Positions 1 to 38,127 of a stretch of 38,127 nt of DNA are shown here, in pieces. Location of the stretch: the IMG/VR virus record IMGVR_UViG_3300044798_000141, positions 1 to 38,127 of that record. One strand, written 5' to 3'. The stretch's first letter is position 1. Each line of letters opens with the position of its first letter. Made by a program: the position numbers and the translations under genes. The notes under the pieces are model-generated. The model saw only the letters and a program-made list of their open reading frames with translations. It was not told where the DNA came from and did not search any database. This stretch comes from a virus.

Positions 1-61
1 CCACGATGGATGTCAACAGGAGAACCACAAGAATCAGCGCGAATACTCTCCCTCTATGCAT
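1..61 (-). CDS. Partial lipoprotein gene (first 20 codons), variant of 37570-38004
   Basis: Read leftward from ATG at 61-59, this gives a signal-peptide start (MHRGRVFALILVVLLLTSIV) that runs off the window. It differs from the complete gene at 37570-38004 by R2H and by V/I and A/V changes just before the lipobox, plus silent changes. The differences are conservative, so it looks like a real variant of the same gene and not random error. A ribosome binding site (CCTCCTT on the plus strand at 67-73) precedes it. Confidence 0.7.
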   Translation of the reverse strand, partial: MHRGRVFALILVVLLLTSIV

Positions 62-72
62 GTTTGCCTCCT

Positions 73-181
73 TGGCAGTACAGTTGTTTGCCAGTATGCC
101 AACGTAACTGCAAGAAGTCAAGCTGTCGTGGCAGTATAGAGACTTTCCCTCTTGACAGGAAAACTGCTTGCCGGCATACTG
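73..181. promoter_or_regulatory. Repeated elements between divergent promoters; candidate operator/parS region
   Basis: TGGCAGTACAG (73-83) and TGGCAGTATAG (129-139) are direct copies 56 bp apart. GGCATACTG occurs at 173-181 on the plus strand and at 92-100 on the minus strand, each time covering a promoter -10. ParA proteins of this short type usually have their centromere and operator directly upstream, bound by a ribbon-helix-helix partner. The assignment as parS is inference. Confidence 0.4.
152..180 (+). promoter_or_regulatory. Strong sigma-70-type promoter of the par operon
   Basis: TTGACA at 152-157 and CATACT at 175-180 are separated by 17 bp. Transcription would start near 187, so the mRNA would begin almost exactly with the start-associated repeat copy at 186-196. 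It drives the operon beginning at 211. Confidence 0.7.
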
Positions 182-184
182 TTT

Positions 185-197
185 TCGGACTGGGGGA
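185..197 (+). repeat. Start-associated repeat copy (divergent)
   Basis: CGGACTGGGG at 186-195 matches ten contiguous bases of the 13-bp repeat GCGGACTGGGGAG; the first base differs and one extra G is present. It lies 13 bp before the ATG at 211, with a separate GAGAGG ribosome binding site between. Confidence 0.6.
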
Positions 198-210
198 AAG
201 AGAGGATTCC

Positions 211-408
211 ATGATCTACAAAAAGTCTCACCCAGAGCTGGACGAACTCACGGCGGCCAAGGTCCGGTACGTGGCGCGAGTTCTAGGTAAACATCCCGTC
301 CAGGTGATCGAAGAGGCCATCGATGCCATGTACCGTGCCTGTAACGACCGGCCGCCGGAAGCCAATCTGATCACCGAGCAGATCCCCGAGAGCGAAAGGT
401 TGTTGTGA
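211..408 (+). CDS. Small ribbon-helix-helix-like protein upstream of ParA
   Basis: A 65-aa protein starting at ATG 211 after GAGAGG. Residues 12-25 and 28-43 look like the two helices of a ribbon-helix-helix fold (KVRYVARVLGKHPVQVIEEA has the usual small hydrophobic and turn pattern), although the N-terminal strand is unclear. Its stop overlaps the GTG start of parA (GTGA at 405-408), so the two are probably translated together. It may be an autorepressor or an accessory partition protein. The family assignment is by pattern only. Confidence 0.6.
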   Translation: MIYKKSHPELDELTAAKVRYVARVLGKHPVQVIEEAIDAMYRACNDRPPEANLITEQIPESERLL

Positions 409-1154
409 TCCTCGGCGTTGTAAATCAAAAAGGAGGGTCCGGCAAGACGACGGTCAGCTGGCACATCGCTATGGGGATGTCGGCTCGGGGGAAGTCCGTC
501 CTTCTCATCGACCTGGATCCGCAGGGAAATGCGACGAGCATGTGCACCGACCATCTTCTTCCCGAGTCCAACATCACTCTTGCCTTCGCATCCCGAGGCA
601 AGACCATGCCGGAACCGCAGAAGGTCAACACCTGCCTCGATCTTCTCGGAGCGAACGACGATCTCTCGGAGCATGAGAGTGCCCCTTCGCTGGAGAAGTC
701 CTACATCCTCCGCGACCTCCTGCAGACGCTGACAACCTACGACCTTACAGTCATCGATACCCCTACTCATCTTGGAACAGCTGTGTCTAACGTCATGGTG
801 GCGGCTGACTGTCTCCTGGTCCCGGTTCGTCCTGACCGTTTCGACCGGGATGCCGTATCGCGCCTCTTTGAGCGTGTGGCCTTCGTCCGCGAACATGCGA
901 ATCCCCGTCTCCAGCTGGCTGGCATCTTGGTCAACGCTGCCCAGGAGAGAACGATCTACGTCCGGGAGTTCGTCGCCATGTTGAAGGCCACCTATAACGC
1001 CGCCGTGTTCACCACGATCATCCCATCGAGCGTGCGCATGGCCGAAGCCCTCGACGTGTCGAAGCCAATCTGGGAGTACGAGCCACAGAACCCCGTCAGC
1101 ATTGCTTGGTTGGCATTCCTCAATGAATTGGGGGGCACACTTGGGCTATCTTGA
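405..1154 (+). CDS. parA: ParA-type partition ATPase
   Basis: A 249-aa deviant Walker ATPase that segregates low-copy replicons by forming ATP-dependent patterns on the nucleoid. The deviant Walker A motif KGGSGKTT is at residues 9-16, the A' region DLDPQGN at 36-42 and Walker B LTVIDTP at 114-120. There is no N-terminal helix-turn-helix, which fits the short type Ib plasmid ParAs that pair with ribbon-helix-helix partners. The start is GTG, overlapping the previous stop. In phage genomes such a gene usually means plasmid-like prophage maintenance (as in P1, N15 or SSU5-type elements). A MinD-like or other SIMIBI role is less likely given the RHH neighbours. Confidence 0.93.
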   Translation: MILGVVNQKGGSGKTTVSWHIAMGMSARGKSVLLIDLDPQGNATSMCTDHLLPESNITLAFASRGKTMPEPQKVNTCLDLLGANDDLSEHESAPSLEKSYILRDLLQTLTTYDLTVIDTPTHLGTAVSNVMVAADCLLVPVRPDRFDRDAVSRLFERVAFVREHANPRLQLAGILVNAAQERTIYVREFVAMLKATYNAAVFTTIIPSSVRMAEALDVSKPIWEYEPQNPVSIAWLAFLNELGGTLGLS

Positions 1155-1350
1155 CAGGGCTTTACGAAAGAAAAAGGCCAAGGTTACTTTGTACCTCAGT
1201 GATGAGACGTTACTCGCTGTCAAAGAGTATTGTATCCACCATCGGGGCGTGAATATGTCCACCTTCAGTGAAGACGCGGTGCTTGAGAAACTGGAACGAA
1301 CGGTGGAACAGAAACCCGTTGATCTGATCATGCGCCACAAGACCCAATGA
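1141..1350 (+). CDS. Ribbon-helix-helix DNA-binding protein, probable ParB-type partner
   Basis: A 69-aa protein. Strand KVTLYLS is at residues 14-20, followed by helices at about 21-34 and 39-54, the typical RHH plan of ParG/Omega-like centromere-binding proteins. The basic N-terminus (RKKKAK) could be the flexible arm that stimulates ParA. I chose TTG at 1141, which has GGGGGG six bases upstream and overlaps the end of parA by 14 bp; ATG 1123 and ATG 1102 are in frame but lie deep inside parA with no good ribosome binding site. Position right after parA supports the partition role. Confidence 0.75.
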   Translation: MGYLDRALRKKKAKVTLYLSDETLLAVKEYCIHHRGVNMSTFSEDAVLEKLERTVEQKPVDLIMRHKTQ

Positions 1351-1391
1351 CAGCATAACGCTGTGACAGCTTGACGATAACCTAATCGTCA
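1350..1391. promoter_or_regulatory. Two perfect small palindromes after the par genes
   Basis: ACAGC/GCTGT (1350-1354 and 1360-1364) and TGACGAT/ATCGTCA (1372-1378 and 1385-1391). Neither is followed by a T-run, so these look more like protein-binding sites (operator or centromere) than terminators. Confidence 0.4.
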
Positions 1392-1410
1392 CCGTCTGTC
1401 TGCAAACGCC

Positions 1411-1442
1411 GCCGCACGTGTCTATGACATGATCTGTGCGGC
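1411..1442 (+). terminator. Hairpin, possible terminator of the par operon
   Basis: GCCGCAC (1411-1417) pairs with GTGCGGC (1436-1442) across an 18-base loop; the following bases are TTCACTATAT, only weakly T-rich. It separates the par operon from the next promoter. Confidence 0.35.
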
Positions 1443-1467
1443 TTCACTATATCTTCACACGTAGTGC

Positions 1468-1497
1468 TTGACATACATATACAACCGATAATAATAC
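1468..1497 (+). promoter_or_regulatory. Sigma-70-type promoter of the 1.5-5.8 kb operon
   Basis: TTGACA at 1468-1473 and TAATAC at 1492-1497 with an 18-bp, A+T-rich spacer (ATAATA at 17 bp is an alternative -10). Expected start near 1504, just before the start-associated repeat at 1514. Confidence 0.7.
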
Positions 1498-1513
1498 AAA
1501 TAGTACCAAATAC

Positions 1514-1526
1514 GCGGGCTGGGGAG
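1514..1526 (+). repeat. Start-associated repeat copy (A5G variant)
   Basis: GCGGGCTGGGGAG differs from the consensus only at position 5 (A to G) and ends 6 bp before ATG 1533, so it supplies the ribosome binding site. The change would keep pairing with the candidate antisense RNA as G-U. Confidence 0.75.
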
Positions 1527-1532
1527 TCAGAG

Positions 1533-1709
1533 ATGAGCAAAGTCGTCAGAGGAAGAGGGACGTCTAGACATGGGACGGATCCTGCGTACAGTCGCTACAC
1601 CCGAGCAGCCAAGAGAGCTGAACGTCAGCAATGTCTTCTTCAGGCTCGGTCAATCGTCGCCTCCTGCCAACAGCGTCCTTCCACTAAGACATTCGGGAGG
1701 GCGTCATGA
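1533..1709 (+). CDS. Small basic protein of unknown function (58 aa)
   Basis: Starts at ATG 1533, directly after the promoter and the start-associated repeat. The protein is rich in Arg, Lys and Ser and has no recognisable domain; residues 19-35 could form a basic helix. Its stop overlaps the start of the next gene (ATGA at 1706-1709). As the first gene after a strong promoter it may be expressed early in lysogeny or infection. I do not recognise it. Confidence 0.6.
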   Translation: MSKVVRGRGTSRHGTDPAYSRYTRAAKRAERQQCLLQARSIVASCQQRPSTKTFGRAS

Positions 1710-1831
1710 TCCCCCTCACGTACGTTATGTCGTTTAGCCTCGGCATCATCGTGGGTATCGGACTGGGCGTGGTTCTTGTCTTCAAGAAACTCCACTGGTT
1801 GATTCGTTGGGGACTGGTGAACGAGACATGA
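1706..1831 (+). CDS. Small single-span membrane protein (41 aa)
   Basis: A short gene starting at ATG 1706 after GGGAGG and ending in an ATGA overlap at 1828-1831 with the next gene. Residues 4-27 form one hydrophobic, Gly-rich membrane span (LGIIVGIGLGVVLVF) followed by a basic, Trp-containing tail. Overlap with both neighbours supports it as real. Function unknown; small membrane proteins in this position are often superinfection-exclusion or host-interaction factors, but nothing in the sequence proves that. Confidence 0.6.
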   Translation: MIPLTYVMSFSLGIIVGIGLGVVLVFKKLHWLIRWGLVNET

Positions 1832-2472
1832 GCGAACTGAGACGGAACTACCTCGACAAGGTAGTAGTGGTACGGGACGGATCAACGTCAGACGGGCTTC
1901 ATGGCCTGGTGACGCAGATCGTTGAGGACAGCGAGACCCCGCTGACCGTCCTCTTATGGGCAGTCCAGGGATTTAGGCACTCCAACTTTTATGCTCCATC
2001 CAGCGTTGAACTGACGGGCGAGACGTGGAGCGACTCCTTACCTCGCGACCAACAGGTTCGAGCAGTGTTCGATTCCTCTTATTCGCATTTGTGGTATATT
2101 GTTGATGGTAGCGGGCGCAGCATTAACGGGTACGGTCGACCGGGTATTGCGTGGGCGCACTACTTTCGAGAACATCAAGACACTGCAAGTGCAGCATTAC
2201 ATACGCTAGTCCAGGAGGTTGAAGATGACAGAACACCCATTAAAACGGTGGAGAACCAACAAAGCAATGACGCAGATGGCGATGGCACGATCACTCAAAG
2301 TCTCCCTTGTGACGATCCAATTCTGGGAGACGGGTCTGAGCATGCCGAGTCCAGACAACATGACGAAGCTGCATCAGCTCACGGGCATCACTCGCAAACA
2401 GTTGGAGCAGGCGCGCGAGTAGCGATAACAACAAAGGAGAAATGTAATGACAAAACAGAACCAAGATCTTGA
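1828..2472 (+). CDS. Hypothetical protein whose C-terminal third overlaps a regulator gene
   Basis: The ORF starts at ATG 1828 and encodes 214 aa. Residues 1-130 look like a normal small beta-rich protein (LDKVVVVRDG, PLTVLLWAVQGF). From about residue 133 the frame runs through the helix-turn-helix gene at 2225-2422 in another frame, and its composition turns to Asp, His, Gln, Ser and Gly, typical of a frame read against another gene. Either the natural stop near 2218 was lost, or the tail is genuinely dual-coding. Function unknown. Confidence 0.55.
   Translation: MSELRRNYLDKVVVVRDGSTSDGLHGLVTQIVEDSETPLTVLLWAVQGFRHSNFYAPSSVELTGETWSDSLPRDQQVRAVFDSSYSHLWYIVDGSGRSINGYGRPGIAWAHYFREHQDTASAALHTLVQEVEDDRTPIKTVENQQSNDADGDGTITQSLPCDDPILGDGSEHAESRQHDEAASAHGHHSQTVGAGARVAITTKEKCNDKTEPRS
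2225..2422 (+). CDS. Cro/XRE-family helix-turn-helix regulator (65 aa)
   Basis: A compact Cro-size DNA-binding protein. The helix-turn-helix spans about residues 16-37 (TQMAMARSLKVSLVTIQFWE) followed by the GLSMPSPDNMTKL segment typical of XRE proteins. The start at ATG 2225 has AGGAGG nine bases upstream (2215-2220). It lies entirely within the longer ORF 1828-2472 in another frame. It is probably a Cro-like or lysogeny regulator; no full-length CI-type repressor is seen in the window, so this could be the main immunity or control protein together with the antirepressor at 7224. Confidence 0.8.
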   Translation: MTEHPLKRWRTNKAMTQMAMARSLKVSLVTIQFWETGLSMPSPDNMTKLHQLTGITRKQLEQARE

Positions 2473-2908
2473 AAGGCTCCCGCCGTCTGTAGCAAAGGGA
2501 GCCATTATTGTTGGCATCGTCGTGTTTCTCTTCGTCTTCATCATTAGCATGTCGTTTTTGCGGTCATGCTCGAGCAGTTTCTCAGCACCACCGACGACTG
2601 CTCCAGCAACGATTACGCAACCTGCTTCAACCGATATTGAGGTTGGAGACACCATCACTGTTGGTCAAGGGACGAATGCTTTCGTGTGTCCGACAAAAGC
2701 CGATTTTGACGAATGCACAAAGCTTTCAATTGCCAAGGATTACCTGGGACTAGGAGAAATGGAGGCGAACGGGCAGCTTTATCTTGTGGATGCGGGAACT
2801 AAAGCACTTGTTATTGGTGAGAGTTTTGCGGCATGGCAAGTGCGGATAGAGTCTGGTGACTATTTTGGTAAAAGTGGGTGGGTTATATTGGAATCTTGCA
2901 AGAAGTAA
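2447..2908 (+). CDS. Membrane-anchored protein with extracytoplasmic SH3-like domain
   Basis: A 153-aa protein starting at ATG 2447 after AAAGGAG. Residues 17-40 form one membrane segment (IIVGIVVFLFVFIISMSFL), then a Ser/Thr/Pro-rich linker (45-64) and a beta-rich domain of about 85 residues ending in YFGKSGWVILESCKK, resembling bacterial SH3-type domains. Three Cys residues in the outer part (CP, CT, CK) could form a disulfide. Such anchored proteins encoded in lysogenic regions often act at the host surface, for example in superinfection exclusion. The role is inference. Confidence 0.55.
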   Translation: MTKQNQDLERLPPSVAKGAIIVGIVVFLFVFIISMSFLRSCSSSFSAPPTTAPATITQPASTDIEVGDTITVGQGTNAFVCPTKADFDECTKLSIAKDYLGLGEMEANGQLYLVDAGTKALVIGESFAAWQVRIESGDYFGKSGWVILESCKK

Positions 2909-2934
2909 CTACCTGAAGAATTAGCACCACGCCA

Positions 2935-2947
2935 GCGGATTGGGGAG
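2935..2947 (+). repeat. Start-associated repeat copy (C6T variant)
   Basis: GCGGATTGGGGAG differs from the consensus only at position 6 (C to T), again compatible with G-U pairing to the candidate antisense RNA. It ends 7 bp before ATG 2955 and forms the ribosome binding site. Confidence 0.75.
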
Positions 2948-2954
2948 GAAACAC

Positions 2955-3227
2955 ATGAACGGCTGGATTATATTCATCGGGCTGATTATCGCTGCTTTTT
3001 GCGGGGCACTGATCGAACACAAGAGACTCCAGGAGAACCACGAGTTCAGAATGAATCACTTGCACACTTGCTACCTGGAACAGATCAAACGGAACCTCAA
3101 GCTCACTGAAACGCTTGCTGCGGAACACGCCGAGCCGATTGATGTTATCCTTGACCGGCTGTTGGAAGATTGCCCGGATGAGAGTCAGCTCAAGACATTC
3201 GCCGCCGGGCAGGATCCAAGGGACTGA
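2955..3227 (+). CDS. Small membrane-anchored protein (90 aa)
   Basis: Start at ATG 2955, 7 bp after the start-associated repeat. Residues 3-20 (GWIIFIGLIIAAFCGALI) form a membrane anchor; the rest is a charged, helical cytoplasmic tail with His-rich stretch HEFRMNHLH. No family recognised. The upstream in-frame ATG at 2940 falls inside the repeat and is not favoured. The stop lies one base before the GTG start of the next gene. Confidence 0.6.
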   Translation: MNGWIIFIGLIIAAFCGALIEHKRLQENHEFRMNHLHTCYLEQIKRNLKLTETLAAEHAEPIDVILDRLLEDCPDESQLKTFAAGQDPRD

Positions 3228-3228
3228 C

Positions 3229-3759
3229 GTGAAGCACCTTGGCAAGGCGGTGATCCTGACATTCGCCGAATACGAATCCCTGATGTGCCGGACAGAAGAT
3301 GCTGAAGCGCACGCTGCGGACTTTGCAGAAGAACTGAGCCGGATGCGAGCAAACAACGTCCTGGTAGAGGCAAGGCGCCGGCAAGAGCGCAAGGCGGCCT
3401 TCACGGCTGGCAAGTTCCATGCAGCTGGTGGATATGCCCATGCGCTTATGTTAACCAGAAAAGAAGTCAGCCAGGCTAGACTTCTCCTGGCCCGCTGGCG
3501 CCCACTCGCTTGGGCGCTCGAGACGACGCCAGGACAGTTCACTGGCGATGACAGCGACAGTAGCGACATCCATGCGGCAGCCGACTTCTTCATCATCGGA
3601 CAGCATGTAGCACAAGAGAGGAGTCACGTGAACAGCGAATGCCGGCAGATGACGCCAGTAGAAAAGGAAGTGCAGCATAAAATGGTCGACGACTTTACGA
3701 AGGGAATCGACCACGCCATGATCGAGGCCATCAATTTCCGGCCCCAGGTGAAACCATGA
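3229..3759 (+). CDS. Hypothetical helical protein (176 aa)
   Basis: GTG start at 3229, one base after the previous stop, with AAGGGA upstream; the longer reading from ATG 3115 would lie inside the previous gene. Residues 15-75 are strongly helical and charged (EDAEAHAADFAEELSRM, EARRRQERKAAF) and likely form a coiled coil. The last 50 residues (MTPVEKEVQHKMVDDFTKGI) look like a small separate domain. No function recognised. The stop overlaps the next start (ATGA, 3756-3759). Confidence 0.6.
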   Translation: MKHLGKAVILTFAEYESLMCRTEDAEAHAADFAEELSRMRANNVLVEARRRQERKAAFTAGKFHAAGGYAHALMLTRKEVSQARLLLARWRPLAWALETTPGQFTGDDSDSSDIHAAADFFIIGQHVAQERSHVNSECRQMTPVEKEVQHKMVDDFTKGIDHAMIEAINFRPQVKP

Positions 3760-3956
3760 CCTACCAAGACCGGTATTCCATATTGAAGAAACAACTGGAA
3801 GGTGGCCTTGAGACGTACATCAAGGAGGTCACCGTTGCTACATTGAGAATCGGCAAGGACCCGCTACCGAAAGGATTGAGGAGTCGGCCGGGCAAACCCC
3901 TGATTGTCGGCAGACTATACTACGTCATTCCCAAGAATCCAAAGGAGCGGAAGTGA
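3756..3956 (+). CDS. Small hypothetical protein (66 aa)
   Basis: ATG 3756 overlaps the previous stop, and its own stop overlaps the GTG of the next gene (GTGA at 3953-3956), so it sits in a translationally coupled chain. The protein is basic in its second half (KGLRSRPGKP) with no known motif. Kept because both boundaries fit the operon. Confidence 0.6.
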   Translation: MTYQDRYSILKKQLEGGLETYIKEVTVATLRIGKDPLPKGLRSRPGKPLIVGRLYYVIPKNPKERK

Positions 3957-4762
3957 GTGAGGTTTCGTCCTACGAGATTAAGGAGGCTCTCGCCCTTCAT
4001 TGTGCCCTCGACTTCTTCATGACTGAGGTCAAGAGCGGCCCGACGCAGTACGACAATGAGGGCCTAAAAATCCTTGACGCCATCGCCATCAAGAAGTCCT
4101 GGGCACATCCCTGCATCCGAGGCTTCGAGGTCAAAGTATCGAGGAGCGATTTCCTGCGGGACGCCAAGTGGTACACGTATTTCCCCTACGTCAACGAGTT
4201 TTACATGGTCTGCCCGAAAGGCATGATCGACCGAACAGAACTTCCAGACAACTGCGGCCTGCTCTACTATTCCGAAAACGCTCGGCGGGTCCTGACGAAA
4301 AAGAAAGCGACGTACACCAATGGCCAGCCCACAGCCGACATGCTTATGTACATCATCATGAACAAGCTCGACGACGACCGCCGGCCGTTCTTCTCGACGA
4401 AAGCGGACTGGGTGCGCGAGTATCTCCTGCACAAGAATGAGAACCAGCGCCTCGGGTTCCACCTCAGTACAAAACTCCCTCAGCGCGTCGACGAACTAGA
4501 ACAGCAGCTCAAGAACTTGGACCAATTCGAGTCAGATGCCAAACGAGTGCGGTTAGAACTCAAGGCGATCGACGCCGTACTCAAGAAGCACGGGATCACC
4601 TATTGGAGTAGTTACAGCGACGACGGGCGCGCAGAGGAGATCGACAAAGCACTGACCCGTGCGTATCCAGAAGAACTGGACAAGATCACCGGCGAGCTGC
4701 AGGCGGCACTCTCGGCGATCGCTAAGTTGAAGGGCGAGAAAATAAGGGAGTTGACGCCATGA
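3953..4762 (+). CDS. MmcB-like protein with PD-(D/E)XK-type nuclease core
   Basis: A 269-aa protein starting at GTG 3953. Residues 50-92 (RGFEVKVSRSDFLRD, YVNEFYMVCPKGMI) match the conserved core of the MmcB DNA-repair family, a PD-(D/E)XK-related fold with the E-V-K pair at 59-61. Residues 165-265 form a long coiled coil not present in short MmcB proteins. In phages such proteins are usually of unknown role; a DNA-processing or host-DNA-directed activity is plausible. It is coupled to genes on both sides by 4-bp overlaps. Confidence 0.65.
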   Translation: MSEVSSYEIKEALALHCALDFFMTEVKSGPTQYDNEGLKILDAIAIKKSWAHPCIRGFEVKVSRSDFLRDAKWYTYFPYVNEFYMVCPKGMIDRTELPDNCGLLYYSENARRVLTKKKATYTNGQPTADMLMYIIMNKLDDDRRPFFSTKADWVREYLLHKNENQRLGFHLSTKLPQRVDELEQQLKNLDQFESDAKRVRLELKAIDAVLKKHGITYWSSYSDDGRAEEIDKALTRAYPEELDKITGELQAALSAIAKLKGEKIRELTP

Positions 4763-4950
4763 CCATCGGCGATCGCATCCATTGGCATCGCGAGTATGAA
4801 AAAGGGTTCTACAACAATCCAGCACATGAGACGATCTGGAGTGGGATTGTCGTTGAACTCGTGACGTCCCAGGTGGTCAAGGTTCGACGCGACTTTGACG
4901 GCGACCGGACATACTTGGTCCTCGTGAGTGACATCAAGGAAACGCCATGA
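4759..4950 (+). CDS. Small hypothetical protein (63 aa)
   Basis: ATG 4759 overlaps the previous stop and its stop overlaps the next ATG (4947). The sequence is Trp- and Tyr-containing with short predicted strands (SGIVVELVTSQVVKVRRDF), like a small SH3-type or KOW-like barrel, though I cannot assign a family. Its place between the MmcB-like and Gp37/Gp68-like genes suggests a shared module. Confidence 0.55.
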   Translation: MTIGDRIHWHREYEKGFYNNPAHETIWSGIVVELVTSQVVKVRRDFDGDRTYLVLVSDIKETP

Positions 4951-5816
4951 ACCGCACATCGATCGACTGGGCGCAGTACAGCTGGAATCCTGTAACCGGT
5001 TGTCAGCATGATTGTGACTACTGCTACGCCCGGAGAATCGCTGCTCGGTTCGGTGCTGAAACGTATTACTTTGATGGTGCATATCCCGACCGACCGCATC
5101 TGCACTATATTCGGCTCGACGTCGAGGAAGAGTTCATTGATCTGAACTTCAAGGACCGGAACGGCTACCCGATGGAGCTCGGTAATCTCGAATGTCGTTC
5201 GCTCTATCCGTTCAACTTCGAGCCGACGTTCCACGAATACCGCCTGTCTGAGCCACAGTGGGTCAAGAAGCCTTCTCGGGTGTTTGTTGGTAGCATGGGC
5301 GATACGTTCGGCTCCTGGGTACCGGATGAATGGATCGCGAAGGTCTGCGAGGCGTGTCACAAGGCCCCGCAGCATACTTACCTGTTTCTTACAAAGAATC
5401 CGATGCGGTATCGGTGCTTGGTTCCCGTCTTCGACAAGTACCTTCCTCCGTCCCTGAAATGGGGGGCACGGCCGAACTGGTGGCTCGGTGCTACCTTTGA
5501 CACGGCAGCCAATACGTCGACGTTCTGTCGCCACCTCGGTGAGATTAAGGCGCGCGGCTACCATACTTGGGCGTCAGCAGAACCCCTGCTCGAGGATATT
5601 TCCCCGGTTATAGACTGGGCAGCGATCGACTGGCTTGTGATCGGTGCCATGACGGGACCGGGGGCGAAGAATCACCAGCCAAAGCGCGACTGGGTCGAGG
5701 CACTTGTGCAAGGGGCGAGAGAACGTAAGATCCCGGTGTTCATGAAGAAGAACCTCGCAGCAGTATGGAATGCACCATTGATTCAGGAACTACCGCAAGA
5801 CGCTAAGACGTCATGA
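4947..5816 (+). CDS. Phage Gp37/Gp68 (DUF5131) family Fe-S protein
   Basis: A 289-aa member of the family found in many phages and mobile elements. The N-terminus has WNPVTGCQHDCDYCYARR with C19-x3-C23-x2-C26, the cysteine triad of radical-SAM-like Fe-S proteins, followed by a family-typical middle (VFVGSMGDTFG) and end (WLVIGAMTGPGA, VFMKKNL). The substrate of this family is unknown to me. It is the last gene of the coupled operon that starts at 1533; its stop lies in the first arm of a large hairpin (5811-5864). Confidence 0.85.
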   Translation: MNRTSIDWAQYSWNPVTGCQHDCDYCYARRIAARFGAETYYFDGAYPDRPHLHYIRLDVEEEFIDLNFKDRNGYPMELGNLECRSLYPFNFEPTFHEYRLSEPQWVKKPSRVFVGSMGDTFGSWVPDEWIAKVCEACHKAPQHTYLFLTKNPMRYRCLVPVFDKYLPPSLKWGARPNWWLGATFDTAANTSTFCRHLGEIKARGYHTWASAEPLLEDISPVIDWAAIDWLVIGAMTGPGAKNHQPKRDWVEALVQGARERKIPVFMKKNLAAVWNAPLIQELPQDAKTS

Positions 5817-5864
5817 CAGCAAAACAGCAAGTAGCCATGACGGGATATTGCTATGCTGTCATGA
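5811..5864 (+). terminator. Large hairpin at the end of the first operon
   Basis: TCATGACAGCA (5811-5821) pairs perfectly with TGCTGTCATGA (5854-5864), with an inner AGCAA/TTGCT pair (5826-5830 and 5848-5852). The stop codon of the upstream gene is in the left arm. There is no T-run after it, so it may be a factor-dependent terminator, an mRNA 3'-end protector or a binding site. Confidence 0.5.
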
Positions 5865-5876
5865 GGGGGAAAGCGC

Positions 5877-5905
5877 TTGACAAATGGGGTAATCGTTTGC
5901 AGAAT
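5877..5905 (+). promoter_or_regulatory. Promoter P1, in front of the candidate small RNA
   Basis: TTGACA (5877-5882) and CAGAAT (5900-5905), 17-bp spacer. Expected start about 5912, at the base of the hairpin that carries the antisense sequence. The same unusual -10 and spacing recur in P2 at 5974-6002. Confidence 0.55.
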
Positions 5906-5911
5906 AATGGC

Positions 5912-5955
5912 CGCCACCCCATCCTGGGCTCCCCAGTCCGCATGGGGTGGTTATG
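5912..5955 (+). ncRNA. Candidate small antisense RNA targeting the start-associated repeats
   Basis: A perfect 9-bp stem, CCACCCCAT (5914-5922) with ATGGGGTGG (5942-5950), displays a 19-base loop whose last 13 bases, CTCCCCAGTCCGC (5929-5941), are the exact reverse complement of the repeat found at the ribosome binding sites of several genes here. P1 would start the transcript right at the stem. The 3' end is uncertain: TTATGTCTT follows, a weak terminator tail. Pairing would cover Shine-Dalgarno sequences and so lower translation. Existence and action are inferred; a DNA-level site is the main alternative. Confidence 0.45.
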
Positions 5956-5960
5956 TCTTG

Positions 5961-5973
5961 GTAGACTGGGGAC
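5961..5973 (+). repeat. Degenerate start-associated repeat next to P2
   Basis: GTAGACTGGGGAC matches 10 of 13 bases. GACTGGGGA (5964-5972) can pair with TCCCCAGTC (5930-5938) in the loop of the preceding hairpin, so it could hide the antisense sequence in cis. It touches the -35 of P2. Confidence 0.5.
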
Positions 5974-6002
5974 TTGACATGGGCTTGATAGCAGTACAGA
6001 AT
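5974..6002 (+). promoter_or_regulatory. Promoter P2 upstream of the HNH/replication genes
   Basis: TTGACA (5974-5979) and CAGAAT (5997-6002) with 17-bp spacing, the same design as P1. A second possible -10, TACAAT, lies at 6007-6012 but is too far from this -35. Likely drives 6114 onward. Confidence 0.5.
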
Positions 6003-6017
6003 CGAGTACAATATGCG

Positions 6018-6076
6018 TGGTGGCCTAGATGAGGCTCATGACCCGATCGAAGCCGGACCTATCCCCGGGGCCACCA
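6018..6076 (+). ncRNA. Structured leader before the HNH gene
   Basis: TGGTGGCC (6018-6025) pairs perfectly with GGCCACCA (6069-6076) around a 43-base interior that has GC-rich segments able to pair further. It lies at the expected 5' end of the P2 transcript. It does not fold as a tRNA (no proper T-arm) and I do not recognise a known RNA family. Confidence 0.4.
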
Positions 6077-6113
6077 TCATCAAATTGGACAGGAAAGGAT
6101 AGGTGAAAGACAA

Positions 6114-6674
6114 ATGCCATATAAAAATCCTGAAGACGCTAGGGCGCGCCAGCAACGATACAATGAAGCAAATCGCGAAAACAAACGACAATATGCGCGT
6201 TGGTATTATGGCGAACATAGAGAACGGTTGCTGGAAGAGGACCATATAGCCTATGTTGCAGACCCCGAGAAACGGCTGACTGCCTCTAGGGAGTATGGCA
6301 AGGCTCACCCCAAAGAACGATTACAGAAGTTTCTCAAATGGTTGAAGACCCCCAACGGTATAGCGTACAACCGCGCTCGAAAGCACAGGGGACGGACAAC
6401 CGGGAAACTTAACATACTGGCTTTTTATATGGGGTGTGCCGAACTTGGTTGGCATTGTCAGATGTGTGGCAAGGAACTAACAAAAGAGACTGTCACCATT
6501 GACCATATCCTTCCCGTCAGTAAGGGCGGAACAAACACTATAGAAAATTTACAACCGCTTTGTAGAAGCTGTAACGGAAAAAAGGGCAATCGCTCCATGG
6601 CAGTAATGGTTGGTCCCGAGATAGAACGTCTGGACACTGGCAAGAACATGAAACAGGCGGTGATCCATGTCTAG
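6114..6674 (+). CDS. HNH endonuclease, free-standing homing type
   Basis: A 186-aa protein. The HNH domain occupies residues 115-160: CQMC (115-118), the catalytic DH at 130-131 in TIDHILPVSKGG, N145, and CRSCN (150-154), so both zinc knuckles are present. Residues 1-70 are basic with short repeats (RENKRQYARWYYGEHRERL) typical of phage homing HNH enzymes. The gene is visibly more A+T-rich than its neighbours, which suggests recent transfer. ATG 6114 follows GGAAAGGATAGG. Its end overlaps the next gene by 8 bp. The flanking genes are intact, so no intron is implied. Confidence 0.85.
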   Translation: MPYKNPEDARARQQRYNEANRENKRQYARWYYGEHRERLLEEDHIAYVADPEKRLTASREYGKAHPKERLQKFLKWLKTPNGIAYNRARKHRGRTTGKLNILAFYMGCAELGWHCQMCGKELTKETVTIDHILPVSKGGTNTIENLQPLCRSCNGKKGNRSMAVMVGPEIERLDTGKNMKQAVIHV

Positions 6675-7194
6675 CCGCATTCTTTCCGACAGTATTCTGA
6701 CGTCAGAGACGTTGGACAAACTTTGCCCGGAACAAGAATGTCTGTGGTACCGGATTCTCGTGTCAGCGGATGACTATGGCTGCATGGATGCGAGACCGAT
6801 TGTGGTGCTTGCCCGCTGCTATCCCCTTCGGATCGGAAAAATTCAGCCTGAGCAGATAGCGGAGTGGCTGCAGAATCTTGCCCAGGTTGGCCTCATCACC
6901 CTGTACCAGGTCGAGGGGAAGGATTACCTTCGAATAGCCAAGTGGGAAGAACATCAGCGCATCCGCACGAAACGGCACAAATGTCCGCTACCTGCTGCAG
7001 ACGGTGACAATTCACAAGACATTGCGGCCACTCTGAACAAACTGGCGCAATCTGCGGCAATCTGCGGCGACTTGCGGCAATCTGCGCGAATTGCGCCTTC
7101 TTCTGAATCCATATCATTACATTCTGAATCCATTCCGAATCCTTTACCCACACATTCTTCTCTTCAAAAACATAGAAGCATGAGACAAAGATAA
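6667..7194 (+). CDS. Replisome organizer / replication initiator-like protein
   Basis: A 175-aa protein whose first 100 residues (SRILSDSILTSETLDKLCPE, YRILVSADDYGCMDARP, LRIAKWEEHQRIRTKR) match the winged-helix N-terminal domain common in phage replication initiation proteins of the replisome-organizer type. The C-terminal 75 residues are low-complexity because the DNA under them is an iteron-like array (7045-7097) and an A+T-rich stretch, as in lambda gpO, where the origin lies inside the gene. No helicase or helicase loader is seen nearby, so host proteins are probably recruited. Confidence 0.75.
   Translation: MSSRILSDSILTSETLDKLCPEQECLWYRILVSADDYGCMDARPIVVLARCYPLRIGKIQPEQIAEWLQNLAQVGLITLYQVEGKDYLRIAKWEEHQRIRTKRHKCPLPAADGDNSQDIAATLNKLAQSAAICGDLRQSARIAPSSESISLHSESIPNPLPTHSSLQKHRSMRQR
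7021..7150 (+). other. Candidate replication origin inside the initiator gene
   Basis: From 7045 come near-tandem units: GCGCAATCT, GCGGCAATCT, GCGGCGACTT, GCGGCAATCT, GCGCGAATT, with a further TTGCGGCCA at 7022. They are followed by TTCTGAATCCAT at 7100-7111 and again at 7122-7133, then CATTCCGAATCC, in A+T-rich sequence. Repeats followed by an A+T-rich stretch within an initiator gene match the lambda-type origin plan. Inference from layout only. Confidence 0.55.
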
Positions 7195-7203
7195 CCGACA
7201 ACG

Positions 7204-7216
7204 ACGGACTGGGGAG
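7204..7216 (+). repeat. Start-associated repeat copy before the antirepressor
   Basis: ACGGACTGGGGAG, identical to the consensus except for the first base; it ends 7 bp before ATG 7224 and gives the ribosome binding site GGGGAGG. Confidence 0.8.
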
Positions 7217-7223
7217 GTCTACA

Positions 7224-7949
7224 ATGGCAAACGAACTGCAAGTGTTTCAGTACGAGGCACAGCAAGTAAGGACCGTCAACAAGGAAGACGAACCGTGGTT
7301 CATAGCAAGAGACGTCTGTGAAGTCTTGGCAATCGCGAACACATCGCAAGCGCTGGCACGGCTGCCGGACGTCATGAAGGGTCTCAGTACTGTGGATACC
7401 CCTGGTGGAAAGCAGACGGTGACTGTCATTACAGAAGCTGGGTTGTACAAACTGGCCTTCTCGAGCCGGAAAGACGAAGCGGAGAAGTTCACCAACTGGG
7501 TAGCGTCTGATGTTTTACCTCAGATCCGCAAGACAGGTAACTATAGTCTGCCGAGCTCCAAGAACGTCTATGGTATCCTCCGCGGACTGGTCGATGACCT
7601 GGAGCGTCAGGACCAGCAGATCGCCGCCGTGAACCTGAGAGTCGACAAGGTCATCAAAGGAATCCCTGCGCTACCGGTACCTTCCAACGCGAGCGAGGAA
7701 TTTGTCACACCGAGTCAGATCGGACGCATGTTCAACCCCCGGCTTTCTGGTCAGGAAGTGAACCGACTGATGAAGTTGGCTGGTTTGCAGTACAGAGTTG
7801 GAGACGAGTACATTCCAAGTGACCGGGGCAAGATCTACGCCAAGACGTTACCCGTGCAGCTGGACAATGGTCACTGCGTTTTTCAACTGTATTGGCAGAG
7901 GAAAGTTTATAACTTTATCAGTGAAATATTGGTTGAGTGCAAGATATGA
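7224..7949 (+). CDS. Bro-N domain phage antirepressor
   Basis: A 241-aa protein. Residues 1-110 are a Bro-N/ANT domain (FQYEAQQVRTVNKEDEPWFI, ARDVCEVLAIAN, ITEAGLYKLAFSSRK), found in phage antirepressors that counter the lysogeny repressor. A coiled segment follows (125-150), then a C-terminal domain of about 80 residues (FVTPSQIGRMFNPRLSGQEV) like those of KilA-C/antirepressor proteins. Translation probably depends on the start-associated repeat, so it would be a natural target of the candidate antisense RNA and a key point for the lysis-lysogeny choice. Its stop overlaps the next start. Confidence 0.85.
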   Translation: MANELQVFQYEAQQVRTVNKEDEPWFIARDVCEVLAIANTSQALARLPDVMKGLSTVDTPGGKQTVTVITEAGLYKLAFSSRKDEAEKFTNWVASDVLPQIRKTGNYSLPSSKNVYGILRGLVDDLERQDQQIAAVNLRVDKVIKGIPALPVPSNASEEFVTPSQIGRMFNPRLSGQEVNRLMKLAGLQYRVGDEYIPSDRGKIYAKTLPVQLDNGHCVFQLYWQRKVYNFISEILVECKI

Positions 7950-8578
7950 GCAACTACAAGGTGAAGATCTGCCAGGTCTGCGGAAAGGAATATCAGCCGA
8001 CGAGTCCCAATCAGAAATATTGTGTGCAATGCGGACCAGAAGGGAATAGAGTCCGTGCCGCTAAGTGGGCCAAGGAAAACCCCGAGAAGGTAAAGGCAAA
8101 AGAGGCCAAGTACTGTAAGGCTAATCCTGAAAAGCGTAAAGCAAAGGATCTCAAATGGGCCAGGGAGAATACTATCAGAAAGAAGACGACCGATGCTAGG
8201 CGATACGCGGCTCATCCAGAAATATCAAAGGAGTTGAATTCAAAGTGGTATAAGGAGCATCCCGAGCAGGCGCGATTCAAGTGCGCCACACGTCGTGCTG
8301 GCAAGTATGCCAACACACCCATCAGCGAATTGCTGACGTCTACCGAATGGCTAGCGATCTTGGCTGAGGCTGCCGGTCGCTGCGCCTACTGTGGCAAGGA
8401 AGCGAAACTGACCCTCGATCACGTCATACCGCTGTCGAAGGGCGGGAAACACTCGGCGTCCAATGTTGTACCAGCGTGCTTGCGCTGCAATTCATCCAAG
8501 AAGAACTACACGGTTGAGGAATGGAACGCAAAGAAACTGGCGATACAAATGTGGACAAACAGCGAGGTAACGGTATGA
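7946..8578 (+). CDS. HNH endonuclease with N-terminal zinc ribbon
   Basis: A 210-aa protein starting at ATG 7946, overlapping the antirepressor stop (ATGA). Residues 9-29 form a C-x2-C...C-x2-C zinc ribbon; 44-110 are Lys-rich repeats (NPEKVKAKEAKYCKANPEKR); the HNH core lies at 146-183 with CAYC, LDHVIPLSKGG (DH at 158-159), N173 and CLRCN. The repeat region is A+T-rich compared with neighbours. It probably acts as a homing-type nuclease inserted between the antirepressor and the small glycyl-radical gene. Confidence 0.85.
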   Translation: MSNYKVKICQVCGKEYQPTSPNQKYCVQCGPEGNRVRAAKWAKENPEKVKAKEAKYCKANPEKRKAKDLKWARENTIRKKTTDARRYAAHPEISKELNSKWYKEHPEQARFKCATRRAGKYANTPISELLTSTEWLAILAEAAGRCAYCGKEAKLTLDHVIPLSKGGKHSASNVVPACLRCNSSKKNYTVEEWNAKKLAIQMWTNSEVTV

Positions 8579-8856
8579 CTGAGCTCGAAAACGGCGACCT
8601 TGTCCTGGACAACGGTGTCATCATCCCTGCCGAGAAACGGACACGGTGCGAGGTTTACAGCCGTGTGGTTGGCTACCTGAGGCCTGTTGCCCAGTGGAAT
8701 CTCGGCAAGAAGGCGGAATGGGCAGACAGGAGCGTCTTCGATCCATCCCTGGGACGCAAAGGGAAAATTGTGAACATTGGGGCTGAACAAGGCATAAGTA
8801 GTGAACCTGTCGTGCAGACAGGTGAGGTAGGGGGTATCCTGCCAGCAATTACCTAG
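8575..8856 (+). CDS. Stand-alone glycyl-radical segment resembling the C-terminus of anaerobic ribonucleotide reductase
   Basis: A 93-aa protein. Residues 25-53 (CEVYSRVVGYLRPVAQWN, then LGKKAEWADR) match the C-terminal end of class III reductase NrdD, which carries the catalytic glycyl radical; here the candidate glycine is G33. The zinc-binding cysteine cluster of full NrdD is missing, apart from C25. A plausible role is to replace the damaged radical tail of host NrdD, as GrcA (YfiD) does for pyruvate formate-lyase. That role is inference. ATG 8575 overlaps the previous stop (ATGA). Implies an anaerobic host. Confidence 0.75.
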   Translation: MTELENGDLVLDNGVIIPAEKRTRCEVYSRVVGYLRPVAQWNLGKKAEWADRSVFDPSLGRKGKIVNIGAEQGISSEPVVQTGEVGGILPAIT

Positions 8857-8872
8857 GAGAGAAGTGAGGAAC

Positions 8873-8908
8873 GACGCGCTGTTGAGCGTCAAATACCCAT
8901 AGGGGTAT
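8873..8908 (+). terminator. Two small hairpins after the glycyl-radical gene
   Basis: GACGC/GCGTC (8873-8877 and 8886-8890) and ATACCC/GGGTAT with loop ATAG (8893-8898 and 8903-8908). No T-run follows. They separate the previous operon from the doubled start-associated repeat. Confidence 0.35.
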
Positions 8909-8920
8909 GGCAGCAAAATA

Positions 8921-8953
8921 GCGGACTGGGGGAGATATATGCGGACTGGGGAG
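8921..8953 (+). repeat. Tandem start-associated repeats around the start codon of the NinG-like gene
   Basis: First copy GCGGACTGGGGGAG (8921-8934, one extra G) ends 4 bp before ATG 8939. A second, perfect copy GCGGACTGGGGAG (8941-8953) begins on the last base of that ATG and is read as codons Arg-Thr-Gly-Glu. So one copy is the ribosome binding site and the other is inside the coding sequence. Confidence 0.8.
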
Positions 8954-9466
8954 CTCGTACGGCATACACCATTACGGCGCACGGCATTTAAGAAAAGCGG
9001 ACGAACCTTTAAGGCGAGCAGTCGAACGGGCAAGGTCGGCAAAGGTGTTGCAGCTGCGCAGATACGCAGGTGCGGCCTGGTAGTCTTGCGCAACGAGAAC
9101 GACAAGATCTGTGGCGACATCGTTCGCTTCCGTGACGGCATGGTCTGCCGGCATTGCCACCAGCACGTCGAAGGTTCCAATGCCGAATGGTCTCATATTT
9201 TCGTCCGGGAACTCCTTGGCACGCGCTGGAACTCTCGCAATGCCGTCTTGCTGTGTTCGGACTGTCACCACGGCTGGTGGGAGGGCTTGAGCCGGAAGGA
9301 CCAGCTCGCCTGGGCGACCACACAGCTGGGCGAAGGTGAACTGGATCAGCTTTGGGCTGAGTCCATCGCCTTGCTCCACGACCGACAGGCTTTCTACGAG
9401 TCTGAAAACGCCAGGCTCAAAGCCGAATACCGTACCCTCACCGGGCAGGCATGGAGTGCGAAATGA
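8939..9466 (+). CDS. NinG/HNH-like nuclease
   Basis: A 175-aa protein. It begins with the RTPLRRT-like basic segment (residues 9-25) seen in NinG/Rap and related phage HNH proteins. The zinc/HNH part is at 70-115: CRHC (70-73), WSHIFVRE (84-91), N98/N101, CSDCH (106-110). Lambda NinG (Rap) resolves recombination intermediates, and a similar role or a packaging-linked role is possible. Start at ATG 8939, whose second to fifth codons are a copy of the start-associated repeat. Its stop overlaps the next ATG. Confidence 0.7.
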   Translation: MRTGELVRHTPLRRTAFKKSGRTFKASSRTGKVGKGVAAAQIRRCGLVVLRNENDKICGDIVRFRDGMVCRHCHQHVEGSNAEWSHIFVRELLGTRWNSRNAVLLCSDCHHGWWEGLSRKDQLAWATTQLGEGELDQLWAESIALLHDRQAFYESENARLKAEYRTLTGQAWSAK

Positions 9467-10011
9467 CCTGCATCGTGGGCTTCAGCACCAAGCGCAAAGT
9501 CTATATCGGCGGGGATTCAGCTGGTCTTTCTGGATGGACGCTGACGGTGCACAAGGATCCCAAGGTGTTCACGAACGGACCCTGTATCATGGGCGGGTGT
9601 GGCTCTTTCCGAGTAAGAGATCTGCTGCGCTATGCCTTCGTGGTTCCTGAGAGACATCCTGATGAGGACATCGATAAGTGGATGCGAACAACGTTTGTCG
9701 ACGCCATCCGGAGCTGCTTGAAAACAGGGGGTGTTGCTGAGAAGGATAAGGAAGTAGAAAAGACTGGCGACAGTTGGATTCTTGTCGGCTACGAGGCTCG
9801 ACTGTTCAAGGTCCAGAGTGACTACCAGGTAAGCGAGGCGCTCGACCCCTATGACGCCACCGGGTGCGGCGAAGAATACGCCAAGGGCGCAATGGCGGCA
9901 ATGATTCGGGCGGGAGATATTGCGCCCGAGGACATGATTCGTATTGCCCTGGAGATCACAGAGCGCAACTGTGCAGGCGTCAGGGCGCCCTTCAACATTG
10001 TGTCGCTATGA
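9463..10011 (+). CDS. Proteasome/HslV-like Ntn hydrolase
   Basis: A 182-aa protein. If the initiator Met is removed, Thr becomes residue 1 and the sequence TCIVGFSTKRKVYIGGDSAG places Asp at 17 and Lys (in HKDPKV) at 33, the same positions as the Thr1-Asp17-Lys33 set of proteasome beta subunits and HslV. A later GCGEEYAKGAMAAMI segment resembles the helix of that fold. It is thus probably an N-terminal threonine hydrolase; substrate unknown, and no regulatory ATPase is encoded nearby. ATG 9463 overlaps the previous stop; ATG 9451 is in frame but lies inside the upstream gene. Confidence 0.75.
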   Translation: MTCIVGFSTKRKVYIGGDSAGLSGWTLTVHKDPKVFTNGPCIMGGCGSFRVRDLLRYAFVVPERHPDEDIDKWMRTTFVDAIRSCLKTGGVAEKDKEVEKTGDSWILVGYEARLFKVQSDYQVSEALDPYDATGCGEEYAKGAMAAMIRAGDIAPEDMIRIALEITERNCAGVRAPFNIVSL

Positions 10012-10033
10012 GCGGTTGGAAGCGGGCGAAGAA

Positions 10034-10567
10034 ATGAAATGGTCATCGCGCACGTCGCGCCGCATCGACTACAGCAAGATCGCCCTCATCCTGTTCGTCG
10101 TGGCGCTTGTCCTGTTGCTGGCCATGATGTTCACACTCCTGGCACCCAAGACAGCAACGGGAGGAGACATTGTCAATTTCCGAGTCGCTCGCAGGATGGC
10201 AGCCGTAGCCCTTCCTCTAGACAACGTGACGACACGCGCATCAGCGCCTATAGCAATTGTGATATGCGAGATCACAGCTTATTCACCGACCGTTGCTGAG
10301 TGCGATGCCTCACCACTGGTAACTGCCAGCGGCAAGCGCGTATACGTTGGCGGCATTGCTGCAGACTTGCGGGTTCTGCCGTTCGGGTCCATTGTCATCA
10401 TCCCAAACTACAACAATGGAGACCCCTGCACGGTCATCGACACAGGCGGCGCCATCAGGGGGCTGAAACTGGACGTGTTCCTGTGGTCGACCGAAGAAGC
10501 AATACATTGGGGTCGCCGGAAGAACGTCCGGGTGGAAGTCTTGTACATTCCGAAGGGGATGCCGTGA
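10034..10567 (+). CDS. Membrane-anchored 3D-domain protein (RlpA/MltA-like barrel)
   Basis: A 177-aa protein with one membrane segment (residues 15-37) and an extracytoplasmic 3D domain: the three conserved aspartates are in ECDASP, VIDTGG and KLDVFL, and ASGKRVYVGGIAAD and LPFGSIVIIP are typical. 3D domains occur in cell-wall-remodelling proteins such as lytic transglycosylases and Gram-positive resuscitation factors. Being anchored and away from the lysis genes, it may alter the host wall during lysogeny or genome entry. Start at ATG 10034 (after GCGAAGAA) is chosen to keep the anchor. Its stop overlaps the next GTG. Confidence 0.75.
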   Translation: MKWSSRTSRRIDYSKIALILFVVALVLLLAMMFTLLAPKTATGGDIVNFRVARRMAAVALPLDNVTTRASAPIAIVICEITAYSPTVAECDASPLVTASGKRVYVGGIAADLRVLPFGSIVIIPNYNNGDPCTVIDTGGAIRGLKLDVFLWSTEEAIHWGRRKNVRVEVLYIPKGMP

Positions 10568-12597
10568 AATCCCGTCCCGTCGAGAGCGGATGGTGTGGCA
10601 GTCTGTTTGAGGAACCCATTGAGCAGGTACACCAGCCTTCGGATCGTTGCGTCTGTCATCAGGACTGCCCGGAGTACGAGGCTTGCGAGACGGAGGCTCT
10701 CGATAAGAACAGCAAGATCTACTTTTATCTTCGCTGTGTGAAGGGCAAGTTTCCAGCCTGTGCCGCGTGTCACTGCATGACCTGTGAACGGTATCACGAA
10801 TGTAAGGACGGGCCCGCAATGGGACAGCCCGGTGGCACTCGTTACCGTATGTGCCATCGACCTATCAGCATCACTGGCTGCCCGGACTATGTACCTGTTG
10901 TCGAACACCCAGTTCCTGAGCAGGGAGAAGGAACGCTGATCCGTCATGGAAACGAAACGTGGAGGCAATATGAGCTGAATGGTCACCTTGTTGAAGAGTT
11001 TGTATCGACAGACAATCCGAAGCCGTCAAAACGCCAGGCTGGAGAGAAGCGGGAGATATCCCATCTGAACAATGTTCTCGACCAGCTGCGTGCCGAGGGT
11101 ATTGAGCCGGCGCCTATTGTCGAAGCTCCTGACAAACCCTCGAAGCCTGCCAAGGTGAAGAAGCCAGCGAAACTCAGGAGCGCGGACTATAACGGCAACG
11201 CTCTCCCTGGGAGCAACGCCGAAATCTGCAGTCATTGTGACTGTGAGACCTGCGGACTAAACCAAGCACATCTGGACTATACGGACAAGGAATGGAAGGG
11301 TTGCCCTGCCTGCGGCTGTGACCAGTGTCTGGGAAAAGACGAGCTCCAGCCGATAACGCTCTGCGGACGCAAGGCTGCTCTCACTGCCGAAGTCATGGGC
11401 AACACCGAGAGTCAACTGCCGCGGGAACAGTTGCATGTTAACCAGGTCCAGCGTTACGTCCGACCAGCCGAATCCGCAGAGGGGTCATGCACTGCCTGTC
11501 AGTGCCATACTTGTGGGTACCGCAACCTGAACTGTGCGCTCAATGGCGATGAACCAGTCCTCATCTGCTCGACCTGTTGGCTGAACCACCCGCATCACTG
11601 GAAAGTCTACGCCGCGATCGTCAAGGAATGTCCCCACTGGCGCGACGCTGCGACCTTCCCCGCGGACATCCTGGCTCCCGGCATGGGGCCATGTCCTGCA
11701 GAACCCTGTCAGCTCATGTACAACGGCGAAGGCGGCCCGTGTCTCTGCCATTCCTGCAAGCATGGAACACCCGATTGCGATAGCACGTGCGGTGTCCCCG
11801 GCTACCCGATGGAGACGGGGCAGTATGCTTGCGAATGGTACGCGCAGAAAGTGGTTACAGTCGAAGCAGTCATGCCCCCAGCTGCCGATCTCGACGTTCC
11901 TGACCTGGTCAAGGTGGGCGAGCTGGTGACCCGGCTGCACGCCAGAGGGTATATATACGAGATCCGCAAGGTGACGCGCGTCGAGAAGACGGACGCCGGC
12001 TGGCAGGTCTACGGCGACCTCTGGGATGACTTTCGACACCCACGGCGCAAGAACGTCAGCAAGAACGAGCCAATTATCCGCTATGGCGTCACCGGCTGGA
12101 AGGCCGAGAACGGCAAGATCGTTCCACTGGGGCAGAAGGTTGTGGAGGACACCTTCAGCGCGATGTACGACGAGACGCACGCTGACGAGCGGCTTATTGT
12201 TCTCACCCTCGAGCAGGTCGAGCAGCTGGTGGCTATCGAAGAAGCGGAAGACGTCAACGGTCCGACCTGGTACACACATGTGTGGCTGAAGCCTGAAGGT
12301 TCAAAGGGACACAAGAACGAGCAGGGTTATCTCGAGGATCCAAGAAAGCGGTGGCCGTTGCTCGGGCATGCGCGGTTCGTGGATACGTCGGCTGCCGCGG
12401 TCGCAAAGATTCCACCGGGCCGTCGTTCAGACGTCTGCCAGGATGAACCTGAATGCGAACACTGTCTCTGTTACACCTGTCAGCATCAGAAGGCCTGCCG
12501 CTTGGACAACACGCTGAATTGTTGTTCGCCATGCAAGACATCAGGTGGAGCTCATCACCACAAAGCCGTCGACTGTGAAGGGTATAGTCAAGTCTAA
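10564..12597 (+). CDS. Large cysteine-rich protein with repeated CxxCxCxxC modules
   Basis: A 677-aa protein from GTG 10564 (GTGA overlap with the previous gene). Five exact C-x2-C-x-C-x2-C cores occur at residues 66-74, 222-230, 247-255, 309-317 and 631-639, with a reduced sixth at 393-398. Most are followed by more Cys and end in a C-P-x-(W/Y)-like or C-E-(W/G)-Y element, so the protein looks like a string of zinc-binding (or Fe-S) modules. Between them are a Lys/Pro linker (180-205) and a Cys-free domain at about 440-615. No signal peptide. I recognise no known function; multi-finger nucleic-acid or protein binding is the natural guess. Confidence 0.6.
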   Translation: MKSRPVESGWCGSLFEEPIEQVHQPSDRCVCHQDCPEYEACETEALDKNSKIYFYLRCVKGKFPACAACHCMTCERYHECKDGPAMGQPGGTRYRMCHRPISITGCPDYVPVVEHPVPEQGEGTLIRHGNETWRQYELNGHLVEEFVSTDNPKPSKRQAGEKREISHLNNVLDQLRAEGIEPAPIVEAPDKPSKPAKVKKPAKLRSADYNGNALPGSNAEICSHCDCETCGLNQAHLDYTDKEWKGCPACGCDQCLGKDELQPITLCGRKAALTAEVMGNTESQLPREQLHVNQVQRYVRPAESAEGSCTACQCHTCGYRNLNCALNGDEPVLICSTCWLNHPHHWKVYAAIVKECPHWRDAATFPADILAPGMGPCPAEPCQLMYNGEGGPCLCHSCKHGTPDCDSTCGVPGYPMETGQYACEWYAQKVVTVEAVMPPAADLDVPDLVKVGELVTRLHARGYIYEIRKVTRVEKTDAGWQVYGDLWDDFRHPRRKNVSKNEPIIRYGVTGWKAENGKIVPLGQKVVEDTFSAMYDETHADERLIVLTLEQVEQLVAIEEAEDVNGPTWYTHVWLKPEGSKGHKNEQGYLEDPRKRWPLLGHARFVDTSAAAVAKIPPGRRSDVCQDEPECEHCLCYTCQHQKACRLDNTLNCCSPCKTSGGAHHHKAVDCEGYSQV

Positions 12598-12712
12598 GTA
12601 GCTAATCATCCCCAACCCGACCATCACTGCCAAAGCGGGCCAATGACAAGTTCAGGTAAGGGGCTGTTGCATAAGAAAAGAGGGCGCACCATGGAAACGT
12701 ATGGAGGCGCAC
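12598..12712 (+). other. Intergenic stretch without clear features
   Basis: 115 bp with no convincing promoter, strong hairpin or repeat. It contains the ribosome binding site GGAGG (12704-12708) for the next gene. Confidence 0.5.
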
Positions 12713-13276
12713 ATGACCGGATGGCACGGATGGTCTCAGAGTCCTTTACATGTACGTGGGTTCAAGACACTTGAGAGAGGCGGCAGGATTACGGCGCTGC
12801 TTTATCAGGGAGGCAATGCACGGAATGTTGTGCGTGCTCTTCGTCGGCAGTTGCGCAAGGAAGAGCACAGCGAGTTTGTCGGCGCCGTTATCTTTGGCCT
12901 GAGCCGTCGTTTCGACCTATTGTATGAGGTTGGTGATGGTGGATTTAGAAACGGGAAGCATGTGACATTTCTTACCATCGGGCATTGGAGGCATTACAAT
13001 TCGGAACGAATCCGAGAGCGAATCGTCTTGCCCGAGGAACCGAAGAAAAGCTACCCGCATGTGTGTGTGCGTATTCCGACGGGGACGCCGAGCATCTGGC
13101 ATACTGCGAATGATCGTTACCGGGTGAGGGTTGGTGGACACTACCTTGGGACGTATGACTCGTTTCCACTGGCCATCTCTGCGAAGGCTTTGTATAGAAA
13201 GCACCATCCCGGACGTCATCCATTGCTTAGTAACGAGTCCCTCCAAGGGCTTGCTAATGCAGGGATGCGCTCCTAG
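12713..13276 (+). CDS. Hypothetical protein with C-terminal AP2-like DNA-binding domain
   Basis: A 187-aa protein starting at ATG 12713, four bases after GGAGG; the in-frame ATG at 12701 lies before the ribosome binding site. The last 65 residues (RYRVRVGGHYLGTYDSF, then SAKALYRKHHPGRHP) match the AP2-type three-stranded DNA-binding fold often joined to phage HNH enzymes, but no HNH core is visible here. The first 110 residues are basic and unassigned. It may be a nuclease relic or a stand-alone DNA-binding protein next to the packaging genes. Confidence 0.5.
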   Translation: MTGWHGWSQSPLHVRGFKTLERGGRITALLYQGGNARNVVRALRRQLRKEEHSEFVGAVIFGLSRRFDLLYEVGDGGFRNGKHVTFLTIGHWRHYNSERIRERIVLPEEPKKSYPHVCVRIPTGTPSIWHTANDRYRVRVGGHYLGTYDSFPLAISAKALYRKHHPGRHPLLSNESLQGLANAGMRS

Positions 13277-13279
13277 ACT
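13251..13279 (+). promoter_or_regulatory. Weak candidate promoter before the structured block
   Basis: TTGCTA (13251-13256) and TAGACT (13274-13279), 17-bp spacer, inside the end of the AP2-like gene. It would start transcripts near 13286, just before the perfect repeat at 13295. Confidence 0.3.
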
Positions 13280-13294
13280 ATAGATGCAAGAATT

Positions 13295-13307
13295 GCGGAC
13301 TGGGGAG
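13295..13307 (+). repeat. Perfect start-associated repeat copy
   Basis: GCGGACTGGGGAG, ending 5 bp before ATG 13313. The downstream ORF is short and contains a terminator-like hairpin. Confidence 0.85.
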
Positions 13308-13312
13308 TCTAG

Positions 13313-13459
13313 ATGTTGAACGAGTATGCCGAGGCCTTGGAAGCGCAATATGCCGTGTTGTTCCCGGTGGCTTGTCATACTCCCCGAAGCAGATCCCCCA
13401 TGTACCACGGTCAGGCCCGCTGTTTGCCCGTGAACGCATGGGGGATTTTGTATGTCTAG
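13313..13459 (+). CDS. Possible small protein (48 aa), doubtful
   Basis: ATG 13313 has the start-associated repeat as its ribosome binding site and opens a 48-codon frame ending at TAG 13457-13459. The frame is kept because the repeat marks true gene starts elsewhere in the window. Against it, its second half is covered by a strong hairpin with a short T-tail (13393-13449), and the protein has no recognisable feature apart from several Cys and Pro. It could instead be a leader peptide or a decoy RNA. Confidence 0.35.
   Translation: MLNEYAEALEAQYAVLFPVACHTPRSRSPMYHGQARCLPVNAWGILYV
13393..13449 (+). terminator. Long-stem terminator-like hairpin
   Basis: ATCCCCCATG (13393-13402) pairs perfectly with CATGGGGGAT (13437-13446), an inner CACGG/CCGTG pair (13406-13410 and 13428-13432) shortens the loop, and the right arm runs into TTTT. 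This would end a transcript of about 165 nt starting near 13286. Confidence 0.55.
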
Positions 13460-13481
13460 AAAAGCCAATCGCGATTGTTTG

Positions 13482-13537
13482 AGTGCAGACGTGTTTCCTC
13501 CTACCCGCGCAAGCGGACTCCTTTGCACGTCTGCACT
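13482..13537 (+). ncRNA. Perfect 12-bp stem with inner GNRA tetraloop hairpin
   Basis: AGTGCAGACGTG (13482-13493) pairs with CACGTCTGCACT (13526-13537). Inside it CCGC-GCAA-GCGG (13505-13516) forms a hairpin with a GCAA (GNRA) tetraloop. It lies just before the HNH and terminase genes, where cos or pac regions are often found. It could be a structured RNA, or a DNA site used in packaging. Confidence 0.45.
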
Positions 13538-13579
13538 GAGACGATCCCTCCGGCCAGTCCTCGGGGTTGAGGGCGGGTG

Positions 13580-13951
13580 ATGCCGTATGCCCCCCGCCGG
13601 TTCTGTGGTTATGCTGGGTGTCACAAATATGCATTGCCAGGCGGTTATTACTGTGAGGATCACCGACAGGCTGCGCCGCATGCTTATGACAAGGCGCGTT
13701 ACACCGGGGCAGAGCACAGATTCTACAAGTCTGGCGACTGGCGTGCCGCGCGGGGGCAGTATCTCCAGGATCATCCACTCTGTGAGAACTGTTTGGCTGA
13801 GGGCAGAGTGACGCCTGCTACTCTGGTTCATCATAAGCAGCGAGTCAGAGACCATCCCGAACTCGCGCTTGATCCTGCTAACTTCAAGTCCTTATGCGAT
13901 GCCTGTCACAACCCAGAGCATCCAGAGAAGGGAGGATGGCATGACAGCTAG
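13580..13951 (+). CDS. HNH endonuclease of the packaging module
   Basis: A 123-aa HNH protein of the kind encoded beside the terminase in HK97-like phages, where it is needed for cos cleavage together with the large terminase. Residues 9-25 carry CGYAGCHKY and YYC (likely zinc ligands). The HNH core has CENC (68-71), LVHHKQ (HH at 84-85), N101 and CDACH (106-110). ATG 13580 is preceded by GAGGGCGGG; GTG 13577 is also possible. Its stop overlaps a small ORF that leads into terS. Confidence 0.85.
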   Translation: MPYAPRRFCGYAGCHKYALPGGYYCEDHRQAAPHAYDKARYTGAEHRFYKSGDWRAARGQYLQDHPLCENCLAEGRVTPATLVHHKQRVRDHPELALDPANFKSLCDACHNPEHPEKGGWHDS

Positions 13952-14060
13952 GGAGGGGAGGTCAAATATCTACGCCTTTGCGCCCTTCAGGCCGGCGGGG
14001 GGGCACGCGCGTGCATCCGCAGATGGCCGGTTTTCCAGGGTTTTTGGGGAAATGAGATGA
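13941..14060 (+). CDS. Possible small ORF bridging HNH and terS (39 aa)
   Basis: ATG 13941 follows GGGAGG and the frame ends in an ATGA overlap with terS at 14057. Only the tidy boundaries argue for it; the protein (rich in Arg, Ala and Gly) shows no motif, and it may simply be the terS leader. Confidence 0.25.
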   Translation: MTAREGRSNIYAFAPFRPAGGHARASADGRFSRVFGEMR

Positions 14061-14578
14061 GAGGACACAACCGCCGCAAGCCGACCGCCATCAAACTTCT
14101 CGAAGGCAACCGCGGACACCGGCCGTTGAACCCCGACGAACCGAAGGCCCCAGCGCGCGCCGTGATCGCCTGCCCAAATTGGCTCGCCGAGAAGGCACAG
14201 GGTGAATGGCGCCGGGTCATGACCGCTCTGGTGCGCATGCCAGGACTCCTGACGACCTGCGATCGAGCTGTGCTCGCTGGCTATTGCCAGGCGTGGGCGC
14301 GCTGGCGAGAGGCCGAAGAGGCGATGAAGAAGGGTCTCACCGTGTGCGTCGACAGCCGCCCTGGTTATTACACCGACCAGGTGAATCCCAATGTCAAGAT
14401 CAGCAAAATCTATTACGACCAGATGATGCGTGCGGCATCGATGCTCGGGTTCAGCCCTTCCGACCGGGGCGGCGTTCATCTCTTGCCGAATGCAGCGGAG
14501 AAGATCAAGCCAGACGAACTGACGCCGCCGCCTCGGAAAGCGCCACATATGCTCGTCGAGGGCCATAAGAAACCGTGA
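14057..14578 (+). CDS. terS: Small terminase subunit, P27 family
   Basis: A 173-aa protein starting MRGHNRRKPTAIKLLEGNRG, the hallmark start of P27-type small terminases, followed by PNWLAEKAQGEWRR and a helical middle. It recognises the packaging site and recruits the large subunit. Residue 100 onward includes KISKIYYDQMMRAASMLGF, typical of the C-terminal part. ATG 14057 overlaps the preceding small ORF, and its stop overlaps the GTG of terL. Confidence 0.93.
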   Translation: MRGHNRRKPTAIKLLEGNRGHRPLNPDEPKAPARAVIACPNWLAEKAQGEWRRVMTALVRMPGLLTTCDRAVLAGYCQAWARWREAEEAMKKGLTVCVDSRPGYYTDQVNPNVKISKIYYDQMMRAASMLGFSPSDRGGVHLLPNAAEKIKPDELTPPPRKAPHMLVEGHKKP

Positions 14579-16164
14579 TAACCAACGACATTAAGCGCAT
14601 TAACCTGAAGCAATACTACTTCGACACAGACGCTGCCGACTATGCCGTCCGGTTCTTTCCCCTGTTGCGCCAGTATAAGGGCGAGTGGGCGGGCAAGCCG
14701 TTCGTCTTACAGCCCTGGCAAGCCTATATTGTGCGCCAAGTCTTCGGTTGGAAGGACCGTGAGACCGGGCTGCGGATGTACCGGAAGGCCTTTATTGAGG
14801 TTCCCAAGAAGAATGGCAAGAGCACGATGGCTGCCGGTCTCGCCCTCCTGCTTGCTTTTGGAGATGGTGAGGCGGGCGCAGAGGTCTATTGTCTGGCGAA
14901 TGACAAACAGCAGGCACACATCGTGTTCGATATGGCCAAGATCATGGCCGAGACATCTTCCGTCCTTGCAGATCGGATCAGGGCATTCCAGACGTCCATT
15001 GTTCAGGAGAGCACCCGGTCCGTCCTCCGCTCCATGTCGAGCGATGTCAAGACCAAGGCCGGATACAACGTTAGTGGCGCGGTCATCGACGAACTCTATG
15101 CCTTCGACAGTCCGGAGCTGGTCGACCTCATTACGACGGCCGTCGGTGCGCGCTCCCAACCGCTCGTCATCGAAATCACGACGGCTGGAAACGACCAGGA
15201 GTCCATCTGCTACGAGACCTATGACTATGCCAAACGCGTGGCTGCCGGGATCATCGAAGACCCAACCTTCTTCACGGTCATCTATGAGGCTGATCCGGGC
15301 GACGACTGGACATTGCCCGCAACGTGGTACAAGGCAAATCCGTCACTGGGCGTCACGATTCCCGAATCCTTTCTTGCTGCAGAATGCCGTGAGGCTCAAA
15401 ATAATCCGGCGAAGCAGAATGCCTTCCGCCGCTGGTATCTGAACCAATGGACGCAGCAGAGTGTGCGGTGGCTGGACTTGGCGTTCTATGACAAGTGCGT
15501 GAATAACGCGGCCTTCGAGATTGGGGGTCGGGTTTGCTATATTGGGCTGGATCTTGCCAAGACGATCGACCTTGTTGGACTGATGGAGGTATGGGCACCG
15601 CTTAAACCAGAGGGGCAGTGGAACCTTGTGCCTATGGCATTCATTCCCGCGGAGAACCTCGAGGCGCGCGCCAAAGCCGACCACGTACCCTACGATCTGT
15701 GGGTGAAACAAGGGTACATCCAGACGACACCTGGGAACATCTGCGACTATGACTTCATCCGGTCCTACCTGGAGAAGCGACGGGAGCTGACCAAGTGCAA
15801 TGATGTCGTCGGCGATCCCTGGAACTTCTCGCAACTCTCCAACGATTTGCAGAAAGATGGTTGGAACGTGCTCGAGGCGCGCCAAGGGTTCAAGACCATG
15901 AGTCCGGCGGCCAAGGACATTCAGCGCCTGATCCTGTCGGGCAAGGTCGACATCCCGACCAACCCCGTGCTGCGTTGGATGTTCGACAACGTCTCGATCG
16001 TGGAGGATGAGGCGCAAAATATCAAGCCTGTGAAGCGGAACAATGCCGCAAAGATTGATCTTCTCGTAGCATGGATCGATGCGCAGCATGCGCACCTGTT
16101 GGCTGAACCGAATGAAGATGCCTACTATGCAACCCACGATATCTTCGTAGCGGGAGGGAAATGA
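14575..16164 (+). CDS. terL: Large terminase subunit (ATPase and nuclease)
   Basis: A 529-aa HK97-type large terminase that drives DNA packaging at the portal and cuts concatemers. Walker A is VPKKNGKS (76-83), Walker B with the catalytic Glu is GAVIDE (168-173), and ITTAGND (201-207) fits the coupling motif. The C-terminal RNase-H-like nuclease starts with YIGLDLAKTIDLVGL, where D326 is the first metal ligand; VGDPWNF gives another Asp. GTG start, coupled to terS. Full-length for its family. Confidence 0.96.
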   Translation: MITNDIKRINLKQYYFDTDAADYAVRFFPLLRQYKGEWAGKPFVLQPWQAYIVRQVFGWKDRETGLRMYRKAFIEVPKKNGKSTMAAGLALLLAFGDGEAGAEVYCLANDKQQAHIVFDMAKIMAETSSVLADRIRAFQTSIVQESTRSVLRSMSSDVKTKAGYNVSGAVIDELYAFDSPELVDLITTAVGARSQPLVIEITTAGNDQESICYETYDYAKRVAAGIIEDPTFFTVIYEADPGDDWTLPATWYKANPSLGVTIPESFLAAECREAQNNPAKQNAFRRWYLNQWTQQSVRWLDLAFYDKCVNNAAFEIGGRVCYIGLDLAKTIDLVGLMEVWAPLKPEGQWNLVPMAFIPAENLEARAKADHVPYDLWVKQGYIQTTPGNICDYDFIRSYLEKRRELTKCNDVVGDPWNFSQLSNDLQKDGWNVLEARQGFKTMSPAAKDIQRLILSGKVDIPTNPVLRWMFDNVSIVEDEAQNIKPVKRNNAAKIDLLVAWIDAQHAHLLAEPNEDAYYATHDIFVAGGK

Positions 16165-17801
16165 TGAACTTCTTGCAACGGCTGAAGAGATCGTGGCAAT
16201 TGACCTCGACTGATCCAGAGTTCCTGCAACTTATGGGCGGGCAGACCGCCATTTCCGGCGTAGTCGTGACGGAGAAAACGGCATTGACGTTGACCACCGT
16301 TTACTCGTGTATCGATCTCCTGTCCTCGACGATCGCTTCACTTCCCTTGCACGTCTACCGGCGCACGAGCAATGGCAAGGAGCGGGCGACAGATCATGCC
16401 CTGTACGGTCTTCTGCACGACCAGGTGAACTTGCGTATGACCTCATTTGCCTGGCGAAATGCGGCCGTCAGCCACCTACTCGGTTGGGGCAACTCGTATT
16501 CTGAAGTCCAACTGGATGGGGCTGGACGAACAGTAGCGCTATGGTTGCTCCGCCCCGACAAGATGCAGATCTGGCAAAATCCCGACCTGAGTCTGACGTA
16601 CATTTACACGATGCCGGATGGATCCACAGTGAAGTTGCCGGATTACCGCATCTTGCACCTGCGCGGGCTGTCGTTTGATGGCATTATGGGCTACTCACCG
16701 ATTGACAAGGCGCGGGAAACGCTGGGTCTTGCACTGGCCACGTTGCAATATGGGGCTGCATTCTTTGCGAACAATGCCAATCCGAGTGTAGCGCTGACCC
16801 TTCCGGGCACCACGGGCAACGCAGAACGAGCAAAGAAGATAGCGGAAGCATGGGACGCGACGCATGCCGGTCTGACAAATGCGCATCGGACGGCCATCCT
16901 CGAGGGCGGAGCGGATATCAAGGTCATCGGGATTCCTCCGGAGAACGCGCAGTTCCTCGAGACACGCAAGTTCACGCGTGAGGAGATCGCTTCCATCTAC
17001 CGAGTACCGGCCCACCTGATTGGCGACTTGGAACATGCCACCTTCAGTAACGTCGAGAACCTCGATATTCAATTCGAGAAGCACACAGTCCGGTCTTGGG
17101 CCGTGAATATCGAACAGGAACTAAGTGGTCTCTTCCAGGACGCCGATCGCCAGACATACTTCGCAGAATTTGCGTTGGACGGGCTGCTGCGGGGCGATAC
17201 TGCCTCACGCCATGCGGCATATGCCCTCGGCCGTCAGTGGGGTTACTATTCTGTGAACGATATCAGGGGCATGGAGAACATGAACGGGATCGGCTCAGCG
17301 GGCGACCGGTATCTCGAGCCGCTCAACATGACCGTTCCGCCCAATATCCGGAGCCTGTTGCTCCCGGTTGTGGCTGATGTCATGGAGGGTATTAGGAAAA
17401 AGGAGGCACAGGACGTTCTCAGTGAAGGCCGGAAATGCTTTGTAGAAAGCGGGGTCGCCGGTTTTACTCAGTGGGTCATCAATTACATGGCCGCACCCTT
17501 CTTAGGGCTAGTGACAGAGCGCCTTGCAGCCCCTATGCTTGCGCACATCCGTGCAGTCGGTGAAGGCAAGCCCGTCGACGAGTCGATTGGAAAGGCCTTT
17601 GCAGCGGTTCAATCAAGGCGATACGTCGAGTCAGAACAGGCCGCACTCCTGTCGGTTGTCAGTCGGGCACAAGACACTTTTGCTGAACCCATGCGTGCCC
17701 TTGAAGTATTCTATGCAGAGCGGGCACAAAACTCGTCCGCGTCGCTTGCCTCTGACATTCTGGGGGCCGTTAATGCACAATTGGAGGTATGCAATGGATA
17801 A
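16161..17801 (+). CDS. Portal protein, HK97 family
   Basis: A 546-aa portal forming the dodecameric DNA gate at one capsid vertex. YSCIDLLSSTIASLPLHVYR (48-67), LLGWGNSYSEV and FTREEIASIYRVPAHLIGD are typical family segments. It is about 120 residues longer than HK97 gp3; the extra C-terminal part (from about residue 410) is helical and unassigned. ATG 16161 is followed by ATG 16164; either could be used. It overlaps terL by 4 bp and the protease gene by 8 bp. Confidence 0.95.
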   Translation: MMNFLQRLKRSWQLTSTDPEFLQLMGGQTAISGVVVTEKTALTLTTVYSCIDLLSSTIASLPLHVYRRTSNGKERATDHALYGLLHDQVNLRMTSFAWRNAAVSHLLGWGNSYSEVQLDGAGRTVALWLLRPDKMQIWQNPDLSLTYIYTMPDGSTVKLPDYRILHLRGLSFDGIMGYSPIDKARETLGLALATLQYGAAFFANNANPSVALTLPGTTGNAERAKKIAEAWDATHAGLTNAHRTAILEGGADIKVIGIPPENAQFLETRKFTREEIASIYRVPAHLIGDLEHATFSNVENLDIQFEKHTVRSWAVNIEQELSGLFQDADRQTYFAEFALDGLLRGDTASRHAAYALGRQWGYYSVNDIRGMENMNGIGSAGDRYLEPLNMTVPPNIRSLLLPVVADVMEGIRKKEAQDVLSEGRKCFVESGVAGFTQWVINYMAAPFLGLVTERLAAPMLAHIRAVGEGKPVDESIGKAFAAVQSRRYVESEQAALLSVVSRAQDTFAEPMRALEVFYAERAQNSSASLASDILGAVNAQLEVCNG

Positions 17802-18804
17802 GACAGAAGTCCGCAAGGCGTTACCCGTGCACCACACGCCGACCTCGGATACGTCATGGGATGGTCCGGCGGCGAAGGCCAATCTCAAACTGGACCAGGA
17901 TGCAGCGTACTATCAGGAGGCGTTTGCCTGGCAGGACCTCGAAGGCGATCCTAAGACGAAGGCCGCCTACAAGTTTATCAATCATGAAGTGGATGCTGAT
18001 GGAACAATCGGAGCAGCCAATATCACGGCCTGTCGAGCGGGCATTGCCGTGTTGAACGGCGGGCGCGGTGGCACCACGATTCCCGATACCGACCGGCAAG
18101 GGGTCTACAACCACCTGGCGGCGCACCTGAAAGATGCAGATCTCGAACCGCCAGAGTTGAAAAGCTTTGTCGACGAGAAAATCGAACGCCGGACCGTGCC
18201 CTGTGAGTATCGTGAGGGCGATGGTGTGAACCCGATGATCACTGGACATGCCGCTGTCTTTGATACGGCGACCGACATTGGGGGCTGGTTCAGCGAGATT
18301 ATCGCCAAGGGCGCCTTCAAGCAGGCTATCAAGCGGGACGATGTGCGGGCTCTCTGGAACCATGACGAGAACTATGTGCTTGGACGGACCCCGAAGACCT
18401 TGCGACTTGCCGAGGATGAGAAGGGCCTCGCCGTTGAGATCGACGTGCCGCAGACGCAGCTCATCAAGGACATGGTGCTGACGCCTATGCAGCGTGGGGA
18501 CGTGAACCAGATGAGTTTTGCCTTCCAGGTGACGAAGGAGGCTTGGGATCAGACAGATCCTAAGAACCTCATCCGTACCATCCAGGAAGTCAAACTCTTT
18601 GACGTCTCACCCGTCACCTATCCCGCCTATCCGACGACCGACTGTGCCGTCCGTTCCGGTCAGGACGTCCTGAACGATTATCGTGCCAGCAAGGAGATAC
18701 TTCCTGTGGTATTGCCCGAACCGGAACATACAACGCCAACCTCGGTACTGAGAGAGAAGTTGAGGCTGGCCGAACTCGAATGGCAGATGAAAGCATCAAA
18801 ATGA
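17794..18804 (+). CDS. Prohead protease (U35 family) with N-terminal extra domain
   Basis: A 336-aa protein. The HK97-type serine protease domain spans about residues 140-300: ITGHAAVFDT, VRALWNHDENYVLGR with catalytic His190, and NQMSFAFQV with Ser241. It matures the capsid by cutting the delta domain of the coat protein. Residues 20-118 form a separate domain (SWDGPAAKAN, YKFINHEVDADGTIGAANI, VYNHLAAHLKDADLEPP) seen fused to many phage proteases. Start at ATG 17794, with GGAGG six bases upstream; longer starts lie inside the portal gene. Confidence 0.92.
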   Translation: MDKTEVRKALPVHHTPTSDTSWDGPAAKANLKLDQDAAYYQEAFAWQDLEGDPKTKAAYKFINHEVDADGTIGAANITACRAGIAVLNGGRGGTTIPDTDRQGVYNHLAAHLKDADLEPPELKSFVDEKIERRTVPCEYREGDGVNPMITGHAAVFDTATDIGGWFSEIIAKGAFKQAIKRDDVRALWNHDENYVLGRTPKTLRLAEDEKGLAVEIDVPQTQLIKDMVLTPMQRGDVNQMSFAFQVTKEAWDQTDPKNLIRTIQEVKLFDVSPVTYPAYPTTDCAVRSGQDVLNDYRASKEILPVVLPEPEHTTPTSVLREKLRLAELEWQMKASK

Positions 18805-18818
18805 TCGAGACAATTAGG

Positions 18819-18876
18819 GTTCGCCCCTTGGGGGGGTAGTCCGAACGATATATTAACTCCGGGCACTGTATCGGAG
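18819..18876 (+). promoter_or_regulatory. Two hairpins in the capsid gene leader
   Basis: GTTCG (18819-18823)/CGAAC (18842-18846) with inner CCCC/GGGG pairing, then CTCCG (18857-18861)/CGGAG (18872-18876). They lie in the 109-bp gap before the capsid gene and may stabilise its mRNA or act in processing; no T-run, so not an obvious terminator. Confidence 0.4.
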
Positions 18877-18913
18877 AGCAGGCGACAATATTATAAACTA
18901 TGGAGGCATCAGA

Positions 18914-20128
18914 ATGAACGGAAGACAAATCGGAGAAACACGGGCTGGCCTAATCGTCAACCTGCACGAGATTCTTGACCGGGCGGAGGCAGACGGGAAT
19001 CGCGCCCTGACGGCCGAGGAACGTATCACTTATGACAAGATCTTTGCGGATGTTGTGACTTTGGAGGCGGACAAGAAGAGAGTGGAGGCACTCGAGGTCG
19101 CCGATGCTTCACTTCGTCAGATCACGCCTCCACTTGCTGCGGGCAAGGGCCTTATTGAAGGCTCTTCGGATAAGACGCAGGAAGAGAGACGGGTGGCATT
19201 TCAGCACTTCATTCGGAGAACCCTTACCGAGTCCGAGGCTCGGGCTTTGACCCAGGGGTCGGAACCGGGTGGTGGGTATCTTGTGCCCGACCAGTTCCGG
19301 GCAGACCTGATCCAGGACGTCGGCAATGAGGTGTTTGTCCGGCAGCTGGCAAAGGTTGACACCATTACTGGTACCGACACGATCGGCTACCCGGTCCTCA
19401 ATGCGCACATGGCGAATGCCGAGTGGACGTCTGAGGTCGGTGCGGCTACCAAGGATGTCACGCTGCAATTCGGCAAGCGGGAAGTCAAGCCCAACAAACT
19501 GCAGAAGGCGATTCAGGTCAGCAAGACCCTGCTGCGGAATGCGGCCATCGATGTCGAGGCAACGGTCCGCTCCGAGTTCGCGTACGTCTTGGGTATCACT
19601 ATGGAACAGGGGTACCTCACTGGCATTGGCACCAACCAGCCCCTTGGTGTATTCACTGTCTCCGCGAATGGCATCGACACCGACCGCGATTTCTCGGACG
19701 GGAACACGGCAACGGCTCTCACTGTCGACGGTCTCATGACCGCGAAGTATGCCCTGAAGCCGTTGCATCGGCGCAGTGCTCAGTGGCTGTTTCACACCGA
19801 CGCCATCCTTAGGCTTTCCAAATTGAAAGACGGTGAGGGCCGCTACATCTGGTCCGGTTCGGTCGTCTCAGGCGCACCGGATACTTTGCTCGGATTGCCC
19901 GTCAACGAATCGGCCTATGTTCCCAGCACCTTCTCGGCCTCTAAGTACGTTGGCATGCTTGCCAACTGGAGCAGGGGCTATCACATTGTTGATTCGCAGA
20001 CCGTCGAGATACAGGTTTTGCGCGAACTCTACGCCGAGACGGGCTTGGTTGAATACCTTGTGGACCTGTGGACAGACGGTGCCCCCGTTCTGCCTGAAGC
20101 GTTCGCACGCATCAAGCTGTCGGCTTAG
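18914..20128 (+). CDS. Major capsid protein, HK97 family
   Basis: A 404-aa coat protein. Residues 1-105 are a charged, helical delta (scaffold-like) domain, probably removed by the protease, with maturation expected near 115-125 before GGGYLVPDQFR. The HK97 fold follows: IGYPVLNAHMANAEWTSEVG, LQKAIQVSKTLLRNAAIDVE, GYLTGIGTNQPLGVF (E-loop/A-domain region), WLFHTDAILRLSKLKD, ETGLVEYLVDLWTDGAP. ATG 18914 follows GGAGG. Confidence 0.96.
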   Translation: MNGRQIGETRAGLIVNLHEILDRAEADGNRALTAEERITYDKIFADVVTLEADKKRVEALEVADASLRQITPPLAAGKGLIEGSSDKTQEERRVAFQHFIRRTLTESEARALTQGSEPGGGYLVPDQFRADLIQDVGNEVFVRQLAKVDTITGTDTIGYPVLNAHMANAEWTSEVGAATKDVTLQFGKREVKPNKLQKAIQVSKTLLRNAAIDVEATVRSEFAYVLGITMEQGYLTGIGTNQPLGVFTVSANGIDTDRDFSDGNTATALTVDGLMTAKYALKPLHRRSAQWLFHTDAILRLSKLKDGEGRYIWSGSVVSGAPDTLLGLPVNESAYVPSTFSASKYVGMLANWSRGYHIVDSQTVEIQVLRELYAETGLVEYLVDLWTDGAPVLPEAFARIKLSA

Positions 20129-20137
20129 GAGACTGAC

Positions 20138-20581
20138 ATGAAGAGCATACTGAACAACAACATCATCACCCAGGAACTTGGTTATTATTCCGCTGGAACG
20201 ACCGGCTATTCATCTGCCGTCTTGGATATGGCGGGATTCGACTGGGCCGTTGCGATTGCCTCCTATGGTACTTTGCTTGCCACGGGAACACTCAATCTCA
20301 AAGCATTCGGGGGCGCCGCATCTAGTGCTGCTGCCACTGCCTATGCCGGCGATATTACCTACACCGTCCCTGCGACTCCCATTTCGGGTATCTGCCAGGT
20401 GCTCGAGGTTCACAGACCCACACTCCGTTACATCAAGTTCACCATGACGCCGGCTGTTGCCAGTGCTGTCATCTGTGGCATGGTTGTCCTCCGCGGCAGG
20501 GGCAAGATGCCCGCGACCCAGGTCGCACTGACCACCGGTTGCCTGTCATCTGCCGTCCTCGTCACGCCGGCAAACGCCTAG
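20138..20581 (+). CDS. Probable capsid-associated (decoration-like) protein
   Basis: A 147-aa protein directly after the capsid gene, starting at ATG 20138 after AGGAG. It is rich in Ala, Gly, Thr and Val with alternating strands (SAVLDMAGFDWAVAIASYGT), as in small virion proteins that decorate HK97-type heads. A hairpin with a TTT tail follows (20594-20612). Function by position and composition only. Confidence 0.55.
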   Translation: MKSILNNNIITQELGYYSAGTTGYSSAVLDMAGFDWAVAIASYGTLLATGTLNLKAFGGAASSAAATAYAGDITYTVPATPISGICQVLEVHRPTLRYIKFTMTPAVASAVICGMVVLRGRGKMPATQVALTTGCLSSAVLVTPANA

Positions 20582-20593
20582 TCTAAGTTATTG

Positions 20594-20615
20594 GGGGCGC
20601 GATGAACGCCCCTTT
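20594..20615 (+). terminator. Short GC hairpin with T-tail
   Basis: GGGGCG (20594-20599) pairs with CGCCCC (20607-20612), followed by TTT. It may reduce read-through from the capsid block. Confidence 0.45.
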
Positions 20616-20626
20616 GGAGGTACTGA

Positions 20627-21160
20627 ATGGCAGCTGGAGATTTCACTGCATTAATTCATAAAGAAGACGGGGTTATGACGTTTGAGCCGGGGTCCGTTTT
20701 TAACCTCGCATCTGCCCCGAATTTTGTTGTTGCTATTGCTGCACCCCACAATGAACTTGGGGGAGCGGGTTATTTTGAGTCTGATGTTTCAGGAACCTTT
20801 GCTGGTCACTTCTACGGTATGGGTTCATGGATTAACTTTGGCGCCGCCTCCATCACGGGCGGGAACATCATTGCTGCTCAGGATAACGGGATCTATGGAA
20901 CCGCGACTATGACCAATTCCATTATTGTTTTTGGTATGCGCATGGAAGGGATTGTTACTGGAACTCCAGGGCAATTTGTTCCATTCAGTCTTAACACGGC
21001 CAATAGATCGATTACGGCCTTGTTCAACATCGCGTCTGGCCCATCGATCGGTGCCGTAAATGGTACACCCACCGCTGCGGCAAGTGGCAGTATCCCGCTC
21101 TTTGTCGATGGGAACGGCACAGTAAAATACGCCCGCTATTACGATTCACCAACTGCATAG
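20627..21160 (+). CDS. Probable virion protein, beta-rich (177 aa)
   Basis: Starts at ATG 20627 after GGAGG. Nearly neutral, Gly/Ala/Thr-rich with repeating strands (FYGMGSWINFGAASITGGN, IVFGMRMEGIVTGTPG); no Cys. It resembles small head-surface or fibre proteins and sits in the head gene block. It is more A+T-rich than the genes around it, so it may have been exchanged recently. No specific family recognised. Confidence 0.5.
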   Translation: MAAGDFTALIHKEDGVMTFEPGSVFNLASAPNFVVAIAAPHNELGGAGYFESDVSGTFAGHFYGMGSWINFGAASITGGNIIAAQDNGIYGTATMTNSIIVFGMRMEGIVTGTPGQFVPFSLNTANRSITALFNIASGPSIGAVNGTPTAAASGSIPLFVDGNGTVKYARYYDSPTA

Positions 21161-21176
21161 GTCTAATCTATGAATG

Positions 21177-21233
21177 ACGCACGGGCTAGCAATTTGCGAA
21201 AAGGGTTCTCCTCCCCTGCTCCTGCCCGTGCGT
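21177..21233 (+). terminator. Long-loop inverted repeat
   Basis: ACGCACGGGC (21177-21186) pairs perfectly with GCCCGTGCGT (21224-21233) over a 37-base loop. It follows a head gene and precedes the GGGGAG ribosome binding site of the next; no T-run. Confidence 0.4.
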
Positions 21234-21257
21234 ATTGGGGAGAAAGGGGAGTGAAAT

Positions 21258-21569
21258 ATGGAATTGACTTTGATTGACAGGTTTGCACTGTTGAAGGTAC
21301 TACCGCATGAAGGGAGTTATGCCACGCTCAGGATTGTCTACGAGCTGAGGCTTGCCCTTTCGCCCTCGGAGCAGGAACACAAGGAGTTCGAGATAAGGGA
21401 ACAGGGGAACAGCATTATTTGGAATCCTGCGAAGGGTTCTGTTCCAAAGGAAATGCCTATCGGAGAGAAGGCAACGGACATTATTGTGATGTCCCTTAAG
21501 AAGTTCGACCAGAACGGGAATCTTCCGGAAGAGGCCATTTCGGTCTACGAGAAGTTCATCAAAAGCTAG
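21258..21569 (+). CDS. Hypothetical protein (103 aa)
   Basis: ATG 21258 follows GGGGAG. Alternating strands in the first half (ATLRIVYELRLALS) and EFEIREQGNSIIW, then a helical end (EEAISVYEKFIKS). It sits among head genes but is charged and unlike its Ala/Gly-rich neighbours; no family recognised. Confidence 0.5.
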   Translation: MELTLIDRFALLKVLPHEGSYATLRIVYELRLALSPSEQEHKEFEIREQGNSIIWNPAKGSVPKEMPIGEKATDIIVMSLKKFDQNGNLPEEAISVYEKFIKS

Positions 21570-21578
21570 GAGGTCAAT

Positions 21579-21953
21579 GTGTACGCAGAATGGCTGGATA
21601 CAGGACTAATTACGACCGCTACCGGTGGTGCAGCGACTGGCTACACGCCTATTGCCACTGGTCGCGTGCTAGCGATTCGCTACGTGAAAACCGACTTTAC
21701 AGACGGCGTCGATCTCACGGTGACGGTCGAAGGGACTGGAGAAGTAATTGTCACACTTACGGATATGAACCTTGCCACGGTGGTCTATCCACGCTCGGGC
21801 ATTCACGACACCGCGGGCGCAGCTGCCGTCTATATTGCATCGGGTCAGGCTATTAGGGAACCAGTCGCGATCGCCAATGACCGGATCAAGTTCGTGGTTG
21901 CTGCTGGCGGCGATGGGAAGTTTGGACGCTTCCTCGCCCTCATAGGAGGCTGA
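21579..21953 (+). CDS. Probable head decoration/virion protein (124 aa)
   Basis: GTG start at 21579 after AGGAGG. Beta-rich, Gly/Thr/Ala-rich protein (TGLITTATGGAATGYTPIA, DLTVTVEGTGEVIVTLTD) of a size and composition common for phage head-associated proteins that sit between capsid and connector genes. Next gene begins 1 bp after its stop. Confidence 0.55.
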   Translation: MYAEWLDTGLITTATGGAATGYTPIATGRVLAIRYVKTDFTDGVDLTVTVEGTGEVIVTLTDMNLATVVYPRSGIHDTAGAAAVYIASGQAIREPVAIANDRIKFVVAAGGDGKFGRFLALIGG

Positions 21954-21954
21954 T

Positions 21955-22338
21955 GTGCTAGTTCGAATGTTGGCACTTGCCGCAGGCCCCATGGGTGTGT
22001 GGCATCCCGGACAAGAGATCGAACTGCCTACAGAGGAGGCTATGGCACTCATAACGGCCCACTACGCCGTACTGGTTGGGGGCAATGACGGTCGCTACAC
22101 TGCAACCGTTGGTGGCATCCAAGTGGAGACTGCCATGTTGGCGCCGGCTGAACCGATTGCCGTTCCGATTGAAACGCGGACACCGGTCGGGGTTGTGGAT
22201 CCGATCCTTACCTTTGGGAAATACAAGGGCGAGGCGATGAGTGCAGTCTATGCGAAGGATCCTAAGTACGTCACGGGCTTCCTCGCCAAGAACGAGGATG
22301 CTGAGATTGCTGCCGCCGCCAAGGCGATCGCCGGCTGA
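21955..22338 (+). CDS. Small structural-region protein with ExoX-C-like tail
   Basis: A 127-aa protein with GTG start at 21955 after AGGAGG. Residues 1-45 (GVWHPGQEIELPTEEAMALI) resemble small head proteins found before connectors. Residues 86-110 (TFGKYKGEAMSAVYAKDPKY) resemble the short C-terminal element of ExoX-like exonucleases (usual form FGKHKGK...DPxY), a probable DNA-binding piece. The exonuclease domain itself is absent. Confidence 0.5.
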   Translation: MLVRMLALAAGPMGVWHPGQEIELPTEEAMALITAHYAVLVGGNDGRYTATVGGIQVETAMLAPAEPIAVPIETRTPVGVVDPILTFGKYKGEAMSAVYAKDPKYVTGFLAKNEDAEIAAAAKAIAG

Positions 22339-22340
22339 CC

Positions 22341-23420
22341 ATGCCAAGTGATATCCTGCTGCTCTCGCTAGGACCAACAGCCGCGGTCACCTGTAAGGTG
22401 TCTGCTGTCCTGGTGGGCGCCTTGGCGGGTGAGGTTCTTTCGGCAGACGCGCTTGCCTTAGCAGCTGCCGCGAGCGCTGTTAACCTGCTGACGCCCAATC
22501 AGGCGGGCGCCGAGACCGACACCACGGGCATGGAGGGGGTCAACGGTACATTGTCGCGGGATACGACTGCCTTCTATGCGGGCGTGGCATCGTTCAAATT
22601 GGTTGTCGCCGCCGCGGGCGACGCACAGATCCGAGCAACATATACCGCGGTAACCGCCGCGCTGCCCTATGCTTTCTCCGTCTATGTGAAGGCGACGGCC
22701 GCTGCCGGGCGCACGTGGAAAGTGCGCATTGAATGGTTCGATGCGATTGGGACTTCTCTTGGCGTGCAGGATAGCTTGCCGACCTTGGCCTCGGCTTCAT
22801 GGACGTGCCTCTACGTGACGGGCGTGGCCCCGGGCGCAGAGCCGATCACATTGGCCCAAGCGAAAGTTCAGACGCGCGTCGAGACGAGTGATGAGGATCC
22901 GAATATTGCCAGCCTGATTGCGACCGCTCGAGCGTATGTCGAAGAGACCACGGGGCGGGCGCTTCTTACCCAAACGTGGACATGGCAGCATGTCAACTGG
23001 CATACATTGTTCAGTGGATCGTGGAGCAGACTGTCTCACGGGGTCTGGGGCCGTAAGGTCATTGTGCCTCGGCCTCCCCTGCAATCAGTGACCATCACGT
23101 ATCTGGACGCCACGAACGTATTGCGAACACTCGCGCCAACCGAATACGTCGTAACACCCGGGGATCCCGGGACTATTGAGCGGTCCTCCTCCTTTACTTG
23201 GCCGACTGTTGCGGACTCCGGCTACCCAATCACCATTACCTTTGTTGCTGGCTATGGTACTGCGGCCAAGATTCCAGGGCCGCTCATGCAGGCGATGCTT
23301 CTTCTGATTGAAGAATGGTATGGGAACCGGTCCTCTGTTCTGACCGGATCGCGAGCGATCGTGGCGGCGTTACCACATGCCGTGGAAGCTTTACTGAGCT
23401 TGTACCACTGGTATCTGTGA
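22341..23420 (+). CDS. Head-tail connector (Gp6-like) with N-terminal carbohydrate-binding-like domain
   Basis: A 359-aa protein. Residues 166-359 are a Gp6-type connector (EPITLAQAKVQTRVETSDED, ARAYVEETTGRALLTQTW, VPRPPLQSVTITYLD, LLLIEEWYGNRSS), which normally is about 190 aa on its own and docks under the portal. Residues 45-165 form an extra beta-sandwich-like domain (FKLVVAAAGDAQIRATYTAV, PYAFSVYVKATA, WKVRIEWFDA) typical of carbohydrate-binding modules. The frame is continuous across the junction. This fusion is unusual. Confidence 0.75.
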   Translation: MPSDILLLSLGPTAAVTCKVSAVLVGALAGEVLSADALALAAAASAVNLLTPNQAGAETDTTGMEGVNGTLSRDTTAFYAGVASFKLVVAAAGDAQIRATYTAVTAALPYAFSVYVKATAAAGRTWKVRIEWFDAIGTSLGVQDSLPTLASASWTCLYVTGVAPGAEPITLAQAKVQTRVETSDEDPNIASLIATARAYVEETTGRALLTQTWTWQHVNWHTLFSGSWSRLSHGVWGRKVIVPRPPLQSVTITYLDATNVLRTLAPTEYVVTPGDPGTIERSSSFTWPTVADSGYPITITFVAGYGTAAKIPGPLMQAMLLLIEEWYGNRSSVLTGSRAIVAALPHAVEALLSLYHWYL

Positions 23421-23740
23421 TGGACGCAGGCCGCCTGAACCGCAAGATAACGATCCAACAGGCCTCAACGGCTCAGGATGCCTACGGACAACCGGTCGTA
23501 GGATTCACGACGCTGGCAACGGTCTGGGCGGCCGTCGAACCACTCACTGGCGGTCTCCTGTTTGCCGCCAAGCAAGCGCAGAGCCAGGTCACGGTGAAGG
23601 TTACTATTCGGTATCTCGCGACCGTGACGACGGCCATGCAGGTGGCCTATGGATCACACGTCTATGCGATCGATGCGATTATCGACTTTGAAAGCCGGCA
23701 CGAGACCATGGAACTGATGTGTAAGGAGTACGCGGCATGA
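23420..23740 (+). CDS. Head closure protein (head-tail joining)
   Basis: A 106-aa protein starting at ATG 23420, overlapping the previous TGA by one base. MDAGRLNRKITIQQ, then VWAAVEPLTGGLLFAAKQ, is the typical pattern of SPP1 gp16/HK97 gp7-type head closure proteins, which seal the connector after packaging. It overlaps the next gene by 4 bp. Confidence 0.85.
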   Translation: MDAGRLNRKITIQQASTAQDAYGQPVVGFTTLATVWAAVEPLTGGLLFAAKQAQSQVTVKVTIRYLATVTTAMQVAYGSHVYAIDAIIDFESRHETMELMCKEYAA

Positions 23741-24147
23741 GCAATTTTGTGACCATTGAAATCAAGGGACTGAATGAGTGCGACGCAAAATTGAAGTCGC
23801 TCAGCGAGCGCGTTGCGAAGCATAAAATAGCTCAGGCGTTGCAGGACGCCGCTACGTATTTGGTCGTGAGAATCGAGCGTGCAACATATGTCGGACACGA
23901 TAACCCACGCGTGAGACTCAAAAATAGCTTCATGGCGGGCGCGACACATAAAGATGGCGAAAATACGGTGGTCAACGTGGGCCCGAATAAGGCTAAGACC
24001 GCCGTGGCAATGGCGTTCGAATTCGGGTTCCCAATGACGCCCGCGCACCCCATGATGCGGAACACGTTCGACGCTGAGAAGGACAAACTCATTGATATCT
24101 TTGTTGGCGCGCTCAATGAGGAACTGGAAAAGGTACAGTTGCCATGA
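23737..24147 (+). CDS. HK97 gp10-like neck protein
   Basis: A 136-aa protein: IEIKGLNECDAKLKSLSERV at the start and TAVAMAFEFGFPMTPAHPMM, then F near the end, fit the HK97 gp10-like family of neck/tail-completion proteins. Coupled on both sides by ATGA overlaps. It works with the head closure and tail terminator proteins to join head and tail. Confidence 0.85.
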   Translation: MSNFVTIEIKGLNECDAKLKSLSERVAKHKIAQALQDAATYLVVRIERATYVGHDNPRVRLKNSFMAGATHKDGENTVVNVGPNKAKTAVAMAFEFGFPMTPAHPMMRNTFDAEKDKLIDIFVGALNEELEKVQLP

Positions 24148-24536
24148 CGGACCTCGACGCAGCCTTGTTCACACGACTGAGCACCTACTCTCCGCTGATC
24201 ACCAGTCTTGTTCCTGCGACGCATATTGCCGCAGTGACCATAGCGCAGGGCATTCTCGTGCCGTATGTGGTCTTCCAGGAGATCGATGACATCCCGGACT
24301 ACGCGCATGACGGTCAGAACGGTCTGAGGCATCCGCGCATGCAGATCTCATCCTATGCCTCGTCTTTTCTTGGCGCCAAGGCAATCAACGTGCAGGTCAT
24401 GGCCGCACTCGAAACGTGGCCGGCGGCGGCGCCGGACGTGCAGTCAGTCCAGATCGAGAACACGATCCCGATGTACGATCAGGCGACCGCCTTGTTTGCG
24501 ATGATCACCGACTTCACCATTCAGTTTCTGACATAG
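24144..24536 (+). CDS. Tail terminator protein (DUF3168 type)
   Basis: A 130-aa protein: LDAALFTRLSTYSPLITSLV, VPYVVFQEID, RMQISSYASSFLGAKAI and the C-terminal FAMITDFTIQFL match the DUF3168/gpU-like tail terminators that cap the tube and bind the neck. Position right after the gp10-like gene fits. Confidence 0.85.
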   Translation: MTDLDAALFTRLSTYSPLITSLVPATHIAAVTIAQGILVPYVVFQEIDDIPDYAHDGQNGLRHPRMQISSYASSFLGAKAINVQVMAALETWPAAAPDVQSVQIENTIPMYDQATALFAMITDFTIQFLT

Positions 24537-24544
24537 GAGGAACC

Positions 24545-25147
24545 GTGGACTTCAGCACAGTGGAAAGTGTACCTGTTGAACTGCTCGGTAGGACGAGGCG
24601 TTTGAGGTTGACCCTTGCCGCGCCAGGATGGTATAAGGCTCTGACGCACAAGCGGCTTGATGACCTGATTGTGTTGCTTCAGCATCAACTGTCAGCAGGT
24701 ATGGCAGCCAAACGGGTGAATGACGCGCACGCTGAGGCACTTGGCGTGCCGGTCGAGCAGTTGCCAGCGGATGAAGTCGTTGATCCTGATTCAATATTGG
24801 CTCCCAAAGACAAGGTCGATATCGCAGACATGATCCCGGACGTCGTGGCCGCGATTTATTGTCTGGCTCATTGGGAAGATATTACAAACCGGCCACAAGG
24901 CAAGAAGGACGTCCCGCTTCCCGGGGAACTGACCTATGAAGAGATGAACACGCAGCTGGACCTGGACGCTTTTCCCACGCTCATGGTACTCATCGTACAG
25001 GTCTATGCTCTCCATGCGATGAGGGCGGGCAAGGATACAGAGGGAGCTGACCCAAACGCCTCGAGCCTGGGGCCACTGAGCTCTGGGCCATCGGACGCAC
25101 CCTCTTCAACCTTACCTCCGACGAATTCCTTACCTGCACGCCCCTAG
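24545..25147 (+). CDS. Tail assembly chaperone, short (G-like) form
   Basis: A 200-aa protein from GTG 24545 after AGGAGG. It starts with a charged beta segment (LGRTRRLRLTLAAPGWYKAL) and is mostly acidic and helical, as for lambda gpG-like chaperones that keep the tape measure soluble. After the slippery site at 25051-25057 the zero frame encodes a Ser/Pro-rich tail that stops at 25145-25147. It lies before the tail-tube gene, while in most siphoviruses chaperones lie after it. Confidence 0.75.
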   Translation: MDFSTVESVPVELLGRTRRLRLTLAAPGWYKALTHKRLDDLIVLLQHQLSAGMAAKRVNDAHAEALGVPVEQLPADEVVDPDSILAPKDKVDIADMIPDVVAAIYCLAHWEDITNRPQGKKDVPLPGELTYEEMNTQLDLDAFPTLMVLIVQVYALHAMRAGKDTEGADPNASSLGPLSSGPSDAPSSTLPPTNSLPARP

Positions 25148-25407
25148 AATGGCAAGAATTGTGGCGTGCGTGGGATTTACAACAGCATCGGAGCGAGGTC
25201 AATAGTGACTACCAATCTGCAAAGATTTGTGAGGTCATGGTGAACATGCAGCGATCTTCTGACAGCAATCCAATTGAACTGGCCGATTTTCTGATCTATG
25301 ACAGGCCCTATGACAGGCCGGTTAGGAAGGGACAGACGGCAGAGCAAATGCTGGCGATCGCTGAGTTACTGACTGATGCCTATGGAGGCAAAAGGGTGCT
25401 GAATTGA
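24545..25407 (+). CDS. Tail assembly chaperone, frameshifted (GT-like) form
   Basis: If ribosomes slip back one base at CCCAAAC (25051-25057), 171 codons of the short form are joined to a 116-residue extension in the -1 frame (from 25058, reading ATELWAIGRTLFNLTSDEFL, then WQELWRAWDL). That extension has the hydrophobic, Trp-rich character of the T part of gpGT and has no good start codon of its own near its beginning: the -1 frame is open only after TGA at 25048-25050. The product would be about 287 aa and would bind tube and tape-measure proteins. Confidence 0.75.
25051..25057 (+). other. Programmed -1 frameshift site CCCAAAC
   Basis: In the frame of the upstream gene the sequence reads C CCA AAC, a perfect X XXY YYZ heptamer. 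The stop of the -1 frame lies immediately before it (25048-25050), and the -1 frame then stays open to 25407. This is the same design as in lambda G/GT. Confidence 0.8.
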
Positions 25408-25482
25408 TGAATACCGGTCGGAATATGGACAGCATTAACGCTGCCGCGTTCGCCTACCTAAACAATTCATGAGGAGATAAAC

Positions 25483-26208
25483 ATGTCTCAAGCGCAAACG
25501 AGTTTCGGTGTCAGCCTGCTCCAGGGCATTGTGCCCGTTGCAGAAATCACTTCCCTCACGCCGCCAAGCTTCAATTCGGAAACAATCGACGTCACGAACC
25601 ACGACAGTGTTGGGCGCATGGCTGAGTTCATCGGAGGCATGAGGAGCTCCGATGACGTCAAGATTACGTGCAACTATATTCCCGACGACCCCGGCCAGGC
25701 TCTGCTCCTAGCGGATCAGGCAGACGGCTTGGTCCACGCTTTTACTATCAACTTTCCGGCGGCCTGGGGTGCGAGCTTCGGCTTCTCGGCGGTTGTCCTG
25801 AAATGTGCCGTCTCGCCGTTCACCGCAAAGGGCGATGCGGTCCAACTCGAAACCAACCTGAAGGTATCGGGCACAGTCACGCTCAACCAGACGCTGAGCG
25901 CTGGGGCGACGACCCCGTTCTTCGTCTTTACTCCCGCCGGTCTTACCGTTCCACTGGCCTCGGCGACGCCTGGCACGTACGTCAACACACAGGCTTCGAC
26001 CGTTGAATCGGTCGTCGTCAAGCCCTATGCGACAGCTGCAACGGCAGTCATCACGGTCAACGGCAACGTCGTTGCAACGGGCGTCGACTCAACTGCCATC
26101 GCTCTGGGTGAAGATGGCTCGGTCACCCCAGTCACCATCGTCGTCAAGGAAACGGGCAAGGTCGCCGTAACCTACGCGATCACGGTTGTCAGAGAAACGA
26201 CGGTTTAA
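25483..26208 (+). CDS. Major tail tube protein with C-terminal Ig/cadherin-like domain
   Basis: A 241-aa protein after AGGAG. Residues 1-145 are a tail-tube domain (SETIDVTNHDSVGRMAEFIG, DDVKITCNYIPDDPGQALLL, LKVSGTVTLNQTL), the lambda gpV-like fold that stacks as hexamers. Residues 150-241 form an extra beta-sandwich (TVESVVVKPYATAATAVITV, VTIVVKETGKVAVTYAITVV) of the cadherin-like type often displayed on tail surfaces, where it can bind cell surface or mucus sugars. Confidence 0.88.
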   Translation: MSQAQTSFGVSLLQGIVPVAEITSLTPPSFNSETIDVTNHDSVGRMAEFIGGMRSSDDVKITCNYIPDDPGQALLLADQADGLVHAFTINFPAAWGASFGFSAVVLKCAVSPFTAKGDAVQLETNLKVSGTVTLNQTLSAGATTPFFVFTPAGLTVPLASATPGTYVNTQASTVESVVVKPYATAATAVITVNGNVVATGVDSTAIALGEDGSVTPVTIVVKETGKVAVTYAITVVRETTV

Positions 26209-26244
26209 CGTGGGCCGTCTGGCAACAACAGTGTACGTCGGCAT

Positions 26245-26271
26245 CAGGAGCAGGGGATAACTCTGCTCCTG
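26245..26271 (+). terminator. Strong hairpin between tube and tape-measure genes
   Basis: CAGGAGCAG (26245-26253) pairs perfectly with CTGCTCCTG (26263-26271) around a 9-base loop, with flanking CAT/ATG able to extend it. It may lower transcription into the tape-measure gene, needed in far fewer copies than the tube protein. Confidence 0.55.
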
Positions 26272-26316
26272 GATGTCGGTTACTGCTAGGACGCACGGGG
26301 AAGAGGAGGTGATGAA

Positions 26317-29300
26317 ATAGCCACGCTCGCCAAGCTGATTGTACAAATAGGCGCCTCGACCGCCGAGTTCGAAGCTGCTATAAAGCAGACTTCGACACAT
26401 CTCAAGAACTTCCAGCGAGATACGAAGGGGCTCGAGCCGATCATGAACGCTGTCGGCACGGCCATCAAGGTAGCCGGGACTGCCATTATCGGGGCGTTCG
26501 TGGCTGGCGGGACCGCTGCACTTGCCTCAGGCAAGGTGATCGAACAGTACAGACTCTCGCTCACAACACTCATGGGTTCGTCAAAAGCAGCAGGCGAGGC
26601 GGTCGCATCCGCACTGAACCTTGCTGCCAAGACCCCATTTACCGATGACCAATTGCTTGCTGCTACCGTTGCTTTGACAAAGTTCGGCCAGGATGCAAAA
26701 ACTGTGTTGCCCCAGGTTGCCAATATGGCAGCAGCGACGAACGGCGACGTTGGACAGGCGGCAGAAGCGTATGGTCGCTTCTTGTTGGGTCAAACCAAGG
26801 CGCTGGCCTCTTTCGGTATCACGAAGGCCCAAGTCCTTGCAGAGGGAGCGAAGACCGAACAAGGTATCGAGATCGCGAACCAGAAGGGGCAGATCGTCAA
26901 CCAAGCTGCGTTCAATACCGCTCTGTTGTCCCTCATGGACAAACGGTTCAAGGCCGGGGCAGAATTGCAGGCCAACTCGCTGGCCGGGCTAATCAAGGGA
27001 ATGAAGGATACGGGCGAGGACATTCTCAGGACGATCGCCGGGTTCTCGGATGACGGCACGGTCCGCGCTGGGTCCATGTTCGACTTCTTCAAGCAGGAGA
27101 TTACTGCCGTGCTGGCAAAGGTCGAAGAATGGAAGGCGAACGGTTCACTCCAGGAATGGGCTGATAACGTCGGGAAGGCAATCTCCATCTTCTTCACCGA
27201 CGTCAAGATTGTGTTCAACTGGCTCGTGGATATTGCCACCTGGATCGCCAGGAACTGGCAGGCAATCGTTCCGGTCATTGCGGGTGTTGTTGGAGCGTTT
27301 GTAGCGTTTAAGGCTGTCACGATCTATGTCGATGTGGCGGCTGTGGCCGTCAAACTGTTCGGGGCTGCTGTCGCTGGCACGCTCGGACCGCTCGGATGGA
27401 TCACGGCGGCTGTCGCTGCTCTGGCGGCAGGCATCGCGTATCTGATCGGAAAACAGCAACAGGAAAATGCACTCTTGAACCCCTCGTTGGTGGGGGCAGC
27501 ATCAGTAGAACACATCAAGGCACTTAGGGCGGCAATGGCTGAATATGATGCTGTAACGGAAAAAACCGGATCGCAAATGTTGGAAAAGGACCAGGCAGGT
27601 TATTATGCCTCACGTGTAGCGGGGCATCAAAAGTACGTCAATGACATCAAAGAGCAGAATGATCTATTGGCAAAGGCCGCGCTTGATTCTCGGAACGCGA
27701 CATCGAAGGCAGTAGAGGATGGATATGCAAAAACAGTCGCCGATGCAGCTGCAGCCGCAAAATCCCAAGTTGCGCTGGATGCGGACTTGGCAAACAAGAT
27801 TTTAGACCTGACTCAGACAAAACTGCAGAGTGCTCTTCGCGCCATTGATGTTGAAGCAGCAAAAAAGCTCGCCGATGGAAAGAACGAGGTTCAAGTAGCC
27901 GAGTGGGTAAGGGTTTCCAAGATTGCGGCCTATAAGGAAGCTGCCGATGCTTCGGCTAAATTGACTGAGGCTGCAACCAAAAAGACTTCTGAGGAGGCTG
28001 CAAAAATCCTTGGGATTAATGCTGATCTGAACGACCAGCTCTATAAACTCAGGCATACAACCATCGAGAATCAGATCTATGACCTTGCCAAGGTGCGCGA
28101 TGCGGCGATCGCCGCCGGGGGTTCGAAGTTAGCAGCTGACAAGGTGTATGTGCTTGCCTCCAAAAAGGTTTATGCCGATGCCGCGGCAGCCCAACTCATT
28201 GCCGATAAGGAGGCAGCTGATAAGGCGCTGCAGGCAAAGAAAGACGCCGAGGACAAATACCTGAGCGCCGTAGCCGATTATACCTCGAAACAGCAGGATG
28301 TCCGGAGTTCACTGGCTCGCACGATCATTAACAACTATGGCAGACAAGAGGATGTAGCCATTACCGCGCTTGAGAAAGAACGCGACACGGCGATCGATAC
28401 TATCAACGATCAGATCGACGCCCGCAACCGGCAACTCGAGACAACCCTCGACAATATCTCAAAGGAAAAGGATGCGGCGCTCGGGATCTTCGACGTGCAG
28501 ATTTCAGCGCTCGAGGCAACGCATGCTGCGGCACAACGCGCAGAGACGCTTGCCGGATTGCGGGCCGACATTGCCACTGCCAAACTGGCGGTAGAGACGG
28601 CAGAAACGCCAGAGGATAAGGAACGGGCTACCAAGGACCTCCTGAGAGCACAGAAAGCCTTGGATAAGGAACTCGCCAATGAGGCATACAACGACAAACT
28701 TGACAGTCTGAGACAGCAGAAAGCCGCGGCTTCCGACTTCTGGGACGCACAGACGAAGGCCGCACAAACAGTGGCTGAGTCAGATCTCCAAATACTCAAG
28801 GATCAGGTCACCGCTACCCAAAAGTCGTACGATGATCGGATCGGGTCCGTCAAGTCCTACTATGCCGACCTGATGCTCCAGCGCAATGCCGATGCGGAAG
28901 CAGAGAAAGTCTTGGCCAGCAACACGCAAGCCGAAATCCTGGCCATGCTCGAGGGGCGGCTCGGCGACTGGAAGGCCCTTGGAGCTGAGATAAGCGACGC
29001 CATGTTCGGCGACGCACTGGCAGCTAAAGCAGCACTGCTCGCCCTTGGTGCAACAAATGTGCCCGGCACAAGTGCTCCGATCTCTCCCACGTGGAACCAA
29101 GGCGCCGGACAAGCAGGATACGGAACGTTCCCCATCATCCAGCACGGCACTGGCGGCTATTTCACGACACCCCATATCGCGGCGATCGCAGAAGCAGGAC
29201 CCGAGTTCATCGTGCCACAAAGCCAGGCCAGCGCATTCGCCGGACGCATGGGCGGTATGCCAGTCAACGTCACCTACAACATCAATGGCGCTTCGGACAT

Positions 29301-29373
29301 CCCGGCAATCCGTCTCGAGCTGCAGCACCACGATAAGGAACTGCTTGGCATGCTGAGAGGTGGGCGATGGTAA
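26317..29373 (+). CDS. Tail tape measure protein (ATA start suspected)
   Basis: A protein of about 1018 aa that sets tail length. Coding-like sequence begins before the first ATG (26443): the frame reads ATLAKLIVQIGASTAEFEAA from an ATA codon at 26317, the usual start of tape-measure proteins, and AGGAGGTGAT ends 3 bases before it. Further on: FGITKAQVL, membrane-like segments near 300-345, long coiled coils (370-800), and the C-terminal GGYFTTPHIAAIAEAGPEFI typical of the family. The part encoded by about 27480-28080 is more A+T-rich, suggesting exchange. Either ATA is the start or the sequence has a G-to-A change. Confidence 0.9.
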   Translation: MATLAKLIVQIGASTAEFEAAIKQTSTHLKNFQRDTKGLEPIMNAVGTAIKVAGTAIIGAFVAGGTAALASGKVIEQYRLSLTTLMGSSKAAGEAVASALNLAAKTPFTDDQLLAATVALTKFGQDAKTVLPQVANMAAATNGDVGQAAEAYGRFLLGQTKALASFGITKAQVLAEGAKTEQGIEIANQKGQIVNQAAFNTALLSLMDKRFKAGAELQANSLAGLIKGMKDTGEDILRTIAGFSDDGTVRAGSMFDFFKQEITAVLAKVEEWKANGSLQEWADNVGKAISIFFTDVKIVFNWLVDIATWIARNWQAIVPVIAGVVGAFVAFKAVTIYVDVAAVAVKLFGAAVAGTLGPLGWITAAVAALAAGIAYLIGKQQQENALLNPSLVGAASVEHIKALRAAMAEYDAVTEKTGSQMLEKDQAGYYASRVAGHQKYVNDIKEQNDLLAKAALDSRNATSKAVEDGYAKTVADAAAAAKSQVALDADLANKILDLTQTKLQSALRAIDVEAAKKLADGKNEVQVAEWVRVSKIAAYKEAADASAKLTEAATKKTSEEAAKILGINADLNDQLYKLRHTTIENQIYDLAKVRDAAIAAGGSKLAADKVYVLASKKVYADAAAAQLIADKEAADKALQAKKDAEDKYLSAVADYTSKQQDVRSSLARTIINNYGRQEDVAITALEKERDTAIDTINDQIDARNRQLETTLDNISKEKDAALGIFDVQISALEATHAAAQRAETLAGLRADIATAKLAVETAETPEDKERATKDLLRAQKALDKELANEAYNDKLDSLRQQKAAASDFWDAQTKAAQTVAESDLQILKDQVTATQKSYDDRIGSVKSYYADLMLQRNADAEAEKVLASNTQAEILAMLEGRLGDWKALGAEISDAMFGDALAAKAALLALGATNVPGTSAPISPTWNQGAGQAGYGTFPIIQHGTGGYFTTPHIAAIAEAGPEFIVPQSQASAFAGRMGGMPVNVTYNINGASDIPAIRLELQHHDKELLGMLRGGRW

Positions 29374-30053
29374 GACTCTACTGGGGAACGGGCGGCAGTG
29401 ACTATACCGAGGTCTCGGAGAGTGAGGCGCTGGCCATCCGCTACGAGCGCACGATCATCACCGACCACATCCCGTACAGTAACCGTGTGGTGAGCACAGA
29501 GCAAGGCTACCAGGCCAGGATTGCCTTCTCGACCTTCATGAAAACGACGGCGACGCGCGACGCTCTCCTGGGACACTTGCCGGATGTCTACAAGGTGTCA
29601 GTCGACAGCGGGACATCCTATCGCCTGACGACTGACGTGGGACACGAGGTCAGAAGAGAATGGCTGGACTTGTGGCCCGTTGACCTGGACCTGCTGTGCG
29701 ATGCCGACGCTCTCAGCGCAACATTACACTCAGAGCCGGGTGGAGATACTTGCCTGAATCTCGGCAACCGTCCGAGCACCCCGACCTTCGTCATTACGGT
29801 CGGCACAGAAATTGCTGCTGGCCTGACGATCTCCGATGGCACGCGAACGCTCATCCTGACCGGTATCTATCATGTGGCCGACATCCTGACGATCACTAAT
29901 TGGAAGGCGCTGCAGAATGCCGATGAAGTCACGCTAAACATGAGCGGTGAGTTTCCAGTGATCCCGGCAGGCGACGACGTGACCTTCACGTTCACCGGCA
30001 TCACCGCGCCAGCAACCGAGGTCGTTATCACCTATCGGGATACTTGGAGGTAG
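29367..30053 (+). CDS. Distal tail (Dit-like) protein
   Basis: A 228-aa protein starting at ATG 29367 inside the end of the tape-measure gene. Position directly after the tape measure is that of the distal tail hub. The first half (IRYERTIITDHIPYSNRVVS, GYQARIAFSTF) is a beta-rich core and the second half (SGEFPVIPAGDDVTFTFTG) a galectin-like or Ig-like barrel, matching Dit organisation. Family assignment is by place and composition. Confidence 0.6.
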   Translation: MVRLYWGTGGSDYTEVSESEALAIRYERTIITDHIPYSNRVVSTEQGYQARIAFSTFMKTTATRDALLGHLPDVYKVSVDSGTSYRLTTDVGHEVRREWLDLWPVDLDLLCDADALSATLHSEPGGDTCLNLGNRPSTPTFVITVGTEIAAGLTISDGTRTLILTGIYHVADILTITNWKALQNADEVTLNMSGEFPVIPAGDDVTFTFTGITAPATEVVITYRDTWR

Positions 30054-30056
30054 ACC

Positions 30057-31475
30057 ATGTACAAATGTTACTATCACGTATCAAGTTCATCAGCTACAGA
30101 CTTCATGAGCAAGTTGTACACCTACATTGAGGCGATGGGCTGGGTCAAGGAAAAAGGACTGGAAGTCGCGGACGGCGCAGCCTTTGAAGCATCTCACGCC
30201 TATACGCAAGGTGAAATAGTCAAGCCGACAACTGCCAACGGCTTCGTCTATATCTGCTCGACGGCAGGAACAAGTGCGGCGGCCGAACCTGCATGGGGAA
30301 CAACTCTGAAGGGAGAGACGACTTCAAACACGGCCAAGTTCCGCGCCTATAACGTGGGCCGCGTCTATTCATCGCAGAGCGAATCAGATGCAGAGCCGAA
30401 AGGGTACATCTATCTGTATGCGACCGGCGATACCATGAAGTGTATTCTGATAGGCATTATTGGTGTGGCACAATGGGCGGCAGCGACATGGCTCTGTGGT
30501 GATACCGCAGGGAATATCTTGGGAATTGGAATCTCTGCTAACCCCTGCTACTCCTTCATTTACGGTAATAAGAACTTGATAGTCGTTTGTACCGCCTATA
30601 GCAGTTCATACCATTATGCCTATGTTGGCTTCTTTACTCCAGTCTGGACACAACGGACGACGCTGAGCGGGGCTGCAACAGCGGGAAGCGGGGTCAATCT
30701 TGCCGTTGCAAGTTCCGCAGACGTCTATGTTGGTCAATGGCTTCAGATGTGGGGGGCTACCGAAGAGGGACGTGACAAGGTGGTGGTGTCCGCCGTTCCC
30801 GATTCTACTCATATAACGGTGACAACACTCCCACGCAACTATTCCAGCGGTTCATGGATTGGCGTGATGCCCGTACGGTGGATAGGCATTACGGCACTAA
30901 ACACGGCCATTCCAGCGAACGCGAGCAATTACATGCAATTATCGGCTGCTGGTACAGTTGTAAATGGGCATTCGATTTGCTTTCTTACCGCCAACCAAAT
31001 CTTGGCCGAGACAGACCCCGACTATCGTCAGCAAAAGTACCTGTTACGACCCATCTACTATCAATGGGCAGACTACATTAGTGGTTCGTTGTGGGAATAT
31101 GGCATTGCCGGGTATCTCCCAACAGACATTATCTTGCAACAGTCCAAGTCAGTCACTTCTCTTGACCTGTTCCTTGTCTATAACGGCTTTGTCTATCCCG
31201 TGACTGGAACAGCGACGTCAGGTGGCGCGACAACGCTGACCGATACAGGAAAGTCACTGACCATAGACGCATGGATTGATAAGATTCTGGTCATCACAGC
31301 AGGGACGGGTGTCGGACAGACACGGCGCATTATCAGCAATACCGCCACAGAGTTCACGGTTGCTACATGGGAAACGAACCCTGATAATACTTCTGTCTAT
31401 GCGGTTGTTACAGAAGCATGGAGGGCACTTGGGTCGGGCGCGACCTCCTGTCCTGTCGTCAAGGAGGTCATCTAA
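30057..31475 (+). CDS. Tail-tip protein with carbohydrate-binding-like domain
   Basis: A 472-aa protein. Residues 40-95 (AYTQGEIVKPTTANGFVYIC, then TAGTSAAAEPAWGTT) are a domain recurring in phage tail-fibre and tip proteins that is thought to bind sugars. The rest is Tyr/Gly/Thr-rich and beta-rich (YSSSYHYAYVGFFTPVWTQ), with a GQTRRIISNTATEFTV element near the end. It may contribute to host recognition. Its stop shares a base with the next start (TAATG). Parts are more A+T-rich than the neighbours. Confidence 0.6.
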   Translation: MYKCYYHVSSSSATDFMSKLYTYIEAMGWVKEKGLEVADGAAFEASHAYTQGEIVKPTTANGFVYICSTAGTSAAAEPAWGTTLKGETTSNTAKFRAYNVGRVYSSQSESDAEPKGYIYLYATGDTMKCILIGIIGVAQWAAATWLCGDTAGNILGIGISANPCYSFIYGNKNLIVVCTAYSSSYHYAYVGFFTPVWTQRTTLSGAATAGSGVNLAVASSADVYVGQWLQMWGATEEGRDKVVVSAVPDSTHITVTTLPRNYSSGSWIGVMPVRWIGITALNTAIPANASNYMQLSAAGTVVNGHSICFLTANQILAETDPDYRQQKYLLRPIYYQWADYISGSLWEYGIAGYLPTDIILQQSKSVTSLDLFLVYNGFVYPVTGTATSGGATTLTDTGKSLTIDAWIDKILVITAGTGVGQTRRIISNTATEFTVATWETNPDNTSVYAVVTEAWRALGSGATSCPVVKEVI

Positions 31476-31672
31476 TGGCCTTCGCTGTATGGGCATCGCT
31501 CAAAACCGAGGGAACAACGGCAATCCCCGATATGGCCACAGAACTGAAACAGACCAATGTTGTGACCCTTCCCTTCTGGTATAGCGCAGATGTTAGACCG
31601 ACAGCATATTCTGCCCTGAATAATAAGGCAACAACTATCGCAGCGTGGCGCTGGCGCATCAAAAGAGCATAA
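31475..31672 (+). CDS. Small tail-region protein (65 aa), shares its start with the next gene
   Basis: Starts MAFAVWAS, the same eight residues that begin the next gene at 31673; the DNA is also alike at both starts. The 65-aa protein ends in a basic stretch (AAWRWRIKRA). The next gene starts at the base after its stop. It looks like a truncated copy or a separate half of an older gene. No function recognised. Confidence 0.55.
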   Translation: MAFAVWASLKTEGTTAIPDMATELKQTNVVTLPFWYSADVRPTAYSALNNKATTIAAWRWRIKRA

Positions 31673-32323
31673 ATGGCATTCGCAGTCTGGGCATCAATAA
31701 TTCTAGTGAGGTCGCTAGATACGCCTGTTCCTGTGGTTACGCACAGGGCTGCTGACCATTTCATTGCCACGTTTGATGCTGTTGAGGAAGCCGTCTCCTA
31801 TGAGTTCACAACCGATGGTTGTCTGACCTGGCTGCCGATCGTCTCCGGCGTGGCAGTCACAACCGACAGCAGAGGCCAAGCCCTCATTGAGAATACACAC
31901 TATAGCGTTCAAGTTCGGTCTGTTGGTATTGGTGGCGTTCCGTGGGATACATCAGCGGCAAGCGCAATCGTTGATGCCTATACGAATGCTGCCCTCCCGC
32001 CAACCCTCATGTTGCTGACTCCACATCCGACTGACGACCCCGCCATCTGGATCATGCGCGGGCTGGTCGTGGCGTTTGGTGGCGCGGTCGTCACGATCAC
32101 CTTCCAGTACGGCGCGACGACTTCCTACGGGACGAACGTGGTGCTCACCGGGACCTACACCACCGGCGAACGGGTCGTCAAAGCGGTAATAGTTGCACCC
32201 GATACGACCTATCACCTGCGCATGAAGGGCGAAAACATGGGCGGTATCACCTATACGCCTGATATGATCCTGTTCACGGGCAGAAAACCTCGGTGGCGCG
32301 TTTACGAACGCCAGGTGACCTAG
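31673..32323 (+). CDS. Tail protein with fibronectin-III-like domains
   Basis: A 216-aa protein starting MAFAVWAS. Residues 25-95 (ADHFIATFDAVEEAVSYEFT, then NTHYSVQVRSVGIGGV) and 105-205 (VVTITFQYGATTSYGTNVV, then YHLRMKGEN) look like two fibronectin-III-type beta sandwiches, common in tail tips and receptor-binding assemblies. ATG 31673 directly follows the previous stop. Its TAG stop overlaps the GTG of the next gene. Confidence 0.6.
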   Translation: MAFAVWASIILVRSLDTPVPVVTHRAADHFIATFDAVEEAVSYEFTTDGCLTWLPIVSGVAVTTDSRGQALIENTHYSVQVRSVGIGGVPWDTSAASAIVDAYTNAALPPTLMLLTPHPTDDPAIWIMRGLVVAFGGAVVTITFQYGATTSYGTNVVLTGTYTTGERVVKAVIVAPDTTYHLRMKGENMGGITYTPDMILFTGRKPRWRVYERQVT

Positions 32324-35127
32324 TGGCCACAACCTACAAGATTCTCGAAAACATTATCGACTCACAGGTGAGCGAAGCACGCAACGCGCCAGCCGCCGCC
32401 GCACTCATCACCCTGGCGGGAACCGTCGACGTCACGCTCGGCGAAACGGTCGTCTTTGCCCATGACCAAGGCGGCCAGCGCAGCTACTATCCACTCGAGG
32501 CGGTCAAGGTCGATCATGAACAGGGCAGAACAAAGGTCATGGCTCGCTCGCTCCTCTGGCAACTCTTCAACGTCCTCCTCCCGGACATGGCAGATCAGAT
32601 AGGAGAGGCTTCGGTCATCATCAAGGCGGTGATCGCAGCGGCGAACGCCTTAGACTTCTGCGACATCTACGTCAACGACAGCAACATCATCCCCTCGACC
32701 CGAACCTATACCGCCGTCAACGTGAGCCACCGGAAAGTCGGTGAGCTCTTCCAGGACCTGTGCAAGGACACGGCCTGCGTCATGTGGGTTGGCTATGATG
32801 AGGTCAACGACAAATTCAATGCCTTCTTCTTCCAACCGGTCTCGAGCATCGAGCAAGACACGGGGGCCGTGCGCGAGGGCGTCAACATTGTGTCAGAGAA
32901 TCTGCAGAAGGGATCACTCGATGACATCTGCAACTACGTTCTCATGTACTATTTCCCGCGCCGGTATCCGTATGGTGAGGATTGGACAGAGCCAGCGTTC
33001 ATCGAAGCCGGAACGGCAGCCTGGACCCGAGCAGCTGACTTCGTGCAGCAAGCACATGTTCCAGGCGCGACGCGCGAAGTGCGCTTGTTCCAGCGCGGAC
33101 CGTGCACCACCATCAGTTCCGACTGCCTGAATGCGGACCACATCCACGTCGCGAGCACGGCAGGATTCGCAGCGACCGGCGGCATTCTCATTGCCGGTAT
33201 CGGCCTTGTCTATTACCTGAGCATCACTGGCGATCAATTCAACCTGCCAGGTGCCATCAACGGCCTCTGGAAAGCGGGCCTGACCGTGGTACAAGGCTGG
33301 CTTTCCGACTTGGGACCGGAGGTCCAGTGCGAAGTCGCCAATGTCTATATGGCACCAATTACCGAGACAGTTGACCAACTCGACCTCTATATCGAGAGCA
33401 TCGTTGGAACTCCGGGCCCGATCAAGGTCTATGCCGTCAGCAGCGAGTACGGATACCCAGCAACCTACCTCGGAACTATTACCCCGACAGCCCCGGGCTG
33501 GCAGACACTCGAAGTCGCATGGACCGCTCCCGGACCCTACTACTATTCGCTCCACCTGGTGTTTCAGATTGAACAAGCGGCCACCATCAACGACTACTAC
33601 ACCCTCGGCACCGGACCGGCGGCTGTCGGCGACTTCTGGGCTTGGTACGTCTATTCGGACGCATTCGGCGGCGGTTCGGACCCGCTGCAGCAACTTTCCG
33701 TCGCCCTCTGGAGCGGTCTCATGACCGCACCCAACACCACCTGGATCTGCACAGGCGCGACAAAGGCCCTCGATCAGGCGGCATTCCTCAGCGCAAGCGG
33801 CAACGTCATGAACGACAACCGAGCGGGCACCGGCTGCATTCGATTCGTGGGCGCCGGCACGGCAAAGGTTGAAGATACCAGCGACATCGCAGAATATGAC
33901 CGGCTGCACTTCTACTACAAGGGCAACATCAGTCAAGTCGAGATCATCTGTGAAGGCGGTTCGTACTACCAGGCCCTTGGCTCGCAAAGCGACTGGAATG
34001 AGGAGACACTGACGATCGCCGCCATGCTCAAGTCGGGCACACCGCTCTCGACGCTCATCGCCATCAAGTTCACTTGCACAGGTGGGTCTGGTTGGGTCGA
34101 CGGCCTGTACTTCCTGGCCCCGAGCTCCGGCCTTCCCGTGACCGTCCAGGATACGGACTCCATTCTCGCCTATGGCCAGCACCCCGAGGTCATCTACGCG
34201 AAGGGTGTCGCAGAAAGCAGCTACGCGTTCTCGCTTGCTGAGGCAATCGTCCTCGACCGCAAGATACCGAAGTATTCTGGGACCATCGTTGTCAAGGACA
34301 CGCCCGGACGCTGGAGCCCACAGAAATCCGTGCGCGTCATGATCGCGAGCAAGGAGATTGATGAGGTCATGGCCATCTACCAGGTCACGCACAGATACGA
34401 TGGATATGTTCAGCTCGAGGTCAACAGTTTCGAGTTCGATTACGCCCGCATCCTCGCTGGCCTTCAGAGCAGCATGGAGAATCTGCAGATCACCGTCGGC
34501 TCGACGGTGCCCGTTGATGAGAACGTGGCGAAGCAGGCGGTGATTGTAGCGGCCCACGCCGGACGGCATGCAGCAGGGGGGTTCGATGAAATCAATGTAG
34601 GTGGGCTGAGTGGTGTCTTGACGAATAACCAACCGACAACTTGGGCCCTTGTCGCGTTGAAGCCATCAAGCACCGTGACAGACATTGATAGTGCGGTGAG
34701 CCTCAAACACGCGGCGGCGCATACCCATCCTGAATCAGAAGTTGTCAATCTTGTGACCGATTTGGCTGGCAAGGCTCCGACATTGCATTCCCATGCTGAA
34801 AGCGAAGTGACGAATCTTGTAACTGATTTGGCTGGCAAGGCGGCCTCTGCACATACGCATCTCTTGGCAGCAGGCGCGACAGACGTTACCGGCAGCGTAA
34901 CCGATCTGAATGATGCCGTTGCAAAAAAGCATGAACACACGAATGCGACTGCATTGGCAGCGATTCCGTCTTCCAAATACAACGCCACGGCCGCTCCGAC
35001 CGTCGATGACGATGTGACGCTTGGCTACGCTATTGGTTCGCGCTGGTACGACGTGACCGGCGACGCAGAGTATGTTTGCCTCGACGCCACAGACGGCGCT
35101 GCAGTCTGGTGGAAAACGACGCCATAG
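32323..35127 (+). CDS. Large tail-tip/fibre protein with C-terminal HxH repeats
   Basis: A 934-aa protein from GTG 32323. The first 250 residues (YPLEAVKVDHEQGRTKVMAR, FQDLCKDTACVMWVGYD) look like a baseplate hub or Tal-type region. The middle holds carbohydrate-binding-like beta domains (YDRLHFYYKGNISQVEIICE, LIAIKFTCTGGSGWVDGLYF). The C-terminus has HxH motifs at 800, 822, 844 and 870 within about 22-residue repeats (ESEVTNLVTDLAGKA), as in fibre shafts where stacked HxH motifs bind iron (T4 gp37). Probably the main receptor-binding protein. Confidence 0.75.
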   Translation: MATTYKILENIIDSQVSEARNAPAAAALITLAGTVDVTLGETVVFAHDQGGQRSYYPLEAVKVDHEQGRTKVMARSLLWQLFNVLLPDMADQIGEASVIIKAVIAAANALDFCDIYVNDSNIIPSTRTYTAVNVSHRKVGELFQDLCKDTACVMWVGYDEVNDKFNAFFFQPVSSIEQDTGAVREGVNIVSENLQKGSLDDICNYVLMYYFPRRYPYGEDWTEPAFIEAGTAAWTRAADFVQQAHVPGATREVRLFQRGPCTTISSDCLNADHIHVASTAGFAATGGILIAGIGLVYYLSITGDQFNLPGAINGLWKAGLTVVQGWLSDLGPEVQCEVANVYMAPITETVDQLDLYIESIVGTPGPIKVYAVSSEYGYPATYLGTITPTAPGWQTLEVAWTAPGPYYYSLHLVFQIEQAATINDYYTLGTGPAAVGDFWAWYVYSDAFGGGSDPLQQLSVALWSGLMTAPNTTWICTGATKALDQAAFLSASGNVMNDNRAGTGCIRFVGAGTAKVEDTSDIAEYDRLHFYYKGNISQVEIICEGGSYYQALGSQSDWNEETLTIAAMLKSGTPLSTLIAIKFTCTGGSGWVDGLYFLAPSSGLPVTVQDTDSILAYGQHPEVIYAKGVAESSYAFSLAEAIVLDRKIPKYSGTIVVKDTPGRWSPQKSVRVMIASKEIDEVMAIYQVTHRYDGYVQLEVNSFEFDYARILAGLQSSMENLQITVGSTVPVDENVAKQAVIVAAHAGRHAAGGFDEINVGGLSGVLTNNQPTTWALVALKPSSTVTDIDSAVSLKHAAAHTHPESEVVNLVTDLAGKAPTLHSHAESEVTNLVTDLAGKAASAHTHLLAAGATDVTGSVTDLNDAVAKKHEHTNATALAAIPSSKYNATAAPTVDDDVTLGYAIGSRWYDVTGDAEYVCLDATDGAAVWWKTTP
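34720..34851 (+). repeat. Two tandem 66-bp fibre repeats
   Basis: Codons 800-821 and 822-843 of the fibre gene are tandem copies with clear DNA similarity (both contain GATTTGGCTGGCAAGGC). A third HxH follows at 844. Copy number here could vary and change fibre length. Confidence 0.6.
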
Positions 35128-35175
35128 ATTGACCGGAACCACATCAACTGTGAACTAGGACAGCAGGAGGTTGAG

Positions 35176-35523
35176 ATGCCCGACGGGATGGAAGTTCTTA
35201 CTCAGAAGGTCGAGGACCTTACGGCAGCAGTAACAAGGGTTGACATCAACACGCAAAAGATGTCGTGGGTTCTGTCGGACGCTGACGTGGGGTTGGTCGG
35301 CCAGGTCGGGAGACTCGCGCTGGTCGTCAAGGAGTTGGAAAAGAGTCGAGACGACCACGAAACACGGATGCGGGCGCAGGAAATCCGGCACAGGACGGAA
35401 GACGACAACAGAGCAGAAGTGAAGAAGCCACTGGTTATGATGGCGTTCAGTCTGTTAGAGAAATTGATATGGGTTGGTCTAGGCGGAGTACTTGCATGGT
35501 TGTGGACTGCACGAGGAGTGTAG
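35176..35523 (+). CDS. Coiled-coil protein with C-terminal membrane segment (lysis-module, XhlA-like)
   Basis: A 115-aa protein after AGGAGG. Residues 5-75 form a charged coiled coil (VEDLTAAVTRVDINTQKM, VVKELEKSRDDHETRM), and 90-110 (LLEKLIWVGLGGVLAWLWT) one membrane span. This plan recalls XhlA-type proteins that work with holin and amidase in Gram-positive phages. Position before the amidase and holin supports a lysis role, but the family is not certain. Confidence 0.5.
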   Translation: MPDGMEVLTQKVEDLTAAVTRVDINTQKMSWVLSDADVGLVGQVGRLALVVKELEKSRDDHETRMRAQEIRHRTEDDNRAEVKKPLVMMAFSLLEKLIWVGLGGVLAWLWTARGV

Positions 35524-35538
35524 CCGAAGGAGATTCAC

Positions 35539-36258
35539 ATGTTCGATGGAACAGAAAGGCGGCACGGCATCAAGGAAGTCAAGGAAACTGACCTCAAGTC
35601 GCTCCAGGTCGAATTCTGGCTTGGTCCAGATGGCGCCATCGAGGAAGTCAATGAGTCCGCACACCTCGGCAACCAGGACCTGGCGGCAGACCCAGACGTG
35701 ACAAACGTTTACAGGTGCCTCGGCGCCTACGGGCGTCCAGGCTCGAAGATTCCCGTGTCCTTCAAGTTGGACAGTCTCGGAACCGTGGCCCCGAGGATCG
35801 AGACGGCCCCGGGCATGCATGAGGTCAAGAAAGATGTCCTGTTCAATGCTTTGAAATGGCTCGACGAACCGGAAAAGGTCGCTGCGCTCTCGGACGTAGA
35901 GATAATCAAGCTTCAGAACATCGGCGTCATCGAGCTGAACGACATCGTTATTGCCGCTCTCCTGGCGGTTCCGCGCGTGTGGACGCCGTTGGTTGATGCG
36001 GCAATGGCTATCATGCAACATGCGAACGGAAGTCAGGAAACCTTCCCGAAGCCCATCATCACGCAGGAACACAACACGAACGTGGTGACCGGTGACCACA
36101 GTGACGGCGCCGCTGGCGTGTTGACCGTTGGTAGCCACAACTTCACGGTCGGCGACAAGTATTGGCGCTTCTGTTCGCATGGGTTCTGCAAGGGCCGCGA
36201 GCGCTATGCCTTCACGTGGATGGGCGTGCCCCAGAACTACCTCGACGAACCAAAATAG
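35539..36258 (+). CDS. Hypothetical protein of the lysis/tail region (239 aa)
   Basis: Starts at ATG 35539 after AAGGAG. First part VEFWLGPDGAIEEVNESAHL; helical middle (LFNALKWLDEPEKVAAL, LQNIGVIELNDIVIAALLAV); His- and Gly-rich end (NVVTGDHSDGAAGVLTVG, KYWRFCSHGFCKG) with two Cys that might pair or bind metal. It lies between the coiled-coil gene and the amidase. I do not recognise it; it may be a virion or lysis accessory protein. Confidence 0.5.
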   Translation: MFDGTERRHGIKEVKETDLKSLQVEFWLGPDGAIEEVNESAHLGNQDLAADPDVTNVYRCLGAYGRPGSKIPVSFKLDSLGTVAPRIETAPGMHEVKKDVLFNALKWLDEPEKVAALSDVEIIKLQNIGVIELNDIVIAALLAVPRVWTPLVDAAMAIMQHANGSQETFPKPIITQEHNTNVVTGDHSDGAAGVLTVGSHNFTVGDKYWRFCSHGFCKGRERYAFTWMGVPQNYLDEPK

Positions 36259-36267
36259 GAGGTCCTC

Positions 36268-36963
36268 ACGAACATAGTTCAGCGGGCCTCACCAAACAAA
36301 CAAAGTGGGCGCGACGGTTGGAAGCCGGACACCATCGTCTGCCACATCACCGAGGGCGCCTATGGCGGCGCCGTCGAGTGGCTCTGCAATCCCAAAGCCG
36401 TGGCCTCCGCGCACTTCGTGGTGGCTCAGGACGGGCGGGTCACGCAGTTGGTGTCCATTGAGGACACGGCTTGGTGCAATGGAACAAGTCCGAGCCCGGG
36501 ACAGACAACCTACTCCGGCAACTCGATACTCAAGAACGTGCGCGATCGCAAGACCAACGCCAACTTGTACACAGTGAGCATCGAGCATGAAGGCATATGG
36601 GCAACGACAAAGGGCAGACTGACGGTCAAACAGCTCGGCACCACCATCGAGCTGATCGCCTGGATACGCAGCGAGGTCAAGCGCATCTACAACGTGGTAA
36701 TCCCACTTGACCGGGAACATATCGTCGGACACTACCAGATCAGCCCCATCAACAAGCCAAACTGCCCGGGGGCCCTGTTCCAGTTCGACACGATCCTGAA
36801 CGTCCTCCAGGACCGCGAGCTGGCACAGCCGGCGGTGACGATAGCCGACGTGAGGAAATGGAACGCAGACGAAGGGATTATCAGTCTGGCTGCCAAAGGA
36901 GACACGCCCGTTACATATGACGTCATCCGCTGGGCATTCTACAAGCTCGAGCATCGGACATAG
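36268..36963 (+). CDS. Endolysin: N-acetylmuramoyl-L-alanine amidase (ACG start suspected)
   Basis: An Amidase_2-type endolysin of about 231 aa. Zinc ligands are visible as in T7 lysozyme: H26 in TIVCHITEG, H155 in VGHYQISP and C166 in NKPNCPG. Coding sequence starts before the first GTG/ATG-type codon that leaves the domain usable (36400 would remove H26): the frame reads NIVQRASPNKQSGRDGWKPD just after an ACG codon at 36268, with AGGAGG 5 bases upstream. So ACG is either the start or a T-to-C change of ATG. The C-terminal 45 residues may bind the wall. Confidence 0.9.
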   Translation, partial: TNIVQRASPNKQSGRDGWKPDTIVCHITEGAYGGAVEWLCNPKAVASAHFVVAQDGRVTQLVSIEDTAWCNGTSPSPGQTTYSGNSILKNVRDRKTNANLYTVSIEHEGIWATTKGRLTVKQLGTTIELIAWIRSEVKRIYNVVIPLDREHIVGHYQISPINKPNCPGALFQFDTILNVLQDRELAQPAVTIADVRKWNADEGIISLAAKGDTPVTYDVIRWAFYKLEHRT

Positions 36964-36972
36964 GAGGCACAT

Positions 36973-37386
36973 ATGCCTATTGATTGGACGCCCATTATCT
37001 TGTCCATCGTTGCATTGATTAGTACCGTTATTGTCACGTTGATTCCCATAGCAGTTACGGCATTTACTGACGCACATACGGCAAAACTTACCCAGTTGAA
37101 AGCCATTGCTGACAAGAATCAGGCACTTGCCGAATCGATTGTGAGGGTCATCCAGAACACGAAAAAAGCTTTCACGAACTCGGAGAAGTTTGCACTGGCT
37201 CTCTTGCGTATCGACGAGGAACTGCATCTTCCTATTAACACCACACGACAGTTGATTGAGGATGCAGTTGCCAGTTTGACACTGGCTTGGGGTGATGCAT
37301 GGGATGCCCTTGGTGGGGAAACACCCGAGACGCCGGTTCAGCCACCAATCGAACCGACACCGCCGACAGAATTGCCAGCACCCTAA
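36973..37386 (+). CDS. LLH-type phage holin
   Basis: A 137-aa protein after AGGAGG. One N-terminal membrane span (residues 6-30, IILSIVALISTVIVTLIPIA) precedes a helical cytoplasmic part (KLTQLKAIADKNQALAESIV, then LPINTTRQLIEDAV), the plan of LLH-family holins. The C-terminus is Pro/Glu/Thr-rich (ETPVQPPIEPTPPTELPAP). It would form the membrane lesions that let the amidase reach the wall. Confidence 0.75.
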   Translation: MPIDWTPIILSIVALISTVIVTLIPIAVTAFTDAHTAKLTQLKAIADKNQALAESIVRVIQNTKKAFTNSEKFALALLRIDEELHLPINTTRQLIEDAVASLTLAWGDAWDALGGETPETPVQPPIEPTPPTELPAP

Positions 37387-37569
37387 CCGAGTTGGAGCAG
37401 CCTCACCTGCCAGGAGTAGGAAGAGATCCTCGGCCGATGCTTTTTCAGGTCGGCCGTCGCAGTTTGGGGAAAATTCCTTCCCTGGGCAGACCGACATCGT
37501 AAAAAGAGGCCCTAGGAAGAGATCTCGCGGAGAGAGACGTGTGTTTGTATCCCTAGGATCATTTGATCT
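37387..37569. terminator. Convergent intergenic region with hairpin
   Basis: Between the rightward lysis genes and the leftward lipoprotein gene. CGGCCGA (37431-37437) pairs with TCGGCCG (37450-37456), with TTTTT in the loop; AGAGATC and GATCTCT further down, together with two CCTAGG boxes, could form a second, weaker stem. No gene is seen. The hairpins probably end transcription from both sides. Confidence 0.4.
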
Positions 37570-38004
37570 CTACTGAGTTGCCACGGTAACGACCCCATAG
37601 GCTGCTGAGGTTGTTGACTGGGCAGCCCACGCGCCGTCTTTCGTAACGGTGACGTCCAGCCAGCCGTACTCTCCCATGTTCTGAAATTCGCAGCTCACCA
37701 TCGTACCGGTCGTCTCATAGGTGGCAGGGACTGTCCCCTCGACGGACTGGGATGTCGAGCTGCCGCCGGCGGTCAGGGTCAGATAGCTGCCGGTGAACTT
37801 TACGCTGTCTGAGCCGGTGAGTGATTTGAGATCCTTCGACTTGCTCATTCCGGTTACCGTGATCACGAATGTAGACTCAGCCGGGACAACGGGCACCGGC
37901 GACGCAGGTTCTTCCGGGATACTCACTGCAGGACTGGAACACCCCGCGACAGATGTCAACAGGAGAACCACAAGAATCAGCGCGAATACTCTTCCTCTTC
38001 GCAT
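37570..38004 (-). CDS. Secreted lipoprotein, lysogenic accessory (moron-like) gene
   Basis: A 144-aa protein read leftward from ATG 38004-38002, with AAGGAGG ahead of it; a longer frame from 38064 lacks a ribosome binding site. Signal peptide RRGRVFALILVVLLLTSVAG ends in lipobox TSVAGC with lipidated C22. A Pro-rich linker (30-42) precedes a beta-rich domain whose end (GEYGWLDVTVTKDGAWAAQ) recalls MmpS/transthyretin-like lipoproteins. It is the only leftward gene, with its own promoter, so it is probably expressed by lysogens and may change the host surface. Confidence 0.8.
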   Translation of the reverse strand: MRRGRVFALILVVLLLTSVAGCSSPAVSIPEEPASPVPVVPAESTFVITVTGMSKSKDLKSLTGSDSVKFTGSYLTLTAGGSSTSQSVEGTVPATYETTGTMVSCEFQNMGEYGWLDVTVTKDGAWAAQSTTSAAYGVVTVATQ

Positions 38005-38127
38005 GTTTGCCTCCTTGGCAGTACAGTTGTTTGCCAGTATGCCAACGTAACTGCAAGAAGTCAAGCTGTCGTGGCAGTATAGAGACTTTCCCTCTTGACA
38101 GGAAAACTGCTTGCCGGCATACTGTTT
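37944..38127. repeat. Right copy of terminal direct repeat
   Basis: Counterpart of 1-184. The identical part, 38001-38127, is exactly 127 bp, a common maximal assembly k-mer, which supports a closing overlap of a circular molecule. The six differences all lie at the outer end, within the lipoprotein gene. Confidence 0.9.
38036..38064 (-). promoter_or_regulatory. Promoter of the lipoprotein gene
   Basis: On the minus strand, TTGACT (38064-38059) and CATACT (38041-38036) with a 17-bp spacer, ending about 32 bp before the ATG. An identical copy lies at 93-121. It is divergent to the par promoter (152-180), and both -10 regions share GGCATACTG. Confidence 0.65.

Follow-up and report, generated by a model that had tools for sequence, protein, structure and literature searches.

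The 38,127-nucleotide window analysed here, which is the whole IMG/VR virus record IMGVR_UViG_3300044798_000141 (positions 1 to 38,127), contains a hairpin, RNA1, whose apical part carries a seed complementary to a 13-mer, GCGGACTGGGGAG, that constitutes the Shine-Dalgarno leader of six genes, the antirepressor gene Ant included. Seed and leader tags change together among related genomes. We consider it very likely (probability of about 0.87) that RNA1 is a trans-acting antisense RNA blocking the translation of a lytic-phase gene set. The initial annotation of this stretch had proposed such a silencing RNA, and the present analysis supports that reading, while transcription, in vivo pairing and the translational block remain inferred.

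The hairpin and its tagged leaders in the window

The genes that define the setting of RNA1 are the following:
405-1154, ParA ATPase gene parA
2225-2419, gene for a small HTH_3 protein
at 6667, replication-initiation-like (rep-like) gene
7224-7949, antirepressor gene Ant (PHROG 130 anti-repressor Ant, 1.5e-50)

The window also encodes DUF5131, HNH genes and terminase genes, and no tRNA or tmRNA was found in it. The presence of ParA suggests, by inference, a plasmid prophage. No close relative of the window was found in the phage and plasmid collections searched, and genome contigs yielded solely distant homologues of the rep-like gene, on two MAG contigs. As a 9-mer leader-repeat scan of these two contigs did not find the system, the host remains unidentified. 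In the homologues of the rep-like gene from two related viral contigs (L009:11256-11783 and L028:55-576), ACG replaces the ATG of the window, with no clear in-frame start upstream of it.

The copies of the motif associated with genes of the window are:
185-197, plus strand, weaker target leader of the 65-aa ORF 211-408 upstream of parA (11 bases pair)
1514-1526, plus strand, target leader of ORF 1533-1709 (58 aa; A to G, G-U pair kept)
2935-2947, plus strand, target leader of ORF 2955-3227 (90 aa; C to T, G-U pair kept)
7204-7216, plus strand, target leader of Ant 7224-7949 (A at base 1)
8921-8933, plus strand, target leader of the HNH/NinG-like gene 8939-9466 (GCGGACTGGGGGA, GGGGGA)
8941-8953, plus strand, second and exact motif copy within the first codons of gene 8939
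13295-13307, plus strand, target leader of ORF 13313-13459 (48 aa), ahead of the HNH/terminase genes

At up to two mismatches the motif has 10 matches in the window against 1.5 expected, a count of 10 being reached in none of 100 window shuffles, and its sole minus-strand copy is the hairpin loop (5929-5941). The initial annotation had placed the repeat at the ribosome-binding sites of five genes, two of them with variant copies, which needed small corrections: only the copy at 13295 is an exact 13-mer among the ribosome-binding-site copies, and for gene 8939 the ribosome-binding-site copy lies at 8921, the exact copy at 8941 being intragenic. Its claims of two variants tolerated through G-U pairing (at the 1514 and 2935 copies) and of a looser copy before the ORF at 211 both held. 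Duplex prediction against the leaders, which it had proposed as a check, gave the best scores to the six genes that it had named. These occupy ranks 1-6 among 133 plus-strand ORFs by predicted duplex energy with the loop, from -34.5 to -22.8 kcal/mol, the next ORF scoring -21.9 kcal/mol. Complementarity between loop and leaders is shown by these results; pairing in vivo is inferred.

The elements of the hairpin locus are:
5877-5905, plus strand, promoter P1 of RNA1 (TTGACA 5877-5882, 17-bp spacer, CAGAAT 5900-5905)
5912-5952, plus strand, antisense RNA hairpin RNA1, resting on its fold, the position of P1 and stem covariation
5929-5941, plus strand, antisense seed CTCCCCAGTCCGC in the apical part of the hairpin, with a counterpart in seven other genomes

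The hairpin at 5914-5950 and the complementarity of its loop to the ribosome-binding-site repeat, both previously claimed, were confirmed with small corrections. The structure has a 9-bp outer stem, CCACCCCAT/ATGGGGTGG, and folds at -24.9 kcal/mol (z of -3.6 against dinucleotide shuffles), with the loop partly paired in the predicted fold. The positions of the P1 elements place the predicted start at about 5912, at the base of the stem, so that the claim that P1 starts the RNA at the stem holds as a prediction. As no intrinsic terminator was found for RNA1, its length and 3′ end are undetermined. Its transcription rests on the promoter match only and is inferred from sequence alone, there being no transcript or expression data.

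Seed and tag covariation in related genomes

Relatives were drawn from IMG/VR. An exact pattern search for the hairpin in viral contigs returned only L009 and one unrelated chance match, L027, which was rejected as a relative; those that covary were found via protein queries only. Three further contigs (L007, L040 and L042), related through individual genes and lacking the system, were set aside. Eight genomes carry the hairpin (the window, L009, L029, L008, L051, L052, L062 and L073) and together present six seed/target types: GCGGACTGGGGAG, GCAGACTTGGGG, GCAGACTAGGGAG, AAYCGATCTGGGAG, CAAYCGATCTAGGAGGATC and GAGACCTTGGAG. The arrangement of promoter, hairpin and second promoter recurs in the relatives, whose loops and leaders are:
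L009, seed same as in the window, stem different, same genes tagged at their leaders
L029, loop CCCCAAGTCTGC, leaders GCAGACTTGGGG, same layout as the window
L008, loop CTCCCAGATCGGTT, leaders AATCGATCTGGGAG
L051 and L052, loop GATCCTCCTAGATCGGTTG, leaders CAAYCGATCTRGGAGG, mostly followed by ATC
L062, loop CTCCCTAGTCTGC, leaders RCAGACTAGGGRG
L073, loop ACTCCAAGGTCTC, leaders GAGACCTTGGAG

Covariation of seed and repeats, another check put forward in the initial annotation, is shown: loop and leader repeats change together in the eight hairpin contigs. The antisense copy is single in each of these genomes and invariably lies in the hairpin loop, and the sense copies are all on the coding strand. 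Ant is tagged in 8/8 genomes with RNA1, and its leader pairs with the loop of its own genome in each. Duplex energies of the loops against the Ant leaders formed a block-diagonal pattern, in which each leader paired best, or close to best, with its own loop and loops of unrelated type failed. The seed types are not all orthogonal, since the L008 leader is also fitted by L051-type loops, window-type leaders pair fairly well with the L062 loop, and the loops of the window and L009 are interchangeable. Within each genome, nearly all tagged leaders rank lowest in duplex energy when compared with every ORF. A true internal mismatch occurs in two L029 targets, and the HNH gene of L062 bears a foreign, window-type tag, as might be expected if tag adaptation lags behind the recombination of modules. 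L062 also has two antirepressor genes (48-816 and 5554-6305), the tags of which differ in seed type, and its contig contains RNA1 of the second type only.

The promoter is likewise conserved, with TTGACA and the 17-bp spacer kept in the window, L009 and L029, TTGACA with a 16-17 bp spacer and a weaker -10 in L008, L051 and L052, and TTGACA again upstream of the L062 and L073 hairpins. All eight hairpins are stabler than their shuffles, with z from -1.8 to -4.4 (for L073 the control was a mononucleotide shuffle). Compensated changes were observed in the lower stem at pair 4 (AU/CG/GU/GC), pair 5 (CG/UA/GC) and pair 6 (CG/GC), three cells of the stem-pair table being A-C mismatches. This table excludes L073, and its pairs were set by hand; MAFFT gave no workable alignment of the hairpins across different seed types. 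As the stem of L051 and L052 is common by descent, independent evidence for the stem comes mainly from the window, L009, L029, L062 and L008.

Orthologous targets retain the tag across seed types. The leader of the 65-aa ORF has an ortholog that covaries in L029 (4948, whole-contig numbering); ORF 1533-1709 has orthologous targets in L009 and L029, ORF 2955-3227 in L009, and ORF 13313-13459 in L009, L028, L029 and L062. Kinds of target recorded among the window, L009 and L029 are the 65-aa ORF, the 58- and 90-aa ORFs, the HNH/NinG-like gene and the small ORF preceding the terminase genes, and the motif copy inside gene 8939 is also present in L009 and L028 and absent from L029. Targets elsewhere include an ERF recombinase and a VRR-NUC-like nuclease in L008 and, in L051, a Gp3-like recombination directionality factor. 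Those targets that can be named are lytic-phase or operon-leading genes. Around the pre-terminase ORF, the stretch 13250-13560 ahead of the HNH/terminase genes is 96% identical to L009, above other aligned stretches, and contains the inverted repeat CCCCCATG/CATGGGGG, possibly a cos site or another RNA.

These comparisons bear on the explanation that the tag is merely a ribosome-binding site preferred by the phage and copied between genes, matching the hairpin by chance. In its favor, the tag has a G-rich core resembling a Shine-Dalgarno sequence, and gene modules move between these phages, as with the HNH gene of L062. Against it, a single antisense match of 12-19 nt at the same locus in eight genomes and six types lies far beyond chance, window shuffles give 1.5 motif matches at two mismatches, and we regard this explanation as all but excluded.

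Across ten contigs, 42 of the 47 sense copies of the tag cores sit in the leader before an ORF, and most cores end 5-9 nt before the start codon, a placement that identifies the tag as the Shine-Dalgarno region itself. Polymorphic tag positions mostly keep G-U pairing, the loop base (G or U) usually pairing with both variants. The loop base fits both in 7 of the 9 informative internal differences (p of 0.008 if one third is expected, 0.09 if one half), a count that is no more than suggestive and depends on how the events are counted.

A rival worth taking seriously, although unlikely, is that a repressor protein recognizes the tags as asymmetric sites on DNA, similar to stoperators, the inverted copy at 5929 being an operator between promoters and all copies covarying as the repressor changed specificity. 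An asymmetric motif, many copies mostly in one orientation and covariation have all been described for stoperators (PMC6550527), and the window encodes an HTH_3 protein that could be invoked here. However, the inverted copy is always in a hairpin loop with a compensated stem just after a promoter, the tags are the Shine-Dalgarno sequence itself at a near-fixed spacing to the start codon, and their variation tolerates G-U pairs; a DNA site needs neither hairpin, nor Shine-Dalgarno placement, nor wobble. In the absence of binding data, this rival is not excluded.

Three relatives keep the targets without the hairpin, namely L064/L065, which form one lineage, and L076. No antisense copy was found in the parts of these contigs that were read, in which four or five tags are kept, and the coding strand of L064/L065 showed no hidden antisense copy in a search that tolerated G-U pairs. 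In L076 (8402-8500), P1 and the second promoter P2 are kept, a short palindrome, GTGCCGGCAC, replaces the hairpin, and five L051-type tags remain. Because the flanking promoters remain, L076 looks like a deletion, that is, a natural loss of the antisense RNA. The initial annotation had held that conserved repeats without the loop would refute its proposal, and these contigs meet that condition in part. They may be read as hairpin loss, which is unproven; virulent variants, assembly effects or an RNA located elsewhere are also possible. L028 and L077 show tags only, their contigs beginning near the expected hairpin site. In L077 (6900-6960), three near-tandem L073-type tags, GAGACCTTGGAGG, occur within about 50 bases.

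The downstream region and the proposed mechanism

Three elements that the initial annotation had missed lie just downstream of the hairpin:
5964-5972, plus strand, sense half-copy GACTGGGGA of the motif, followed by ATG 5979 of a 17-codon ORF
5985-6012, plus strand, promoter P2 (TTGATA, 16 bp, TACAAT)
6019-6075, plus strand, second structured element RNA2, with closing stem GGTGGCC/GGCCACC

The half-copy has a counterpart at the same place in L009, L062, L008, L051, L052 and L073 and is degenerate in L029; an ATG accompanies it in L008, L051, L052 and L073. It is possibly a self-target of RNA1, which would add self-control. An alternative to P2 is formed by TTGACA at 5974 with CAGAAT at 5997, and relatives have a TTGACA promoter at the place of P2. 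The position of RNA2 is kept in relatives with a different sequence, and its function is undetermined, a leader of the downstream operon, an attenuator or a second small RNA being possible. L040 has an RNA2 element upstream of its rep-like gene without RNA1, and the RNA2 versions of L008 and L029 end in T-rich runs.

The half-copy raises a further alternative, in which RNA1 acts mainly in cis, its loop pairing with the downstream half-copy and attenuating the P1/P2 operon, with the Shine-Dalgarno motif common to the other leaders by descent or copying only. A cis half-copy does follow the hairpin in 7 of the 8 genomes (the eighth being the degenerate one of L029), and the c4 RNA of phage P1 likewise lies upstream of the operon that it controls (immI). 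Nevertheless, the fit to the seed is closer in the trans targets than in the cis copy (for example in L051, A in trans and G in cis), and orthologous trans targets have been remodelled in every seed type, which makes this alternative very unlikely.

Under the preferred reading of RNA1 as a trans-acting regulator, the prophage would make this small RNA from its own promoter, and the hairpin would present a seed of 12-19 nt to matching tags that lie on the Shine-Dalgarno sequences of multiple genes, of which the window has six. The predicted targets are the antirepressor, recombination and nuclease genes, small ORFs leading operons and the first ORF ahead of the terminase genes. Pairing of seed and tag would cover the ribosome-binding site and stop translation, so that one RNA may keep several lytic operons off and maintain lysogeny. 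RNA1 would also silence incoming phages of the same seed type, conferring immunity, whereas phages differing in seed type would escape; seed and tags would then coevolve as immunity specificities. Both the lysogeny and the immunity roles are inferred. A bolder reading, towards which we lean only slightly, is that a single small RNA constitutes the immunity system and replaces the many operators of a protein repressor, all key lytic genes sharing a ribosome-binding-site tag of 12-19 nt and seed and tags being rewritten together to give new immunity types.

Comparison with known systems

Among the closest precedents is c4 of phages P1 and P7, an antisense RNA whose loop sequences target the antirepressor mRNA around its ribosome-binding site and which underlies P1/P7 heteroimmunity (PMC12197685, PMC5320573). 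RNase P processes this RNA, which comprises three stem-loops and has two target segments, a′ and b′ (PMC5320573). In phage P1, self-control of the kind suggested above for the half-copy is added by a short ORF that lies between c4 and ant; icd is named in PMC8201110. Like c4, the RNA1 gene lies upstream of Ant and is directly followed by a short ORF. Unlike c4, RNA1 consists at each of the eight loci of a single hairpin with a single contiguous seed, and it appears to target several genes spread over the genome. No Rfam match, the C4 model included, was found in the window, L009, L029, L008, L051 or L052, nor was any found in the window at 5850-6120 at E up to 5. By Rfam model and by architecture, RNA1 is not a member of the C4 family, with the reservation that L062 and L073 were outside the Rfam scan. 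By function, the mark of the c4/sar class, a loop complementary to the ribosome-binding site of ant, is met in all eight genomes. The sar RNA of P22 is a 68/69-nt antisense RNA that blocks ant translation (PMC12197685); one target has been described for it, whereas RNA1 has many predicted targets with a copied tag.

The stoperators of Cluster A mycobacteriophages are many short asymmetric sites, mostly in one orientation, that covary between immunity types (PMC6550527), and the tags meet this description as well. Stoperators differ from them in being sites for a repressor protein on DNA. To our knowledge, stoperators with an antisense copy borne by a hairpin, or serving as the Shine-Dalgarno sequence itself at a fixed spacing, are not known. 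Two other phage-encoded RNAs are comparable: VpdS of phage VP882, which affects phage and host mRNAs in trans (PMC12197685), and STnc6030 of BTP1, an antisense RNA through which related phages are excluded (PMC12197685, PMC7067206). Unlike RNA1, VpdS is bound by Hfq and promotes replication, and STnc6030 is 786 nt long and antisense to the region that it targets; repeated ribosome-binding-site tags are described for neither in these two sources. No phage RNA with a copied ribosome-binding-site tag on many of its own genes was found in the open-access literature searched.

An antisense RNA against ant is thus known from c4 and sar, and what is likely to be new is one RNA with identically tagged targets throughout the genome. 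The six types constitute a naturally occurring set of RNA regulators that differ in specificity, and with matching tags for each seed it becomes testable how a regulator and half a dozen targets switch specificity. They also provide a comparative handle for immunity RNAs in uncultured phages, which consists in seeking the one antisense copy of a repeated leader. Whereas c4 and sar have been described with one target, the antirepressor mRNA, RNA1 appears to run a whole regulon.
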